Part shown: positions 1-64,000 of the stretch, piece after piece
How positions within the stretch are numbered: position 1 is the stretch's first letter
Layout of the letters: each line of letters starts with the position of its first letter
Source: Pseudomonas protegens
GTDB taxonomy: Bacteria > Pseudomonadota > Gammaproteobacteria > Pseudomonadales > Pseudomonadaceae
Reading direction: 5' to 3'
Length of the DNA stretch: 64,000 bases
Assembly: GCF_013407925.2 (NCBI RefSeq)
Contig: NZ_CP060201.1
Coordinates: forward strand, 6,433,001 to 6,497,000
Program-made: the position numbers and the translations under genes
Notes under the pieces: model-generated
Told to the model about the DNA's origin: nothing
What the model saw: the letters and a program-made list of their open reading frames with translations, nothing else
Database searches by the model: none

Positions 1-463
1 GGATCAGGCGCATGCCGCCACGCTCGGAAATCCGCCGCGAACCCTGGTTCGGCGCCGCCTTGGGCACCCGCATCAGCGGTTGTTGCAGCACCTCGAACCA
101 ATAGTGGTCCACCGCCTCGCAGGCCTCGCTCATGTAGCCATGGCCCTGCCATGCCGGAGCCAGCCAAAAGCCGCGGTGGTTATCGGTTTCATCCATCAGG
201 CTGATGCTGCCGATCATCTGCCCGGGGTTGCTGCGCAGGCGCAGGGTCCAGTGCCATTCCGTGCCCCGGGCCATCGCCGGCAGCGCCAGGTCCCGCACGA
301 AGCTCAAGGCGCCGTCGGCCGGGTAGGGCCAGGGCACCAGGGCGTTGAGGTAGCGCACCACCTCCCAGTGTGGAAACAGTTGCTGGATGGCCTCGGCGTC
401 CGCCAGTTCCAGGGGCCGCAGCAATAGCCGCTCGGTGTGCAGGGTGGGCAGGCTGCCAATCAT
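1..463 (-). CDS. GNAT family N-acetyltransferase (RimJ-like), 3' end outside window
   Basis: This is a GCN5-related acetyltransferase of the kind that modifies protein N-termini or small amines; the acceptor cannot be predicted. It begins MIGSLPTLHTERLLLRPLEL, the usual opening of RimJ/RimL-like proteins. Further on it has QMIGSISLMDE (beta4) and GFWLAPAWQGHGYMSEA, the acetyl-CoA binding region with a variant Q/R-x-x-G-x-G/A loop. About 154 residues are present and the frame runs off the left edge, so the C-terminus is missing. An AAGGAG ribosome site lies upstream of the ATG, inside the end of the LysR gene, whose stop codon is only 2 bp away. The two are therefore probably co-transcribed and translationally coupled. 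Confidence 0.85.
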   Translation of the reverse strand, partial: MIGSLPTLHTERLLLRPLELADAEAIQQLFPHWEVVRYLNALVPWPYPADGALSFVRDLALPAMARGTEWHWTLRLRSNPGQMIGSISLMDETDNHRGFWLAPAWQGHGYMSEACEAVDHYWFEVLQQPLMRVPKAAPNQGSRRISERGGMRLI

Positions 464-465
464 GA

Positions 466-1374
466 TCAGGACTCCTTGTGCGGCTTGCCGAGCAGCAGGT
501 GCTCGCCGAGAAAGTCGACGAACACCCGCAGCTTGGGCAGCAGGTGCCGGCTGTTGGGCCAGAGGATAGAGAACTTGCCGCGCTCTTGCTGGTAGTCGTC
601 CAGCACCGACACCAGGCTGCCGTCGGCCAGGGCGCCGCCAACCACGAAGTCCGGTACGTAGGCGATGCCCAGGCCCTGGGTCGCGGCATGGATCAGCGAC
701 TCCAGGTTGTTGCTGGTCAAGGCGCTGCCCAGCACCAGCGGCGCGGCGCTGTCGGCCAGGTGCAGGCGCCACTGTTGCAGTTGGGTGCCGCCGGGAAACT
801 TGTAGCGCAGGCAGGCGTGGTGCTCCAGGTCCCTGGGGGTCTGGGGCGTGCCGCGGCGGGCGAAGTAGCCGGGCGCGCCCACCAGTACGAAGCCGAAGGG
901 CCCGAGGCTGCGGGACTTGAGCTGGGAATCCGGCAACTCGCCGCTGCGGATCACCGCATCCACCCCTTCGGCGATGACGTCGATCAGCCGGTCGTTGAAA
1001 TCCAGGTCCAGTTCGATGTCCGGGTAGCGCGCGGAGAACGCCGGGAGGATCGGCAGCAGCATGCGGTAGCCGATGGCCGGCAGGCTGACCCGCAAGCGCC
1101 CCCGGGGCGCATCGCTGAGCCGCGCCAGTTCGGCCTCGGCTTCCTGTACCTGATCGACGATGCGCTGGCCGCGTTCGTAGAACAGCGTGCCTTCGTCGGT
1201 CAGGCTGAGGCGCCGGGTGCTGCGGTTGAGCAGGCGCACGCCGAGCCGCTGTTCCAGGCGCGACAACGCCTTGCCCACGGCCGAGGCGGACAGCCCCAGG
1301 CGCTCGCCGGCGGCCACCAGGCTGCCACTCTGGACCACGCAGACAAACACGTGCAGGCCGTTCAGGTTGTCCAT
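466..1374 (-). CDS. LysR-family transcriptional regulator
   Basis: This is a 302-residue LysR regulator of normal family length. The N-terminal winged helix-turn-helix spans about residues 5-62 (for example LGLSASAVGKALSRLEQRLG). The C-terminal periplasmic-binding-like effector domain starts near residue 90 (RGRLRVSLPAIGYRMLLPIL). The ATG at 1374 is preceded by GAGGTG and matches the usual LysR N-terminus; an upstream in-frame extension has no such support. It is divergent from the MFS gene across about 130 bp, the classical arrangement in which a LysR protein controls both itself and the neighbouring transporter. The effector is unknown. It is of the CrgA/DhcR-like subgroup judging by the region after the HTH, which is an inference. 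Confidence 0.93.
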   Translation of the reverse strand: MDNLNGLHVFVCVVQSGSLVAAGERLGLSASAVGKALSRLEQRLGVRLLNRSTRRLSLTDEGTLFYERGQRIVDQVQEAEAELARLSDAPRGRLRVSLPAIGYRMLLPILPAFSARYPDIELDLDFNDRLIDVIAEGVDAVIRSGELPDSQLKSRSLGPFGFVLVGAPGYFARRGTPQTPRDLEHHACLRYKFPGGTQLQQWRLHLADSAAPLVLGSALTSNNLESLIHAATQGLGIAYVPDFVVGGALADGSLVSVLDDYQQERGKFSILWPNSRHLLPKLRVFVDFLGEHLLLGKPHKES

Positions 1375-1503
1375 GGTGCACCTCGATTGCAGCGTTTTTG
1401 TCGGTAAAGAGCGGAATAATGCCCTGTTTTTTATCGATTGCGGCCTGCCTATCCTGGGTTTTTCTTCCATCGGCCCTGATTGCCAGGGCGTGCAGAGGTG
1501 TCC

Positions 1504-3042
1504 GTGAATCCTGAACTCGACCTGTCCCTGGGGCTGCCGGCCCGCACCCGCGAACGGGGTGCCTACGGTGTATTGGCGGCGGTGTGCCTAGCGGCGCTGA
1601 TGCTGCCCCTGACCTTTGTCGGCGTGGCCGTGGCGACCCCGGCCATCGCCCGCGAGCTGGGGGGCAGCCCGCTGGCCCTGAGCTGGACCACCAATGCCTT
1701 CATGCTGGCCTTTGGTAGTGTGCTGATGGCGGCCGGCACCCTGGCCGACGAGTACGGTCGCAAGCGCCTGTTCAGCCTGGGGGTGGCGCTGTTCGGCCTG
1801 AGTTCCCTGGCCCTGGTGTTCGTGCCGTCGCTGCTGTGGCTCAACCTGCTGCGCGGGGTCCAGGGCCTGGCCGGCGCTGCGGCCCTGGCCGGTGGTTCGG
1901 CGGCCCTGGCCCAGGCCTTCGACGGCCCGACGCGGACTCGGGCCTTCAGCTTGCTGGGCACCACCTTTGGCGTCGGCCTGGCCTTTGGCCCGATCCTCGC
2001 CGGGGTCTTGGTGGAACACAGCGGCTGGCGCGCGATCTTCGTCTCCGGCGCGCTGATCGGTGGCCTGTCCCTGGCCTTTGGCGTGCCGCGCATGCAGGAG
2101 TCCAGGGATCCCGAGGCCCGGGGCGTGGACTGGCCCGGCACCTTGAGTTTCACCCTGGCCCTGGTGCTGCTGACCTGGGGCATCCTGCAAGCGCCGCAAA
2201 GCGGTTGGGGCAGTCCCTGGGTCCTGGCGTTGCTGGCGGGGGCGCTGCTGGCGCTGGGGCTGTTCATTGTCGTGGAGCGGCGGGCGGCGCGACCGATGCT
2301 TGATCTGTCGCTGTTTCGCTACCCGCGTTTTGTCGGGGTGCAGGTGCTGCCCATCGCCACCTGCTACTGCTACGTGGTGCTGCTGATCCTGCTGCCGATC
2401 CGCTTTATCGGTGTCGAAGGCTACAGCGAGATCGACGCCGGAATCCTGATGATGGCCCTGTCGGCCCCTATGCTGGTGGTGCCCTTTGCCGCGGGCTGGC
2501 TCAACCGCTGGTTCAGCGCCGGCAACCTGTCGAGCCTGGGGTTGCTGGTGGCCGCCGGCGGGCTGTTCTGGCTCAGTCGGATCGAGCCGGGGCAGGCCGC
2601 TGTCCAGCGCGCCTGGCCATTGCTGGTGATCGGCCTGGGCAGCGGATTGCCCTGGGGCTTGATGGATGGGCTGTCGGTGAGCGTGGTGCCCAAGGAGCGG
2701 GCCGGCATGGCCAGTGGCATCTTCAGTACCACCCGGGTGGCGGGCGAGGGCATTGCCCTGGCCCTGGTGGTGGCGTTGCTGGCGGGGCTGTTGCAGCACG
2801 CTCTTGGGCCTCAGGCGACGCCGGGGGAATCCCTGGCGCTGGCGGCCCGGCAGTTGGCCGGTGGCGATCTGGCGGCCAGTGCCGGGTCCTTGCCGACCTT
2901 GCCCCGGGAGGCGTTGCTGCACCTTTACTCCCAGGCCTTCAGCCAGCTGTTGCAGGTGTTGATGCTCATCACCCTGCTGGCGGCCCTGGTGGTCAAGGTG
3001 GCGCTGCATGAGCCGCGCCACCCGCACCGCCTTGGAAACTGA
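1504..3042 (+). CDS. MFS transporter, DHA2 (EmrB/QacA-type) drug exporter
   Basis: This integral inner-membrane exporter of the 14-TM drug:H+ antiporter 2 type has 512 residues, the usual length. It shows the MFS loop 2-3 motif GTLADEYGRKRLF and the antiporter motif C-like segment GTTFGVGLAFGPILAG. I chose the GTG at 1504 because AGAGGTG lies just upstream; an in-frame TTG at 1480 would add eight residues but has no ribosome site. It is divergent from a LysR gene, so substrate-induced expression through that regulator is likely. No outer-membrane or membrane-fusion partner gene lies beside it, so it may work alone or with a shared TolC. The substrate cannot be read from the sequence. Confidence 0.9.
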   Translation: MNPELDLSLGLPARTRERGAYGVLAAVCLAALMLPLTFVGVAVATPAIARELGGSPLALSWTTNAFMLAFGSVLMAAGTLADEYGRKRLFSLGVALFGLSSLALVFVPSLLWLNLLRGVQGLAGAAALAGGSAALAQAFDGPTRTRAFSLLGTTFGVGLAFGPILAGVLVEHSGWRAIFVSGALIGGLSLAFGVPRMQESRDPEARGVDWPGTLSFTLALVLLTWGILQAPQSGWGSPWVLALLAGALLALGLFIVVERRAARPMLDLSLFRYPRFVGVQVLPIATCYCYVVLLILLPIRFIGVEGYSEIDAGILMMALSAPMLVVPFAAGWLNRWFSAGNLSSLGLLVAAGGLFWLSRIEPGQAAVQRAWPLLVIGLGSGLPWGLMDGLSVSVVPKERAGMASGIFSTTRVAGEGIALALVVALLAGLLQHALGPQATPGESLALAARQLAGGDLAASAGSLPTLPREALLHLYSQAFSQLLQVLMLITLLAALVVKVALHEPRHPHRLGN

Positions 3043-4329
3043 TCAGCGGAACTCGAAGAACTTGTAGTGCAGGTTGGCTTCGGGAATCCGGTACTCGTTC
3101 ATCAGTTCCCGTACCTGGGCCAGCAGGCCCTTGGGTCCGCAGAAGCTGATCTGGATCTGCTGCGGGTCGGTTTCCGTGGCCGTGCGTTTGAGGGTCTGGG
3201 CCAGGGACTCGGTGCCGCCGCTGTTGGCGACGAAGTCCACGCCGCGGGCCTGGGCCATGCCTTGCAGGGTGTCGACGCTGGGAAAGGCCCGGGACGGGTT
3301 GTAGCAATACACCAGGGTGGCCTTGTCGAATTCTCCGGCGGCCGCGTCCTGCAACCAGGAAATGAACGGCGAGATGCCCACGCCACCACCGATCCAGATT
3401 TCCCGAGCCGCTTCCTGGGGCCGCTTGAAGCGGCCATAAGGCGCGTAGAGGTCAGCGCGCATGCCGACCTTCACCTGTTTGCGCAGCCGTTGGGTGTAGT
3501 CGCCGAGGGCGCGGATCACGAATTCGATGCGCCCATCCTCGGCCTGGGCGCTGGCGATGGTGAAGGGGTGCGGCTCGCGCAGGCCCTTTTCCTGCATCGA
3601 CAGAAAAGCGAACTGCCCGGCCTTGAACGGAAAACCCCGGCCCAGGGGGCGCAGTTCCAGGTGCAGGGAGTTCTTCTCCACCCGGACCGCGCTCACCTGG
3701 TATTCGCCGGCCTTGGCCACGAACGGGTAGAGCAGCAGTTTGTACAGGGCGCCCAGCACCCCGAGGACGCACAGCGCGCCCAGCCACAGGCCCGATGGCG
3801 AGTCCAGGGTGATCGGCGACTTGAAGCTCACGCCGTGCAGGATGACGATCAGGAACAGCGGCCCGGACAGCTTGTGCCACCAGCGCCACTGGCTGTAGGG
3901 GATGTTGCGGTTCAGCGCCAGGAGCACGATCAGGCCCAGGGCCACATAGCTCAACTGGCGCACCAGGCGGGTCCAGTATTTGGACAGTTCGAGGATCGGC
4001 ACGCTGTTCCATTCGTCCAGGTTGGCCTTGAACACCAGGTGATAGCTGGCGAACGCCAGGGCCCAGATTCCCAGCCATTTATGCACCTCGTAGACCCGGT
4101 CGAGGCCACCGAACAGGCGCTCGACAAAACCCCAGCGGGCCGCCAGCAGGCAGGACAGGGCCATGTAGGCCAGGGCCGTGCTGCCCAGGATCATGCTCAG
4201 GGTGGCGGAGGTCAGCCAGGTGGCGGAAGGAATCTCCAGCAGGAGGGTGAAGGTGGTGATCAGCAGAACGCCGATTATCGTGTGCCAGGTTTTCAAGGGT
4301 GCATGACTCCGCTCAGGAAATGCCGTCAT
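3043..4329 (-). CDS. Ferric-reductase-like transmembrane protein with FAD/NAD(P) reductase domain
   Basis: This 428-residue membrane flavohaem oxidoreductase has an N-terminal half with about six hydrophobic helices and paired histidines suitable for haem (HKWLGIWALAFASYHLVF and WWHKLSGPLFLIVILHGV), the layout of ferric reductase / NADPH-oxidase-like domains. From about residue 205 there is an FAD-binding domain (FPFKAGQFAFLSM, PHPFTIAS), followed by an NAD(P)-binding domain (WIGGGVGISPFISWL and the C-terminal FCGPKGL). It probably moves electrons from cytosolic NAD(P)H across the membrane, possibly to ferric iron; the acceptor is not certain. It abuts the MFS gene tail to tail with no spacer. 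No clear ribosome site precedes the ATG, so the start is less certain than the family call. Confidence 0.88.
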   Translation of the reverse strand: MTAFPERSHAPLKTWHTIIGVLLITTFTLLLEIPSATWLTSATLSMILGSTALAYMALSCLLAARWGFVERLFGGLDRVYEVHKWLGIWALAFASYHLVFKANLDEWNSVPILELSKYWTRLVRQLSYVALGLIVLLALNRNIPYSQWRWWHKLSGPLFLIVILHGVSFKSPITLDSPSGLWLGALCVLGVLGALYKLLLYPFVAKAGEYQVSAVRVEKNSLHLELRPLGRGFPFKAGQFAFLSMQEKGLREPHPFTIASAQAEDGRIEFVIRALGDYTQRLRKQVKVGMRADLYAPYGRFKRPQEAAREIWIGGGVGISPFISWLQDAAAGEFDKATLVYCYNPSRAFPSVDTLQGMAQARGVDFVANSGGTESLAQTLKRTATETDPQQIQISFCGPKGLLAQVRELMNEYRIPEANLHYKFFEFR

Positions 4330-4709
4330 GGCATGAACATCGATTGCCGCACAGGCCCCGTGGTCATGGGGGCGACGCCAAAAGGCGCGATGCGTGGAGT
4401 GGTGTGGCGCTGGGGCATAGCAGGATATGACAGCTTTGTTCGCGCGTAACCGGAGGCCATTCTAGCGCCTGAACCTTAATTCAAGCTGATGCGGGTCACC
4501 GATTCGGTATTTTGCGATTGACGAAAATGATCGAAACTCAATTGCATTTCGATTTCCTGTGCACGGCGTGGGTGCGGCTGGCTCCTACGGATGGCGTTGG
4601 CGCGGCTGGTAGCGCAGATGTGCACTTGGGTGTGCTGCGCAGGCCCTGGCGTGCGTCTAGCAGCCATAGCCCCGCAGCCGTACCGGGGCCCGTGATGATG
4701 AGCCTGAAC
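4330..4709. other. Intergenic region upstream of glsB and the ferric reductase gene
   Basis: These 380 bp separate two divergent genes and contain no convincing coding sequence. Positions 4530-4553 hold an inverted repeat with perfect 7-bp arms (ATCGAAA and TTTCGAT) around a 10-base spacer, which could be an operator for either gene. Positions 4570-4690 carry a degraded copy of the pseudomonad intergenic repeat (GGCTCCTAC and nearby). A frame open through this stretch in phase with glsB lacks a ribosome site and is not thought to be translated. Confidence 0.5.
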
Positions 4710-5618
4710 ATGCAAGCCCTGTTGAACCAGATTCTCGATGAAGTCCGCCCCCTGATCGGCCAAGGCCGGGTCGCCAACTACATTCCGGCCCTGGCCGATG
4801 TGCCGGCCAACCAGTTGGGGATTGCCGTATACGGCAACGATGGCCAGGTGTTCAGCGCCGGTGACGCGGACACGCCATTCTCGGTGCAAAGTATTTCCAA
4901 GGTCTTCAGCCTGGTGCAGGCCATCGGCCATTCCGGCGAAGCGATCTGGGAACGCCTGGGCCACGAGCCCTCGGGACAACCCTTCAACTCCCTGGTGCAA
5001 CTGGAGTTCGAGCGCGGCCGTCCGCGCAATCCCTTTATCAACGCCGGGGCCCTGGTGATCTGCGACATCAACCAGTCGCGCTTCGCCGCGCCGGCCTTGT
5101 CCATGCGCGATTTCGTCCGGCGCCTGTCGGGCAACCATCAGGTGCTGGTGGATGGCCGGGTGGCGGAGTCGGAATATCAGCACCGGGCCCGCAATGCGGC
5201 CATGGCCTACCTGATGCAGTCCTTCGGCAACTTCCATAACGATGTCGAAGCGGTGCTGCGCAACTATTTCAGTCATTGCGCGCTGCGCATGAGCTGCGTC
5301 GATCTGGCACGGGCGTTCTGCTTCCTGGCCAACGACGGCTTCTGCAAGCACAGCGGCGAGCAGATCCTCAGCCGCCGCCAGACCCAGCAGGTCAACTCGA
5401 TCATGGCCACCAGCGGCCTGTACGACGAGGCCGGCAACTTCGCCTATCGGGTCGGCCTGCCGGGCAAGAGCGGGGTCGGTGGGGGGATTGTCGCGGTGGT
5501 GCCGGGGCAGTTCACGGTGTGCGTGTGGTCGCCGGAACTCAACACCGCCGGCAACTCGCTGGTGGGCATGGCGGCCTTGGAGCTGCTCAGCCAGCGCATA
5601 GGCTGGTCAGTGTTCTAG
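4710..5618 (+). CDS. glsB: Glutaminase (serine-dependent beta-lactamase-like fold)
   Basis: It hydrolyses L-glutamine to glutamate and ammonia in the cytoplasm. The protein has the family hallmarks: an S-x-x-K catalytic pair in [12 protein letters not shown] (Ser61/Lys64 from this start), [10 protein letters not shown], and [18 protein letters not shown] near the C-terminus. The ATG at 4710 gives [19 protein letters not shown] and 302 residues, the standard length of bacterial GlsB; an ATG at 4695 would add five residues. The ribosome site is weak in both cases, so family length decided the start. It stands alone; the next gene converges on it with a 3-bp gap. Confidence 0.95.
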
Positions 5619-5621
5619 GAC

Positions 5622-6083
5622 TTACCAGGCGCCCGGGTTGTTCAGGCTGATCTGCCCGCGATCGATAAAGCGCTGGGTGCCGAACAAGCCGCCGGCCAGC
5701 TTGCCGCGCAGCACGTAGGGCAGGTTGTCCAGGCTCTGGGTCTGGCTCAGGCCCAGGGTCTGGCGCAGCACCGAGAAGGCCGAGACGCTGACCGGGATCA
5801 CCAGGATGTCTTCCGAGTAGCGGCCGATATGCCCTTGCTGGTCGCTGACCCCGGAGGCCAGCGGGCGACCGTTGACTTCCAGGTCCAGGGCCACGCCGTT
5901 GTAGTCGATGGGGCTTTCGTTGGGGTTCTGCAGGCGCAGTTTCACCGCGAAACGCATTTCCAGGTCCTGGCTCGGCAGCGGCTCGATGCCCACCACGTTG
6001 ATCGCCAGCGGGTCGCGGTTGGGCAACAGCGCACAGGCGCTGAGGCTGAGCAGTACCAGGGTCAAGGCGATCAATCTACGCAT
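5622..6083 (-). CDS. LEA type 2 (WHy domain) lipoprotein
   Basis: This 153-residue predicted lipoprotein has a signal sequence ending in the lipobox LSAC at about residues 17-20. The mature part has the water-stress-and-hypersensitive-response (WHy/LEA14) layout: a beta-rich domain with MRFAVKLRLQNPNESPIDYNGVALDL, in which the conserved NPN begins a strand pair. Proteins of this type are common in pseudomonads and are thought to protect envelope components under stress, but no precise function is known. I chose the ATG at 6083 because it directly precedes the signal peptide; the longer open frame upstream passes through a REP element and is not coding. Confidence 0.85.
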   Translation of the reverse strand: MRRLIALTLVLLSLSACALLPNRDPLAINVVGIEPLPSQDLEMRFAVKLRLQNPNESPIDYNGVALDLEVNGRPLASGVSDQQGHIGRYSEDILVIPVSVSAFSVLRQTLGLSQTQSLDNLPYVLRGKLAGGLFGTQRFIDRGQISLNNPGAW

Positions 6084-6126
6084 GGCATACCTGTCGGCAA
6101 GGGAAATGAAAGGTTGCCCGGCACCT

Positions 6127-6180
6127 TGTAGCCGCTGCCGAGCCAGCGAGGCTGCGACAAGGCCCGCAGGGCCTTGCCTG
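6127..6180. repeat. REP element (TGTAGCCGCTGCCG family), single copy
   Basis: The sequence starts TGTAGCCGCTGCCG, the head of a common pseudomonad REP element, and contains an inner palindrome AAGGCCCGCAGGGCCTT. The same head occurs at 12019-12130 and near 13319. It sits upstream of the lipoprotein gene, not inside any gene. Confidence 0.75.
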
Positions 6181-6249
6181 GCCAACCCTCGACCTACCTC
6201 AAGGCCGAGGGCCGGTCACCAGCGCACGCAGCATAGACGCCCGCGAGCC

Positions 6250-7689
6250 TCAGGAGTTCGCTTTGCCGCTCATGTCCGGGTCCTGCATGACCTTGAGGGT
6301 CGCCGCTTCCGGATCGAACTCATCTTCTTCCAGCTCAAGGAACTCCTCCGGCAGGAAGATATTGAGGAAGATCGCGCAGAAAGCACCCACGGTGATCGGC
6401 GACTCGAAGATGTTGTGCAGCGCCTTGGGCAGCTCGCGCAGCACTTCCGGCACCGCCGCCACCCCCAGGCCCATGCCCAGGGAAATGGCCACGATCAGCA
6501 CGTTGCGCCGGTGCAGCCCGGCTTCGGCGAGGATCTTGATCCCGGCCACGGCCACGGTGCCGAACATGATCAGCGTGGCGCCGCCTAGCACCGGCTTGGG
6601 CATCAGTTGCAGCACCGCGCCGATCACCGGGAACAGCCCCAGCAGCACCAGCAGCCCGGCGATGAAGTAGGCCACGTAGCGGCTGGCCACGCCGGTCAGC
6701 TGGATCACCCCGTTGTTCTGGGCAAAGGTCACCATCGGCAGGCTGTTGAACACCGCCGCCACCGCCGAGTTGAAACCGTCCGCCAGCAGCCCGGACTTGA
6801 TGCGCTTGATGTACAGCGGGCCCTTGACCGGCTGCTGGGAAATCATCGAGTTGGCGGTCAGGTCGCCGGCCGCTTCCAGGGGCGAGATCAGGAAGATCAC
6901 CGCCAGCGGAATAAAGGCGATCAGGTCGAAGGAAAAGCCGTACTTGAACGGCACCGGTACGCTCACCAGCGGCACCTCGGGCAGGGCGGCCATGTCCACC
7001 CGGCCGAGCATCCAGGCCACCACGAAGCCCAGGGTCAGGCCGATGACGATCGAGCCCAGGCGCAGCATCGGGTGGTTGAAGCGGTTGAGCACCACGATGG
7101 TCAGCAGCACCAGCGCCGCCAGGCCCAGGTTGCTCGCCGCGCCCAGGTCGCTGGCGCCGTAGCCGCCGGCCATGTCGGTGACCGCCACCTTGATCAGCGA
7201 CAGGCCCATCAGGGTAATGATGGTGCCGGTGACCACCGGGGTGATCAGCTTGCGCAGCTTGCCGATGAACTGGCTGAGGAACATCTCGATAAAGGCCGCG
7301 ACAAAGCAGATGCCGAAGATGGTCGAGAGAATGTCGTCGGTGCTGCCACCCCGGCCCTTGACCATGAACCCGGCGCTGAGCAGCACGCTGATAAAGGAAA
7401 AGCTGGTGCCCTGCACGCACAGCAGGCCGGAGCCAATGGGCCCCAGGCGCCGGGCCTGGACGAAGGTGCCCAGGCCGGAGACGAACAGCGCCATGCTGAT
7501 CAGGTACGGCAGTTCGCTCTCAAGCCCCAGCACGCCGCCGAAGATCAGGGTCGGGCTGATGATGCCGACGAAGCTGGCCAGCACATGTTGCAGGGCGGCG
7601 AAGATCGCCGCGCTGAAATGCGGACGGTCATTGAGGCCGTAGATCAGGTCGGATTTGTAGCGGGGCGGGGAGCGATCAGGTGCGGTCAT
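6250..7689 (-). CDS. NCS2-family nucleobase (xanthine/uracil) permease
   Basis: This cytoplasmic-membrane symporter takes up purine or pyrimidine bases with protons. It has 479 residues and about 14 TM segments. TM1 carries the conserved QH pair (ALQHVLASF, Gln34/His35), and the NCS2 signature is clear as FAQNNGVIQLTGVASR about two thirds along. The EAAGD motif in the middle (SPLEAAGDLTANS) is the substrate-binding glutamate region. Its length and sequence resemble XanP/UacT-like xanthine or urate carriers more than UraA, but the substrate is an inference. The ATG at 7689 was preferred because upstream codons do not resemble the family. Confidence 0.92.
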   Translation of the reverse strand: MTAPDRSPPRYKSDLIYGLNDRPHFSAAIFAALQHVLASFVGIISPTLIFGGVLGLESELPYLISMALFVSGLGTFVQARRLGPIGSGLLCVQGTSFSFISVLLSAGFMVKGRGGSTDDILSTIFGICFVAAFIEMFLSQFIGKLRKLITPVVTGTIITLMGLSLIKVAVTDMAGGYGASDLGAASNLGLAALVLLTIVVLNRFNHPMLRLGSIVIGLTLGFVVAWMLGRVDMAALPEVPLVSVPVPFKYGFSFDLIAFIPLAVIFLISPLEAAGDLTANSMISQQPVKGPLYIKRIKSGLLADGFNSAVAAVFNSLPMVTFAQNNGVIQLTGVASRYVAYFIAGLLVLLGLFPVIGAVLQLMPKPVLGGATLIMFGTVAVAGIKILAEAGLHRRNVLIVAISLGMGLGVAAVPEVLRELPKALHNIFESPITVGAFCAIFLNIFLPEEFLELEEDEFDPEAATLKVMQDPDMSGKANS

Positions 7690-7884
7690 GGGAAAAGGCC
7701 TGCCAGTGACGTGTGAAAACAACGGGGGTACACGTCGGAAAGTGGACGGGACTTGGGCCGCAGAGCCATGGCATGGACAAGACTTGCGCACCCGGTCAGA
7801 AAAAAGGAGGCGCAGGATGCCAGAAAGGCGCCGCGGTCAGAAGGGCAAACAGGCGGAAAAAGCCAAGTTGCAAAGGATACGAAA

Positions 7885-7903
7885 GATACTGTTTCTCATT
7901 TGC
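7885..7903. promoter_or_regulatory. Candidate Fur box upstream of the ECF sigma gene
   Basis: GATACTGTTTCTCATTTGC matches the 19-bp Fur consensus at 13 of 19 positions, counted by eye. It lies 45 bp before the ATG of the FecI-like sigma factor, where Fur repression of such genes is usual. The match is moderate and rests on inspection only. Confidence 0.5.
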
Positions 7904-7947
7904 CTTTGTGGAATAATCCGCCTCCCCGATTTGCGGACCGCCCCCCG

Positions 7948-8460
7948 ATGCTGCCGACTCCCAGCCTGCTGCGCAGCTTTCAAGAGCACTACGACGACCT
8001 GCTGAAGTTTCTCACCCGGCGCATGAGCGACCGCCAGCGGGCGGCGGACGTGGCTCAGGAAACCTACCTCAAGCTGCTCAAGGTCGACCCGCAAACGGTG
8101 GAGGTGCACAACGATCGCGGTTTCATCTTCCGCGTGGCCGGCAACCTGGCCATCGACACCCTGCGCCGCGAGCAGCGCCTGGCGGCCAACCTCAGCGACG
8201 GCCAGGAACACCGCGAAGCGGTGGACCCGGGCCCGGCCCCGGAAGCGGTGCTGCTGGCCAAGGAGCGCCTGGCGCTGCTCGACCAGGCCCTGGCGCAACT
8301 CTCGGACAACGCCCGCCAGGCCTTGCTGCTCAATCGCCTGGAAGGCTTGACCCAGGCGCAGATCGCCGTGCGCCTGGGGGTTTCCGAAAGCATGGTGGCA
8401 AAATACATCGGCCAGGCCCTGCGCCATTGCCGCGACTGGCTGAAGGTCCACCATGAATAA
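7948..8460 (+). CDS. ECF RNA polymerase sigma factor, FecI-like iron-starvation type
   Basis: This 170-residue extracytoplasmic-function sigma factor directs transcription of the neighbouring TonB receptor when its ligand is bound. Sigma region 2 covers about residues 8-75 (FLTRRMSDRQRAADVAQETYLKLL, then FIFRVAGNLAIDTLRREQRL), and region 4 about 110-160 (LEGLTQAQIAVRLGVSESMVAKYIGQAL), which is a typical HTH. The ATG at 7948 gives normal FecI length; a longer frame upstream would run through the Fur-box region. It overlaps fecR by 8 bp, so the two are translationally coupled, as in the E. coli fecIR and P. putida pupIR pairs. Confidence 0.95.
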   Translation: MLPTPSLLRSFQEHYDDLLKFLTRRMSDRQRAADVAQETYLKLLKVDPQTVEVHNDRGFIFRVAGNLAIDTLRREQRLAANLSDGQEHREAVDPGPAPEAVLLAKERLALLDQALAQLSDNARQALLLNRLEGLTQAQIAVRLGVSESMVAKYIGQALRHCRDWLKVHHE

Positions 8461-9412
8461 TTCCTTGCCACCGGTTGCCGACGCCATGACCGACCACCGC
8501 GAAAACCTCGAAGACGCCGCCATCGACTGGCTGGTGCTGCTGCATTCCGGCCACGCCACGCCAGCCCAGCGCATGGCTTTCCAGCAGTGGCGCCAGCGCA
8601 GCCCGGCGCATGCCGCCGCCGCCGCCGAGGCCCAGCAACTCTGGGGTGACCTGGGGCACACCGAGACCGCGCGGGCGCATCAGGCGCCGCCCGCCGTGGG
8701 GCGCCGGCCACGGCGTTTCTGGCCGGCCCTGGCGGCTTCGTTGCTGCTGGCGGTGGGTTGCGGCATCGGCTGGCAGCAATGGCCGGCCTTGAGCTCGGAC
8801 TACCACACCGGGGTCGGCCAGCAACAGCGCATCACCCTGGCGGACGGCTCGCGGGTCACCCTCAACAGTGGCAGCGCGCTGTCGGTGGCTTATTCGGCGC
8901 ACGAGCGCCGGGTGATCCTGCGCGCCGGCGAGGCGTTGTTCGAACCACTGGCCGACCCGCAGCGGCCGTTCGTGGTCCAGGCCCAGGCCCAGCAACTGCA
9001 AAGCGCCGCCAGTGCCTTCAGCGTGCGTCGTGACAAGGACCAACTGACGGTGGTGGTGCGCGAGGGCCAGGTGCAGTTCAGTGGCGACCACGCACCGGTG
9101 CTGCTCCAGGCCGACCAGCGCCTGCAGTACCAGCCCGGCCAGCCGCTGCTGGCCCAGCAGAGCGTGGACGCCGCCAGCCTGACCGCCTGGCAGCGCGGCA
9201 AGCTGATCTTCAACGGCCGCCCGCTGGGCGAGGTGATCGCCGAGCTGGAGCGCTATCAGCACGGGCGCATCCTGATTTCCGACGGCCAGTTGGCGGCCCT
9301 GGCGATCAGCGGGGTGTTCGACCTGCACGACCCGCAAGGCTCGCTCAAGGCCTTGCAGCAGCGCTATCCGCTGCAAGTGACCTACTTGCCCTGGTTGGCG
9401 CTTTTGCACTGA
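8453..9412 (+). CDS. FecR-family anti-sigma / signal transducer
   Basis: This 319-residue inner-membrane regulator holds the adjacent ECF sigma factor and receives the signal from the receptor's periplasmic STN domain. The N-terminal cytosolic sigma-binding segment (AIDWLVLLHSG, FQQWRQRSPAHAAA) covers about residues 20-65. One TM helix follows at about 86-104 (FWPALAASLLLAVGCGIGW). The periplasmic FecR domain runs from about 115 (RITLADGSRVTLNSGSALSV) and the C-terminal receptor-facing domain from about 245 (GRPLGEVIAELERYQHGRI). Gene order sigma, fecR, receptor on one strand is the standard cell-surface signalling unit. Confidence 0.95.
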   Translation: MNNSLPPVADAMTDHRENLEDAAIDWLVLLHSGHATPAQRMAFQQWRQRSPAHAAAAAEAQQLWGDLGHTETARAHQAPPAVGRRPRRFWPALAASLLLAVGCGIGWQQWPALSSDYHTGVGQQQRITLADGSRVTLNSGSALSVAYSAHERRVILRAGEALFEPLADPQRPFVVQAQAQQLQSAASAFSVRRDKDQLTVVVREGQVQFSGDHAPVLLQADQRLQYQPGQPLLAQQSVDAASLTAWQRGKLIFNGRPLGEVIAELERYQHGRILISDGQLAALAISGVFDLHDPQGSLKALQQRYPLQVTYLPWLALLH

Positions 9413-9478
9413 GGCAAATTTTTTTGCCCGACGCATTGCAAGTTCCTCGACGGGAAATCGTCGTAGTGAGACTGAGAA

Positions 9479-9497
9479 GACAATCATTCTCATTGAC
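9479..9497. promoter_or_regulatory. Candidate Fur box before the TonB receptor gene
   Basis: GACAATCATTCTCATTGAC matches the 19-bp Fur consensus at 13 of 19 positions by eye, and contains the AATCATTCTCATT core usual in pseudomonad Fur sites. It lies 29 bp upstream of the GTG start of the receptor, in the 113-bp gap after fecR. The receptor could thus be Fur-controlled directly as well as through the sigma factor. Confidence 0.55.
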
Positions 9498-9525
9498 GTC
9501 ATTTCAACCGGCTGGGAAGGAACAC

Positions 9526-12012
9526 GTGAAAGCTATGTTCAAGCTGTCGACACTGGGGCGCGGCCACCAGATCATGCGCCGCACATTACTGGCCCAGGCG
9601 CTGTTCGCCGGGGCCTTGAGCCCGGTTCTGGCGCTGGCCGAGGAGGCCGCCACGCTCACGCAGGCCGGCAGTGCCGAGGAACGGCGGGTCTTGCTGAACC
9701 TGCCGGCCCAGCCCCTGGATCAGGCGCTGACCCGCTTCGCCGATCAGGCCGAGCTGCGCCTGCTGTACACCACCAGCGATGTCGCGGGCCTGCGATCCAC
9801 CGCGCTCGACGGCGAGCTCACGGTGGCCCAGGCCCTGCAGAGCCTGCTGGCCGGCAGTGGCATGAGCTGGTCGTTCAGCGACGGCCGCACGGTGATCCTG
9901 CGCCGCGCGGCGGCTCCGGCTGCGAGCCTGGATCTCAAGCCGACCCAGGTCAGCGTGGCGTCGCGCACCAGCGCCGCCATCAGCGAGATTCCCGGCACGG
10001 TGTGGGTGGTGGAGCAGAGCCAGCTACGGGAACAGTTGAGCACCGGGGTCAGCCTCAAGGAGGCCATCGGCAAGCTGGTGCCGGGCCTCGACCTGGCCCC
10101 GGAAGGGCGCACCAACTACGGCCAGAACATGCGCGGGCGCAACGTCCTGGTGATGATCGACGGGGTCAGCCAGAACAGCTCCCGGGGCCTGTCCCGGCAG
10201 TTCGACAGTATTTCGCCGTTCAACGTCGAGCGGGTTGAAGTGCTGTCCGGGGCCAGCGCCATCTACGGCGGCGGCGCCACCGGCGGCATCATCAACATCG
10301 TCACCAAGAAAGGCGAGCCGGGCCCGGCGCGCTTCGAGACACAGCTGGGGGCCAGCAGCGGCTTCAACAACAGCGACGACCTGACCACTCGCATCGCCCA
10401 ATCGGTGAGTGGCGGCAACGAGGCCATCAGCGGCCGGCTGGCAGTGGCGGGGGAGCAGAACCAGGCGTTCTATGACGGTGCCGGCCAGCAGATCTTTATC
10501 GACAACACCCAGACCGACCTGCAGTACAACCGTACCCTGGACCTGATGGGCAGCCTGGCCCTGCAGTTCAACGAGGAGCAGAGCCTGGACCTGCTGGCCC
10601 AGTACTACGACTCCGGCAACCACGGCAGCACCGGGATCTACTTTCCCAACCTCAGGTACAAGGCGCCGTCCAACCTGGAGGACGCCGAGCTGCGCGGCGG
10701 CTATTCCACCGACCTGGAGCCGCGCACCAAGCGCCTGCTGCTCAACGCCAACTACCACCACAGCGACGTGCTCGGCCAGGATTTCTACCTGCAGGCCTCG
10801 TACCGCAAGGAAGACGACAACTTCTTCCCGTTCCCTTACTACAACAGCGGCAGCCCGGCCGGCTCCAAGGGCGTGTACTTCGCCGCCTCGCAGCAGAACT
10901 TCGAGGTCACCAGCCTCAAGGCGCTGTTCGCCAAGGAGTTCGAGGCGTTCAAGCTGACCTACGGCGTGGACCTGGACCGCGAGCGCTTCAACGCCGAGCA
11001 GAGCACTTTCGACCAGGGCATTTCCTCGGGCAGTGGCGGCCTCGACCTGGTGACCCAGAGCAAGGCGCCGCGCTATCCCAGCTACCGGGTCGATGGCCTG
11101 TCCGGCTACGCCCAGCTGGACTGGCACGCCACCGACCACCTGACGGTATCCGGCGGCTACCGGCGCCAGCAGATGGACGTGGATGTCGGCCAGTTCAAGA
11201 ACGTGCCCGGCGGCAGCAACGACTATGCGGTCAACCTCTACAACCTGGGCAGCATCTACGACTTCAAGAACGGCCATCAGCTGTGGGTCAACTACGGCGA
11301 GGGCTTCGATCTGCCGGACCCGGCCAAGTTCTACGGCAAGCCGGGGCTGAGCGTGGACGACAACCCGCTGGCCGGGATCAAGAGCCGCCAGGTGGAAACC
11401 GGCTGGCGCTTCTTTGATAGCGACTGGGACGCCCAGGCGGCGCTGTACTACATCTGGTCGGACAAGGTGATCACCACCGACCAGGCCACCCTGACCATCG
11501 ACGTCAAGGACCAGAAGAGCCGCGACTATGGTTTCGAGAGCGCCCTGACCCGGCATTTGCCGAGCGGCTGGGAGTTGGGCGGCACCCTGCACGCGGTGCG
11601 TTCCGAGGAGGAGGGCAAGAACGGCGGCTGGCAGAAGCGTGATGCGCGGTATGCCTCGCTGTCCAAGCTCACCGCCTTCGTCGGCTGGAAGGGCGACAGC
11701 AGCAGCGTGCGCCTGCAGGGCAACCATGCCTTTACCCTTAAGGACGACGCGGTCAAGCAGATCGACGCCACCCACAGCGTCGACGCGCCCAACACCATCG
11801 ACGGCTACACCACCTTCGACCTGCTGGGCAGCCACGACACCGCGTTCGGCACCTTCAGCGGCGGTATCCAGAACCTGCTGGACAAACAGTACAGCACCGT
11901 CTGGGGCCAGCGCGCCAAGCTGTTCTACTCGCCGACCTACGGCCCGGACTACCTCTACGACTACCAGGGCCGGGGCCGCACCTACACCCTGACCTGGACC
12001 ATGGCCTACTGA
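9526..12012 (+). CDS. TonB-dependent siderophore receptor with N-terminal STN signalling domain
   Basis: This outer-membrane ferric-siderophore receptor has 828 residues. After a signal peptide ending near SPVLALA there is an STN domain at about residues 45-110 (LPAQPLDQALTRFADQAELRLLY), which contacts FecR in transducer-type receptors. The plug domain follows (AISEIPGTVWVVEQSQL; RVEVLSGASAIYGGGATGG; INIVTKKG), then the beta-barrel ending in aromatic TLTWTMAY. The GTG at 9526 is favoured by GGAAGG five bases upstream; an in-frame ATG at 9535 is too far from it. The siderophore is not identifiable by eye; FpvA/FoxA/FiuA-like receptors share this layout. A REPIN follows the stop codon. Confidence 0.95.
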   Translation: MKAMFKLSTLGRGHQIMRRTLLAQALFAGALSPVLALAEEAATLTQAGSAEERRVLLNLPAQPLDQALTRFADQAELRLLYTTSDVAGLRSTALDGELTVAQALQSLLAGSGMSWSFSDGRTVILRRAAAPAASLDLKPTQVSVASRTSAAISEIPGTVWVVEQSQLREQLSTGVSLKEAIGKLVPGLDLAPEGRTNYGQNMRGRNVLVMIDGVSQNSSRGLSRQFDSISPFNVERVEVLSGASAIYGGGATGGIINIVTKKGEPGPARFETQLGASSGFNNSDDLTTRIAQSVSGGNEAISGRLAVAGEQNQAFYDGAGQQIFIDNTQTDLQYNRTLDLMGSLALQFNEEQSLDLLAQYYDSGNHGSTGIYFPNLRYKAPSNLEDAELRGGYSTDLEPRTKRLLLNANYHHSDVLGQDFYLQASYRKEDDNFFPFPYYNSGSPAGSKGVYFAASQQNFEVTSLKALFAKEFEAFKLTYGVDLDRERFNAEQSTFDQGISSGSGGLDLVTQSKAPRYPSYRVDGLSGYAQLDWHATDHLTVSGGYRRQQMDVDVGQFKNVPGGSNDYAVNLYNLGSIYDFKNGHQLWVNYGEGFDLPDPAKFYGKPGLSVDDNPLAGIKSRQVETGWRFFDSDWDAQAALYYIWSDKVITTDQATLTIDVKDQKSRDYGFESALTRHLPSGWELGGTLHAVRSEEEGKNGGWQKRDARYASLSKLTAFVGWKGDSSSVRLQGNHAFTLKDDAVKQIDATHSVDAPNTIDGYTTFDLLGSHDTAFGTFSGGIQNLLDKQYSTVWGQRAKLFYSPTYGPDYLYDYQGRGRTYTLTWTMAY

Positions 12013-12018
12013 TGTTGC

Positions 12019-12130
12019 TGTAGCCGCTGCCGAGCGCCGGCGAGGCTTGGCAATTCCCGGCCGGACACCTTGGAGGGCACCAGGATTCTGCGACCCTGCG
12101 GGTCGTTCGCAGCCTGCGGCAGCGGCTACA
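12019..12130. repeat. REPIN: two REP elements in inverted orientation
   Basis: TGTAGCCGCTGCCG at 12019-12032 is repeated exactly in inverse as CGGCAGCGGCTACA at 12117-12130, with about 84 bp between. An inner palindrome (CGACCCTGCGGGTCG) lies in the right half. This is the paired arrangement called a REPIN. It directly follows the receptor gene and may also act as a transcript-end hairpin. Confidence 0.85.
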
Positions 12131-12149
12131 TAATCTCCCGCCAGTACTC

Positions 12150-12178
12150 AGCCTCCTGACAGAAACTGTCAGGAGGCT
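12150..12178. promoter_or_regulatory. Perfect 13-bp inverted repeat, probable operator of the WYL regulator
   Basis: The arms AGCCTCCTGACAG and CTGTCAGGAGGCT are exact reverse complements around the spacer AAA. The palindrome ends 40 bp before the GTG of the YafY-like regulator, a promoter-proximal position suited to autoregulation. It is not followed by a T-run, so a terminator is unlikely. A half copy (CTGACAGGA) is found at 12922-12930, at the end of the same gene and upstream of the next. Confidence 0.6.
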
Positions 12179-12218
12179 CTGGTAGTCTGCGCCGGTGTTT
12201 TTTCCGGAGTGCACCTGC

Positions 12219-12935
12219 GTGTCGCGAGCCAGTCGTTTACTCACCCTGTTGCAGATGCTGCGCGGCAAGAGCCGTCCGGTGACCGCCGCCACTCTGGCGG
12301 CGGAGCTGGAGGTGTCCGAGCGCACCCTGTACCGCGACATTGCCGAGCTGACCTCCCTCGGCGCGCCGATCTACGGCGAGGCCGGCATCGGCTATGTGTT
12401 GCGCAGCGGGCTGTTCCTGCCGCCGTTGATGCTCAATGCCGATGAAACCGAGGCCGTGGTCCTGGGCTTGCGCTATGTCGATCAGCGCGGTGACGAGGTA
12501 TTGAGCAAGGCGGCCGCCGATGCCATGGCCAAGATCGCCGCCGTGCTGGCTCCGGCAGCCCAGGATGCGCTGCGCAACCCGACCTTGCTGCCGGGACCCG
12601 CCGGCTGGGGCTTTCCCGACAACCGCGTGTCGTTGAACGTGTTCCGCCAGGCGATCCGCCATCAGGCCAAGCTGCTGATCGACTATGCCGACGTCAACCG
12701 CAACCCCAGCCAGCGGCTGATCTGGCCGCTGGCCCTGGGCTTTCTCAATGAGGCCCGGGTGATCGTCGCCTGGTGCGAGCTGCGGGGCGATTACCGGACC
12801 TTTCGCACCGATCGCATCGCCGCGGCCCAGGAGCAGGGCCAGTTGTATCCGGGGCGGCGCAGCGACTGGCTGCGGGCCTGGCGCAAGGGCCTGCAGGGAG
12901 ACGATCAGGGCCGATTCACTGCTGACAGGAAATGA
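12219..12935 (+). CDS. YafY/WYL-type HTH transcriptional regulator
   Basis: This 238-residue regulator has an N-terminal HTH_11 domain (RASRLLTLLQMLRGKSRPVT, then LAAELEVSERTLYRDIAEL, residues about 3-60). A WYL-like ligand-sensing domain covers about residues 140-210 (IRHQAKLLIDYADVNRNPSQ, RVIVAWCELRGDYRTFR). The GTG at 12219 has GGAG eight bases before it and starts directly at the HTH; the longer in-frame TTT/TTG region upstream lacks support. YafY-type regulators usually control a neighbouring gene, here probably the small NTF2-like protein 52 bp downstream, and themselves. The palindrome just upstream supports this. The ligand is unknown. Confidence 0.88.
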   Translation: MSRASRLLTLLQMLRGKSRPVTAATLAAELEVSERTLYRDIAELTSLGAPIYGEAGIGYVLRSGLFLPPLMLNADETEAVVLGLRYVDQRGDEVLSKAAADAMAKIAAVLAPAAQDALRNPTLLPGPAGWGFPDNRVSLNVFRQAIRHQAKLLIDYADVNRNPSQRLIWPLALGFLNEARVIVAWCELRGDYRTFRTDRIAAAQEQGQLYPGRRSDWLRAWRKGLQGDDQGRFTADRK

Positions 12936-12987
12936 CGCAAGGGCGCTTTAGCATGGCGTCCTCGTTCAACAGCAAGGAGCTTTTGTC

Positions 12988-13317
12988 ATGTCGACCACCG
13001 ACCCTTTCCTGGCCCTGGCCATCGTCGCTTATGTCGCCGCGGTGAACCGCGGCGACAGCAGCGTGGCGGCGTCGATCTTCACCGCCCGGGCGCAGATTTT
13101 CGATGAGCGTGAGCACTGCGTGGGCCCGCAGCAGATTGCCCGCTGGATGGGCGCGGGCGCGCGTCGCCTGGAAGTCCTCGGGGTTCAGCGGCGCACCGGG
13201 AAAATCTTGCTCGACAGCCGGGTGTGCGGTGATTTCCCCGGCAGCCCCCAGGTCTTGCGTCACACCTTCCGCCTGGATGCCCAGGGCCGGATCGAGCGCC
13301 TGGACATCTCGCGCTGA
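12988..13317 (+). CDS. NTF2-like / SnoaL-like small protein
   Basis: This 109-residue protein has the cone-shaped NTF2/SnoaL fold pattern: an opening helix (LALAIVAYVAAVNRGDSSVAA), FTARAQIFDE, a short helix with QQIARWMGAGARR and a C-terminal sheet (VLRHTFRLDAQGRIERLDIS). Such proteins act as isomerases, hydrolases or ligand binders; no catalytic residues are assigned here, so the activity is unknown. A clear AAGGAG lies nine bases before the ATG. It follows the WYL regulator on the same strand and is its most likely target or partner. Confidence 0.75.
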   Translation: MSTTDPFLALAIVAYVAAVNRGDSSVAASIFTARAQIFDEREHCVGPQQIARWMGAGARRLEVLGVQRRTGKILLDSRVCGDFPGSPQVLRHTFRLDAQGRIERLDISR

Positions 13318-13318
13318 T

Positions 13319-13345
13319 CTAGCCGCTGCCGCAGGCTGCGAACGG
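13319..13345. repeat. REP element (TAGCCGCTGCCGCAGGCTGCG)
   Basis: Directly after the NTF2-like gene the sequence runs CTAGCCGCTGCCGCAGGCTG, a near-consensus REP head of the same family as 6127 and 12019. A weak inverted partner (GCGCAGCCTCGCGGGC) occurs around 13395-13415, so this may be a decayed REPIN. Confidence 0.65.
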
Positions 13346-13485
13346 CACGCAGGGCGCAAGGGTCCTGGGAACGCCCGCAAGATCCGGCAGTCATTGCGCA
13401 GCCTCGCGGGCGCGGCGGCCACGGATCAGGCCTGGAGCGGCGGGTGGTGGCATACTGCGGCTCTTTGCCAGGAGGCCTGCGGCCC

Positions 13486-14613
13486 ATGCCATTCGATTCG
13501 CCCATGAGCGCCTACCGGCATGCCCTGGAGCAGGACGGCTTTGTCGCCGATCCGGCCCAGGCGCGTGCGGTGCAGGCCTTGCAAGAGTGTCACGAGGCGC
13601 TGCATCAGGGGCGCAAGCCGGTGCAGGGGGTCTATCTGTGGGGCGCGGTCGGGCGTGGCAAGACCTGGCTCATGGATCAGTTCCACCAGAGCCTCAGGGT
13701 GCCGGCCCGGCGTCAGCATTTTCATCACTTCATGGGCTGGGTGCACCAGCGCTCGTTCCAGCTCACCGGCATCGCCGATCCCTTGCAGGCCCTGGCCCGG
13801 GAGCTTGCCGCAGAGGTGCGGGTGCTGTGTTTCGATGAGCTGTACGTCAACGATATCGGCGATGCGATCATTCTCGGGCGCCTGTTCCAGGTGATGTTCG
13901 AACAGGGGGTGGTCATGGTCTGTACCTCCAACCAGCCCCCCGAGCAGTTGTATGCCGATGGCTTCAACCGCGAGCGCTTCCTGCCGGCCATCGACGCCAT
14001 CCGCCGGCACCTGCAGGTGCTGGCGGTGGGCGGCGAGCAGGACCACCGCTTGCACCCTGGCGCCGCCGCGCAGCGCTACTGGCTGAGTGTCGAGGGCCAG
14101 CCCAGCGCCCTGGAACCGCTGTTTCGCCAGTTGAGTGCCGGGCAGGCGGTGTCCAGCGAGCCGCTGCTGATCGGCTATCGGCCGGTACGGGTGGTCAAGG
14201 CCGCCACGACGGTGATCTGGTGCCGCTTTGCCGACCTTTGCGAGCAGCCGTTCTCGGCCATGGATTTCATGGCCCTGTGCGACCGCTACAGCGCCATCCT
14301 CCTCAGCGAGGTGCCCAATCTCAGTGCCCGGCAACGTCCGGGGCGCATTGCCCGGGGCACCGAGGACGGGGCCCAGCGGGTGGTGGCGGGAGATCGGGAG
14401 CTGCCGCAACTGTCGATCCACGACGACAGCGTGCGGCGCTTCATCGCCCTGGTGGACGAATGCTACGACCGTGGAGTGCCGCTGTACCTGGAGGCCCGGG
14501 TGCCGATGGAGCAGCTGTACACCGAGGGCTACCTGGAGTTTGCCTTCCGCCGCACCCTCAGCCGCCTGCGGGAAATGCAGCTGCAGCGCTTTGCCCGGCA
14601 GCCAGGCGCTTGA
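13486..14613 (+). CDS. zapE: ZapE / AFG1-like AAA ATPase
   Basis: This is a predicted cytoplasmic P-loop ATPase of the ZapE (YhcM)/AFG1 family. E. coli ZapE binds FtsZ and is needed for division under stress. The protein has 375 residues, the same as E. coli ZapE. The Walker A is GVYLWGAVGRGKTWLMD (about residues 50-66), Walker B is VLCFDELYVND with the family tryptophan/aspartate context, and sensor-1-like MVCTSNQPPEQLY follows. GGAGG ten bases upstream supports the ATG at 13486; the open frame extends 14 codons further up without support. Pseudomonads usually have another zapE beside rpsI/petA, so this may be a second paralogue, which cannot be checked within the window. Confidence 0.88.
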   Translation: MPFDSPMSAYRHALEQDGFVADPAQARAVQALQECHEALHQGRKPVQGVYLWGAVGRGKTWLMDQFHQSLRVPARRQHFHHFMGWVHQRSFQLTGIADPLQALARELAAEVRVLCFDELYVNDIGDAIILGRLFQVMFEQGVVMVCTSNQPPEQLYADGFNRERFLPAIDAIRRHLQVLAVGGEQDHRLHPGAAAQRYWLSVEGQPSALEPLFRQLSAGQAVSSEPLLIGYRPVRVVKAATTVIWCRFADLCEQPFSAMDFMALCDRYSAILLSEVPNLSARQRPGRIARGTEDGAQRVVAGDRELPQLSIHDDSVRRFIALVDECYDRGVPLYLEARVPMEQLYTEGYLEFAFRRTLSRLREMQLQRFARQPGA

Positions 14614-14771
14614 AAGGGCAATGATTGCGGCTGATGCGAGTGGTTTCCATTGCTTAGGATTTTTCTCTCGCCAGTGGCGGGGCTCTCTTCGTTTGGTCAA
14701 ATCCATTGGCCTACAATTCAGGCCGCCCGAGCCCTGAGCGCTCGCTTCCAATACCTTGATCGAGGATGAAC

Positions 14772-15263
14772 ATGGACGTTGCCGATGTCGTGGTGCTGCA
14801 AGCCAGTTACAGCAATCCGGTGCATGCCGAAGCCATAGGTGTACTGCTCAACCACTATGCCGAGGACCCCATGGGCGGTGGTCGGCCCCTGGCGCAGGAC
14901 CTGCTCCAGCAATTGCCGGCGGAGCTGGCCAAGCGACCTCAGGCGTTCAGTGTGCTGGCCTTTGCCGGCGGCCAGCCGGTGGGGCTGGTGAACTGCTTCG
15001 AAGGCTTTTCCACCTTTGCCTGTCGGCCCCTGGTGAATGTCCATGATGTGCTGGTGCTCGACGGCTTTCGCGGCCAGGGCCTGAGCAAGCGGATGCTGCA
15101 GAAGGTCGAGGACATCGCCCGGCAACGGGGCTGCTGCAAGATCACCCTCGAGGTGCTGGAGGGCAATGCCCGGGCGCAGGCGGCCTACCAGGCCTGCGGT
15201 TTCACCGATGCCAGGCTCGATCCGGCCCATGGCCGCATGCTGTTCTGGAGTAAAGCCTTGTAA
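14772..15263 (+). CDS. GNAT family N-acetyltransferase
   Basis: This 163-residue acetyltransferase has a typical acetyl-CoA fold: LVNCFEGFSTFACRPL, VHDVLVLDGFRGQGLSKRML (motif A with R/Q-G-x-G-L) and NARAQAAYQACGFTDARLD (motif B, the AAxxAYxxxGF helix). The ATG at 14772 has GAGG six bases before it; an in-frame ATG at 14766 would lie directly on that site, so the shorter form is preferred. Its stop codon overlaps the ATG of the chromate transporter by one base, so the pair is probably one operon. The acceptor substrate cannot be inferred. Confidence 0.88.
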   Translation: MDVADVVVLQASYSNPVHAEAIGVLLNHYAEDPMGGGRPLAQDLLQQLPAELAKRPQAFSVLAFAGGQPVGLVNCFEGFSTFACRPLVNVHDVLVLDGFRGQGLSKRMLQKVEDIARQRGCCKITLEVLEGNARAQAAYQACGFTDARLDPAHGRMLFWSKAL

Positions 15264-16456
15264 TGGCCGATCTCACCCCCGCCTCCGACCCCAGCGCGAC
15301 CCGGGACAGCCCCTGGCAGATTTTCCTGATGTTCCTGCGCCTGGGGCTGACGTCCTTCGGTGGGCCGGTGGCGCATCTGGGGTATTTCCGTCAGGAGTTC
15401 GTCCAGCGCCGCCGCTGGCTGGGGGAGGCGGCCTACGCCGAGCTGGTTGCCCTGTGCCAGTTTCTGCCGGGACCGGCCAGCAGCAAGGTCGGGATTGTCC
15501 TGGGGCTGTCGCGGGCGGGCTTGCCGGGTGCCTTGTGCGCCTGGCTCGGTTTCACCCTGCCGTCGGCGCTGGCGCTGGCCTTGCTGGCGCTGGGCATCGG
15601 CAGCGGCGTGCCTCCCGGGGTGCTCAAGGGCTTGCAAATGGTGGCGGTCGCCGTGGTCGCCCTGGCGCTGTGGGGCATGGCCCGCAGCCTGTGTCGCGGT
15701 GCCTTGCGCATCGCCATTGCCTTGCTGGCCGCCTGGCTGGTGCTGCGCTGGCCGGGCCTGGGCGCCCAGTTGCTGGTGATGCTGCTGGCGGCGCTGGCCG
15801 GGACCTGGCTGATCACCCCGGCGGCCCGGAGCGAGGTCGATGCCCTTGCGCCCTGGGGCAGCCGGCGCCTGGGTGGGCTGCTACTGGCGCTGGCTGCGCT
15901 GTTGTTGCTGGTGCTGCCCTGGCTGTCGGCGCTGTGGCCAAACACCTGGCTGCGCCTGTTCGACGGCTTTTATCGCATCGGCGCCCTGGTCTTTGGCGGC
16001 GGGCACGTGGTGTTGCCGCTGTTGCAGAGTCAGGTCGTGGCGTCCGGCTGGATCAGCGATCCCCTGTTCATGACCGGCTATGCCAGCGCCCAGGCGGTGC
16101 CGGGGCCGTTGTTCAGTGTCGCGGCGTTCATCGGCGCGGCCATCGACGGCTGGCCGGGGGCCTTGATCTGTCTGCTGGCGATCTTCTTGCCGGGCTTTTT
16201 GCTGGTGATCGGTGTGCTGCCGTTCTGGCAGACCTTGCGCCAACGCCGGCGCATCCAGGCGGCGCTGGCCGGGGTCAATGCCGCGGTGGTGGGGGTGCTG
16301 GCGGCGGCGCTGTACCAGCCGCTGTGGACCAGCAGCGTGACCGGGCCGGCAGAGTTGCTGGCGGTGCTGCTGGCCCTGGTGTTGCTGCGCAGCGGCCGGG
16401 TGCCGCCCTGGGCCCTGGTGCTGCTGGGGGCGGCGCTGGGCGGCTGGCTGCTCTAG
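15263..16456 (+). CDS. chrA: Chromate transporter, ChrA (two CHR domains)
   Basis: This inner-membrane ion transporter of the CHR superfamily exports chromate using the proton gradient. The 397-residue long form carries both halves: an N-terminal CHR domain (LRLGLTSFGGPVAHLGYF, CQFLPGPASSKVGI) and a C-terminal one (YRIGALVFGGGHVVLPLLQ, AQAVPGPLFSVAAFIG). Conserved FGG and PGP motifs are present in both. It starts on the last base of the GNAT stop. Its 3' end overlaps by 4 bp with the convergent histidine kinase gene. Whether the neighbouring two-component system controls it is not evident, because they converge. Confidence 0.93.
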   Translation: MADLTPASDPSATRDSPWQIFLMFLRLGLTSFGGPVAHLGYFRQEFVQRRRWLGEAAYAELVALCQFLPGPASSKVGIVLGLSRAGLPGALCAWLGFTLPSALALALLALGIGSGVPPGVLKGLQMVAVAVVALALWGMARSLCRGALRIAIALLAAWLVLRWPGLGAQLLVMLLAALAGTWLITPAARSEVDALAPWGSRRLGGLLLALAALLLLVLPWLSALWPNTWLRLFDGFYRIGALVFGGGHVVLPLLQSQVVASGWISDPLFMTGYASAQAVPGPLFSVAAFIGAAIDGWPGALICLLAIFLPGFLLVIGVLPFWQTLRQRRRIQAALAGVNAAVVGVLAAALYQPLWTSSVTGPAELLAVLLALVLLRSGRVPPWALVLLGAALGGWLL

Positions 16457-17880
16457 GCCTCGTGCAAGGCGGGGTCGGGCTTGGGAAACACCAGGCGGAA
16501 CTCGGTGAGGTGCTGTGCATCGCTGGTGACCTCGGTGTGTCCCTGATGCAGGTTCATGATCGAGCGAACGATCGCCAGGCCCAGTCCGGTCCCGCCTTCG
16601 GCCCGGGTGCGGCTGCTGTCGACCCGGTAGAAGCGCTCGAACAGATGGGGCAGGTGGCAGGCGGCGATGCCCGGTCCCGGGTTGCCCACGGTCAGGCTGA
16701 CGTTTTGCAGTTGGCGTTCGATCCTCAGGCTGATCCGTCCCTGTTCCGGGCAATGGCGAATGGCGTTGGACAGCAGGTTGGAGATCGCCCGCTGGATCAT
16801 CAGGCGGTCCCCCTGCACCCAGGCGTCGCCGCTCAACTCCAGCGCCAGCTGCTTGTCCTCGGCGCTGAGGGCGAACAGGTCCATGACCCGGCGTGCTTCT
16901 TCGGCCAGGGATACCCGGGTGAAGCGAGCCTGGGAGGCCGGCTGGCTGACCTGGGCCAGAAACAGCATGTCGGCGACGATCCGGGTGACCCGCTCCAGTT
17001 CCTCGATGCTCGACTCCAGCACGGCCTTGTATTGCTCCGCTGGACGTTCCCGGGACAGGGTCACCTGGGCCTTGCCCATCAGGTTGCTGATGGGCGAGCG
17101 CAGTTCATGGGCCAGGTCGTCGGAGAACTGCGACAGGCGCTGCACCCCGCCATCCAGGCGGTGCAGCATGACGTTGAAGCCCTGGCCCAGTTCCGCCAGC
17201 TCCCGGGGCAGGCGCTCCAGGTTCAAGCGATGGGTCAGGTCCTGGGTGGTGACCTTGGCGGCTACCCGGGTGAACTGCTGCAGGGGCTGCAGGCCGCGCT
17301 GCACCAGGCGCCAGGCGCCGATGCCGATCAGCAGCAACAACAGCGGCAGGGCAATCACCGTGGAGCGCAGGTAAGCGCTGAGCAGGGCCTGATCGTTGCT
17401 GCGGTCCAGGCTGAGGATCACCCGCACCTGTTCGCCGTTGCGCAGGCTCATCGCTCGGGCGGCGCCCAGCAACTGAGTGCCGCGGTGGTCGCGCCAGTCG
17501 AAGTAGCCGCTGTCGGGCACCTTCTTCAGGGCTTCGGGCAGGGATTGCCGGAGATCGCCGCCGACATTGAGCAAGGGTTCGGCCAGCGGGTCGCTGCCCA
17601 GGATGCTCAATTGCAGGTTGTCGTGGCCCAGCACCAGGTCCAGCAGGGAGTGGGGGCGGGCGGCCAGATCGCTGCTCTTGAGGTCGCTGGTCAGGCTGTG
17701 GCGGATCTGCTCCAGCTTGCTGTCCAGGCCCTTGCGCGCCAGGTTGTCCAGCTCGTGGCTCAGGGCCAGGTAGGCCAGGATCGCCAGCAGCAGCACCAGC
17801 GCCGCGCCCATCAGGCTGACGGTCAGCCCCAGGCGCATGGACAGGCTGCTCTGGGTGGCGGGCGCGGGCGAGGTTTTCAT
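16453..17880 (-). CDS. Heavy-metal-type sensor histidine kinase (CusS/IrlS-like)
   Basis: This 475-residue membrane sensor kinase has TM1 at about residues 18-40 and TM2 at about 174-192 flanking a periplasmic sensor of some 130 residues. A HAMP domain follows (RGLQPLQQFTRVAAKVTTQD). The dimerisation box SDDLAHELRSPISNL has the phospho-accepting His258. The ATPase core includes NLLSNAIRHCPEQG (N box), GNPGPGIA (G1), LFERFYRVD (F box) and GGTGLGLAI (G2). The order and motifs are those of copper/silver/zinc sensor kinases. Its start overlaps the response regulator stop by 4 bp. The metal is not determined; copper or chromate are possibilities. Confidence 0.93.
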   Translation of the reverse strand: MKTSPAPATQSSLSMRLGLTVSLMGAALVLLLAILAYLALSHELDNLARKGLDSKLEQIRHSLTSDLKSSDLAARPHSLLDLVLGHDNLQLSILGSDPLAEPLLNVGGDLRQSLPEALKKVPDSGYFDWRDHRGTQLLGAARAMSLRNGEQVRVILSLDRSNDQALLSAYLRSTVIALPLLLLLIGIGAWRLVQRGLQPLQQFTRVAAKVTTQDLTHRLNLERLPRELAELGQGFNVMLHRLDGGVQRLSQFSDDLAHELRSPISNLMGKAQVTLSRERPAEQYKAVLESSIEELERVTRIVADMLFLAQVSQPASQARFTRVSLAEEARRVMDLFALSAEDKQLALELSGDAWVQGDRLMIQRAISNLLSNAIRHCPEQGRISLRIERQLQNVSLTVGNPGPGIAACHLPHLFERFYRVDSSRTRAEGGTGLGLAIVRSIMNLHQGHTEVTSDAQHLTEFRLVFPKPDPALHEA

Positions 17881-18551
17881 GGGCGCACTTCCAGCACATA
17901 ACCGACACCGCGCAGGGTGTGGATCAACCGCACTTCATGGGCCTCGTCGATCTTGGCCCGCAGGCGGCTGATGGACACTTCCACCACATTGGTGTCGCAG
18001 TCGAAGTTCATGTCCCAGACCAGGGAAATGATTTGCGTGCGGGTCAGTACTTCCCCCGAGTGGCGCATCAATACATGCAGCAGGGTGAATTCCTTGGTGG
18101 TCAGATCAATACGCCGATCGCCGCGATAAGCCCGATGACGTCGCGGATCAAGTTGCAGATCGGCCACTTGCAATACTTGCGAGGGGGCTGCCGGTTCGGC
18201 ACGGCGTATCAGGGTACGCACTCGCGCCAACAACTCGGGAAACTGAAAGGGTTTGACCAGATAATCATCGGCGCCCATATCCAGTCCCTTGACCTTGTCT
18301 TCCAGGCGACCGCGGGCGGTCAACATCATGACCCGTGCCTGAGATTGTCCGCGCATATCCTGCAACACGTGCCAGCCATCTTTGCCCGGCAGGTTTATAT
18401 CCAGGATGACCAACTCGTAGGGCTGTTGTTGAATCAGGTGCAGGCCGTCCACGCCATTGTTGGCGCGGTCGACCACATAACCACTTTCACTCAGGCCTTG
18501 GTGCAAGTAGTCCGCTGTTTTGGGTTCGTCTTCAACCACCAGGATGCGCAT
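17877..18551 (-). CDS. OmpR-family response regulator (CusR/CopR/IrlR-like)
   Basis: This 224-residue DNA-binding response regulator has a receiver domain at residues 1-115 with phospho-acceptor Asp51 (LVILDINLPGKDG), acidic pocket VVEDEP, switch Thr in MMLTARG and Lys in YLVKPFQF. The winged-helix output domain is at about 125-222 (ELTTKEFTLLHVLMRHSGEV-like region, RLRAKIDEAH, TLRGVGYVLEVRP). It is the cognate regulator of the kinase it overlaps. A 17-bp near-perfect palindrome about 55 bp upstream of the ATG may be its own binding site. Confidence 0.95.
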   Translation of the reverse strand: MRILVVEDEPKTADYLHQGLSESGYVVDRANNGVDGLHLIQQQPYELVILDINLPGKDGWHVLQDMRGQSQARVMMLTARGRLEDKVKGLDMGADDYLVKPFQFPELLARVRTLIRRAEPAAPSQVLQVADLQLDPRRHRAYRGDRRIDLTTKEFTLLHVLMRHSGEVLTRTQIISLVWDMNFDCDTNVVEVSISRLRAKIDEAHEVRLIHTLRGVGYVLEVRP

Positions 18552-18604
18552 TATCGGATTCTCTTCAGAGTGCTTGGGAAGTATCGAATGAGCGGAGGAT
18601 GAAG

Positions 18605-18621
18605 CCTGTAGTCACTACAGG
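18605..18621. promoter_or_regulatory. 17-bp palindrome upstream of the response regulator gene
   Basis: CCTGTAGTCACTACAGG is a perfect palindrome with 8-bp arms around one central base. It lies 54-70 bp upstream of the response regulator ATG, in a 319-bp gap (18552-18870) that otherwise holds only a terminator and a spaced pair of TGCAATT/AATTGCA words. Autoregulation by the two-component system is the simplest reading, but the sequence does not resemble the known CusR box. Confidence 0.4.
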
Positions 18622-18784
18622 GTCAATAAAAATATGCAATTGATTCAGACGATTAGCCGTTGAGTCGATGAGCGCCGAGTGATCGGGCGCAGGCATGCTA
18701 ATTGAATTGCAACAAGCACGCTGGCAAATGACAAAGTTGTAATGCAGGGGCCATGCCAGTGACAGGAAGTCTTTTTCAGCGGAT

Positions 18785-18811
18785 ATAAAAAAGGCGCCCG
18801 ATAGGGCGCCA
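18785..18811 (-). terminator. Intrinsic terminator of the small exported protein gene
   Basis: Read on the minus strand, the stem GGCGCCC/GGGCGCC with a 4-base loop is followed by TTTTTT. It lies 60 bp after the stop codon of the small gene at 18871, and separates it from the response regulator gene further down. Confidence 0.8.
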
Positions 18812-18870
18812 AACGTCCATCTCTGTCACAGGAGCACAATGTCCAGAGTGGGTACTGCGTCGAACTTGCA

Positions 18871-19095
18871 TCAGGCGTCGGGCTGTTGTTTCTTGGCGTC
18901 CGGCGCGGAATAGTGAGTACCGGCCTTGTCTTGCTCGGTCTTGGCGAGGTTCTGGTTTTTATCGCCGTGAATTTGCTGCTGATTGACCCGGAAGTTCTCG
19001 TAGAAGCGTTGCATATGCTCGGCTCCGCCTTCGGCAAAGGCTGCGCTGGAAGTGGCGAGAATCAAACCGCTAAATACCAAAGTTGAAAGTTTCAT
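18871..19095 (-). CDS. Small exported protein, possibly PtrA-like
   Basis: This is a 74-residue protein with a clean Sec signal peptide (MKLSTLVFSGLILATSSAAFA) and a mature part of about 53 polar residues beginning EGGAEHMQRFYENFRVNQQQ, rich in Gln, Lys and Asp. It has no cysteine. The AEGGAE start recalls the copper-induced PtrA proteins found beside copper-responsive two-component systems in Pseudomonas; this is a recollection of the family, not a measured match. AGTAGGAA lies before the ATG. It sits upstream of, and in line with, the metal-type two-component genes, so control by that system is plausible. It would act in the periplasm. Confidence 0.65.
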   Translation of the reverse strand: MKLSTLVFSGLILATSSAAFAEGGAEHMQRFYENFRVNQQQIHGDKNQNLAKTEQDKAGTHYSAPDAKKQQPDA

Positions 19096-19201
19096 ACTGC
19101 GTTTCCTACTTAAGAGTGTTCGGTCACTTGTTTCATCCCTGTACAAGAAGTGATGGGGCAAGTTTCAGCGAAGTGTATTAAGTGAGGGTTAACGTCAGCC
19201 T

Positions 19202-19219
19202 GAATGCACAATTGCATTC
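19202..19219. promoter_or_regulatory. Inverted repeat upstream of the small exported protein gene
   Basis: GAATGCACAATTGCATTC has perfect 7-bp arms (GAATGCA/TGCATTC) around CAAT. It lies 107-124 bp upstream of the small gene. On the minus strand TTCAGG, then an 18-base spacer and TAATAC, lies just downstream, giving a weak sigma-70 promoter beside the repeat. It could be an operator; the regulator is unknown. Confidence 0.35.
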
Positions 19220-19235
19220 TTGACAACATGTGTCC

Positions 19236-19428
19236 GTGGCGAAGTGCGGGCGGCCATGAACCGGTGGCCAAGGCGTGGGTCAGGTCGGCGCAAGAGGCGA
19301 TGGCGCTTTCGCCGGCAAGCCGGCTACGGGGGAGGGGGCTATTGCGTAGCGGCGTGTCGGAGAAGGCGTGGCTGAGGTTGGCGCAAGGCGCGATGGCCTT
19401 TGCGCCAGTAAGCCGGAGCTTGCGGGAC
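19236..19428. repeat. Two diverged tandem copies of an intergenic repeat
   Basis: Two segments about 115 bp apart share AAGGCGTGG, then GGTCGGCGCAAG or GGTTGGCGCAAG, GCGATGGC, and a segment resembling GCCGGCAAGCCGG. They are decayed members of the GTAGGAGCCGGCTTGCCGGCGAA repeat family seen at 27052, 41629 and 59789. There is no coding sequence here. Confidence 0.5.
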
Positions 19429-19447
19429 GGGGGCCGTGGCGGCCCCC
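19429..19447 (-). terminator. GC-rich hairpin after cptA
   Basis: GGGGGCC, a 5-base loop and GGCCCCC form a strong stem 12-30 bp beyond the cptA stop codon. There is no T-run, so it could be a 3'-end stabilising structure rather than a true intrinsic terminator. Confidence 0.45.
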
Positions 19448-19458
19448 GAGGCGGAGCC

Positions 19459-21201
19459 TTACTGCTGCACCACGGCAGCGTCGGCCGGGGCTTTGGGCTT
19501 CATCAGGCTGAAGTCGATCAGCGGCTTGCTCTGGCGCGAGTAGGGGTTGCCAATCAGCAGGGGACGCGGCTTGAAGCTGTCGCTGACCAGGCTGCGGCTG
19601 TGGTCCAGTTGGTCGAAGCTCAAGCCCGCCAGGTCGGCCCAGGTATGCACCAGCTGGGAGCTGATGTAAGGCCGGCTGAGGTCGGACGCAAAGTTCCAGT
19701 CATGGGTTTCGCGCCATTTCGGCGAAGCCCAGGCCAGGAACGGAATGGTGTACATCGGCGCGGTGGGCTTGCCCTCGTTGCGTCCCAGGGTGTCGTGCCC
19801 GGCGGAGTCGAAGACGTCTTCGCCGTGGTCCGACAGGTACAGCAGGAAGCCGTTGGGGTCGGTCTTGGCGTAGTCCTTGATCAGGCTGGACACCACGAAG
19901 TCGTTGTACAGCACGGCGTTGTCATAGCTGTTGTAGGTCGGCACCTGATCGTCGTGCACGCCGGCCGGCACGCCCTGGCGATCGGTGAATTTTTCAAAGG
20001 TCGGCGGGTAGCGGTACTGGTAGCTCATGTGGGTGCCCAGCAGGTGCACCACGATGAACTTGCGCGGGGCGCTGTCGGCCAGGGCCTTGGAGAAGGGCTC
20101 CAGTACATCGCCGTCGTACTGACGGGCGTTCTGGTTGCGGTTGTTGTTCAGGTACACCTGCTCGTCCGCCTGTTCGGAGAAGGTGGTGAGCATGGTGTTG
20201 CGCTTGGTCATGGTCTGCTGGTTGGTGATCCAGTAGGTCTTGTAGCCGGCCTGCTTCATCACGCTGACCAGGGATGGGGTCTTGAGGTAGAGATCGGGGT
20301 TTTCTTCATCGGCGAAGGTCAGCACCTGTTGCAACGCCTCGATGGTATAGGGGCGCGGGGTGATGACGTTGTTGAACACCGCCAGCTGGTCCTTGAGCTT
20401 GTCCAGCTCCGGAGTGGTCTGGCGCGGGTAGCCGTAGAGGCTCATGCGCTGGCGGTTGGTGGATTCGCCGATCACCAGCACCAGGGTGGCCGGCTGGTTG
20501 GCCATGCTGTCCTTGAGGTTGGTCAGGGGCGGGATCTTGCTGACGCTGTCGAGCATGCCTTGCATGCCGTCCAGCTGCTGACGGTAGCGGCGATAGGCGA
20601 CCACCATCTGCCATGGCACGGCCGGCTCGATGCGGGTTTCGAATTTTTCCAGGCCGTCGGCCAGGTTGTCCGCACGGGAGATCTGCTTGACCAGGGGGTA
20701 GCCGACAATCGCCACCAGGATCGCCGCGGCGGCGACCAGGGCCTGGCCCCGGGGCAGGTAGACCGGGCGCAGGCGGGTCCAGAGGAAGATGGCGAAGGCG
20801 GTGTGGGCCAGGAAGGCCGCCACCATCCACCAGGCAAAGTACTGGGTCAGGTATTCAGCGGCTTCCGAGGGGTTGGACTCGAACATGATGAAAATGACGC
20901 TTTGCGAGAACTCCTGCTGGTAGATGAAGAAGTAGCCCAGGCTGGCCATGGAACAGGCCCAGAGCACCACGCCGATCAACGCCGCCAAGACTTTGGTGCG
21001 GGCCGGGAACAGCAGCATCGGCGCCAGCCAGATGGCACTCATGAAGAACGCCTGGCGGAAACCGGCGAAGCCGGACGTGTCGGTCAGCTGGATCAGCAGT
21101 TGAGTGATGCCGGAGAAATACCAGAAGAACAGGAACAGCCAGAGCAGGCCCATCCAGTCGAAACCTGCCGCAGACGTGTTACTGCGTTTGAACAAAGCCA
21201 T
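19459..21201 (-). CDS. cptA: Phosphoethanolamine transferase CptA (LPS heptose-type)
   Basis: This inner-membrane enzyme transfers phosphoethanolamine from phosphatidylethanolamine to the LPS core. The 580 residues equal the length of E. coli CptA (577). Five TM helices occupy roughly residues 15-165. The periplasmic alkaline-phosphatase-fold domain shows VLVIGESTNRQRMSLYGYPR (metal Glu), PRPYTIEALQQVL with the catalytic Thr, VVHLLGTHMSY, and LYLSDHGEDVF (metal Asp/His). EptA-type lipid A transferases share these motifs but have a different N-terminus; assignment to CptA rests on length and overall pattern. Such modification raises resistance to cationic peptides. Confidence 0.85.
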   Translation of the reverse strand: MALFKRSNTSAAGFDWMGLLWLFLFFWYFSGITQLLIQLTDTSGFAGFRQAFFMSAIWLAPMLLFPARTKVLAALIGVVLWACSMASLGYFFIYQQEFSQSVIFIMFESNPSEAAEYLTQYFAWWMVAAFLAHTAFAIFLWTRLRPVYLPRGQALVAAAAILVAIVGYPLVKQISRADNLADGLEKFETRIEPAVPWQMVVAYRRYRQQLDGMQGMLDSVSKIPPLTNLKDSMANQPATLVLVIGESTNRQRMSLYGYPRQTTPELDKLKDQLAVFNNVITPRPYTIEALQQVLTFADEENPDLYLKTPSLVSVMKQAGYKTYWITNQQTMTKRNTMLTTFSEQADEQVYLNNNRNQNARQYDGDVLEPFSKALADSAPRKFIVVHLLGTHMSYQYRYPPTFEKFTDRQGVPAGVHDDQVPTYNSYDNAVLYNDFVVSSLIKDYAKTDPNGFLLYLSDHGEDVFDSAGHDTLGRNEGKPTAPMYTIPFLAWASPKWRETHDWNFASDLSRPYISSQLVHTWADLAGLSFDQLDHSRSLVSDSFKPRPLLIGNPYSRQSKPLIDFSLMKPKAPADAAVVQQ

Positions 21202-21339
21202 TCAGTGCTCCCCACCGTTCCAAGATCATTGGTCGCCCGTTAAGCGCCGCAAATGAAGCCGGCCGTCTGTCACAAGACGGCCACAATGGCCTGGAGTATC
21301 GAATGGCAAGTGTGAAAAGTTTGTGAGGCAGGCGTGGGA

Positions 21340-21400
21340 TTTTTGTCCGGCTAGCCGCCGCTGGCGCGGTCTTTGGGCGGATGCGCCGCCGGACAAAAAA
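21340..21400. repeat. Long inverted repeat with T/A-rich ends
   Basis: TTTTTGTCCGGC at 21340-21351 is the exact inverse of GCCGGACAAAAA at 21389-21400, with GC-rich sequence between that can pair further. It sits between cptA and the small coiled-coil gene and may end transcription in both directions. Confidence 0.55.
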
Positions 21401-21418
21401 CGCAGGCCGGGCCTGCGT
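21395..21418 (-). terminator. Intrinsic terminator after the small coiled-coil gene
   Basis: On the minus strand ACGCAGGC, a 3-base loop and GCCTGCGT form an 8-bp stem followed by TTTTT. It lies 12 bp after the stop codon of the gene ending at 21431. Confidence 0.8.
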
Positions 21419-21430
21419 CGAGGGGCGGGT

Positions 21431-21613
21431 TCAGCTGGCGGAGGGAAGGTCCAGTGCGGCGACGGCGTCTTGAGCCTGGCCCTGCAACATCCGGCGCAGT
21501 TGTGCGACCTCTTGTTGCAGTTGATCGCGTTGCTCCTTGAGCTCGCGCCATTCATCGCGACGAATGGTCACATAAAGGGTTTGTGCAGGTCGTGCCGGTT
21601 GTACTGTGCCCAT
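21431..21613 (-). CDS. Small coiled-coil protein, function unknown
   Basis: This 60-residue protein begins MGTVQPARPAQTLYVTIRRD and continues with a heptad-like helix (LKEQRDQLQQEVAQLRRMLQ) of about 35 residues, then a short tail. It has no signal peptide, TM segment or cysteine. The helix suggests a dimerising cytoplasmic protein. Its reality is supported by an intrinsic terminator directly after the stop and by GAGGTGAAGC before the ATG. I do not recognise the family, and nothing in the surroundings gives a role. Confidence 0.6.
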   Translation of the reverse strand: MGTVQPARPAQTLYVTIRRDEWRELKEQRDQLQQEVAQLRRMLQGQAQDAVAALDLPSAS

Positions 21614-22022
21614 TGCTTCACCTCGCAAATGGCGTGCCTCAACTATGCTGTGCTCTGCCGATGCCTGACGCGGAGCACTCTCGCAGGCGGCGATTTTATT
21701 TCTTTTTCGGGCAATGGGAACTTTTTTATTTTTCGCGGTCGCCGTGTCTTCCTGGGGTTTTCTGTCGTGATGCGCCCAGTCTCTGCGAAACTTCGTCCCG
21801 GGTGCCTGGACTAATCTTCACGCGTTGCCTGCCCGCTGGGACGCGGATCAGCGCCGGGCGGGACGTGTCAGGCGCCGTTGACCGCAAAAACTGCGCTGAT
21901 GCCTGAAGATTGCGCTGTCTTGGAGCGTCTTGCCTTGTATAGTTGCGCCCCTTGAAGTAGGTACCGGCCCATTGGGCTATACATTTTTTGATCTGAATTT
22001 TTTGCAGTAGGAGCATCAGCAC
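21614..22022. other. Intergenic region upstream of gnd
   Basis: This 409-bp stretch lies between the small minus-strand gene and gnd. Much of 21690-21770 is unusually T-rich for the window. A TATAGT at 21938-21943 could be a -10 element for the gnd operon, but no well-spaced -35 is seen. Open frames here lack ribosome sites and homology that I can recognise. No other feature is supported. Confidence 0.4.
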
Positions 22023-22999
<977 letters not shown>

Positions 23000-23003
<4 letters not shown>

Positions 23004-24517
23004 CCGCTACGCGAAAGAAGTCCAAGGCGTTGCCGGCGCCGCCGACCACGCTGTTCCTGTTCGGTGCCCGCGGTGATCTGGTCAAGCGCCTGTTGACCCC
23101 GGCGCTGTACAACCTGAGCCGCGACGGCTTGCTGGATGAGGGACTGCGGATTGTCGGCGTCGACCACAACGCGGTGAGCGACGCCGAGTTCGCCACCCTG
23201 CTGGAAGACTTCCTTCGCGATGAAGTGCTGAGCAAACAAGGCCAGGGGGCGTCCGTGGACGCCGCCGTCTGGGCCCGCCTGACCCGTGGCATCAGCTACG
23301 TGCAGGGCGATTTCCTCGACGACGCCACCTATGTCGAGCTGGCAGCGCGGATTGCCGCCAGCGGCACTGGCAACGCGGTGTTCTACCTGGCCACCGCGCC
23401 GCGCTTCTTCAGTGAAGTGGTGCGGCGGCTGGGGGCGGCGGGGCTGCTGGAAGAGCGCGAGGACGGCTTTCGCCGGGTGGTGATCGAGAAGCCCTTCGGC
23501 TCCGACCTGCAGACCGCCGAAGCCCTCAACGCCTGTTTGCTCAAGGTCATGAGCGAGAAGCAGATCTATCGCATCGACCATTACCTGGGCAAGGAAACCG
23601 TGCAGAACATCCTGGTCAGCCGGTTCTCCAACAGCCTGTTCGAAGCGTTCTGGAACAATCATTACATCGACCACGTACAGATCACCGCGGCGGAAACCGT
23701 CGGGGTCGAAACCCGTGGCAGCTTTTATGAACACACCGGCGCCCTGCGGGACATGGTGCCCAATCACCTGTTCCAGCTGTTGGCGATGGTGGCGATGGAG
23801 CCCCCGGCGGCCTTTGGCGCCGACGCGGTGCGCGGCGAGAAGGCCAAGGTGGTGGGGGCGATCCGCCCCTGGTCCGTGGAAGAGGCTCGGGCCAACTCGG
23901 TGCGCGGTCAGTACAGCGCCGCCATGGTGGACGGCAAGCCGGTGCCGGGCTATCGCGAGGAGGCCAATGTAGCGCCGGACAGCAACACCGAAACCTATGT
24001 CGCGCTGAAGGTGATGATCGACAACTGGCGCTGGGTCGGGGTGCCGTTCTACCTGCGTACCGGCAAGCGCATGAGCGTGCGCGACACCGAGATCGTCATC
24101 TGTTTCAAGCCAGCGCCCTATGCGCAATTTCGTGACACCGAGGTCGAACGCCTGTCGCCGACCTACCTGCTGATCCAGATCCAGCCCAACGAGGGCGTAT
24201 GGTTCGACCTGCTGGCCAAGCGGCCCGGGCCGAGCCTGGACATGGCCAACATCGAACTGGGCTTTGCCTACCGCGACTTCTTCGAAATGCAGCCGTCCAC
24301 CGGCTACGAAACCCTGATCTATGACTGCCTGATCGGCGACCAGACCCTGTTTCAGCGCGCCGACAACATCGAGAACGGCTGGCGCGCGGTGCAACCCTTT
24401 CTCGATGCCTGGAAGCAGGACGCCAGTGTCCAGCCTTATCCCGCCGGCACCGACGGCCCGGCAGCTGGCGACGCGCTGCTGGCGCGGGACGGGCGGGTCT
24501 GGCGGCCCCTGGGATGA
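23000..24517 (+). CDS. zwf: Glucose-6-phosphate 1-dehydrogenase
   Basis: It oxidises glucose 6-phosphate to 6-phosphogluconolactone, the first step of the pentose phosphate and Entner-Doudoroff routes. The protein has 505 residues with the active-site signature RIDHYLGKE at residues 191-199, followed by [18 protein letters not shown]. The coenzyme loop reads [10 protein letters not shown], with Arg where most enzymes have Ser (GASGDL), which may alter cofactor preference. Pseudomonads carry more than one Zwf. This copy is coupled to a short Gnd rather than to the hexR-edd-eda group, so it may be a secondary isoform with a distinct cofactor role. Confidence 0.96.
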
Positions 24518-25335
24518 GCGTGCCCAAGGCGTCGTCGATCCAGTTCCTGCTCAGCGACATGGACGGCACCCTGTTGCGTCCCGACCACAGCATCAGCCCC
24601 CGTACCCTCGACGCGGTTCGTGCCCTGCGCGAGGCCGGAGTGGCGTTCAGCCTGGCCACCGGTCGGCCACCGCGGGCCATGCAGCAGCAGATCGAAGCCC
24701 TGGGCGTGGACCTGCCGACGGCGGGGTTCAACGGCGGCAGCATCGTTGGGCCCGATGGCCGTTTTCTGGCTCGCCACCATGTTCCCGTGCAAGCGGCGGT
24801 GACCGCCTTGCTGCTGTTCGAAGCGTTGCCGCAGATCGAGACCTGGGTGTTTGCCGACAACGAGTGGCTGCTGCGCCACCTCGATGGCGCCTTGATGCCC
24901 CAGGAACGCCAGGCGCTGGGGTATGCGCCGAAAGTCGTGGACAGTTTCGAGGAGTACCTGCCGCGCATCGACAAGATCGTTGCCGCCAGTGGCGACCATC
25001 GCTTGCTGGCGGAGCTGGAGGCGCGCCTGCACGCCAGCACCGCGGGGCAGGCCCAGGCTTCCCGTTCGCAGCCCAGGTTCCTTGATGTCACCGCCCTTGA
25101 GGCGGACAAGGGCCAGGCCCTGAGCACCCTGGCCGAGTACCTGGGCGTGCCGCTGCAGCGCACGGCGGCGCTGGGGGATGGCGGGAATGATTCGGCGATG
25201 TTCCGCCGGGCCGGCTTGTCGATTGCCATGGGCCAGGCGCCGGAGCAGGTCAAGGGCGAGGCCGACGTGATCACCGGCAGCAACCAGGAAGACGGCGCGG
25301 CCGAGGCCATCGAGCGCTACATCCTCATGCGCTGA
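24514..25335 (+). CDS. Cof-type HAD hydrolase
   Basis: This 273-residue haloacid-dehalogenase phosphatase belongs to the Cof (IIB cap) group. Motif I is LLSDMDGTLLRPD with nucleophile and acid Asp residues (about 11 and 13), motif II is in FSLATGRPPRAM, motif III Lys is in VTALEADKGQAL, and motif IV is LGDGGNDSAMF. Such enzymes dephosphorylate sugar phosphates or flavin and B6 precursors. It overlaps zwf by 4 bp, which suggests a sugar-phosphate substrate linked to the upstream enzymes; that is an inference. A large hairpin begins within its last codon and stop. Confidence 0.92.
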   Translation: MSVPKASSIQFLLSDMDGTLLRPDHSISPRTLDAVRALREAGVAFSLATGRPPRAMQQQIEALGVDLPTAGFNGGSIVGPDGRFLARHHVPVQAAVTALLLFEALPQIETWVFADNEWLLRHLDGALMPQERQALGYAPKVVDSFEEYLPRIDKIVAASGDHRLLAELEARLHASTAGQAQASRSQPRFLDVTALEADKGQALSTLAEYLGVPLQRTAALGDGGNDSAMFRRAGLSIAMGQAPEQVKGEADVITGSNQEDGAAEAIERYILMR

Positions 25336-25374
25336 GGGCCATGGCCGGCGTTGCGCCGGGCCACGGCCCTCAGC
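25331..25374 (+). terminator. Long imperfect hairpin at the end of the gnd-zwf-HAD operon
   Basis: GCTGAGGGCC at 25331-25340 pairs exactly with GGCCCTCAGC at 25365-25374, and an inner CCGGCG/CGCCGG stem closes the loop. The TGA stop of the HAD gene lies inside the left arm. There is no T-run after it, so it may act as a 3'-end protecting or Rho-related structure. Confidence 0.5.
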
Positions 25375-25426
25375 TTGCTGATTCAAGTGCGCGGCCACGT
25401 CCCGTTCCGGGCGTGGCCGGCGCTGC

Positions 25427-26929
25427 CTACAGCCAGTAGCTCACCGCGTACCAGCCCAGCAGGCCCATGACCAGGGTGTAGGGCAGGGCCATCCACACCA
25501 TGCGGCCGTAGGACAGGCGCACCAGCGGCGCAATCGCCGACGTCAGCAGGAACAGGAACGCCGCCTGGCCGTTGGGCGTGGCCACGCTGGGCAGATTGGT
25601 CCCGGTGTTGATGGCGATCGCCAGGGTCTCGAAGTGTTCGCGGCTCATCTGTCCGGCGACGAAGGCCCGTTTCACCTCGGTGATGTAGATGGTGGCGACG
25701 AACACGTTGTCACTGATGGCCGACAGCAGGCCGTTGGCAATGAACAGCATGCCCGGTTGCTGCTCCGCCGGCAGCGCCAGCACCCACTGGATCAGCGGCA
25801 CGAACAGCTGCTGCTGGTGAATCACCGCCACCACGGCAAAGAACACCACCAGCAGGGCGGTAAAGGGCATGGCGTCCTTGAAGGCGTTGCCCAGCCGGTG
25901 CTCATCGGTAATCCCGGTGAAGGCGGTGATCAGCACGATCACCAGCAGCCCGATCAGGCCGACTTCGGCCACATGCAGGGCCAGGCCGACAATCAGGATC
26001 AAGGCCGCGAGCCCCTGCACCAGCAGCGCCGCGCGCTGGCGCGAGGTGCGCTGGGCATCGTCCTCGGCGGCGTAGTTGGCCAGCACCCGGCGCACGTTGT
26101 CCGGCAGCAGGGTGCCGTAGCCGAACCAGCGCAGTTTCTCCAGCAGCACGCAGGTCACCAGGCCGGCGGCCAGTACCGGCATCGACACCGGCGCCACCTG
26201 GCTGAAGAACTCGGCGAAGTGCCAGCCCATTTCATGGCCGATCAACAGGTTCTGCGGTTCACCCACCAGGGTGCAGACGCCGCCCAGGGCCGTGCCCACG
26301 GCGCCGTGCATCAGCAGGCTGCGCAAAAAGGCCCGGAACTGCTGCAGGTCGTCGTGATGCAGGGTCGGCAGATGCTGGTCATCGGCAAAGGCGCTGTCCT
26401 GGCGCGGGTCGTTGCCGGAAGCCACCCGGTGATACACCGAGTAGAAGCCCACGGCGGCGCTGATGATCACCGCGGTGACGGTCAGGGCGTCGAGAAAGGC
26501 CGAGAGAAAGGCCGACAGAAAGCAGAACAGCAAGCCCAGCAGCGCCTTGGAACGCACCCCCAGCAGCAGCCGGGAGAACAGGAACAGCAGCAACTCCTTC
26601 ATGAAATAGATGCCGGCCACCATGAACATCAGCAGCAGGATCACCGGAAAGTTGTGCACCAGTTCGTCATACAGGGCCTGGGGCGTGGCCATGCCCAGCA
26701 GCAGCGCCTCCACCAGCAACAGGCCCCCGGGCATCAGCGGGTAGCATTTGAGGGCCATGGCCAGGGTGAAGATGAACTCGATCACCAGGCACCAGCCGGC
26801 CGCCGCCGGGCTGACCCAGAAGTACAGCAGGGGATTGAGCAGCAGGAAGGCGAGGATGCTGGCCTTGTACCAACGTGGGGACTGGCCGAGAAAATTGTGC
26901 GCAAACGCCTGGGCCATTGAGCCGGACAT
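25427..26929 (-). CDS. nhaB: Na+/H+ antiporter NhaB
   Basis: This inner-membrane sodium/proton antiporter exports Na+ and helps keep cytoplasmic pH and salt balance. The 500-residue length is that of the NhaB family. It begins [20 protein letters not shown] and shows about twelve hydrophobic segments with the conserved stretches [34 protein letters not shown], and [13 protein letters not shown] followed by [19 protein letters not shown]. An AAGGAG site precedes the ATG at 26929. It is a single gene flanked by a convergent operon on one side and a REPIN on the other. Confidence 0.95.
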
Positions 26930-27051
26930 GGGCTGCTCCTTGTGTTGAGAAGCGCGCAACTTGCCGCATGGCGAATTGAGAATCAAGAATTGATGAAATC
27001 TTTTGCCACAATCTGCCCGACCCAAGCCTCCGCAAAGGCGCCGGCACCTCT

Positions 27052-27133
27052 CGTAGGAGCCAGCTCGCTGGCGAAGGCGTTCCCAAGTCCGACTGCGTCG
27101 CGGGTGCCATTCGCCGGCAAGCCGGCGCCTGCG
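27052..27133. repeat. REPIN of the GTAGGAGCCGGCTTGCCGGCGAA family
   Basis: CGTAGGAGCCAGCTCGCTGG at the left is matched in inverse at the right by TTCGCCGGCAAGCCGGCGCC, with about 35 bp between. It occupies the gap between the nhaB and paaZ genes and ends one base before the paaZ stop codon. Confidence 0.75.
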
Positions 27134-27134
27134 G

Positions 27135-29189
27135 TCAGTGTGTGCGCTTGGCGACCAGGGTCAGGATGTCGTAGCTGGCCACCAGTTCACCCAGCTGGTT
27201 GGTCACCTCCACGTCCCAGGCCACCACCCCTTGCGGCGTGCCCTGGGGGCTCTGTTTGCCCTGGTCGATCTTGCGCTTGCAGGTCAGGCGCGCCTGCAGG
27301 GTGTCGCCAATGCCCACCGGGCTGATGAAGCGCAGGGTGTCCAGGCCGTAGTTGGCCAGGACCGGCCCCGGGCCCGGGGAGACGAACAGGCCGGCCGCCG
27401 CCGAGAGCACGAAGTAGCCGTGGGCAATGCGCTTGCCGAACTGCGATTCCTTGGCGGCGATCTCGTCGAAGTGCATATAGAAGTGGTCCCCCGACAGGCA
27501 GCCGAAGTTCACCAGGTCGGCCTCGGTCACAGTGCGCCGGTGGGTCAGCAGGGATTCGCCGATGCGCAGGTCCTGGAAGTGCCGGCGGAACGGGTGAACC
27601 TCGGTTTCGATGACCTTGGCGCCACGCACGTGTTCACCGGTCACTGCCGCCAGCATGCTGGGCGAACCCTGCACCGCGGCCCGCTGCAGGTAGTGCTTGA
27701 CCGCCCGCAGGCCACCCAGCTCTTCACCGCCACCGGCGCGACCCGGGCCGCCGTGCTTGAGTTGCGGCAGGGGCGAGCCGTGGCCGGTGGATTCGCCGGC
27801 GCACTCGCGGTCCAGGACCAGCAGGCGGCCGTGCCAGCTGGCGGCCCGGGGAATGACCTGGGCGGCGATGCCCGGGTCCTTGGTCACCAGGCTGGCCACC
27901 AGGCTGCCCTTGCCACGGGCGGCCAGCTCCAGGGCCTGATCCAGATCGTCGTAGGCCATCAGGCTGCTGACCGGACCAAAGGCCTCGATATCGTGGGCGC
28001 CGCCCTGGGCCAGGGGATCACGGCACAGCAGCAGGGTCGGGGCGAAGAACGCGCCCTGGCTGACGTTGTCGCCCCGGGGCTCGAAGCCGTCCCGGGCGCC
28101 GAACAGCAGGTCGCTGCTGTGCAGCAGGCTGTCCAGGCGCTCGGCCACATCGCGCTGTTGCGCGTGGGAGGCCAGGGCGCCCATGCGCACGCCTTCCACC
28201 GAGGGATCGCCGACCACCACCTTCGCCAGGCGCTCGCGCAAGCTTGTGGTCACCGCGTCCAGCTGTCTGGCCGGAACGATGGCGCGGCGGATGGCGGTGC
28301 ATTTCTGTCCGGCCTTGACCGTCATTTCCCGCACCACTTCCTTGATGAACAGCTCGAATTCCGGGTCGTCCGGGGTCACGTCCGGGGCCAGGATCGCGCA
28401 GTTCAGCGAGTCGGCCTCGGCGTTGAAGGGCACCGAGTGGCGGATCAGGTTGGGGTTGGCCCGCAGCGTGGCGGCGGTGGCCGCCGAGCCGGTGAAGGTC
28501 ACCAGGTCCTGGCCTTGCAGGCGATCCAGCAGGTCGCCGGTGCCGCCGATCACCAGTTGCAGGCTGCCTTCGGGCAACAGGCCGGATTCATGCATCAGGC
28601 GTACCGCGGCCTCGGTCAGGTAGCTGGTGGCGCTGGCCGGTTTGACGATGCAGGGCATGCCGGCGAGAAAGCACGGGGCGAACTTTTCCAGCATCCCCCA
28701 GATGGGAAAGTTGAAGGCGTTGATGTGCACCGCCACGCCGCCCCGGGGCACCAGGATATGGGTGCCGGCAAAGCTGCCGAGCTTGCTCAGGGATTGCGCC
28801 GGGCCTTCGTGCAGCAGGTTGCCCGAGGGCAGCTCGCGGGCGCCAAGCCCGGCGTAGCTGAACAGGGTGCTGTTGCCGCCCTCTATGTCGATCCAGCTGT
28901 CGGCCCGGGTCGCGCCGCTGTGGTGGGACAGGGCGTACAGCTGTTCCTTGCGTTCGCCAAGGTACAGCGCCAGGGCCTTGAGGCGCCGGGCGCGCTCCTG
29001 GAAATCCAGGGCCAGCAGGGCCCGCGCACCGTTCACGCGCCCATGTTGCAGGGCCTCGGCAAAGTCCAGGGGCTCTTCATGGGTGCGCGCCACTTCATGG
29101 CCGTCGATGGCGCTGCGCAAGGCCTGGGCCGGGTGCTGGCCGATCCAGCGGCCGCCGATAAAGCTTTGCAGGGTAGAAGACTGTGGCAT
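27135..29189 (-). CDS. paaZ: PaaZ: bifunctional oxepin-CoA hydrolase / aldehyde dehydrogenase
   Basis: It opens the oxepin-CoA ring hydrolytically with its hydratase domain and oxidises the resulting aldehyde with NADP to 3-oxo-5,6-dehydrosuberyl-CoA. The 684-residue protein has an N-terminal aldehyde dehydrogenase domain (residues 1 to about 520) with [11 protein letters not shown] holding the general-base Glu and [10 protein letters not shown] holding the nucleophile Cys. A C-terminal MaoC/R-hydratase domain (about 540-684) contains [13 protein letters not shown] with the Asp/His pair. Both active sites are intact, so this is a full ring-opening enzyme. It lies 63 bp after the permease gene and is probably transcribed with the paaA unit. 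Confidence 0.96.
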
Positions 29190-29252
29190 GGGAGAAAGGC
29201 TCCGAAGGGTCAATTGAGGGCCGGCGCACCGTACCGGGCGCCGGAAGGCGAC

Positions 29253-30899
29253 TCAGTGATGGCTGGCGCCGCCAGCGCCGATGCCGGTCATGGAACGGAT
29301 GAACTGCGCCAGGTAGCGGCCGCGCTCAAGGGCGGCCCGGGGCGAGCGGTCGCTGACGGACAAGGCCCAGGCGGTGAAGAACGCCAGGCTCATGGAGAAC
29401 AGCGCCGGGTTGGCGTAGGGAAACAGCGCCTGCGGGTGGTGCAGCACATTGACCCAGACCGCCGGGCTGAGGATCAGCAGGACAATCGCCGAAATCAGCC
29501 CGGCCAGGCTGCCGCCCACCGCGCCCCGGGTGGTCAGGCCTTTCCAGAACATGGAAAGAAACAGCACCGGGAAATTCACCGACGCGGCAATCGCCAGTAC
29601 CAGTCCCGAGAGAAAGGCGATGTTCTGCGACTCGAACAACAGCCCCAGCAGCACCGCCAGGACGCCGATGCACAGGGTGGCGATCTTCGAGACGCGCATT
29701 TCCTGCTGGGTGCTGGCCTGACCTTGGCGCATCACGCAGGCATACAGGTCGTGGGACACCGCCGAGGCACCGGACAGCGCCAGCCCGGCGACCACCGCGA
29801 GGATGGTGGCGAAGGCCACGGCCGAGATGAACCCCAGGAACAGGTTGCCGCCCACCGCCTGGGCCAGGTGCACCGCGATCATGTTGGCGCCGCCGATGAT
29901 GGCGCCGCTGGCGTCGCGATACTCAGGCTCGCTGCCGACCATGACGATCGCGCCGAAGCCGACAATGATCAGCAGCAGATAGAAGTAGCCGATGAACCCG
30001 GTGGCATAGAGCACGCTCTTGCGCGCTTCCCGGGCGTCGCTGACGGTAAAGAAACGCATGAGGATATGCGGCAGCCCGGCGGTGCCGAACATCATCCCCA
30101 GGCCCAGGGAAATGGCGTCGATGGGGTTTGACAGCAGCCCGCCGGGGGCCATGATCGCGCTGCCTTTGGCGTGTACCTGGCTGGCTCGGGCGAACAGCGC
30201 CTCGGTGCTGAAACCGAAGTGCTTGAGCACCATGAAGGCCATGAAGCTGGTGCCCGAGAGCAGCATCACCGCCTTGATGATCTGCACCCAGGTGGTGGCC
30301 AGCATGCCGCCGAAGGTCACGTAGCAGACCATCAGCAGGCCCACCAGCATCACCGCGTGGAGGTAGCTGAGGCCGAACAGCAGTTCGATCAGCTTGCCGG
30401 CGCCGACCATCTGCGCCACCAGGTACATCAGGGCCACGGTCAGGGTGCCGAAGGCCGAGGTCAGGCGCACCGGGGTCTGGGCCAGACGATAGGACACCAC
30501 GTCGGCGAAGGTGTAGGTGCCCAGGTTGCGCAGGCGCTCGGCGATCAGAAACAGGATGATCGGCCAGCCGGCCAGAACCCCCAGGGCATACAGCAGGCCG
30601 TCGTAGCCATTGAGGAACATCATCGCCGAGATGCCGAGGAAGGACGCGGCGGAGATCATGTCGCCGGCAATCGCCAGGCCGTTCTGCAGGCCGCTCATGC
30701 CGCCGCCGGCGGTGTAGAAGTCCTTGGCCGAGCGGGTGCGCAGGGCGGCCCAGCGGGTGATCCCCAGGGTCAGCAGGACGAACGCCAGGAACATGCCGAT
30801 GGCGTTCCAGTTCAGCGGGCGGGCGCTGTCGTCGGCGGCCAGGGCCAGGTCCCAGGCCAGCAGGCCGGGCAGCAGGAAGGCTCCTGCGAGGCGCTTCAT
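29253..30899 (-). CDS. paaL: Sodium:solute symporter (PaaL/ActP-like), probable phenylacetate permease
   Basis: This inner-membrane Na+/substrate symporter of the SSS family has 548 residues and a cleavable N-terminal signal-like segment as in ActP. Core motifs include ARTSA-like [54 protein letters not shown] helix with [14 protein letters not shown], and [23 protein letters not shown]. ActP-type carriers take up acetate and short acids. Within a paa cluster, next to a DUF485 partner, phenylacetate is the likely substrate, hence the symbol paaL; this is inferred from context. It overlaps the DUF485 gene by 4 bp. Confidence 0.88.
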
Positions 30900-31204
30900 G
30901 ACCGGCACTCGCGCTTGAGTTTGTCGTTCAGCGGGTCCAGCAGCCGGTTGCTCCGATAGACATAGAAACCGGTCAGGGCAAAGGCCAGGACGATCATTGC
31001 CACCCCCACCGGCATGCCAACGCTGGTGGCCCCGCCGGACAGCGAGCGGCCCAGCAGACCGGGATGGAACGCCACCAGCAACACGAAGCCGTAGTAGGCC
31101 AGCAGCATGACCAGGGTCAGGGACCAGTAGAGTCGCTGCTTGCGCCGGACCAGCTGGATAAAGTCCGGGTGGCGGGTGATGCGGTCTATTTCTTGCGGGC
31201 TCAT
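30896..31204 (-). CDS. DUF485 membrane protein, symporter partner
   Basis: This 102-residue protein with two TM helices (about residues 25-46 and 60-82) belongs to the DUF485/YjcH family, which is nearly always encoded just before an ActP-type symporter. It begins [20 protein letters not shown], the conserved helix of the family, and has [20 protein letters not shown] in TM1. Its role is unknown but is presumed to be assembly or regulation of the carrier. The 4-bp ATGA overlap with the symporter gene supports translational coupling. It follows paaE by 50 bp on the same strand. Confidence 0.9.
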
Positions 31205-31254
31205 GAGCGCTTCTCTCTTGTTGTTGTTTTGGGGCACGCGTGCGGCGGGTCTGC

Positions 31255-32331
31255 TCAGGGCTGGTCGAAGTCCAGGACCACCTTGTCGCTGAGGGGGAAG
31301 GACTGGCAGGACAGCACATAGCCGGCCGCCACTTCGTAGTCTTCCAGGGCGTGGTTGCTGTCCATTTCCACCTCGCCTTCGATGACCTTGCACTTGCAGG
31401 TGGAGCAGACCCCGGCCTTGCACGAATACGGCAGCTCGGCGCCCTGGGCGTTGCCGGCATCCAGCAGGCTCAGGCTGTTGCGCGGCAGGTCGAAGGCCAG
31501 GGCCCGGCCATCGCTGATCACGGTGATCTGGCTGACCTGCGGGTCCTGGACGCGGGCGGCTTCCCGGGCCTGGCGCTTCTGGCTGTCACCGGCGGCGTGG
31601 AACAGTTCGAAGTGGATGCGCTCGGCGCCCATGCCGGCGGCCTTGAGGCTGTCGCGCACGGTTTCGGTCATGGCCTGGGGGCCGCAGATGAAGGCCGCGT
31701 CCAGTTTCTGGACGTCGAGCCAGCGGGAAAACAGTTGCTGGCATTTGTCCTGGGTGATGCGGCCGTTATAGAGGTCGATGTCCTGCTGTTCGCGGCTGAA
31801 CACGAACACCAGGTTCAGGCGCTGCAGATAACGGTTCTTCAGGTCTTCCAGCTGTTCGCGAAACAGCGCCGAGGCGCTGGAACGGTTGCCGTAGAGCAGG
31901 GTGAAACGGCTCAAAGGCTCGCCTTCCAGGGTGCTCTTGATGATCGACAGGATCGGCGTGATGCCGCTGCCCGCCGCCACCGCCAGGTAGTGGCCGCGCC
32001 GGCTCGGCTCCAGCTCGACATGGAAGCGGCCGGCCGGAGGCATGACTTCCAGCGACTGCCCGGGCTTGAGCTGTTCGTTGGCAAACGCGGAAAAACGCCC
32101 GCCGACGACGCGCTTCACCGCGATGCGCAGTTCGCCGTCATTGACGCCGCTGCAGATCGAATAGGAGCGCCGTACTTCCTCGCCTTCAAGCTCGGCGCGC
32201 AGCACCAGATGCTGGCCCTGGGTGAAGTGGAACTGCGCTTGCAGGTGCTGGGGAATGTCGAAGGCGATGGACACCGCGTCGCGGGTTTCGCTGCGAACGT
32301 CCTTGATGGTCAAGCGGTGGAACTGGCTCAT
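31255..32331 (-). CDS. paaE: PaaE: phenylacetyl-CoA epoxidase reductase
   Basis: PaaE is the electron-transfer subunit of ring 1,2-phenylacetyl-CoA epoxidase and passes electrons from NADPH to the PaaA diiron site. The 358-residue protein has an FAD domain ([20 protein letters not shown]), an NAD(P) domain ([26 protein letters not shown]), and a C-terminal plant-type [2Fe-2S] ferredoxin domain with the four cysteines in [15 protein letters not shown] and LSCQS. The order FAD, NADP, 2Fe-2S is that of the family. Start ATG 32331 gives the standard [13 protein letters not shown]. It lies 28 bp after paaD in the paaABCDE unit. Confidence 0.97.
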
Positions 32332-32359
32332 GCTGATTCTCCTCTGAGGCGCGGGCGGC

Positions 32360-32890
32360 TCAGATGCACTTGAAATAGTCGAAGGGTTCCAGGCAGTCAC
32401 GGCAGCGGTACAGGGCCTTGCAGGCGGTGGAGCCGAATTCGCTGAGGCGTTCGCTGTGGGCGCTGCCGCATTGCGGGCAGAGCACCTGGGGCGCGTCCCC
32501 CAGCAGGCTGCGCTTGCTGCTGCCCGAGGGCGGCGCGATGCCGTAGGCCCGCAGGCGCTGGCGACCGCGTTCGGTGATCCAGTCGGTGGTCCAGGCCGGG
32601 GTCAGTTGGCGCATCAGGCGTGGTGCCTTGAAGCCGGCCTGTTCCAGGGCCTGGCGAATGTCGTTTTCGATCACCTCGGTGGCCGGGCAGCCGGAGTAGG
32701 TGGGGGTGAGCGCCACCTGCAGATGGCCGGCCTGCCAGTCCAGGTCGCGGACGATGCCCAGGTCGAGCACGCTGACCACCGGCACCTCCGGGTCCATGAC
32801 CTGATCCAGGGTGCTCCAGGCCAGGTCCAGGTCGCCCTGTTGCAGGCCCCTTGCGCCCTGGTCGCTGCCGATCAGTTCACCAGACCGCAT
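32360..32890 (-). CDS. paaD: PaaD: epoxidase maturation protein (MIP18/SufT-like)
   Basis: PaaD is required for activity of the phenylacetyl-CoA epoxidase, probably in iron-sulfur maturation. The 176-residue protein has a DUF59/MIP18-like domain (MDPEVPVVSVLDLGIVRDL; TPTYSGCPATEVIENDI) at about residues 30-110. A C-terminal zinc-ribbon-like segment carries CPQCGSAHSERLSEFGSTAC and CRDCLEPF, that is, cysteines in two CxxC pairs and a single. The ATG at 32890 overlaps the end of paaC by 14 bp and gives the usual family length. Confidence 0.95.
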   Translation of the reverse strand: MRSGELIGSDQGARGLQQGDLDLAWSTLDQVMDPEVPVVSVLDLGIVRDLDWQAGHLQVALTPTYSGCPATEVIENDIRQALEQAGFKAPRLMRQLTPAWTTDWITERGRQRLRAYGIAPPSGSSKRSLLGDAPQVLCPQCGSAHSERLSEFGSTACKALYRCRDCLEPFDYFKCI

Positions 32891-33638
32891 CGGGGTAGGC
32901 CCTCGGCAGGAATTGCATCTCGGCCAGCAGCGGGCCCAGGTGTTCGGTGTGCAGGCCCCGGCGTGCATCCAGATAGAAATGGCTCGGTGCCTCGGGCACG
33001 GGCAGGGTGGCCCGGGCGAAGAGGCTCTCGACCTTGGCGCGCCAGGCCTCGGCGACCTGGGCCGGATCGGCCCACAGGCCGGCCCGGTGCAGCTCGACTT
33101 CGGTGGCGTGGATATCGACCAGCTCGCCGGTGAAGCGCCACAGCCGCGGGAGCGCCTGCAGCATGCGCTGGTGGCTTTCCTCGGTGCCGTCTCCCAGGCG
33201 CTCGACCCATTCGCTGGAGCGCCGCAGGTGATAGGTGACTTCCTTGACGGCCTTGGCGGCGATCCCGGCCATCCGCGCGTCCGCCGACTGGCTCAGGCCC
33301 TTGAGGGTTTCCAGGTGCCAGGCGTCATAGAAGAACTGCTTGAGCAGGGTCACCGCGAAATCGCCATTGGGCTGCTCCACCAGCAGCAGGTTGCGGTAGG
33401 CACGCTCGTCCCGGCGGAACGCCAGGTGATCGGCGTCGCGCCCATCGGCCAGCAGTTCGGCGGCGTAGTCCAGCCAGTTGCGGGCCTGGCCCACCAGATC
33501 GAGGCCGACGTTCATCAGCGCCAGCTCTTCTTCCAGGGCCGGGGCCCGGCCGCACCACTCGCACAGGCGCTGGCCCTGGATCAGGGCGCTGTCGCCCAGG
33601 CGCAGCAGGGAGTTGATCAGATCGTTTGCAGGGTTCAT
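32877..33638 (-). CDS. paaC: PaaC: phenylacetyl-CoA epoxidase structural subunit
   Basis: PaaC is the catalytically inactive ferritin-like partner of PaaA, forming the stable PaaAC core of the epoxidase. The 253-residue protein matches family length (about 250). It is all-helical, with NVGLDLVGQARNWLDYAAEL, DAWHLETLKGLSQSAD, and KAVKEVTYHLRRSSEWVERL, where the residues that would bind iron in PaaA are partly retained. It starts at ATG 33638 (MNPANDLINSLLRLGDSAL), 8 bp after paaB, and its stop overlaps the start of paaD. Confidence 0.96.
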   Translation of the reverse strand: MNPANDLINSLLRLGDSALIQGQRLCEWCGRAPALEEELALMNVGLDLVGQARNWLDYAAELLADGRDADHLAFRRDERAYRNLLLVEQPNGDFAVTLLKQFFYDAWHLETLKGLSQSADARMAGIAAKAVKEVTYHLRRSSEWVERLGDGTEESHQRMLQALPRLWRFTGELVDIHATEVELHRAGLWADPAQVAEAWRAKVESLFARATLPVPEAPSHFYLDARRGLHTEHLGPLLAEMQFLPRAYPDAVW

Positions 33639-33646
33639 GGCCAGCC

Positions 33647-33928
33647 TCACATGTGTCCGACTTCGGGGGGCAGCTGGTAGAAGCTGGCGTGGCGATAGAC
33701 CTTGTCGTCGGCGGGATCGAATAGCGGGTCCTTGTCGTCCGGGGAGGAGGCGACGATCTGCGCCGAGGGTACGACCCACAGGCTCACGCCTTCGCTGCGC
33801 CGGGTATAGAGATCCCGGGCGTTGGTCATGGCCATGGCGTCGTCGGCGGCGTGCACGCTGCCGACATGCTTGTGATTGAGGCCGTGCTTGCTGCGCACGA
33901 AGACTTCGTAAAGGGTCCATTCAGACAT
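33647..33928 (-). CDS. paaB: PaaB: phenylacetyl-CoA epoxidase small subunit
   Basis: This 93-residue subunit bridges the PaaAC dimers of the epoxidase. It begins MSEWTLYEVFVRSKHGLNHK, with the conserved VRSKHGLNHKHVGS motif, then DAMAMTNARDLYTRRSEG and VVPSAQIVAS. Length and sequence fit the family well. It lies 30 bp after paaA and 8 bp before paaC, in the tightly packed epoxidase operon. Confidence 0.96.
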   Translation of the reverse strand: MSEWTLYEVFVRSKHGLNHKHVGSVHAADDAMAMTNARDLYTRRSEGVSLWVVPSAQIVASSPDDKDPLFDPADDKVYRHASFYQLPPEVGHM

Positions 33929-33958
33929 GGCATTGACTCCGGATCAGGCTGGGCGCGC

Positions 33959-34948
33959 TCAGGCGGCGTTCTTGTTGCTTTGCTTTTGTGCGTGGGCCAC
34001 GGCGGCGGCCCGCACCCAGGCGCCGTCGTCGATGGCCCGGCGGCGGGTTTCCAGGCGCTCCTGGTTGCATGGGCCGTTGCCCTTGAGCACCTCGTAGAAT
34101 TCCTGCCACTGGATTTCGCCGAAGTCGTAGTGGCCGCGCTCGGCGTTCCACTTCAGGTCCGGGTCGGGGCAGGTGCAGCCCAATAGCTCCAGCTGCGGGA
34201 TGGTCTGGTCGATGAAGCGCTGGCGCAGTTCGTCGTTGCTCTGTCGCTTGATCTTCCAGGCCATGGACTGGGCGCTGTTGGGGGAATGTTCGTCGCCGGG
34301 GCCGAACATCATCAGCGCCGGCCACCACAGGCGGTTGATGGCGTCCTGGACCATGTCCTTCTGCGCCTGGTTGCCCTCGCGCATCATGGTCAGGAGGATT
34401 TCGTAGCCCTGGCGCTGGTGGAAGCTCTCTTCCTTGCAGATGCGCACCATGGCCCGGGCGTAGGGGCCGTAGGAGGTGCGCTGCAGCACCACCTGGTTGA
34501 CGATGGCGGCGCCGTCCACCAGCCAGCCCACCGCGCCCATGTCGGCCCAGTTCAGGGTTGGGTAGTTGAAGATGCTCGAATACTTGGCGCGGCCACTGTG
34601 GAGCTTGGCGATTTCCTCGTCGCGGTCGGCGCCCAGGGTTTCCATGGCGCTGTACAGGTACAGGCCGTGGCCGGCCTCGTCCTGGATCTTGGCCATCAGT
34701 TGCAGCTTGCGCTTGAGGGTCGGGGCGCGGGTGACCCAGTTGCCTTCGGGCAGCATGCCGACGATTTCCGAGTGGGCGTGCTGGGAGATCTGCCGGATCA
34801 GCGTCTGGCGGTAGGCGTCGGGCATCCAGTTCTTGGCCTCGATCTTGATTTCGCCATCGATTTTTTCCTGGAAGGTGCGCTCCTGCTCGGACATTTCTGC
34901 CAGCGGCGTGATGCGCTTGACCCCCGTGTCTACCAGCTGTGCGTACAT
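33959..34948 (-). CDS. paaA: PaaA: phenylacetyl-CoA epoxidase catalytic diiron subunit
   Basis: PaaA carries the diiron centre that inserts one oxygen atom into phenylacetyl-CoA to give the 1,2-epoxide. The 329-residue protein contains two E-x-x-H style iron ligand helices, [19 protein letters not shown] and [16 protein letters not shown], plus the preceding carboxylates in the ferritin-like bundle. The ATG at 34948 is preceded by GGGAGA. It is first in its transcription unit: a near-consensus sigma-70 promoter with an embedded operator candidate lies about 40-70 bp upstream. Confidence 0.97.
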
Positions 34949-34988
34949 GCAGTGTCTCCCGGGTTGAGGTGTGGGTGAGGCTGTGATG

Positions 34989-35017
34989 TTTATATGTGAT
35001 ACACAAATAAATATCAA
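34989..35017 (-). promoter_or_regulatory. Sigma-70 promoter of the paaABCDE unit
   Basis: On the minus strand TTGATA (35017-35012), exactly 17 bases, and TATAAA (34994-34989) form a promoter with five of six matches in each hexamer. The predicted transcript starts about 35 bases before the paaA ATG. The 17-base spacer contains the box TTTGTGTATCAC, so a bound repressor would block polymerase. Confidence 0.75.
34996..35007. promoter_or_regulatory. Candidate PaaX operator, promoter-embedded copy (paaA)
   Basis: GTGATACACAAA lies inside the paaA promoter spacer. The matching inverse TTTGTGTATCGC is at 35043-35054, 35 bp away, and a similar GCGATACATAAA lies in the predicted paaF promoter. PaaX is known to repress paa genes until phenylacetyl-CoA binds it. 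Its gene is in this cluster, so it is the natural candidate to bind here. Confidence 0.6.
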
Positions 35018-35042
35018 ACACAAAATAACGTGTCATGTTTTG

Positions 35043-35054
35043 TTTGTGTATCGC
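35043..35054. promoter_or_regulatory. Candidate PaaX operator, upstream copy (paaA)
   Basis: TTTGTGTATCGC is the inverse of the promoter-embedded box at 34996-35007 (GATACACAAA shared exactly). It lies upstream of the -35 hexamer. Two inverted sites 35 bp apart would allow cooperative binding or looping. Confidence 0.5.
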
Positions 35055-35079
35055 TTTTCCGGCCAGCCGGGCTTTCAGG

Positions 35080-35107
35080 CAAAAAAAAGCCCCGTGATCA
35101 CGGGGCT
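35080..35107 (-). terminator. Intrinsic terminator after paaK
   Basis: On the minus strand the perfect palindrome AGCCCCGTGATCACGGGGCT is followed by a run of eight T. It lies 19 bp after the paaK stop codon and ends the paaFGHIJK transcript before the paaA promoter, so the two halves of the cluster are separate units. Confidence 0.9.
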
Positions 35108-35125
35108 GTTGGCAACAAATGAATG

Positions 35126-36445
35126 CTACTTACGCTTGTCGATCACTCGGCAGGCCTTGCCTTCGGAACGTTTCAGGCTGAAAGGCGGCTGCAAAACGAT
35201 ACGCGAGCTGATGCCGATATGGTTCTTTATGTGGCGACTCAGCTCGCTGCAGATGGCCCGCTGCTGCTGGTCCCCCAGGTGCTGGTGCTCGCCCTTGAGC
35301 TCGACGTGGATGTCGACGCTGTCGAGGTTGCCGTGGCGGTACAGGTGGATCTCGTAGCAGGGCGCCAGGTGCTCGGCCTTGAGCACCAGCTCCTCGACCT
35401 GGGTGGGGAACACGTTGACCCCGCGAATGATCAGCATGTCGTCGCTGCGGCCGGTGATCTTGTCGATGCGCCGCATGGGGCGTGCCGTTCCCGGTAGCAG
35501 GCGGGTCAGGTCGCGGGTGCGGTAGCGGATCATCGGCAGCGCCTCCTTGGTCAGGGAGGTGAGCACCAGTTCGCCCATTTCCCCGTCGGGCAGGACCTGG
35601 CCGGTCAGCGGATCGATGATCTCGGGATAGAAGTGGTCTTCCCACAGGGTCGGCCCGTCGCGGGTCTCGGCGCATTCCATGGCCACCCCGGGGCCAATGA
35701 TTTCCGACAGGCCATAGATGTCCAGGGCGCTGATGCCCAGGCGCCGCTCGATGGCGCCGCGCAGCTCATCGGTCCAGGGCTCGGCGCCGAAGATCCCCAG
35801 GCGCAGTGCCAGTTGCTGCGGATCCAGGCCCTGGCGTTCGATCTCGTCGGCGATGTTGAGCATGTAGGAGGGCGTGACCATGATGATGTCCGGCTGGAAA
35901 TCCTTGATCAGTTGCACCTGCTTTTCGGTCTGGCCGCCGGACATGGGGATCACCGTGCAGCCCAGGCGCTCGGCGCCGTAATGCGCTCCCAGGCCGCCGG
36001 TGAACAGGCCGTAGCCGTAGGAGATGTGCACCTTGTCCCCCGGTCGGCCGCCGGCGGCGCGGATCGAGCGCGCCACCACCTGGGCCCAGGTGTCGATGTC
36101 GTTGCGGGTGTAGCCGACCACCGTGGGTTTGCCAGTGGTGCCGCTGGAGGCGTGCAGGCGCACCACCTCCTGCATCGGCACCGCGAACATGCCGTAGGGA
36201 TAGTGGTCCCGCAGGTCGGACTTGGTGGTGAAGGGCAGCTGGGCCAGGTCCTCCAGGTGGCGGATGTCCTGGGGGTGCACGCCCAGGGCGTCGAAGCGCT
36301 GGCGATACAGGGGCACCCGCTCGTAGGCGTGGTTCAGGCTCCAGCGCAGGCGCTCCAGCTGATGCTGGCGCAACTGGTCGATGCTGGCGGTTTCCATGGG
36401 GTCCAGCTGTATTTCGGGCACGCTTCGGGCAATCGGCATGTTCAT
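35126..36445 (-). CDS. paaK: PaaK: phenylacetate-CoA ligase
   Basis: PaaK activates phenylacetate with ATP and CoA to phenylacetyl-CoA, the entry step and the source of the inducer. The 439-residue adenylate-forming enzyme has the phosphate-binding loop HASSGTTGKPTVVGYT (about residue 100), DIYGLSEIIGPG, the hinge region YRTRDLTRLLPG and GRSDDMLIIRGVNVFPTQVE in the C-terminal domain. Length and motifs fit the family. The ATG at 36445 was chosen over a longer frame because MNMPIARSVPE matches the usual N-terminus. It is last in the paaF-K unit and is followed by a strong terminator. Confidence 0.97.
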   Translation of the reverse strand: MNMPIARSVPEIQLDPMETASIDQLRQHQLERLRWSLNHAYERVPLYRQRFDALGVHPQDIRHLEDLAQLPFTTKSDLRDHYPYGMFAVPMQEVVRLHASSGTTGKPTVVGYTRNDIDTWAQVVARSIRAAGGRPGDKVHISYGYGLFTGGLGAHYGAERLGCTVIPMSGGQTEKQVQLIKDFQPDIIMVTPSYMLNIADEIERQGLDPQQLALRLGIFGAEPWTDELRGAIERRLGISALDIYGLSEIIGPGVAMECAETRDGPTLWEDHFYPEIIDPLTGQVLPDGEMGELVLTSLTKEALPMIRYRTRDLTRLLPGTARPMRRIDKITGRSDDMLIIRGVNVFPTQVEELVLKAEHLAPCYEIHLYRHGNLDSVDIHVELKGEHQHLGDQQQRAICSELSRHIKNHIGISSRIVLQPPFSLKRSEGKACRVIDKRK

Positions 36446-36525
36446 GGTTTCACTCGAATTGTTGTTGTCGTGCAACCCGCCGGTCAGCGGGCTCTGAGTG
36501 CATGCAGGGGGAATTCCTGAAGTAG

Positions 36526-37731
36526 TTACAGCCTCTCGATGATCAGGGCAATGCCTTGGCCGACCCCGATGCACATGGTGCACAGGGCATAGCGCCCCTG
36601 ACGCTGCTCCAGTTCGTGCAGGGCGGTGGTCACCAGGCGCGCGCCGCTCATGCCCAGGGGATGCCCCAGGGCAATGGCGCCGCCGTTGGGGTTGACCCGC
36701 GGGTCGTCGTCCGCCAGCCCCAGTTCGCGCAGCACCGCCAGGGCCTGGGCGGCAAAGGCCTCGTTGAGCTCGATGACGTCCAGGTCCGCCAGGCTGAGCT
36801 GGGCCAGCTCCAGCACCTTGCGACTGGCCGGCACCGGGCCGATACCCATGATCCTGGGCTCGACCCCGGCGGTGGCCATGGCCACCACCCGGCCCCGGGC
36901 CCGCAGGTCATGGCGCTGGGCCAGGGCCGGGCTGGCCAGCAGCAGGGCGCAGGCGCCGTCGTTGAGTCCCGAGGCGTTGCCAGCGGTGACGCTGCCGTCA
37001 GGACGGAAGGGCGTCGGCAGTTTCTGCAGCTGTTCCAGGGTGGTTGCGGCCCGCGGGTGCTCATCCACGGCGACCTCCAGTGGCGGCCCTTTGCGCTGGG
37101 CAATGCTTACCGGGACGATTTCCCGGGCCAGGCGGCCGCTGGCCTGGGCCGCGCTGGCCCGCAATTGACTGCGCAGGGCGAAGGCGTCCTGGTCGGCGCG
37201 GGAAATGCCGAACTGTTCGGCGACGTTCTCGGCGGTTTCCGCCATTGAGTCGATGCCGTATTGCTGTTGCATCAAGGGGTTGACGAAGCGCCAGCCCAGG
37301 GTGGTGTCGTACAGCTCGGCCTGGCGCGAGAAGGCGCTTTCGGCCTTGGCCAGCACCAGGGGCGCCCGGGACATGGATTCCACGCCGCCGGCCAGGACCA
37401 GCCCGGCCTCGCCGCTGCGAATCGCTCGGGCGGCGCTGCCGACGGCGTCCAGCCCGGAGCCGCACAGGCGGTTGAGGGTGACCGCCGATACTCCGGTGGG
37501 CAGCCCGGCCAGCAGCGCCGACATGCGCGCCACGTTGCGGTTGTCTTCGCCGGCCTGGTTGGCGCAGCCGTAGATCAGGTCGTCGACCTCGCTCCAGTCG
37601 ATCTGCGGGTGACGGCGCAGCAGTTCGCGCAAGGGGATCGCTCCCAGGTCGTCGGCGCGCACGCTGCTCAGCGCTCCGGCGTAGCGGCCGATGGGGGTTC
37701 GGACGGCGTCGATGATCAGTGCGTCATTCAT
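36526..37731 (-). CDS. paaJ: PaaJ: 3-oxoadipyl-CoA / 3-oxo-5,6-dehydrosuberyl-CoA thiolase
   Basis: PaaJ cleaves both 3-oxo-5,6-dehydrosuberyl-CoA and 3-oxoadipyl-CoA with CoA, the latter to acetyl-CoA and succinyl-CoA. The 401-residue thiolase has nucleophile Cys90 in [14 protein letters not shown], the histidine motif in [14 protein letters not shown], and the second active Cys in [14 protein letters not shown]. The same fold occurs in PcaF; the paa context decides the name. Its start overlaps the end of paaI by 8 bp. Confidence 0.95.
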
Positions 37732-38173
37732 GGTCTGTCTCCTGTGTCAGCACTGGGCCGCACACTTTGTAGGATTTGCCTTGAAACAGGGCAATCAGCT
37801 GTCCCTGCTGGTTTTCGATGCGAACCGCATAGTGCCCTGTGCGCCCCCTGCGGTTCTGTTCATGGCAGTCGGCGGTCAGGGTGTCTCCCAACTGCGCCGG
37901 TGCGATGTAGTCGATGCTGCAGCCCATGGCCACCGTGGCTTGGTCGTAGCTGTTGCAGGCCATGGCGAAGGCCGAGTCGGCGAGGGCGAAGAGCACGCCG
38001 CCGTGGCAGGTGCCGTGGCCCTGGAGCATGTCCTGGGTGACGGTCATGCCCAGGCGCGCCGCGCCGGGGGCCACCGAGAGCAGGCGCATGCCCATGGCGT
38101 TGCTGGCCCGGTCGCGTTCGAAAAGACGCTGGGCGCAGCGTCGAGCCAGTTCCATGGCCTCATGCTCAGTCAT
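37724..38173 (-). CDS. paaI: PaaI: hotdog-fold acyl-CoA thioesterase
   Basis: PaaI hydrolyses dead-end hydroxyphenylacetyl-CoA intermediates and frees trapped CoA. The 149-residue protein has the 4HBT hotdog pattern: helix and loop [21 protein letters not shown] with the catalytic region, then [20 protein letters not shown] and a last strand [21 protein letters not shown]. It overlaps paaH at its start (8 bp) and paaJ at its end (8 bp), so all three are translated as a coupled run. Confidence 0.95.
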
Positions 38174-39686
38174 GAAAGCCCCTCCCTTGAGCCGCATGGC
38201 GGCGCAACAGCAGGGACGGCCGGTAGCGTTCCTCGCCATAGGCGCCCTGGAGGTGTTCCAGCACCTTGAGCAGCGGTTCCAGGCCCAGCCGGTCGGCCCA
38301 GGCCAGGGGCCCCAGGGGGTAGTTGACGCCGCTGCGCATGGCCAGATCGATGTCCGCGGCCGAGGCCACGCCCTGCAGCACGGCATCGGCGGCCTCGTTG
38401 GCGAGCATGGCCACGGTGCGCAATACCGCCAGGGCCGGGGTATCGCTGAGCCGACTGACCTGCAGCCCGGCCCGCTGCAGCAGGGCAACCGCCTGATCCA
38501 GAGCCTGGGGGGCGATCGCGCTGGGGCAACTGATGGCCAGGCGGCTGGCTTGGCGATAGTCCAGCGCCAGGTCCAACAGCACCAGGTTGTTGCCCAGGCC
38601 TTCGTCTCGGGCCCGTTGGCCGGCCAGGCGCCCGTCGCTCGGCATCAGGATCGCCTCGCCGACCCGCAGCAGGCCGCGGCCGTCGCGGCGGATCACCTGG
38701 ACGCCATGCGCTTCCAGGCGCTGGACCAGGGGCGCGGCCCAGCCCAGGTCGCCCTCCAGCACGCAGTGTTCGACGGCGCTGTCGCTGCTCAGTCGGGCGG
38801 CGGCCGAGCGCGGCGCGCCTTCAGCGTAGGCGTAGAAGCCGCGGCCGGTCTTGCGTCCCAGGTAGCCGGCGTCCACCAGTTCCTTCTGGATCAGCGACGG
38901 CTGGAAGCGTGGATCACCGTAGTACGCCGCGTGCACCGAGCAGGTCACCGCGTAGTTGATGTCCTGGCCGATCAGGTCGGTGAGTTCGAAGGCGCCCATG
39001 GCGAAGCCGCCGGCCTCGCGCAGCAGCGCATCCAGCGTGGCGCAGTCCCCGGCGCCTTCCTGCAGCAGGCGCAGGCTCTCGCCGTAGAAGGGGCGGGCCA
39101 CGCGGTTGACGATAAAACCCGGGGTCGAGCGGGTATGCACCGGATGCTTGCCCCAGCGGCTCATGGTCCGGTACAGACACTGGGCCAGGGCCGGATCGCT
39201 GGCCAGGCCGTGCACCACTTCCACCAGGGCCATGACCGGCGCGGGGTTGAAGAAGTGCAGGCCCAACAGGCGCCGTGGATGGCGCAGGCCGGCGGCCATC
39301 GCGGTGATCGACAAAGAGGAAGTGTTGCTGGCAAGGATGCAATCGGCGCGACACAGGGCTTCCAGTTCGGCGAACAGTTGCTGCTTGGCCGGCAACTGTT
39401 CGGCGATGGCTTCGATGATCAGGTCGCTGTCTGCCAGTTGCTCCAGGTTTTGCGCCGGCTGCAGGCGTTGGCGAATGGCCTCCAGGGCGCTCTGTTCAAG
39501 CTTGCCCTTGAGGACTCGCTGGCCGAGCCGCTGGTCGATCGCGGCAATGGCCTGGGCCGCGGCTCCCGGCCGGTTGTCCAGCAGCAGCACCGGATGCCCG
39601 GCCTGGGCCGCGACCTGGGCGATACCGGCACCCATGGCCCCGGCACCGATCACGGCAATGCGTGCGTTTTGGCTGAGTGGGTCCAT
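38166..39686 (-). CDS. paaH: PaaH: 3-hydroxyadipyl-CoA dehydrogenase
   Basis: PaaH oxidises 3-hydroxyadipyl-CoA to 3-oxoadipyl-CoA with NAD. The 506-residue protein has an N-terminal Rossmann fold (IAVIGAGAMGAGIAQVAAQAG and LLLDNRP), the catalytic region NTSSLSITAMAAGL and GLHFFNPAPVMALVEVVHG with the His, and a duplicated C-terminal dimerisation domain (TPGFIVNRVARPFYGESLRL; GRKTGRGFYAYA), the long form usual in paa clusters. The ATG at 39686 is 2 bp after the paaG stop codon. An open frame further upstream overlaps paaG and is not real. Confidence 0.95.
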   Translation of the reverse strand: MDPLSQNARIAVIGAGAMGAGIAQVAAQAGHPVLLLDNRPGAAAQAIAAIDQRLGQRVLKGKLEQSALEAIRQRLQPAQNLEQLADSDLIIEAIAEQLPAKQQLFAELEALCRADCILASNTSSLSITAMAAGLRHPRRLLGLHFFNPAPVMALVEVVHGLASDPALAQCLYRTMSRWGKHPVHTRSTPGFIVNRVARPFYGESLRLLQEGAGDCATLDALLREAGGFAMGAFELTDLIGQDINYAVTCSVHAAYYGDPRFQPSLIQKELVDAGYLGRKTGRGFYAYAEGAPRSAAARLSSDSAVEHCVLEGDLGWAAPLVQRLEAHGVQVIRRDGRGLLRVGEAILMPSDGRLAGQRARDEGLGNNLVLLDLALDYRQASRLAISCPSAIAPQALDQAVALLQRAGLQVSRLSDTPALAVLRTVAMLANEAADAVLQGVASAADIDLAMRSGVNYPLGPLAWADRLGLEPLLKVLEHLQGAYGEERYRPSLLLRRHAAQGRGFHD

Positions 39687-39688
39687 GT

Positions 39689-40480
39689 TCAGCACCCCTT
39701 GAAGACGGGGCTGCGTTTTTCCATGAAGGCGCTGACGCCCTCGCGGTAGTCCGCGCTGCGGCCTGCCAGGCGCTGCAGGTCGCGCTCCAGATCCAGCTGC
39801 TGGTCGAAGCTGTTGTGCAGGCTGGCATTCAGGCTGCGCTTGATCAGGGCCAGGCCATAGGTGGGCTGGCTGGCCAGGTGGCGGGCCAGGCGCAGGGCTT
39901 CGTCCCGCAGCGCGGCGTCGTCCACGCATTGATGGATCAGCCCCCATTGTTCGGCTTGCTCGGCGCTCAGGCGATTGCCCAGCAGGGCCAGGGACTTGGC
40001 CCGGGCCATGCCCACCAGCCGGGGCAGCAGCCAGGTGCCGCCGGAATCGGGAATCAGCCCCAGCTTGCAGAACGCCTGGATAAAGCTCGCGGAGCGCGCC
40101 GCCAGCACCAGGTCGCAAGCCAGGGGCAGGTTGGCGCCGGCGCCGGCGGCCACGCCGTTGACCGCGCAGATCACCGGCAGCGGCAGGTCACGCAGCTCGC
40201 GCACCAGCGGGTTGTAGAACTGCTCGATGGATTGCCCCAGGTCCGGCGCGGTCTCGCCGGGGGCGACGTTACGCTCGCCCAGGTCCTGCCCGGCGCAGAA
40301 GCCGCGGCCTTCACCGGTCAGCAGCAGCACTCGCACTTCAGGGTTGTTGCGCACTTGCTTGAGCGCGCTGCGCACCTCGCCATGCATCTGCGGGGTGAAG
40401 CTGTTGAGCTGTTCGGGGCGGTTGAGACTGAGGAGGGCGACGCCCTGGTCAATGGAGAACAGGATGGTGGCGAAGTTCAT
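39689..40480 (-). CDS. paaG: PaaG: ring-1,2-epoxyphenylacetyl-CoA isomerase
   Basis: PaaG converts the epoxide to oxepin-CoA and also shifts double bonds during later beta-oxidation. The 263-residue crotonase-fold protein has the oxyanion-hole stretch GRGFCAGQDLGERN and NGVAAGAGANLPLACDLVLA, with the catalytic Asp in the IPDSGGTWLLPRLVG segment typical of PaaG. It lies 46 bp downstream of paaF and 2 bp upstream of paaH, in the middle of the unit. Confidence 0.95.
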   Translation of the reverse strand: MNFATILFSIDQGVALLSLNRPEQLNSFTPQMHGEVRSALKQVRNNPEVRVLLLTGEGRGFCAGQDLGERNVAPGETAPDLGQSIEQFYNPLVRELRDLPLPVICAVNGVAAGAGANLPLACDLVLAARSASFIQAFCKLGLIPDSGGTWLLPRLVGMARAKSLALLGNRLSAEQAEQWGLIHQCVDDAALRDEALRLARHLASQPTYGLALIKRSLNASLHNSFDQQLDLERDLQRLAGRSADYREGVSAFMEKRSPVFKGC

Positions 40481-40526
40481 GGTCGGGACACTCTGTGCAA
40501 GGCAAAAGGGACGGTGCGGGTTGTTC

Positions 40527-41300
40527 TCAGTGGCCCGAGAACTGCGCCGGGCGTTTTTCCTGAAAGGCGGCGATGCCTTCCTCGCGGTCGCGGGTGCCGG
40601 CGAGCACGGTAAAGGCGTGGCGTTCGAAGCGCAGGCCGCTGGCCAGGTCGGTGTCCATGGCCTTGAGCAGCGCCTCCTTGGCCAGGCGCAGCGCCAGCGG
40701 CGCCTTGCTGGCGATCAGCCGGGCCAGTTGCAGGGCGCGCTCGACCACCAGCTCCGGCGGGGTGACTTCGCTCACCAGGCCGGCGCGCAGGGCGTGCCGG
40801 GCATCTATGGCTTCGCCGGTGAGCACCATCTGCATGGCCAGGGACTTGCCGACGGTGCGCGGCAGGCGCTGGGTGCCGCCGGCGCCGGGGATGATCCCGA
40901 GGTTGATTTCCGGTTGGCCGAAGCGCGCGTCCTCGCCGGCAATGATGATGTCGGCGTGCATGGCCAGTTCGCAGCCGCCGCCGAGGGCAAAGCCGTTGAC
41001 TGCGGCAATCAGCGGTTTGCGGAAACCGCGGATCTGTTTCCAGCTCGACTGGCGCGGATCGTTGAGGATGCCGACCAGGTCGCGTTCGGCCATTTCCTTG
41101 AGGTCGGCACCGGCGGCAAACGCCTTGCGGTTGCCGGTCAGGACCACGACCTGGGTCTGCGGGTCGGCCTCGGCCTCTGCCAGGCTCTGCGCCAGCTCCG
41201 CCAGCAGGGCGGTGGTCAGGGCGTTGAGGGCTTGCGGACGTTGCAGGGTGATCAGGCGAATGCCGCCGCTCAGGGTTTGGACTGCAAGGTGTTGAGGCAT
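40527..41300 (-). CDS. paaF: PaaF: 2,3-dehydroadipyl-CoA hydratase
   Basis: PaaF hydrates 2,3-dehydroadipyl-CoA to 3-hydroxyadipyl-CoA. The 257-residue enoyl-CoA hydratase has the oxyanion hole KAFAAGADLKEMAERD, GFALGGGCELAMHADI with the first catalytic Glu region, and the second Glu in FGQPEINLGIIPGAGGTQRL. The ATG at 41300 follows a strong GAGGAGG; the frame continues upstream through the promoter region and was not used. It is the first gene of the paaFGHIJK unit. Confidence 0.96.
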   Translation of the reverse strand: MPQHLAVQTLSGGIRLITLQRPQALNALTTALLAELAQSLAEAEADPQTQVVVLTGNRKAFAAGADLKEMAERDLVGILNDPRQSSWKQIRGFRKPLIAAVNGFALGGGCELAMHADIIIAGEDARFGQPEINLGIIPGAGGTQRLPRTVGKSLAMQMVLTGEAIDARHALRAGLVSEVTPPELVVERALQLARLIASKAPLALRLAKEALLKAMDTDLASGLRFERHAFTVLAGTRDREEGIAAFQEKRPAQFSGH

Positions 41301-41374
41301 GGTGAACCTCCTCGGGAGGTTGCGGCCGGTTGCCGGCTCGATTATTGGATCGGCTGGGGAGCCGGTTTTCGCCG

Positions 41375-41405
41375 AGTATATCGTCAATGCGATACATAAA
41401 ACCAA
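41375..41405 (-). promoter_or_regulatory. Predicted paaF promoter with embedded PaaX-like box
   Basis: On the minus strand TATACT (41380-41375) is a good -10. TGGTTT or TTGGTT lies 18-19 bases upstream as a weak -35. Between them is TTTATGTATCGC (41400-41389), matching the paaA promoter box TTTGTGTATCAC at 10 of 12 positions. The placement inside the spacer is the same as at paaA. Confidence 0.6.
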
Positions 41406-41628
41406 TAGTGACTGAGATTAATGTGTCTCGTTGTTTGCCGAGGATGGGGGTGTGACTGGGCAGAGGGGCTGGCTTGATCAGGCGATGAATGAGGGGAGCC
41501 TGGCTGTTCTTGGTGTGTGGCGTGCTGGCCAGCCACGGCTTCTTGTGTGCTGAGAATGATCTGATACAGAATGCCGGCATTGTTGGTTTGTAATGGGCTT
41601 GAATCGCGTCGCGCTGTTGCGCTGGCGC

Positions 41629-41653
41629 ATTCGCCGGCAAGCCGGCTCCTACA
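41629..41653. repeat. Single repeat of the CCGGCAAGCCGGCTCCTAC family
   Basis: ATTCGCCGGCAAGCCGGCTC followed by CTACA is half of the REPIN type seen at 27052 and 59789. It lies between the paaF promoter and paaY. The rest of the 388-bp gap has one further TGATACAGA (41562-41570) resembling the PaaX-like box. Confidence 0.65.
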
Positions 41654-41688
41654 ACGATGGTCTTTGAGTGTTCGGGCGGGGAGAGAAC

Positions 41689-42282
41689 ATGACGTGTTAC
41701 AGCCTCGATGGATTGACTCCAGTGGTCGATCCCAGTGCGTATGTCCACCCTTCGGCGGTGCTGATCGGTGATGTGATCGTCGGTCCGCACTGCTATGTCG
41801 GGCCCCTGGCCAGTCTGCGCGGGGATTTCGGGCGGATCATCCTCGAAGAGGGCGCCAATCTGCAGGACACCTGCGTCATGCATGGCTTTCCCGACAGCGA
41901 TACGGTGGTCGAGCGCAATGGTCATATCGGCCATGGCGCGGTGTTGCATGGCTGCCGGATCGGCGCCGATGCGCTGGTGGGCATGAACGCGGTGGTGATG
42001 GACAAGGCGGTGATCGCGTCGCGCTCTTTCGTTTCGGCGGCGGCGTTCGTCAAGGCCGGCTTCGCGTGCGAGCCGCAGTCGCTGGTGATGGGCGCGCCAG
42101 CCCGGGTCACGCGGACCTTGAGTGATCAGGAAGTGGCCTGGAAACAGGCCGGCACCCGCGAATACCAGCACCTGACCCGACGCTGCCTGGAGCAGATGCA
42201 GGTCTGTGAGCCGCTGCCGCAGGTGGAGGCCGACCGGCCACGGTTTGCCGGCAGCCAGGTGCGGCCCAAGCACGGCCAATGA
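41689..42282 (+). CDS. paaY: PaaY: hexapeptide-repeat thioesterase
   Basis: PaaY is a gamma-carbonic-anhydrase-like trimer that hydrolyses ring-opened CoA by-products of the phenylacetate pathway. The 197-residue protein has left-handed beta-helix hexapeptides ([40 protein letters not shown]) with histidines placed for metal binding, as in CaiE/YrdA relatives. GGGGAGAGAAC lies before the ATG at 41689. It is followed by paaX after 82 bp on the same strand, the usual paaY-paaX order inverted relative to the catabolic genes. Confidence 0.93.
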
Positions 42283-42364
42283 GGCAAAGCGCGATCATCA
42301 ACAGCTCGGGCCGCTGCTGGCCCTGGAAACCCGCTATATTTCTTCCTTTTTTTCCGGTACGTCC

Positions 42365-43288
42365 ATGTCGTCCCTCGCGCCACTGAACCATCTGATCAAA
42401 CGCTTTCAGGAACAGACCCCGATCCGCGCCAGCTCGCTGATCATCACCTTGTATGGCGATGCCATCGAGCCCCATGGCGGCACGGTCTGGCTGGGCAGCC
42501 TGATTCAACTGCTGGAACCCATGGGGATCAATGAGCGGCTGATCCGCACTTCGATCTTCCGTTTGAGCAAGGAGGGCTGGCTGAGCGCTGAAAAGGTCGG
42601 GCGTCGCAGCTATTACAGCCTGACCCTCAGCGGTCGCCGGCGTTTCGACAAGGCCTTCAAGCGGGTGTACAGCGCCGCCGTGCCGGCCTGGGATGGCTCC
42701 TGGTGCCTGGTGATGCTCTCGCAGTTGCAGCCGGAGTTGCGCAAGCAGGTGCGGGAGGAGTTGGAGTGGCAAGGTTTCGCCGCGATGTCGCCGCTGTTGC
42801 TGGCTTGTCCGCGCAGCGATCGCGCCGACGTCAATGCCACCTTGCTGGAACTGGGCGCCCAGGAAGACACCATTGTCTTTAGCACCACGGCCGAGGATGT
42901 CCTGGGTTCCAGGGCCCTGCGCCTGCAAGTGCGCGAGAGCTGGAACATCGATGAACTGGCGGCCCATTACAGTGAGTTCATCCAGCTGTTCCGCCCGCTC
43001 TGGCAGGCCCTGCGCGAGCAGGAGCACCTGCAGCCGGCCGACTGTTTCCTGGCCCGCCTGCTGCTGATCCACGAGTACCGCAAACTGTTGCTGCGTGATC
43101 CGCAGTTGCCGGACGAGCTGCTTCCCGGGGACTGGGAGGGACGGGCGGCCCGCCAGCTGTGCCGCAACATCTACCGCCTGATCCAGGCCAGGGCCGAGCA
43201 ATGGCTGGCCAGCGCCCTGGAGAACGCCGACGGTCCGCTTCCCGATGTCGGCGAGAGTTACTACCGGCGTTTTGGCGGTTTGCTCTAG
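42365..43288 (+). CDS. paaX: PaaX: phenylacetyl-CoA-responsive transcriptional repressor
   Basis: PaaX is a GntR-like repressor of paa promoters released by phenylacetyl-CoA. The 307 residues equal the family norm. The N-terminal winged HTH (about residues 18-95) contains IRASSLIITLYGDAIEPHGG, NERLIRTSIFRLSKEGWLSA and GRRSYYSLTLSGRRRFDKA. The central and C-terminal parts carry WDGSWCLVML and LLIHEYRKLLLRDPQLPDEL, which are conserved in the family. The ATG at 42365 was chosen by length and the N-terminal match. The likely targets are the paired boxes in the paaA and paaF promoters described here. Confidence 0.96.
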   Translation: MSSLAPLNHLIKRFQEQTPIRASSLIITLYGDAIEPHGGTVWLGSLIQLLEPMGINERLIRTSIFRLSKEGWLSAEKVGRRSYYSLTLSGRRRFDKAFKRVYSAAVPAWDGSWCLVMLSQLQPELRKQVREELEWQGFAAMSPLLLACPRSDRADVNATLLELGAQEDTIVFSTTAEDVLGSRALRLQVRESWNIDELAAHYSEFIQLFRPLWQALREQEHLQPADCFLARLLLIHEYRKLLLRDPQLPDELLPGDWEGRAARQLCRNIYRLIQARAEQWLASALENADGPLPDVGESYYRRFGGLL

Positions 43289-43409
43289 CCGCAACAGGCG
43301 CTGACCGGTTCCGCCAGTCTCAGTAATTCGTCGATGGGGCGGGGCTGGCGGTCACGGGGCAAATGCGCGCAAAGTGCGCTGGCTAGTTGCCAGAAACATG
43401 CTTCGGGAT

Positions 43410-43428
43410 GCGCTGTTCATAACAGCGC
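43410..43428. repeat. Inverted repeat downstream of paaX
   Basis: GCGCTGTT, CAT and AACAGCGC form a perfect 8-bp hairpin 120 bp after the paaX stop codon. No T-run follows on the plus strand, so a terminator role is weak. The remainder of the 254-bp gap (43289-43542) holds the larger palindrome at 43503. Confidence 0.4.
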
Positions 43429-43502
43429 AAACAATCAGGGGCAGGGCGTGGAAGTTGTCGCGGGAGTGGGAATAGATAGGGTGCTTAGTTGTTTGTCTTG
43501 AA

Positions 43503-43532
43503 TAACGGATCACCCCTTGGGGTGATCCGTTA
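43503..43532 (-). terminator. 14-bp perfect inverted repeat, probable transcript end
   Basis: TAACGGATCACCCC and GGGGTGATCCGTTA surround TT. The palindrome ends 10 bp after the stop codon of the minus-strand gene at 43543, which is a terminator position, although the following T-run is short. It would also halt paaX transcripts coming from the other side. Confidence 0.6.
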
Positions 43533-43542
43533 ATCGCATCGC

Positions 43543-43809
43543 TTACTTGGGCATGGCCCAGGACTGCAAGATATAACCTTCCTGGCTCAGTTCAGCCCGG
43601 GCTTGCTTGAGCAGGTCTTCGAGCTGGGCCGGATCGGAGTAGGCGCTGGTGGGAATACGGGTCTGGCCGATACGGGTGCTGGTACGGTCGATGACGGTCA
43701 GGCTCAGTTCGCCGTTCCCGTCCTGTGGGGCCCAGGCCACGCATTGAAATGGCTTGAATGCGCGGTCGGCGATCAAAAGTGCTTCGTTTCTACGGAGCGG
43801 GGCGTTCAT
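43543..43809 (-). CDS. Small conserved-looking protein, function unknown
   Basis: This 88-residue cytoplasmic protein begins MNAPLRRNEALLIADRAFKP and ends SQEGYILQSWAMPK. It is predicted as alpha/beta with a sheet segment (GELSLTVIDRTSTRIGQTRI) and an amphipathic helix (PAQLEDLLKQARAELSQEG). It has one cysteine and no signal or TM segment. The ATG at 43809 is preferred; an in-frame start eight codons upstream lacks a ribosome site. A perfect hairpin follows the stop codon. I do not recognise the family, and its position between the paa and fap clusters gives no clear link. Confidence 0.65.
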   Translation of the reverse strand: MNAPLRRNEALLIADRAFKPFQCVAWAPQDGNGELSLTVIDRTSTRIGQTRIPTSAYSDPAQLEDLLKQARAELSQEGYILQSWAMPK

Positions 43810-44163
43810 GGGGTCTTCTCTCTGTGTGCCCAATCAGATGATGTGCCGTCGGTTGGGCTTACCGTTCGGCTGGTTATGTGTACTGATGCACTGAGGTGGG
43901 GATCGGGTCACACCGGAAAACAAGTTTTTACAACTTTCGTGCTGCGCGGTTGTGCGCGGGCCATTAGTTGCGGCGCTTTTTAAAAACTACTGCGACAATC
44001 AGTCGCTCGCAGAGCCCGTTCGCCGCTGCCTTAGTTCTTTTGGTAATCGACGCTATAAGCAATTGATACATTCGGGCGTCAAGTTCTTGCTAATGTTACA
44101 GCCAGGTTGGCCAAACCACTGTTTCTAATAACTTTTTCGAACTTTTGGCGTCAAGGAATACTC
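43810..44163. other. Divergent intergenic region upstream of the sigma-54 regulator
   Basis: These 354 bp lie between the 88-residue gene and the enhancer-binding-protein gene and are AT-richer than the surroundings. TTGATA occurs at 44063 with TGCTAAT about 20 bases on, a possible weak promoter for the regulator. ACTGTTTC at 44118-44125 repeats exactly the left end of the palindrome upstream of fapA, which hints at shared control. No gene is seen. Confidence 0.4.
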
Positions 44164-45489
44164 ATGCTCGAAGCTCCTGTGCAGCGTCGCTTGCTGGTGG
44201 TCGATCCTTGTGACGACTGTCATCGCCTATTACCCGGATTGCGCACCATAGGTTGGGATGTCGACAGCTGTGACCTGGAAGCGGCCCGCGAGCGTTCCTG
44301 CGATGTCGGCCTGCTGCGCCTGCAGCCCTTTCATCTGGAGCGTCCGGAGGCGGTCAAGGAGTTGATCAGCCACAGCGGCACCGAGTGGATCGCGGTGTTG
44401 AGTCCTGAAGTGCTGCGGCTGCAGAAGGTCGGCGACTTCGTCTGCGAATGGTTTTTCGATTTCCATACGCTGCCGTTCGACGTGTCCCGGGTTCAGGTCA
44501 CCCTGGGCCGGGCCTTCGGCATGGCTCGCCTGCGCGGCCAGGGTTCGATTCATGTGGATCAGCCCGAGCACGAGTTGCTTGGCGACAGCCGGCCGATCCG
44601 CGACTTGCGCAAGTTGCTGAGCAAACTGGCGCCCACCGAGTCGCCGGTGCTGATTCGCGGTGAGAGCGGCACCGGCAAGGAACTGGTGGCGCGCACCCTG
44701 CATCGCCAGTCCCAGCGTCATGACAAGCCCTTTGTGGCGATCAACTGCGGGGCGATTCCCGAGCACCTGATCCAGTCCGAGCTCTTCGGCCATGAAAAGG
44801 GCGCCTTTACCGGGGCCCATCAGCGCAAGGTCGGACGTATCGAGGCGGCCCATGGCGGCACCTTGTTTCTCGATGAAATCGGCGACTTGCCATTGGAGCT
44901 GCAAGCCAATCTGTTGCGTTTTCTGCAGGAAAAACACATCGAGCGGGTTGGCGGCAGCCAGCCGATTCCAGTGGATGTGCGAGTCCTGGCGGCGACCCAC
45001 GTCGATCTGGAGGCGGCCATCGCCGGTGGCCGCTTCCGTGAAGACCTGTACTACCGGCTGAATGTGTTGCAGGTGATCACCGCGCCCTTGCGCGAGCGTC
45101 ACGGCGACCTGGGCATGCTCGCCAGTCACTTTGCCCATTTCTACAGTCAGGAAACCGGACGCCGGCCCCGCAGCTTCAGCGAGGATGCCCTGGTGGCCAT
45201 GGGCAAGCACGATTGGCCGGGCAATGTCCGTGAACTGGCCAACCGGGTGCGCCGGGGCCTGGTGCTGGCCGAGGGGCGGCAGATTCAGGCCAGTGATCTG
45301 GGGCTGCAGAGCCTCCAGGCCCACAACCTGCCCATGGGCACCCTGGAGGATTACAAGCATCGCGCCGAACGCGAGGCTCTGTGCGATGTGCTTAACCGGC
45401 ACAGCGACAACCTCAGCGTTGCGGCCCGGGTGCTGGGCATCTCGCGCCCGACCTTCTACCGGTTGCTGCACAAGCATCAGATCCGCTAG
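44164..45489 (+). CDS. Sigma-54-dependent enhancer-binding protein with degenerate receiver (VpsR/FleQ-like)
   Basis: This 441-residue transcriptional activator acts on sigma-54 RNA polymerase. Residues 1-125 look like a receiver domain, but the expected phospho-acceptor position reads DVGLLRLQPF, with Arg52 where Asp is normal, so phosphorylation is unlikely. The AAA+ domain (about 140-375) has Walker A GESGTGKE (166-173), the sigma-54 contact loop GAFTGA (213-218), Walker B LFLDEIGDLP and the arginine-finger region. A Fis-type HTH ends the protein (NLSVAARVLGISRPTFYRLL). FleQ and VpsR share this plan and bind c-di-GMP; this is not shown here. AAGGAA precedes the ATG. It converges on fapF across a shared terminator. 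Confidence 0.93.
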   Translation: MLEAPVQRRLLVVDPCDDCHRLLPGLRTIGWDVDSCDLEAARERSCDVGLLRLQPFHLERPEAVKELISHSGTEWIAVLSPEVLRLQKVGDFVCEWFFDFHTLPFDVSRVQVTLGRAFGMARLRGQGSIHVDQPEHELLGDSRPIRDLRKLLSKLAPTESPVLIRGESGTGKELVARTLHRQSQRHDKPFVAINCGAIPEHLIQSELFGHEKGAFTGAHQRKVGRIEAAHGGTLFLDEIGDLPLELQANLLRFLQEKHIERVGGSQPIPVDVRVLAATHVDLEAAIAGGRFREDLYYRLNVLQVITAPLRERHGDLGMLASHFAHFYSQETGRRPRSFSEDALVAMGKHDWPGNVRELANRVRRGLVLAEGRQIQASDLGLQSLQAHNLPMGTLEDYKHRAEREALCDVLNRHSDNLSVAARVLGISRPTFYRLLHKHQIR

Positions 45490-45505
45490 GGCGGGGAAAA
45501 ACGCC

Positions 45506-45548
45506 AAGGCCCGCGGCGATTGGGGAATCGCCGCGGGCCTTGTTGTTT
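45506..45548. terminator. Bidirectional terminator between the sigma-54 regulator and fapF
   Basis: A perfect 16-bp stem (AAGGCCCGCGGCGATT paired with its inverse) and GGGG loop is followed on the plus strand by GTTGTTTT. It sits 16 bp after the regulator stop codon and 15 bp from the fapF stop, and can end transcripts from both sides. Confidence 0.85.
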
Positions 45549-45556
45549 TGGGTGGA

Positions 45557-46858
45557 TCAGAAGTAGTACGGGAATTTCAGGCTGAAGGTGAAGTCCGGTG
45601 CGTCCTGGGTCATGCCCAGGGACAGGTTGGGCACGATGGTCAGGTGCTCGGTGGCAGCAATGGTCATGCCGACGTTGAAGTAGGCGGCGTTGGCGTCGCT
45701 GGACTCCACCGATTGCCAGTCCTGGCCGGTGTACTTGATCTTGCTCTTCTTCTGGATCTGGTCCGATACCGAGAACGCCATGCTCATTTTTTCGTTGAGG
45801 GCGAAGGCTACACCGGCGCCAATCTGGAAACTGTCGCCCAATTGCACCTTGCCGGGGATCTTCTGCCCGGCATTGGAGCTGATGTCGCCGAACGATTCTT
45901 CCAGGTTGTGGGTGTAGGACAGGCTGCCGAACAGCACCGCCGGGTCGAACGTCTTGACCAGCGAGATCCCCGGAGTCACCGACCACACACCATTACCGGT
46001 CGGCAGGCTTTCAGGCACCACCAGGTTGTTGTTGCCCGGGTCCGGATTGATGAACTTGATACCGAATGGGTCCTTGCCGGTGGGCGCCTTGACCCGCAGG
46101 CTGACCACGGCGTCAGGCAGGGAGTCGGACTCGTCGAGGAACTTGTAGGCCACCCCGACGTTGACGTCGCCCAGCGTCGGATCGCGAGTGACGGTGCTTT
46201 CCGAGATGGATTGGCTGCTGCCGCCGTTAGCGCCACCGGACTGGTAAGTCGACTCGCGATAGACCACCGGCGCGTTTATATCGAACTGCCAGCGGTTGTC
46301 CAGGTTGTAGCGGGCGGTCAGGTCCAGGGTCCAGGTGTCGGACTTGATCCGGTCCAGGTTGACGGTGCCCAGCAGGATCGAGTCCAGGGCCAGAAAGCCA
46401 TTGAGGGTCAGTTGGCGGGTGTCGTAGCGGGCATAGCTGATGCCCGTTTCAACGCTGAACTTGCCTCCGCCAAAGAAGCCGCTGGCCTCGTCGTAGAGGT
46501 TGGTCACGCTTTGCGCCGGCGTCGAGTCATCCTTGAGCGACTGGCCATAGCTGGCACCACCCGCAGCGCCCCCAGACGCTGCTGCGGCCCCTCTGCCGGC
46601 AACCTGCTGATTGCCCTTGAGGTCGGCGGGTGATTTTGCCAGGCGCTTGGGTGGCGGCGCCGCGGGCTGGTCCTCGACTTGGCGTACCCGTTGTTCCAGC
46701 ACTGCCAGCGCCTTCTGCTGCACTTCGTAACGTTGCTTCAGCTCCAGAAGTTCTTGTTTCAGGGTCTCTACGTCCGCATCGGGCGCCGCTTGCAAGGCCG
46801 CCGCCGGAAATAGAGTGCTCAAACATACAACCGCGCGCAGTGAAACCGATCGATACAT
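45557..46858 (-). CDS. fapF: FapF: outer-membrane amyloid export porin
   Basis: FapF is the trimeric beta-barrel through which Fap subunits leave the periplasm. The 433-residue protein has a signal peptide (about 1-24) and an N-terminal coiled coil (about 28-63, [20 protein letters not shown]) of the kind that trimerises and gates the pore. A Pro/Ala/Gly-rich linker carries [17 protein letters not shown] 12-strand-like barrel runs from about 130 to the C-terminal aromatic FPYYF. It is the last gene of fapABCDEF and is followed by a shared terminator. Confidence 0.95.
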
Positions 46859-46905
46859 GAAATAAACCGTCCCTTGTGAACCCCAATGGTCGAAAGTAGC
46901 TTAGT

Positions 46906-47646
46906 TCAGAATTTCATATTGCGTAGTCCATTTAGGGTGGTCAGGTTGCAGTCCAGCGCGCCTTTGCTGGGGCCGTTGTTTTGCAGGACCACGTTGAGCT
47001 GGGTCAGGTTGTTGACCAGGTTGCTGTTGCCCAGCAGCCGGGTGTTCTGCAGGACGTTGCCCTGGCCCACCTGCTGCAAGGTGCCGCCCTGGTTGGCACT
47101 GGCCAGAATGGCCATCTGGATCCCGCCATTGATCGCCGACACCGAGACACTGCCGGCGGCATTGCTGCCGGAGATGGTCTGGCCACTGAGCAGGGCCTGG
47201 CCGGGGTTGCTGCTCAGGCCGGGCGCCTGGTTGGCTTCACTGACATTGATACTGACGTTGTTGTAGGCGCTGTTGCCGTCGCCGGCGGCGCGCACCACCT
47301 GGGTCACGCCCTGGCCGGTGCCCAGGCCGGCGCCACCGATCACGTTGCCGGAGCCTTGAGAGGGGGTACTGCCGTTGCCGGTCTGGCTGATGGTGGTGAC
47401 GTAGAATTGCGGGGTGACGGTGGATTGCTGGATCTGCAGGCTACTGGTGGCGCCTATCAGGTCGCCGCTGGCATTGCGCCAGGTACTGCTCATGACGATG
47501 CCGAAACTGATGATCCGTCCCGGCATCACATAGCGGCCACGCAGTTGTGAGAGTTCCTGATCCTGAACTTCGATGGGTTTGAAACCAGCATGGGCTGGAA
47601 GCGCTGCTGCGAGACAGGCCGCTGCCAGCCAGTATGTAGTCTTCAT
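46906..47646 (-). CDS. fapE: FapE: minor amyloid subunit / extracellular chaperone-like component
   Basis: FapE is a minor component of Fap fibrils. The 246-residue protein has a signal peptide (MKTTYWLAAACLAAALPAHA), then QDQELSQLRGRYVMPGRIIS, a conserved opening of FapE, and a Gly/Asn/Ser-rich middle (TGNGSTPSQGSGNVIGGAGL). The C-terminal part has QVGQGNVLQNTRLLGNSNLV, resembling the polar repeats of FapB and FapC. The ELSQLRGRY stretch also resembles the processing-site region of other exported pseudomonad proteins. It lies 47 bp before fapF and 52 bp after fapD on the minus strand. Confidence 0.93.
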   Translation of the reverse strand: MKTTYWLAAACLAAALPAHAGFKPIEVQDQELSQLRGRYVMPGRIISFGIVMSSTWRNASGDLIGATSSLQIQQSTVTPQFYVTTISQTGNGSTPSQGSGNVIGGAGLGTGQGVTQVVRAAGDGNSAYNNVSINVSEANQAPGLSSNPGQALLSGQTISGSNAAGSVSVSAINGGIQMAILASANQGGTLQQVGQGNVLQNTRLLGNSNLVNNLTQLNVVLQNNGPSKGALDCNLTTLNGLRNMKF

Positions 47647-47698
47647 CTGCTGCTCCCGGAGCGTCCTGCCCCCCTTTTTTTATCGTTGCGCGCTCCTC

Positions 47699-48379
47699 CT
47701 AGAAGAAGTCGCTCTGGATGAAACCGAAATCCATCAGTTCCGCATCTTTGACTGGATAGAAGGTATCGAGCTTGTTTTTCGCGGTCAGCGGGGCGGGCGG
47801 ATCGAGCAAGGCATTGGCCTTGTCATAGCCCGGGCCGATGATGGCAAAGACGATGCCGTTCCAGCCCTTGACGAAGTCTTCATGGGTGTAGCGTTTGTGA
47901 CCCAGCACCGGATCACCGATATAGACCCAGTCTTTCTGGGCCCGCTGCATCACCACGAAGTGCTTGTAGCCGCGAATTTCCATCAGTACGACCACCGGAA
48001 TGGTCACCGCCTCGAGCTTTTCCGGAGGAATCCGGTAGCCCCTGGCGCGCATGCCGATGCTTTCCGCGTAGCGTTTCATGTCAAGCATCGAGAAGCCCTG
48101 AGTCTGGACCAGCTTCTGGTCCGAATTCATCAGCATGCCCTTGATCACTTGTTCTTCGTTGACGTCCAGCCAGTAGGCCTGACGCAGGATGGTTGCCAGT
48201 GCCGCAGCACCGCAACTGAAGTCGGTCTTCTGTTCGACGATGTCGCTGAATTTGCGCTCACGCACACTCTGCACTTGCTTGAAGATCAGGCCGCCGCCCG
48301 CGAGTCCGGCCACGGCCATCTGCGCGGAGTAAGCGGGGCCGCATAGGCTCAACAGTAGAATGATGATCGCAGTACGCAT
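47699..48379 (-). CDS. fapD: FapD: periplasmic C39-like cysteine protease
   Basis: FapD is required for fibril secretion and assembly. The 226-residue protein has a signal peptide (about 1-19) followed by a C39-peptidase domain. The catalytic triad is visible: Cys56 in TDFSCGAAALATIL, His140 in RGYKHFVVM, and Asp156 in WVYIGDPVLGH. Double-glycine-leader proteases of transporters share this domain; here it is free-standing and exported. The likely substrates are Fap components. An intrinsic terminator precedes it, between fapC and fapD, so its expression probably depends on readthrough. Confidence 0.95.
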   Translation of the reverse strand: MRTAIIILLLSLCGPAYSAQMAVAGLAGGGLIFKQVQSVRERKFSDIVEQKTDFSCGAAALATILRQAYWLDVNEEQVIKGMLMNSDQKLVQTQGFSMLDMKRYAESIGMRARGYRIPPEKLEAVTIPVVVLMEIRGYKHFVVMQRAQKDWVYIGDPVLGHKRYTHEDFVKGWNGIVFAIIGPGYDKANALLDPPAPLTAKNKLDTFYPVKDAELMDFGFIQSDFF

Positions 48380-48404
48380 GATCGTTACGCCTGGTGAGAC
48401 TGTG

Positions 48405-48426
48405 GAAAAGCCCCGTTTCCGGGGCT
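48405..48426 (-). terminator. Intercistronic terminator between fapC and fapD
   Basis: On the minus strand AAAGCCCCG and CGGGGCTTT form a 9-bp stem around a 4-base loop, ending in CTTTTCC. It lies 17 bp after the fapC stop codon and 26 bp before the fapD ATG. A leaky terminator here would give more fapABC than fapDEF message. Confidence 0.75.
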
Positions 48427-48442
48427 TTCGTTACGATCGCTA

Positions 48443-49432
48443 CTACATGCAGGCTTTGCAGCCGGCGGCGATGGACAGCGAGTTGCTTTGTTGGTTGCCC
48501 ACACCGGCCGAGACGTTGGCGCCGCCGTTGCCGGAGAAGCCGTTCATCGAGTTGGTCATGCTGGCGTTGTTGACCACTGGGTTTTTCCAGCCGTCTTTGG
48601 TCAGCACTTGCTGGGTCCAGTAGCCGGCCAGTTCGATGGTGCCTTGTTCCTTGAAGGTGAGTTTTTGATCGTCGTTGCCGTGGCCTTTGTTGTCGCCATA
48701 GCCATGACCGCTGTGATCGTCGCCGCCTTCGATCTTGCCGCTGCCGGTGCCTTTGTAGGTGCCGGAGGCCACGAAGCCGCCAGTGAGGGTGTCTTTTTTG
48801 TAGGCTTGGACACCTTTGTTATCCACCACCAGGTTGGTGGAGGCTTGGTTGGCCGAGGCGGCGGCGGTGGCTACGCGACCACCGGATACGGCAATGGCCA
48901 GGTTGTTTTTCTGTTGGTTGAAGTCGCCGGCGGTCACGTTGACGCCGATGTTGCCGGAGCCGTTGTTGCCGGAGTTGTTCATCGTAGCGTTGTTCTGTGT
49001 CGACGAGTTTTTCACGTAGTTGTTGTTGTTGACCTGGGTGGCGCTGGAGGCGGCCACGGCGCTGCCGAAGATGAAGCTTTCGTCAGCGGTTGCCAGGGCA
49101 GCGGCGTTGTCTTGTTGGTTGCCGTCGCCGGCGGCGACGTTGGCACCCATGTTGCCGTTGGAGCTGTTCAGGGAGTTGTCCATCTTGGCGTTGTTGTTGG
49201 TGCCCTGATTTTTCACCACGTTGGTGTTGCTGTTCTGCACGTCGATTACTGCAGCACCGGCCCCAGCGGTGATTTGCAGCAGGGTGTTGAGATCCGGACC
49301 TTGGTTGTGATCGCCATGGCCATTGCCATGACCGCCGTTGTTACCATGTTCGTTACCACCTGCCTGAGCGGCCATTGCCATGACTGCGGCCAGTGCGAAA
49401 ACCAGTGGTTTGAGAGCCATTGTAGGTTTCAT
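48443..49432 (-). CDS. fapC: FapC: major functional-amyloid subunit
   Basis: FapC is the main fibril protein of the Fap biofilm amyloid. The 329-residue protein has a signal peptide ending near AAQA, then a His/Gly/Asn-rich stretch (GGNEHGNNGGHGNGHGDHNQ). Three imperfect amyloid repeats share G-x-NV-x-AG-xx-NQQ-x-N: GANVAAGDGNQQDNAAAL, GVNVTAGDFNQQKNNLAI and GANVSAGVGNQQSNSLSI. The linker between repeats 2 and 3 is long (about 110 residues) and holds a second His/Asp/Gly-rich part (GGDDHSGHGYGDNKGHGNDD). The C-terminus is CKACM, the conserved CxxC. All these match FapC; the His-rich parts suggest metal binding. Confidence 0.97.
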   Translation of the reverse strand: MKPTMALKPLVFALAAVMAMAAQAGGNEHGNNGGHGNGHGDHNQGPDLNTLLQITAGAGAAVIDVQNSNTNVVKNQGTNNNAKMDNSLNSSNGNMGANVAAGDGNQQDNAAALATADESFIFGSAVAASSATQVNNNNYVKNSSTQNNATMNNSGNNGSGNIGVNVTAGDFNQQKNNLAIAVSGGRVATAAASANQASTNLVVDNKGVQAYKKDTLTGGFVASGTYKGTGSGKIEGGDDHSGHGYGDNKGHGNDDQKLTFKEQGTIELAGYWTQQVLTKDGWKNPVVNNASMTNSMNGFSGNGGANVSAGVGNQQSNSLSIAAGCKACM

Positions 49433-49495
49433 GGTGTTTCTCCGGTGCTTATTAGTTGGTTAAGTGTTGGTACTTTCTAATTGCACTACGACGGG

Positions 49496-50074
49496 TCAAT
49501 CGGCGACCCGGATGCTCAGGGTGTTAGCCATGCGGTTCCCCACCCCGGCACTCTGGTTCACCTGAATCACCCCACGGCTGCCGGTGAAGGCCTGGTCGCT
49601 GGTAACGACCTGGCGGCTGCCTTGCTGAGGGTCAGATGCGCCCGAGCTTGGTAACAGCGCGACGTTCTGCTGCGAGAGCGCGCTGTCGTCGATGCTTTGC
49701 GGATTGGCGCTGATGCTGATCCGCAAGGCATTGACCATCTGGTTGTTGGCCCCGGAGGACTGGTTGACACCCAGTGCGCCGTTGCCGTTGCTGAAAGAGT
49801 GGCCGCCGATGGTGCTGCTGGCATTGACCGAGCGGTCGGCTGGCGTGGTGATCTTCTGGGTCACGCTGGTGCTGGCCTTGGCATTGGTGCCGATGGCGAT
49901 GGCCCGCACGTTGGTCTGCTGTTGCTGGTCGCCGGCGGCCTGGTTGACGTTGAGGTTGCCGGTGTAGCTCGAGCCGGAGTTGATCAGGGTCGCGGTGTCC
50001 TGGACCTGAGTGGCGCTATCGGCCATGGCCGAAGTGCAGGCCAGCAGGGCGAGAAAGAGCAGTGAGGGCTTCAT
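49496..50074 (-). CDS. fapB: FapB: amyloid nucleator subunit
   Basis: FapB is the minor subunit thought to nucleate FapC polymerisation, like CsgB in curli. The 192-residue protein has a signal peptide (MKPSLLFLALLACTSAMA) and three imperfect repeats with the motif VNQ-xx-G-xx-N-xxx-N: NVNQAAGDQQQQTNVRAIAI, GVNQSSGANNQMVNALRISI and QVNQSAGVGNRMANTLSIRV. Linkers are short compared with FapC. The ATG at 50074 directly precedes the signal peptide and follows the fapA stop codon by one base, so fapA and fapB are translationally coupled. Confidence 0.96.
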   Translation of the reverse strand: MKPSLLFLALLACTSAMADSATQVQDTATLINSGSSYTGNLNVNQAAGDQQQQTNVRAIAIGTNAKASTSVTQKITTPADRSVNASSTIGGHSFSNGNGALGVNQSSGANNQMVNALRISISANPQSIDDSALSQQNVALLPSSGASDPQQGSRQVVTSDQAFTGSRGVIQVNQSAGVGNRMANTLSIRVAD

Positions 50075-50075
50075 C

Positions 50076-50519
50076 TCAATGGCCTCCAATGTTGCTCAAT
50101 GGCGCCATGCCGGAGCTGATGGAGCGGTTGATCGACCCGGAGATCGACGACCCGGAGCCGCCACCGTGACCAGCGCTCATGCCGGGCAGGCCATTGGGGT
50201 TGGTCACCACATTGAGGCCGGCGACCCCGCTGCCGTTGGGCATCACGGCGCCGCGAACCAGCGAGCCGCTGTTGATCCCGGCGAACTCGCTGTCGCTCAT
50301 TTCGTTGTTGAGTGTGCCGGTGACCGGCCCCGACGGATTGGCGTTGACCGTGGTCGGGTTGGGATCAAGATTCAGGGGGCGACCGGCAGGGGTCGGATGC
50401 ACCTGGCGTTCCAGAACGATCTGGCCATCGCCTGCCGCCAGGACCGGAAGGCAGTGCACCGCGCTGACGGCACAGCCGATCAGCAGTAGGCGGGTGAAAC
50501 CTTGCTTCAGAGTCCCCAC
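50076..50519 (-). CDS. fapA: FapA: periplasmic chaperone-like Fap protein
   Basis: FapA is the first operon product; in other strains its loss changes the FapB:FapC composition of the fibril, so it is viewed as a chaperone or distributor. The 147-residue protein has a signal peptide (about 1-29, ending VLAA) and a mature part with EFAGINSGSLVRGAVMPNG and a Gly/Ser/His-rich C-terminus (GHGGGSGSSISGSINRSISS). The start is GTG at 50519 with AAGGAA about eight bases upstream. A sigma-54-type promoter element lies 53-68 bp before it. Confidence 0.92.
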   Translation of the reverse strand: MGTLKQGFTRLLLIGCAVSAVHCLPVLAAGDGQIVLERQVHPTPAGRPLNLDPNPTTVNANPSGPVTGTLNNEMSDSEFAGINSGSLVRGAVMPNGSGVAGLNVVTNPNGLPGMSAGHGGGSGSSISGSINRSISSGMAPLSNIGGH

Positions 50520-50571
50520 GGCGGCATTCCTTCTTCTCAGTGCTGGCCCTAGTCAGCGTTGACAGGGAGAG

Positions 50572-50587
50572 AGCAGAAGCCGTGCCG
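50572..50587 (-). promoter_or_regulatory. Sigma-54 (-24/-12) promoter candidate of the fap operon
   Basis: On the minus strand CGGCACGGCTTCTGCT agrees with the sigma-54 consensus TGGCACRNNNNTTGCW at all but two defined positions. It keeps the invariant GG and GC and their 10-base spacing. The predicted start is near 50561, giving a leader of about 42 bases before fapA. A sigma-54 activator gene lies at the other end of the operon. Confidence 0.65.
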
Positions 50588-50647
50588 CTTTTGATTTGTC
50601 TTGTCGATTCAATGGCTTGCGAATACGTCCCGGCGTTTGGCGGCCTG

Positions 50648-50669
50648 ACTGTTTCATGCTTGAGACAGT
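50648..50669. promoter_or_regulatory. Candidate upstream activating site for fap
   Basis: A 22-bp near-palindrome with ends ACTGT and ACAGT, inner TCA and TGA and a 4-base centre has one mismatch per 9-bp arm. It lies about 87-108 bp upstream of the predicted sigma-54 start, the usual distance for enhancer-binding proteins. The rest of the fap upstream gap (to 50848) has one more ACTGT half-site near 50749 but no gene. Confidence 0.5.
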
Positions 50670-50848
50670 TCGCCATAGCGGCCACTAGCCATAACCTTGC
50701 AAATGCTCTGGAACAGGGGTTGCTGCGGGGGTGTATCAGTGACTTAACAGTTTTACCCGCGCGTGGCGCAGGCCCCTTAATTAGCGGCCTGACCCGCCGC
50801 CGGGTGTTTCAGAAATGGACACTCTGGCGCCCGGCCAGCGTTGCCGGA

Positions 50849-51373
50849 TCAGTCCTGCAGCAGTTGCCGGACCTCGGCAAAGGCCTGTTGCCGGCGCGCC
50901 TGCCAGTCCCCGCGAATCACCCGATAGGCTTGCCCATGGCGCTCCAGCCATTGCCGGGTATCGGCAAAGAAGGCCAGGCGCTGCGCCAGTTGCGGCTGGC
51001 AGCGCTGACCGTCATCGCTCCAGTCCACATCCTCCGGCGATAGCAGCAGGTGCAGGTCGTAGTGGCGGGCCAGCAGTTGCGGCTCCAGCCAGGCCGGGCA
51101 ATCGCCGAACAGGGTCTGGCTCCACAGCAGGTTGCTCAACAGGTGCGTATCGAGGATCAGCAGGGCCGGCTGCTGCGAGCGCGCCTGATCCTCCCAGGCC
51201 AACTGGCCGCGGGCGATCGTGGGGATGTCAGCCAGGCAGGTGTCGCGGCGTTCCTCTTCGATGAAGTGACGCACGTACTCGCCCACCTGGAGGCCGCCAA
51301 AATGCGCTTGCAGCTCGGCCGCCAGCCAGCTCTTGCCGCTGGATTCGGGGCCGGTGAGGACCAGCACCTTCAC
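50849..51373 (-). CDS. NadR-like P-loop kinase (ribosylnicotinamide kinase domain only)
   Basis: This 174-residue ATPase resembles the C-terminal kinase domain of NadR, which phosphorylates nicotinamide riboside to NMN. Walker A is VLVLTGPESSGKSWLAAEL at the very N-terminus, followed by VGEYVRHFIEE, LLILDTHLLSNLLWSQTLFG (Walker-B-like) and LLLSPEDVDWSDDGQR. The repressor and adenylyltransferase domains of full NadR are absent. The start is GTG at 51373, overlapping the pnuC stop by 4 bp. Pairing with a PnuC vitamin transporter strongly suggests metabolic trapping of an imported riboside; thiamine is a less likely alternative. Confidence 0.87.
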   Translation of the reverse strand: MKVLVLTGPESSGKSWLAAELQAHFGGLQVGEYVRHFIEEERRDTCLADIPTIARGQLAWEDQARSQQPALLILDTHLLSNLLWSQTLFGDCPAWLEPQLLARHYDLHLLLSPEDVDWSDDGQRCQPQLAQRLAFFADTRQWLERHGQAYRVIRGDWQARRQQAFAEVRQLLQD

Positions 51374-51933
51374 GATTGCAGGGCCGGGTCGGCACGCCAG
51401 GTGCGCCAGCCCTGGACCGCCAGCAGGGTGAACAGGGCGTAGAGGGCGGCGGTCAGGTACAGCGCCTTGTAGAGGAACAGGCCGACGAAGATCACGTCCA
51501 CGGCAATCCATAACGGCCAGCACTGCACGCGCTTTTGCGCCATCCACCACTGGGCCACCAGGCTGAAGGCGGTCAGGGCGGCGTCGAGCCAGGGTTGCGC
51601 GGCGTCGGTCCAGTGGGCCATGGCCGCCCCCAGCAACAGGCTGCCCAGCGCGCCCAGGGCCAGGCCCTGGAGCAGGCCGGCGGTTCGCAACTGGCTGACC
51701 GGACGCCCTTGATGCTGATCGCCGCCCCGGGTCCACTGCCACCAGCCATAGAGCTGCAACACGGCGTAGACCACCTGCAGGAGCATGTCGGAATAGAGTT
51801 TGACCTCGTAGAAGATCCAGCTGTAGAGCAGCACCATGACCAGGCCGATGGGCCAGCACCAGGGGTTCTGCTTGACCGTCAGCCAGACGGCGATCACGCC
51901 TAGCGCAGCGGCAAACAGTTCAAGCCCGGACAT
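51370..51933 (-). CDS. pnuC: PnuC-family vitamin/nicotinamide riboside transporter
   Basis: This 187-residue inner-membrane facilitator of the PnuC family has about seven TM segments. It has the conserved WPIGLVMVLLYSWIFYEVKL and a tryptophan-rich motif LQLYGWWQWTRGG. The second half carries QWWMAQKRVQCWPLWIAVDV, with the paired W-x-x motif that lines the substrate path. PnuC proteins import nicotinamide riboside; relatives import thiamine or riboflavin. The coupled NadR-like kinase favours nicotinamide riboside. The ATG at 51933 gives normal length; a longer open frame is not supported. Confidence 0.92.
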   Translation of the reverse strand: MSGLELFAAALGVIAVWLTVKQNPWCWPIGLVMVLLYSWIFYEVKLYSDMLLQVVYAVLQLYGWWQWTRGGDQHQGRPVSQLRTAGLLQGLALGALGSLLLGAAMAHWTDAAQPWLDAALTAFSLVAQWWMAQKRVQCWPLWIAVDVIFVGLFLYKALYLTAALYALFTLLAVQGWRTWRADPALQS

Positions 51934-52021
51934 GGCGGTTCCTTGGGGAAGTGGAGGAGGGGGCGGATTGTACCCAGAGTCGGCCCCGGACGTTAGCCCG
52001 GAGCCGCGCAAGCGGTGGCGA

Positions 52022-53659
52022 CTAGACGCGGAACTGGCGCAGCAGGCCGTTGAGCTGTTCCGAGAGCTCCTTGAGGTGCCGGCTGGCGGCGCTGGAATGC
52101 TGGGCGGCCAGCGCCGTGCCCTGGGACAGGCCCGCCGCCTGACCGACGTTGTGGTTGATGTCCTCCACCACATGGGCCTGTTGCAGGGTGGCGCTGGCGA
52201 TCGAGGCGTTCAGTTCGTTGAGGGTGCGCAGGACCTGGCCGATGGCGTTGAGGCTGGTGCCGGCCAGCCCGGCCTGTTCGATGGTCGACTGCGAGGCCCG
52301 GCTGCTGTCGCCGATGACCTTGACCGCGGCTTCGGAGTGACTCTGCAGACGTTCGATCATGCCCTGGATTTCCGCGGTGGACTGCTGGGTACGCTGGGCC
52401 AGCAGGCGCACTTCGTCGGCCACCACGGCAAAGCCCCGGCCCTGTTCCCCGGCCCGGGCGGCTTCGATGGCGGCGTTCAGGGCCAGCAGGTTGGTCTGCT
52501 CGGCGATGGAGCGGATCACCTCCAGCACGGTGCCGATCTGGGTGCTTTCCGTCGCCAGGGTGCGGATCACTTCCACGGCCTGGTCGATGGTCGTGGACAA
52601 CTGATCGATCTGCTGCAGGCTGCCGTCGATGTTGAGCTGGCCCTGCCGGGCCTGGGCTTCGGCTTCGCGCACTTCGCTGGCCGCGTGTTCGGCGTTCCTG
52701 GCCACATCCTGCACGCCGCTGGTGACCTGGCTGATGGCCGCGGCCACCTGTTCCATCTGCTGGGACTGCTGCTGACTGCGCTCCTGGGCCTCGCTGGCGT
52801 TGCTGCCCAGCTCGCTGGAGGACTGCGCCAGCGCGGCGGCGCTGGACTGCAACTGGGTCACCACCCCGCGCAACTTGGCGGTAAAGCCATTGAAGTGCCG
52901 GGCCAGCTCGGTGACTTCGTCCTGGCCGTGGGTATCCAGGCGCCGGGTCAGGTCGCTTTCGCCGCTGGCGATGTTGGCCATGGCGTGCACCGTTTCGCGC
53001 AGCGGGTTGACGATGCTGCGCACGATCAGCACCACCAGGGCGGTCATCAGCAGCGCAATCACCAGGCCAATGGAAGAGGCCTGCAGGACCTGGGCATAGA
53101 ACTCCTGTTGCAGGTCGTCGATGTACACCCCGGAACCGATGATCCAGCCCCAGGGCTGGAACAGCTGTATATAGGAGGTCTTTTGTACCGGCTGCTCGGC
53201 CCCGGGCTTGGGCCAGCGGTAATCCACCATGCCGGCGCCCTTGGCCTTGGCCAGGGCGACCATTTCGTTGAACACCTGGAAGCCGTCCGGGTCCTTGACC
53301 GCCGCCAGGTTCTGTCCGTCGAGCTTGGGGTTGGCCGGGTGCATGATCATCACCGGCGTCAGGTCGTTGATCCAGAAGTAGTCGTTCTGGTTGTAGCGCA
53401 ACCCGCGGATGGTTTGCAGCGCCTGTTGCTGTGCCTGTTCGCGGCTCAGGCTGCCGGCGGCTTCCAGGCCCTGGTAGTAATTGAGCACCCCGGCGGCGGT
53501 CTGCACCACATGCTGGGTTTTCTGTGCCTTGGCCTGGTACAGGTCGCGGTGAATCTGCCCGAGCATCATCACGCCCAGGGTCACCAGGGTCAGCACCGCC
53601 ACGATCAGGATCAGCCACAAACGCTGACTGATGGACATCTTGCGCAAGCTATTCATCAT
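52022..53659 (-). CDS. Methyl-accepting chemotaxis protein with single Cache domain
   Basis: This 545-residue membrane chemoreceptor has TM1 at about residues 12-32 and a periplasmic sCache_2-like sensor ([52 protein letters not shown]). TM2 is near residue 192, then a HAMP domain ([20 protein letters not shown]) and a signalling domain with the hairpin tip [20 protein letters not shown] and [21 protein letters not shown] seven bases upstream fixes the first ATG of a double ATG. The domain recalls receptors for small organic acids, but the ligand is unknown. A sigma-28-type promoter lies upstream. Confidence 0.95.
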
Positions 53660-53783
53660 CCGGTCACTCCTGATTCTTGTACTTGTCATAAAAGGCCGTG
53701 AGCATCCAAGCACGCCGGCCTTCGAGCGCCTACCCTACGGAAGTCCAATAACATCGCGGTGTATTTTGCGCCTGTCTGCTAGG

Positions 53784-53810
53784 ATTTCGGCGCTTTCGCG
53801 CAAAACCTGA
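53784..53810 (-). promoter_or_regulatory. Sigma-28 (FliA) promoter candidate of the chemoreceptor gene
   Basis: On the minus strand TCAGGTTT, 11 bases and GCCGAAAT match the flagellar sigma-28 pattern TCAAGTTT-N11-GCCGATAA at 13 of 16 positions with ideal spacing. It lies about 125-150 bp upstream of the start codon, which fits control with the late flagellar genes. Confidence 0.65.
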
Positions 53811-53951
53811 ACCTTTCTGCCTTTTTCACAGAATTTTCATGGGCTTGTGTTGAACTGGCGGCCGGGGAAATTTCACCCGCGCCAAGCGCAGTGACTGAGT
53901 CGACTACTTAAAAAAGAGGCATGCCTGGAGCATCGCCTTATTGGGGGATTG

Positions 53952-54782
53952 ATGGATTTTTGGAGCGCCGCACAGGCATTGATACTCGGGATTGTCGAAG
54001 GCTTGACCGAGTTCTTGCCCATCAGCAGTACCGGACACCAGATTATTGTCGCTGACCTGCTCGACTTCGGTGGCGAGCGGGCGATGGCCTTCAACATCAT
54101 CATTCAGCTGGGAGCGATCCTGGCCGTGGTCTGGGAGTTTCGACGCAAGATCCTCGAGGTGGTGATCGGCCTGCCGAGCCAGCCCAAGGCCCAGCGCTTC
54201 ACGGTCAACCTGCTGATCGCCTTCCTCCCGGCGGTGGTGCTGGGGGTGATCTTCGCCGACCTGATCCATGCCTACCTGTTCAACCCCATCACTGTGGCCA
54301 CGGCCCTGGTGATCGGCGGGGTCATCATGCTCTGGGCCGAGCGGCGCGAGCATCGGGTGCACGCCGAAAGCGTGGACGAGATCACCTGGAAGGACGCACT
54401 GAAAGTCGGTTGTGCCCAGTGCCTGGCAATGATCCCGGGGACTTCGCGCTCCGGCTCGACCATCATCGGCGGGCTGCTGTTCGGCCTGTCGCGCAAGACC
54501 GCCACCGAGTTTTCGTTCTTCCTGGCCATGCCCACCATGGTCGGGGCTGCGGTGTATTCGGGCTACAAGTACCGGCACCTGTTCCAGCCCGATGATGTTC
54601 CGGTGTTCGCCATCGGCTTCGTCACCGCCTTCATCTTCGCCATGATCGCGGTCAAGGGCCTGCTGAAGTTCATTGCCAGCCACAGCTACGCGGCGTTCGC
54701 CTGGTACCGCATCGCCTTCGGCCTGTTGATTCTGGCGACCTGGCAGTTCGGCTGGGTCGACTGGACGGCGGCCAAATCGTGA
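53952..54782 (+). CDS. uppP: Undecaprenyl-diphosphatase UppP (BacA)
   Basis: It removes a phosphate from undecaprenyl diphosphate to recycle the lipid carrier for peptidoglycan and O-antigen synthesis; overproduction gives bacitracin resistance. The 276-residue inner-membrane protein has motif 1 [20 protein letters not shown] with the catalytic glutamates and serine, and motif 2 [20 protein letters not shown] with the PGxSRS arginine. ATG at 53952 was taken; a TTG directly before it adds one codon. It overlaps the DUF1294 gene by 4 bp, so the two are co-expressed. Confidence 0.96.
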
Positions 54783-55201
54783 CGACGGGCCGTAGCGAAG
54801 CGCGCGTCGGCAGTGGCGCGCGTATCCACCACCTGAAGCTCAAGTTGCTGGTATTTGTCCTGCTGTGCGCATTGCCATTGTTCGGCTCGTTGTCCCTGTG
54901 GTGGCGAGCAATTTCGATCATCCCCCTGGTCGCCTATGGCGCCGTCAGCCTGTTGACCTTCCTGCTGTATTGGCACGACAAGCGCCGGGCCAGGGCAGAG
55001 GGGCAGCGCACGCCGGAGAATGTGCTGCACGCCCTGGAGCTGGCCGGCGGCTGGCCCGGGGCCTTGCTGGCCCAGCAACTGCTGCGGCACAAGACCCGCA
55101 AGCTGTCCTATCAGACCTTGTTCTGGCTGATCGTGGCCGTGCATCAGGTCTACTGGATTGACCGGCTGTTCCTGGAAAACAGCCTGCTGAGCCTGTTCTA
55201 G
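54779..55201 (+). CDS. DUF1294 membrane protein
   Basis: This 140-residue protein has two N-terminal hydrophobic helices (about 20-38 and 42-65) and the family signature [20 protein letters not shown] followed by [20 protein letters not shown] and [16 protein letters not shown]1294 proteins are small inner-membrane proteins, some with a cold-shock domain in front, which is absent here. The function is unknown. GTG at 54779 lies in the 4-bp overlap with uppP. Its TAG stop shares the palindrome CTAG with the convergent gene's stop. Confidence 0.85.
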
Positions 55202-55557
55202 AGCAGCAACCCGACCTGCGCCCGCTTGGGCAACTTGCCCACCACCAGTTGATGGGAGCGTTGCAGCAGTGCCCGGAGTTCCTCGGCACCCAGCGGGTAG
55301 GGCGTTTGCATGATGATCCAGTGCGCCCGCGCCAGATAGGGCGCCGGGGCAATGCCCGGACGGTCGACATGACCGAGAAACAGCTCCTGGTCGACCTTGA
55401 ACGCCAGGGAGCTGCCCCGCAGGTTCTGCAGGGCGAACATCTTGCTGCCGGCAATTGAAAACACCCGCACACCGCCCCATTTGTAGTCCTCCCGCGCTCC
55501 GGGCAGGTCCAGGCAGAATTGCGCCACTTGTTGTTCAGTGAGGATTGCATCTTTCAC
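55198..55557 (-). CDS. MmcQ/YjbR family protein
   Basis: This 119-residue CyaY-like-fold protein of the MmcQ/YjbR family begins with AILTEQQVAQFCLDLPGARE and has DYKWGGVRVFSIAGSKMFAL, LAFKVDQELFLGHVDRPGI and YLARAHWIIMQTPYPLGAEE, the typical central motifs. Members are thought to bind DNA through a double-wing surface, but their role is unclear. GTG at 55557 gives the standard length and overlaps the upstream LysR stop codon by 4 bp, so the pair is co-transcribed. It converges on DUF1294 with a 4-bp overlap. Confidence 0.85.
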   Translation of the reverse strand: MKDAILTEQQVAQFCLDLPGAREDYKWGGVRVFSIAGSKMFALQNLRGSSLAFKVDQELFLGHVDRPGIAPAPYLARAHWIIMQTPYPLGAEELRALLQRSHQLVVGKLPKRAQVGLLL

Positions 55558-56462
55558 AGCAGTCGTTCTCCACAGCCTTCGAAGGATTGGCTCAGGTGCT
55601 CGATCCAGGCCCGCACGGCCGGCAACACACCGCGGCGGTGAGGATACACCGCTTGCAGCCAGCCGCCGGGCAATGACCATTGCGGCAGCATCTGCACCAG
55701 TTGGCCGCTGGCCAGTTCGGCCTCGCAATACATCATCGGCAGGACGGTGCAGCCCAGGCCGGCGAGGGCACAGGCGCGGCGCATGATGAAGTCATCGATG
55801 CCCAGGCGCGCTTCCAGGGCCAGGTCGCAGGCATTGCCCTGCTGGTCCAGTAGACGCAGGTGCACCAGCCGATCGGCCTCCAGGGCGCCAAGAATGGGCA
55901 CCTGCCGCAGGTCTTGCGGATGCTGCACCGGGTGCTCCTTGAGGAAGTCGGGAGTGGCGACGATTACGGTTTGCGCCGGACGCAGGCGGCGGGTCACCAG
56001 CAGCGGGTCTTCATCGCCGTGTTCACGCACCCGCAGGGCCACGTCGATGCCTTCGGTCACCAGGTCGACGCGGCGGTTGAGCAAGAGCATCTCCAGCTGC
56101 ACCTGGGGGTATTTCTGCAGGTAGCTGCTGACCAGCGGTGTCAGCAACTCATGGGCCAGCCCCACCGGACTCGACACCCGCAGGCGTCCCCGGGGTTCGC
56201 TGGCCATGCTGGCCACGGCTTCGTCGGCCATTTCCGCTTCCAGCAGCATCGCCTGGCAATGGCGCAAGTAACGCTCGCCCACGGCGGTGAGCTTGAGCTG
56301 GCGGGTGGTGCGTTGCAGCAGCCGGGCCTTGAGCCGCTCTTCCAGTTCGGCGATGCGCCGCGACAGCCGCGACTTGGGAATGCCCAGCAAACGCCCGGCA
56401 GCGGCGAAGCCACCGGCTTCCACCACCTTGGCGAAGTAATACAGATCGTTGAGGTCTTGCAT
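55554..56462 (-). CDS. LysR-family transcriptional regulator, likely controlling azoR
   Basis: This 302-residue LysR protein has an N-terminal HTH (residues about 1-60: MQDLNDLYYFAKVVEAGGFA, GRLLGIPKSRLSRRIAELEE) and an effector domain starting RGRLRVSSPVGLAHELLTPL. It is of the CrgA/YhjC-like group. It is divergent from the azoreductase gene across 131 bp; LysR proteins next to AzoR/quinone reductases commonly sense quinones or electrophiles. A short palindrome TGGCTAATCAGCCA at 56514-56527 in the gap is a candidate binding site. Confidence 0.93.
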   Translation of the reverse strand: MQDLNDLYYFAKVVEAGGFAAAGRLLGIPKSRLSRRIAELEERLKARLLQRTTRQLKLTAVGERYLRHCQAMLLEAEMADEAVASMASEPRGRLRVSSPVGLAHELLTPLVSSYLQKYPQVQLEMLLLNRRVDLVTEGIDVALRVREHGDEDPLLVTRRLRPAQTVIVATPDFLKEHPVQHPQDLRQVPILGALEADRLVHLRLLDQQGNACDLALEARLGIDDFIMRRACALAGLGCTVLPMMYCEAELASGQLVQMLPQWSLPGGWLQAVYPHRRGVLPAVRAWIEHLSQSFEGCGERLL

Positions 56463-56593
56463 GAGAGGAGGGCTCGATTGTCCTGCTGATGGGACGAACT
56501 ATCGCATTTGTACTGGCTAATCAGCCATTGAATTCATCTGTAGGATTGCGCACATCCGATCGCCCAGTGGCGGTCCTCACTTGGAGATCCCAG

Positions 56594-57205
56594 ATGAAAC
56601 TCTTGCATATCGATTCCAGCATCCTTGGTGACAACTCGGCCTCCCGCCAGCTGAGCCACAGCGTGGTCCAGGCCTGGAAAGCCGCCCTGCCTGACCTGAC
56701 CGTGACCTACCGCGACCTGGCCGCGGATGCCATCAGCCATTTCTCCGCCGCCACTTTGGTGGCCGCCGGCACCGCCGCCGAACTGCGCGATGCCGCGCAG
56801 CAGCACGAAGCCCAGCTCAGCGCCCAGGCCCTGGCCGAGTTCCAGGCCGCCGATGCCGTGGTGATTGCCGCGCCGATGTACAACTTCACCATTCCGACCC
56901 AGCTCAAGGCCTGGATCGACCGCATTGCCGTAGCCGGCCAGACTTTCCGCTACACCGAAGCCGGCCCGCAAGGCCTGTGCGGTGGCAAGAAAGTGATAGT
57001 GGTTTCCACCGCCGGCGGCCTGCATGCGGGTCAGGCCACTGGGGTCGCCCACGAGGATTACCTCAAGCTGCTGTTCGGCTTCCTCGGCATCACCGACATC
57101 GAGTTCGTCCGTGCCCACGGCCTGGCCTACGGTGAAGAAGTGCGCAACAAAGCCCTGAGCGATGCCCAGGCGCAGATCAGCGAGCAACTCTTCGCCGCCG
57201 CGTAA
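56594..57205 (+). CDS. azoR: FMN-dependent NADH azoreductase
   Basis: This flavodoxin-like quinone/azo reductase uses NADH to reduce azo dyes and quinones by two electrons and so protects against thiol stress. The 203-residue protein has [20 protein letters not shown] (FMN phosphate loop), [19 protein letters not shown] (FMN ring and dimer contact) and [24 protein letters not shown] lies eight bases before the ATG at 56594. Pseudomonads carry several paralogues; which one this is cannot be told. It is divergent from a LysR regulator. Confidence 0.95.
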
Positions 57206-57469
57206 GACTTGTGTAAAGACGCTTTCCTGCACGGCAGGCAGCACTAGACTCTGTATTCTGATCACTGTTCAAAGTGATCAGGATGCGGAGTTTTTTTATT
57301 GCTGGTTTTCAGTCTTTCTGGCCCAGGTTATGCAGGTTTGGTGATCAGCGCAGAGGTGTTTCCTCGCTGTGCATACCGGGTGTCGGGCCGATCTCGCTTC
57401 AAGGCCTTGGCGGCAAGGGATGGCAGGAGCAAAGGGCTTTCTCGATCCAGCGGCAAAGGTGGGCGTGTC

Positions 57470-58507
57470 ATGAAACGTCTTAGTGCAATGTTACTGATCT
57501 GCCTGCTCAGCAGCCTGATTTCGGTGCAGGCCGCCCCTGGGCCCCATCCGCACTGGAGCGTGGGCTTTCATGAGATGAGCTTTCTCGATCCCCTGGACCT
57601 GCAGCCGATGCGCGCCATCGCCTTTTATCCGTCCACCGGCATCGAGCACGCCAGTGTGCTCGAAGGCTACAAGATCGCCGCCTCGCGGGACGCCAAGATC
57701 GCCATTGGCCGCTTTCCGATGCTGATGCTGTCCCACGGCAATACCGGTACGCCCCTGGCCCTGCACGACCTGGCCACCTCCCTGGCGCGCAAGGGATTCG
57801 TGGTGGTGGCGGTGATTCATCCCGGCGACAACTCCAAGGACCACAGCCGCCTGGGCACCTTGAGCAATCTGTATGGCCGGCCGATCCAGATTTCCGAAGC
57901 CATTACCGCGACCCTGGGCGATCCGATGCTGTCGCCCTTCGTCAATGCCGAGCAGGTCGGGGTGATTGGCTATTCCGCCGGCGGCGAGACGGCTTTGATC
58001 CTGTCCGGCGCCACCCCCGACCTGGATCGCCTGCGGCGCTATTGCCAGGAGCGTCCCGATGACCGTGATGCCTGCAACACCCGGGGCGAGCTGATCGTCG
58101 ACCGCGACGACCTGCAGCCAGTGGCCGATCCGCGGGTGCATGCGCTGATGCTGATGGCGCCCCTGAGCCTGAAGTTCGGCCGCCATACCCTGGCCGGGGT
58201 GCATGTGCCCGTGCTGCTCTACAGCGGCGATGGTGACCAGCTGGTGGCCCTGGACAAGAACGCCGCGGCCCTGGCCCGCAAGCTGCCGGTGGCGCCGGAC
58301 TTCAAACTGCTGGCCGGCGCCGGGCACTTCGTGTTCATGGCGCCGTGCACCGCCGAACAGTTGGCGGCCATGCCGGCCCTGTGCACCGATGCCGACGGTG
58401 TCGACCGCGAGGATATCCATCGCAACCTGATTGCCGAGGCCGGCAAGTTCTTCGCCCATACCCTGGGGCGCCCAAGCCGGGCCGGGATGCAGACCGCCGA
58501 CCAGTGA
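57470..58507 (+). CDS. Exported alpha/beta hydrolase (dienelactone hydrolase / PAF-acetylhydrolase-like)
   Basis: This 345-residue predicted exported hydrolase has a signal peptide (about 1-22, ending SVQA), the oxyanion region PMLMLSHGNTGTPLALHDLA, nucleophile Ser in VGVIGYSAGGETAL (G-x-S-x-G), an acid residue near YSGDGDQLVALD, and His in AGAGHFVFMAP. This layout fits the lipoprotein-like esterases related to PAF acetylhydrolase and dienelactone hydrolase. Cysteines near residues 203, 214 and 308 could form a disulfide outside the cytoplasm. AAGGTG lies before the ATG at 57470. The substrate is unknown. Confidence 0.85.
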   Translation: MKRLSAMLLICLLSSLISVQAAPGPHPHWSVGFHEMSFLDPLDLQPMRAIAFYPSTGIEHASVLEGYKIAASRDAKIAIGRFPMLMLSHGNTGTPLALHDLATSLARKGFVVVAVIHPGDNSKDHSRLGTLSNLYGRPIQISEAITATLGDPMLSPFVNAEQVGVIGYSAGGETALILSGATPDLDRLRRYCQERPDDRDACNTRGELIVDRDDLQPVADPRVHALMLMAPLSLKFGRHTLAGVHVPVLLYSGDGDQLVALDKNAAALARKLPVAPDFKLLAGAGHFVFMAPCTAEQLAAMPALCTDADGVDREDIHRNLIAEAGKFFAHTLGRPSRAGMQTADQ

Positions 58508-58508
58508 T

Positions 58509-59696
58509 TCAGGCGCCGGCCCGGCGCTTGAGCAGCAGGGTCAGGCCAAGACCGCTGATCGAGAGCAGGGCGGCGCAGCAGAAGATCCACCCATACCCCA
58601 GGTTCAGCGCCACGGCGCCCATCAAGGGGCCAGCGATGGCCAGGGCCAGATCGAAGAACACCGCATAGGCGCTCAGGCCGGCGCCGCGGCTGCTGTTGGG
58701 CACCTGCTTGATGGCTTCCACCCCCAGGGCCGGGTACACCAGCGACAGACCGCAGCCGGCAAGTCCGGCGCCGATCAGTGCCCAGGCGGTGGACGGCGCC
58801 AGCCAGAGCAGGACCAGCCCAATAGTCTCGATGCACATGCAGGCAATGGCCGCGACAAAGCCGCCAACGCGGCTGATGCTGGAAATGAACAGCAGGCGCG
58901 CACAGATAAAGCACACCCCGAACACCGTCAGGCAATAGGCCGCGCCGGTCCAGCCGCGACTGAGGTAGAACAGGGTGATAAAGGTGGTCAGGGTGCCGTA
59001 GCCGATGGAAGCCAGGCACAGGCTGGCGCCGAACGGGGCGATGCGTCCGAACACCGCCCAGAACGCCAGGCGCTCGCCGCGAATCACTGGCACCGAGGGT
59101 TTGTTGCGGATCAACAGCAGCGCCAGTACCGCCAACAGCGACAGGGCGATCCCCAGGCTGGCGAAGCCGTACTGCTGCACCATCGCCACCCCCAGCGGCG
59201 CGCCCATGGCGATAGCGCCATAGGACGCGATGCCGTTCCAGGAAATCGAGCGCGCGGTGTGCTCCGCGCCCACCTGGCCCATGCACCAACTGATGGTGCC
59301 GACCCCGATCAGGCCCTGGGCCACGCCCAGCAGCAGGCGTCCCCCCAGCAGCACGCTCAGGCTCGCCAGCGGCCAGTCTTGCAGCAGCACCGAACCCAGG
59401 GTCAGCAGGCCACTGAGCAGAATCCCCAGCAAGCCGTAAATGATCGAGCGCTTGGTGCCCACGGTGTCCGACATGCGCCCGGCCATGGGCCGACTGAGCA
59501 GGGTGGCCAGGTATTGCGAGCCAATGGTCAAGCCAGCAACCACCGCACTAAAACCCAATTGTTCGTGCACATACCCGGGCAATACGGCAATCGGCAGGCC
59601 GATGCAGAGGAAGGCGATAAAGGTATAGATGACGATCGAGACGATCTGCAGGGTGATCGCCATGGAGCTTTGAGCGGGGCTTTGTGGCTCTGGCAT
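58509..59696 (-). CDS. MFS transporter (YfcJ/YhhS-like)
   Basis: This 395-residue 12-TM major facilitator has the loop motif SRPMAGRMSDTVGTKRSIIY after TM2 and the second-half counterpart near the middle. Sequence features (GFSAVVAGLTIGSQYLATLL; TARSISWNGIASYGAIAMGA) are those of the YfcJ/YhhS sugar-efflux-like group. The substrate is unknown; members have been linked with arabinose or herbicide efflux. It ends 1 bp from the convergent hydrolase gene. No regulator is adjacent. Confidence 0.9.
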   Translation of the reverse strand: MPEPQSPAQSSMAITLQIVSIVIYTFIAFLCIGLPIAVLPGYVHEQLGFSAVVAGLTIGSQYLATLLSRPMAGRMSDTVGTKRSIIYGLLGILLSGLLTLGSVLLQDWPLASLSVLLGGRLLLGVAQGLIGVGTISWCMGQVGAEHTARSISWNGIASYGAIAMGAPLGVAMVQQYGFASLGIALSLLAVLALLLIRNKPSVPVIRGERLAFWAVFGRIAPFGASLCLASIGYGTLTTFITLFYLSRGWTGAAYCLTVFGVCFICARLLFISSISRVGGFVAAIACMCIETIGLVLLWLAPSTAWALIGAGLAGCGLSLVYPALGVEAIKQVPNSSRGAGLSAYAVFFDLALAIAGPLMGAVALNLGYGWIFCCAALLSISGLGLTLLLKRRAGA

Positions 59697-59788
59697 GAAG
59701 GCTCGTTCGCGTGCGGCGGTTAGAGATCCGCATCATCGCGTGGCGCGATTATAAAAGGAAGCAGGCTAACGATCTTTCCCCTCCGCAC

Positions 59789-59871
59789 CGTAGGCGCTGG
59801 CTTGCCAGCGAAGGCGTTCTCTGGGGCAATGCCGACTCAAGGGCCTTTTCGCCGGCAAGCCGGCTCCTACG
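59789..59871. repeat. REPIN of the GTAGGAGCCGGCTTGCCGGCGAA family
   Basis: CGTAGGCGCTGGCTTGCCAG at the left pairs with the inverted CTTTTCGCCGGCAAGCCGGC and CTCCTACG at the right, with about 30 bp between. It lies between the MFS gene and the ybiT terminator in a 250-bp gap that holds no gene. Confidence 0.75.
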
Positions 59872-59886
59872 AGAGGGGGGCATACG

Positions 59887-59916
59887 AAAAAGCCCCGTCA
59901 CACCGGACGGGGCTTT
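59887..59916 (-). terminator. Intrinsic terminator of ybiT
   Basis: AAAGCCCCGTC and GACGGGGCTTT form an 11-bp stem around a 6-base loop. On the minus strand it is followed by TTTTTC. It lies 31 bp after the ybiT stop codon. The plus-strand side also has CTTCTT and could act weakly in the other direction. Confidence 0.85.
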
Positions 59917-59946
59917 CTTCTTGCCGCTTACCGCTTGCCGCTGCCT

Positions 59947-61533
59947 TTAGAACATGACGCCCTGGCTGCGCAGGTAGTCGTCGTAGGTGCCGCTGAAGTC
60001 GGTCACCCCGCTTGGGCTCAGCTCGATGATGCGAGTGGCCAGGGACGAAACGAACTCACGGTCGTGGCTGACGAAGATCAGGGTGCCCGGGTAGTTCTCC
60101 AGGGCCAGGTTCAAGGCCTCGATGGATTCCATGTCCAAGTGGTTGGTCGGTTCGTCCATCACCAGCACGTTGGGCTTTTGCAGGATCAGCTTGCCGAACA
60201 GCATGCGGCCTTGCTCACCACCGGAAATCACCTTCACCGACTTGAGGATCTCGTCGTTGGAGAACAGCATGCGGCCCAGGGTGCCACGGATCATCTGCTC
60301 GCCCTGGGTCCACTGGCCCATCCAGTCGAACAGGCTGACGTCGTCTTCGAAGTCGTGGGCGTGGTCCTGGGCGTAGTAGCCGATTTCCGCGCTTTCAGTC
60401 CATTTCACCGAACCGGCGTCCGGGGTCAGCTCGCCCACCAGGGTGCGCAGCAGGGTGGTCTTGCCGATACCGTTGGGACCGATGATCGCCACGCGCTCGC
60501 CGGCTTCGACGGTGAAGCTGAAGTTCTGGAACAGGGTCTTGCCATCGAAACCCTTGGACATGCGCTCCAGGGTCACTGCCTGGCGGTGCAGCTTCTTGGT
60601 CTGTTCGAAGCGGATGAACGGGCTGACCCGGCTCGACGGCTTGACTTCGGCCAGCTGGATCTTGTCGATCTGCTTGGCCCGGGACGTGGCCTGCTTGGCT
60701 TTCGAGGCGTTGGCCGAGAAGCGGCTGACGAAGGTCTGCAGTTCGGCGATCTGGGCTTTCTTCTTGGCGTTGTCCGACAGCAGCTGCTCGCGGGACTGGG
60801 TCGCGGCGATCATGTACTCGTCGTAGTTGCCCGGGAACAGGCGCAGCTCGCCGTAGTCCAGGTCGGCCATGTGGGTGCAGACACTGTTCAGGAAGTGCCG
60901 GTCGTGGGAAATGATGATCATGGTGCTGTTACGCGCCGTGAGAATGTTTTCCAGCCAGCGGATGGTGTTGATGTCCAGGTGGTTGGTCGGTTCGTCCAGC
61001 AGCAGCACTTCCGGATCGGAGAACAGCGCCTGGGCCAGCAGCACCCGCAGTTTCCAGCCTGGCGCGACTTCGGTCATCGGGCCGAAATGCTGTTCCAGGG
61101 GAATGCCCAGGCCCAGCAGTAATTCACCGGCGCGGGATTCGGCGGTGTAGCCGTCCATCTCGGCGAATTCGGTTTCCAGCTCGGCCACGGCCATGCCGTC
61201 TTCTTCGGTCATTTCCGGCAGCGAGTAGATGCGGTCGCGCTCGGCCTTGACCTTCCACAGCTCCTCGTGACCCATGATCACGGTGTCGATCACGGTGAAT
61301 TCTTCGTAGGCGAACTGGTCCTGGCGCAGTTTACCCAGGCGCACGTTGGGCTCCAGCATGACCTGGCCGCCGGACGGCTCGAGGTCGCCACCGAGGATTT
61401 TCATGAAGGTCGACTTGCCGCAACCGTTGGCGCCGATCAGACCGTAACGGTTGCCACCGTTGAACTTGACCGAAACGTTCTCGAACAGTGGCTTGGCGCC
61501 GAACTGCATGGTGATGTTAGCTGTGGAGATCAA
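59947..61533 (-). CDS. ybiT: ABC-F ATPase YbiT
   Basis: This soluble ABC-F protein acts at the ribosome E site to relieve stalled translation. The 528-residue protein has two ATPase domains joined by a charged linker. Domain 1 has Walker [15 protein letters not shown] and Walker [17 protein letters not shown], with a degenerate signature [10 protein letters not shown]. Domain 2 has [14 protein letters not shown], signature [12 protein letters not shown] and [16 protein letters not shown]. The linker includes [20 protein letters not shown]. The N-terminus and length match E. coli YbiT (530) rather than EttA or Uup. It is a single gene with its own terminator. Confidence 0.95.
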
Positions 61534-61782
61534 TTACTTACCTACCAATGATTTAGCGCCGACCTTGAATCCACAAAGCGCGATCTGGAGCCTTCCAGGT
61601 CGGGCCGGTCTGAGTGTGGAGCTGAGCCAGCGGGCGTACGTCGAGCGCAACATTCCGGCGCCAGGGCCGGGTTGCTGAGCAAAAAGTGCGGGGTGCGTGT
61701 TGGAATTTGTGCGCATTGTCGCATATGTAAACGAGCAGTTGTATGACGCTCGGGTAGGGAATTTACCCTGTGGGCGCGATGT

Positions 61783-62514
61783 TCAGTGGTCACCGGCTGC
61801 GTTGTGGGCAGGAATCAGCGCTTGGATAAAGGCTTGCAACGGTGCGCCAGCTTCTTGCGGCGCGGCCTGCAGCAGGCAGTGCGGCCCGTGGATGTCCACC
61901 AGGCGCGCATCCGGGCGCAACTGGCGGACCAGGGCCGCCGCCGAGGCCGGCACCAGCCGATCGCGGGAGGCCCGCAGGTACAGCAGCGGCACTGAGGTTT
62001 CGCTCAGGGCCCGGCTCGCGTCCACCGCGATCACCTCCTGCAGCCGGGCCTGCAATACGGACGGCGCCACCTGGGCAATGGCGGTCGCCAAGGCCTGGCG
62101 CAGCGATGGCGTGGAAAAACCGCCGAGCAGCAGGGCGTCCATCGGCCAGAAGGGCAAGCGCTGCACGGGCATGAGTCTGAGCAGCGGCGCCAGGGGCGCC
62201 AGCGCCGGCCGTGGGTTGCGCACGAAACTGCAGCACAGCACCAGCCCCAGCAGGCCCGCCGGACGCCGGGCGGCAAGGCTCACGGCCACCGGGCCGGAAA
62301 ACGACTCGCCCAGCAACACGAACGGGCGGTCCGTCGGCAGTTGTTGCCATACGCGTTCCACCAGGGCGGAGTAGCCCAGCACCTGATCGGCGGGGTAATC
62401 CAGCACTTGCACGGGCAGGCTGGGGTCCAGGGCCTGGCGCAGCGGTTCGAACAGGGTGCCGGTGCCGTCCATCCCCGGCAGCAGCACCAGGGTCGGCGAA
62501 AGAGGGGTGGCCAT
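61783..62514 (-). CDS. Alpha/beta hydrolase
   Basis: This 243-residue cytoplasmic hydrolase has an oxyanion segment LVLLPGMDGTGTLFEPLRQA, nucleophile Ser in VLLGESFSGPVAVSLAARR, probable Asp in LRASRDRLVPA and His in IHGPHCLLQAAP. The spacing fits the classic triad. The group includes small esterases and BioH-like proteins; the substrate is unknown. The ATG at 62514 was chosen because the protein then begins just before the first strand (MATPLSPTLVLLPG); a ribosome site is not obvious, and an earlier GTG near 62586 is possible. Confidence 0.82.
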   Translation of the reverse strand: MATPLSPTLVLLPGMDGTGTLFEPLRQALDPSLPVQVLDYPADQVLGYSALVERVWQQLPTDRPFVLLGESFSGPVAVSLAARRPAGLLGLVLCCSFVRNPRPALAPLAPLLRLMPVQRLPFWPMDALLLGGFSTPSLRQALATAIAQVAPSVLQARLQEVIAVDASRALSETSVPLLYLRASRDRLVPASAAALVRQLRPDARLVDIHGPHCLLQAAPQEAGAPLQAFIQALIPAHNAAGDH

Positions 62515-62758
62515 CAGTGGCGCTGTCCTTGCGGGGTGGAAGGGAAGTGGGCGGCGCGCAGCATAGCGCAGCCACTCGTTCGACACAGCCCATAGAGGCA
62601 GGCCAGAGGGCTGCAGAGGGTTTTGTTGAGCTGAATCAAAACCTCACCCGATACCGGCAATTTTCTCCAGAAGTCACGCAGCTTTTCACAAATTTGAGTT
62701 AACCCTTGGTTACAAACTGTGGCTAAAATGCCAGCCGACGGCCAGATGCCGAGGGCCG

Positions 62759-62795
62759 GATCGGCGATGCAAGCCTTCGCCGATCATGTTTTTTT
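62759..62795 (+). terminator. Orphan intrinsic terminator upstream of lpxO
   Basis: GATCGGCGA and TCGCCGATC form a perfect 9-bp stem around a 9-base loop, followed by ATG and seven T. It reads on the plus strand, yet the nearest plus-strand gene upstream ends at 58507. It lies 83 bp before the lpxO start. A weak promoter (TTAACC, 18 bases, CTAAAA; about 62697-62726) precedes it, so a short RNA or an attenuated lpxO leader is likely. The rest of 62515-62877 has no gene. Confidence 0.7.
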
Positions 62796-62877
62796 CAACT
62801 CAGACGCTGCCATTTGCCTTTGGCCCTCCGGGCTTTCAGGGGCGCAGCATGTTCTCTTCTGACGTGTGACGATTTCC

Positions 62878-63777
62878 GTGAAACTCATCATTGCCGCTGT
62901 ATACGTTTTATCCATTGCGTACGTACACCTGCGGGGGCGCGTGCGCCATAAACTGGGACGCCAACTCAGCGATCACTCGACCTTCCTGGCGCCCATCAAC
63001 TGCTTCCTCTATCTGTTCTCCAAGTTTCCCAACCGGCCCTACCTGGACCCGGCCGACTTCCCCGAGATGAACAAGCTGCAGGAGCACTGGGAAGAGATCC
63101 GCGCCGAAGGTCAGCAGTTGCTGCAGGCCGGGGAGATCAAGCGCTCGGACCAGTACAACGACGTGGGTTTCAACTCGTTCTTCAAGACCGGCTGGAAGCG
63201 TTTCTACCTCAAGTGGTACGGCGACAGCCACCCTTCGGCGATGAAACTGTGCCCGCGCACCACTGAACTGGTGCAGAGCATCGGCTCGATCAAGGCGGCG
63301 ATGTTCGCCGAGCTGCCGCCCGGTTCGCGCCTGGTTCGCCACCGCGACCCGTATGCCGGGTCCTACCGCTATCACCTGGGGCTGTCCACGCCGAACAACG
63401 AAGGCTGCTTCATCGAAGTCGACGGCGAGCGCTACCACTGGCGCGACGGCGAAGCGGTGATGTTCGACGAGACGTACATCCACTACGCGGAAAACACCAC
63501 CGAGCAGAACCGCATCATTCTGTTCTGCGACGTCGAGCGGCCGATGCAGTATCGCTGGGCGGCAGCGTTCAACCGCTGGTTCAGCCGCACCGTGATGTCC
63601 GCCGCCGGCTCGCCCAACGACGCCGGGGACAAGACCGGTGGCCTCAACCGCGCCTTCAACAAGCTGTACAAGATCCGCCTGCGGGGCAAGGAACTGAAGA
63701 AGCGCAACCGCACCCGCTACTACCTGGAAAAGTGGGCGATCTTCGCCGCCTTGCTGCTGCTGTTCATCTATATCTGA
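62878..63777 (+). CDS. lpxO: LpxO: lipid A 2-hydroxylase (aspartyl/asparaginyl beta-hydroxylase family)
   Basis: LpxO adds a 2-OH group to a secondary acyl chain of lipid A at the inner membrane, using Fe(II), O2 and 2-oxoglutarate. The 299-residue protein has an N-terminal TM helix (LIIAAVYVLSIAYVHLRG) and one at the C-terminus (FAALLLLFIYI). The iron motif is HRDPYAGSYRYH (His155, Asp157) with the distal His202 in ETYIHYAEN, and Arg212 suits 2-oxoglutarate binding. GTG at 62878 gives the usual start (VKLIIAAVYVL); an in-frame GTG at 62866 adds four residues. No strong ribosome site is seen for either. Confidence 0.92.
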   Translation: MKLIIAAVYVLSIAYVHLRGRVRHKLGRQLSDHSTFLAPINCFLYLFSKFPNRPYLDPADFPEMNKLQEHWEEIRAEGQQLLQAGEIKRSDQYNDVGFNSFFKTGWKRFYLKWYGDSHPSAMKLCPRTTELVQSIGSIKAAMFAELPPGSRLVRHRDPYAGSYRYHLGLSTPNNEGCFIEVDGERYHWRDGEAVMFDETYIHYAENTTEQNRIILFCDVERPMQYRWAAAFNRWFSRTVMSAAGSPNDAGDKTGGLNRAFNKLYKIRLRGKELKKRNRTRYYLEKWAIFAALLLLFIYI

Positions 63778-63950
63778 CCGGCCCAGCCCGCCTCTTGGCC
63801 TGCTCCTGCATCTGGAGGCGGGCCTGCGCAGGGGCTGGCCGCGGACACCGGGTGTTACAGGTTCTACCGGATTATTTAATTAACAAAGCCGAACCCTGGG
63901 CGTAGCGTGGAATCGTATTCGATACCTTGTCGCTCCTCAGGAGGCTTGTC

Positions 63951-64000
63951 ATGAACCGTCTGGCTCGCGGCCTTGCCGCATTGATCACGCTGGCCTGGGC
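63951..64000 (+). CDS. Exported protein, N-terminal fragment only
   Basis: Sixteen codons (MNRLARGLAALITLAW) run off the right edge. They form a signal-peptide-like start with positive residues followed by a hydrophobic core. CAGGAGGC lies eight bases before the ATG, which makes the start convincing. Nothing more can be said about the product. The preceding 170 bp after lpxO has no recognised feature. Confidence 0.75.
   Translation, partial: MNRLARGLAALITLAW

Follow-up and report, generated by a model that had tools for sequence, protein, structure and literature searches.

The closest described counterpart of the locus analysed here is the fap amyloid operon of Pseudomonas fluorescens PF07, for which the available portions of the report place brfA as the adjacent, reversely oriented gene downstream of fapA-F, with an ORF of 1,326 bp, and describe a -24/-12 element revealed by 5'-RACE of fapA (PMC9207406). 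Deletion of rpoN or brfA in that strain lowers fap and abolishes the mature biofilm, according to the same portions (PMC9207406, Guo 2022), and an excerpt of a 2026 paper citing Guo 2024 describes BrfA as a c-di-GMP-sensing enhancer-binding protein with direct control over fapA (PMC13101488). VpsR of Vibrio cholerae shares its N-terminal Pfam domain with the BrfA studied here and has a link to c-di-GMP; the excerpted sources give it as GAFTGA-defective and sigma-54-independent (PMC3162934, PMC5552954), in contrast to the present BrfA, whose GAFTGA is intact and which acts together with RpoN. BerB of Burkholderia cenocepacia resembles BrfA in being a c-di-GMP-binding, GAFTGA-bearing and RpoN-requiring protein that serves the biofilm matrix, and differs from it in that the available part of the source describes it without an N-terminal sensory domain and as driving berA, with no amyloid operon (PMC5552954).

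In the window (the whole stretch of DNA that was analysed, 64,000 nucleotides of Pseudomonas protegens contig NZ_CP060201.1) the operon fapABCDEF runs on the minus strand from position 50519 down to 45557. Its ORFs are fapA (50076-50519, GTG start), fapB (49496-50074), fapC (48443-49432, taken as the major amyloid subunit from its position and name), fapD (47699-48379, a C39 peptidase by its Pfam match), fapE (46906-47646, assigned by operon position) and fapF (45557-46858, used as query in the genome searches). Converging on fapF from the plus strand, an ORF of 1,326 bp (ATG at 44164, stop at 45489) encodes a sigma-54 activator of 441 residues composed of a VpsR domain (PF20161), a Sigma54_activat domain (PF00158) with GAFTGA at residues 213-218, an AAA lid and a Fis-type helix-turn-helix (HTH_8). 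Position behind fapF, direction, ORF length, class of activator and the -24/-12 element before fapA are as in PF07, and a comparison by place, direction and ORF length showed no difference. The arrangement recurs in 78 of 80 named Pseudomonas fap loci, where brfA converges on fapF from no more than about 2.5 kb away; in the other two the contig ends first. An earlier note, made from the letters alone, had read the locus as a sigma-54 activator gene converging on fapF, a correctly spaced -24/-12 element at 50572-50587 and a 22-bp near-palindrome at enhancer distance (50648-50669), through which the activator would switch on the amyloid. All of this is supported by the results given below, and the note's question of prior description has a plain answer, since the switch itself is known and has been in print since 2022 (PMC9207406).

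The promoter element, CGGCACGGCTTCTGCT at 50587-50572 on the minus strand, has its GG and GC correctly spaced. Its conservation was examined in 78 fapA upstream regions, namely that of the window and those of 77 of the 80 named loci (the other three had no fapA in reach and were dropped), and an element with at least 9 of the 12 consensus letters was found in all 78. As a stand-alone statistical signal the element was rejected, the match by itself being at chance level: a search with the 17-base consensus allowing two mismatches missed the fapA element and returned 10 sites in the window, as compared with 10.2 in shuffles. Support for this predicted promoter comes instead from its conservation, its fixed distance to the palindrome and the published 5'-RACE, not from the sequence match alone.

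The near-palindrome ACTGTCTCAAGCATGAAACAGT lies at 50669-50648 (minus strand) and occurs once in the window and in none of 100 shuffles. Its core, TGTNTCA-N4-TGANACA (50650-50667), stands 80 bp from the -24/-12 element, measured start to start, and is present with at most one mismatch in 77 of the 78 fapA upstream regions; this is the motif search across Pseudomonas fap upstream regions that had been proposed beforehand. Over the 78 regions the core was counted 84, 26, 27 and 38 times at 0, 1, 2 and 3 mismatches, against 0, 0, 1.15 and 8.7 in shuffles. The geometry was then sought in 40 further loci, mostly more distant and including one from another genus and one from another family, with the core searched 78-84 bp from the -24/-12 element and the reversed core as control. 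It was found with 0, 1, 2 and 3 mismatches in 20, 5, 8 and 6 loci, always at 80, 81 or 82 bp upstream of the element (39 of 40 loci in total), while the reversed core never came under 5 mismatches in the same 40 loci. The exception, with 6 mismatches, is the locus from the other family. Five loci (G009, G007, G088, G027 and G069) hold solely three-mismatch sites at the fixed distance, a point that weighs against the model.

A second, weaker candidate activator site, absent from the earlier note, is located at 50749-50732 on the minus strand, with three mismatches to the core and 82 bp upstream of the first. An equivalent site precedes the first one in 75 of the 78 regions, at spacings of 47 bp (4 regions), 57-59 bp (10), 69-70 bp (15) and 80-84 bp (46), with no intermediate spacings in the 78 regions over the range searched, 31 to 130 bp; 0.7% of shuffled regions reach the same score. 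These steps of about 11 to 12 bp suggest that the helical face may matter, related sequences sharing their spacing so that the counts per step are not independent.

The co-occurrence of activator and operon was followed in two samples. In 119 genomes of the genus, FapF was detected at a cut-off of E 1e-15 or better in 87, reduced to 86 by discounting a 31% partial match (G043), and BrfA in 98, among them all 86 FapF-bearing genomes. Across 298 Pseudomonas genomes, 216 have FapF and 251 gave BrfA matches, of which those of G365, G367 and G431 were set aside as other proteins (44% identical); BrfA accompanies FapF in 215 of the 216, the exception being a genome that is 73% complete (G366), and 33 of the 298 carry a BrfA orthologue with no FapF. 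In eight genomes (G051, G110, G104, G024, G003, G057, G081 and G091) brfA and fapF share a contig but are separated by 28 kb to 2.1 Mb; all eight nevertheless retain the proximal site, with no more than one mismatch. A damaged BrfA was seen in two fap-bearing genomes, with an internal stop in G052 and a change of frame before the helix-turn-helix in G268, and these count against the model.

Anatomy, conserved site-promoter geometry and co-occurrence are shown by these observations, and together with the rpoN and brfA genetics of PF07 they favour reading the module in the window as orthologous to the BrfA-RpoN-fap switch already in print, with a probability of about 0.93 for the whole explanation, site and mechanism included. 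In this mechanism BrfA, responding to c-di-GMP, would bind the palindrome, some 80 bp ahead of the -24/-12 element of fapA, and the weaker site further up, contact sigma-54 RNA polymerase through its GAFTGA loop and open the fapA promoter, such that fapA-E would be made at high c-di-GMP. That BrfA binds this very palindrome is what we infer from sequence. The switch in the window bears out what was published for another species and offers a testable candidate binding site with a fixed geometry; what is added to the PF07 system is this geometry, the second site and a genus-wide decay of the activator loop.

This decay is seen where the operon has gone. Among the 12 fap-less genomes inspected first, all but one (G093) have a gap of 3-165 bp between the 3' ends of brfA and of a nadR-like AAA_28 gene; the corresponding distance is 5,360 bp in the window, where the nadR-like gene sits just upstream of fapA. 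The same neighbour is found behind brfA in 12 more fap-less genomes and in G380 and G412. The loop could be read in 32 of the 33 genomes with BrfA and no FapF (G280 was left out), and GAFTGA is lost in 29 of them (12 + 17), being replaced by GAFEGA, GAFNGA or EGAHGK, for example, or deleted. The fap-bearing copies have GAFTGA, or GSFTGA in G027, G399 and G291, in 117 of 117 examined, a set made up of 79 copies from the window and the named loci and 38 from the 216 sampled genomes, which may share species. The available part of a survey of enhancer-binding proteins (PMC3162934) states that sigma-54 activation is mostly lost when GAFTGA is changed, particularly at F and T, and lists VpsR as defective. 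When the operon is lost in relatives, the activator gene stays and its sigma-54 contact loop usually decays, and the dependence of the loop on the presence of fap is likewise shown by these counts. This is new with respect to the open-access text searched, in which nothing linking fap to the GAFTGA loop was found; subscription literature, including the 2024 BrfA paper, is outside that scope. A prediction on the pairing of FapF with GAFTGA, set beforehand, was right for G285, G287, G400, G337, G423 and G434 and wrong for G409, which has GAFTGA but no FapF.

In a tree built without the loop columns, loop loss requires at least five changes on well supported branches; the trees are of a quick kind with several long branches, a fragment (L228) being left out and the frame-changed G268 being kept in the tree and omitted from the phylogeny-aware test. 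This test, of whether loop loss goes with fap loss, gave six independent pairs, of which 4 to 5 go the same way, none the opposite way and 1 to 2 show no difference, with a median p of 0.125 in the sign test, above 0.05 from the tree alone. This value and the three fap-less genomes that keep GAFTGA (G380, G412 and G409) speak against a strict rule linking fap and loop. The BrfA proteins of G380 and G412 are 88-89% identical to that of the window, a state that fits an order in which fap is lost first and the loop decays later. As a natural experiment spread over the genus, the pattern suggests that it is fap which makes BrfA retain its sigma-54 contact loop.

A fap-less brfA could also be a functionless leftover in which a general decay first shows itself at GAFTGA. 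The GAFTGA-less copies do show wear in other motifs, with Walker A (GE.GTGK) kept in 26 of 29, Walker B (L[FL]LDE) in 22 of 29 and the arginine-finger stretch (FR.DLYY) in 24 of 29, several of these lineages have long branches, and the three copies with GAFTGA still in place are compatible with it. We nevertheless consider this explanation unlikely: all 32 frames are open and of full or near full length, and in seven GAFTGA-less pairs dN of the helix-turn-helix is 0 to 0.039 at a dS of 0.28 to 1.11, against 0.028 to 0.289 for the loop (15 codons only), the loop dN being 0, and that of the helix-turn-helix at most 0.039, in five fap-bearing pairs.

The preferred explanation is that BrfA probably has a second, sigma-54-independent job, because a brfA serving fap alone should vanish along with fap. 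The loop is lost in most copies without fap and intact in every copy examined with it, and the recognition helix SRPTFYRLL is kept in 29 of 29 GAFTGA-less copies; therefore the selected function in fap-less genomes would be one that does without the loop. A fuller version, to which we give even odds, has BrfA doing two jobs from the same palindrome, a sigma-54-dependent one at fapA, its sole GAFTGA-needing target, and a sigma-54-independent one at other genes of surface life; when fap is deleted (brfA being usually left) the loop would drift while DNA binding remained under selection, turning the protein into a regulator of the VpsR kind on at least five occasions within one genus. The orthologues in question share with VpsR a defective GAFTGA alongside retained AAA+ and helix-turn-helix regions, and the BrfA of the window, with its motif intact, differs from VpsR in this trait. 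Precedent is provided by Caulobacter NtrC, which has lost GAFTGA and is active at sigma-70 promoters; it belongs to another family, and its loss, as given in the excerpted report, arose by deletion in one genus and is not tied there to loss of a target operon (PMC10274813). From the genus-wide result, as yet undescribed targets of BrfA are to be expected in species without fap, and it carries a warning that an enhancer-binding protein annotated as sigma-54-dependent may have lost that ability in near relatives.

A different role had been proposed for the DNA before brfA. The earlier note was right that the left end of the palindrome recurs there (ACTGTTTC, 44118-44125, plus strand), although what recurs is a half site only, and its suggestion that the activator perhaps controls itself found no support. 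Taking this half site as a mark of autoregulation has in its favour that one of the hexamers TGTTTC and GAAACA is found no further than 120 bp from the brfA start in 36 of 79 regions, where shuffles give 5.2 (the sequences being related), and that ACTGTTTC itself is present in 14 of 79. Conservation among close kin accounts for this, and the best full-core matches upstream of brfA are distributed as in shuffles (1, 2, 3, 4 and 5 mismatches in 1, 3, 8, 41 and 26 of the 79 regions), while a sigma-54 element at 9 of 12 letters occurs in 0 of 79 against 78 of 78 for fapA. Autoregulation through the half site was rejected for want of a full site and of a sigma-54 element in the 79 regions, and we regard it as very improbable.

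Beyond fap, the exact core was counted 16 times in the first 12 fap-less BrfA genomes (reversed control 1), 3 times in 20 BrfA-less genomes (control 0) and 42 times in 30 fap-bearing genomes (control 1), 28 of these being at fap and 14 elsewhere. The palindrome could instead belong to another regulator, FleQ or AmrZ for instance, with BrfA acting elsewhere or indirectly, which we regard as very unlikely: the same core does precede other genes with no conserved -24/-12 and is present in the BrfA-less genomes, once before a gene that by eye matches an EprS-type autotransporter from a BrfA-bearing genome, but a position 80-82 bp from a sigma-54 promoter suits an enhancer site and the core is commoner in BrfA-bearing fap-less genomes than in BrfA-less ones (16 in 69.2 Mb against 3 in 99.8 Mb; binomial p 0.00014, kinship ignored).

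BrfA itself may bind at these non-fap sites. Of the 16 found in fap-less genomes, 7 adjoin genes with secretion, adhesin or polysaccharide matches; the site before the EprS-like gene is also present in one BrfA-less genome. The 24 non-fap loci scanned have no consistent -24/-12 element nearby, and non-fap sites as further sigma-54 promoters were rejected: the 10-of-12 match of L115 falls inside coding sequence, and elements scoring at least 8 occur 0.53 times per 330 bases anyway. The genome of the window has one exact core at fapA and one elsewhere, the latter about 195 bp before a chemotaxis receptor gene at G000:C1:6233690-6235351 (4HB_MCP_1, HAMP and MCPsignal by Pfam), which is one candidate second target. 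Eight of the 15 non-fap sites in 31 fap-bearing genomes, the window's own included, are upstream of genes for this one kind of chemotaxis receptor, 194-204 bp from the start, in the window's own genome and in G061, G005, G071, G029, G074, G092 and G108. Downstream of the core all eight share GCCGATA, which we take to resemble the -10 of flagellar sigma-28 promoters.

Upstream of the fapA palindrome (50648-50669), the putative BrfA site whose core reads TGTNTCA-N4-TGANACA, a second and weaker site lies at 50732-50749, and the distance between the two differs among species in steps of about 11-12 bp (47, 58, 70 and 82 bp). The 100 bases ahead of the activator gene brfA (44060-44163) are well conserved in close relatives. 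A search of this stretch for a full site returned none, only the half sites TGATACA and ACTGTTTC.

Besides the one at fapA, the P. protegens genome carries a single exact core site (contig C1, 6233530-6233547; locus L106, 6531-6548), placed 195 bp ahead of a gene for a chemotaxis receptor, and the same layout is seen in 7 other genomes. The box also occurs in genomes that have a BrfA orthologue and in which FapF was not found, at position 1501-1518 of each of the loci L111, L113, L115, L117, L119, L122 and L123. Its neighbours there are a type I secretion ATPase, a two-partner secretion gene, autotransporters, an RTX gene with GMP/PMI and a glycosyltransferase. Furthermore, two BrfA-less genomes, G078 (L166) and G063 (L167), share a perfect core site (1501-1518), flanked by genes for an oxidoreductase and a periplasmic binding protein; therefore, a regulator other than BrfA may read the box.

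Two genomes retain fap although their BrfA is damaged, by an internal stop in G052 (L228) and by a frame change ahead of the Fis-type DNA-binding domain in G268 (L285, 8008-9331). The FapF match is split over different contigs in G016 and G035 (residues 1-94 or 1-92 plus 98/100-433), and in G346 (L286, 5352-6652) FapF was matched as two overlapping pieces.
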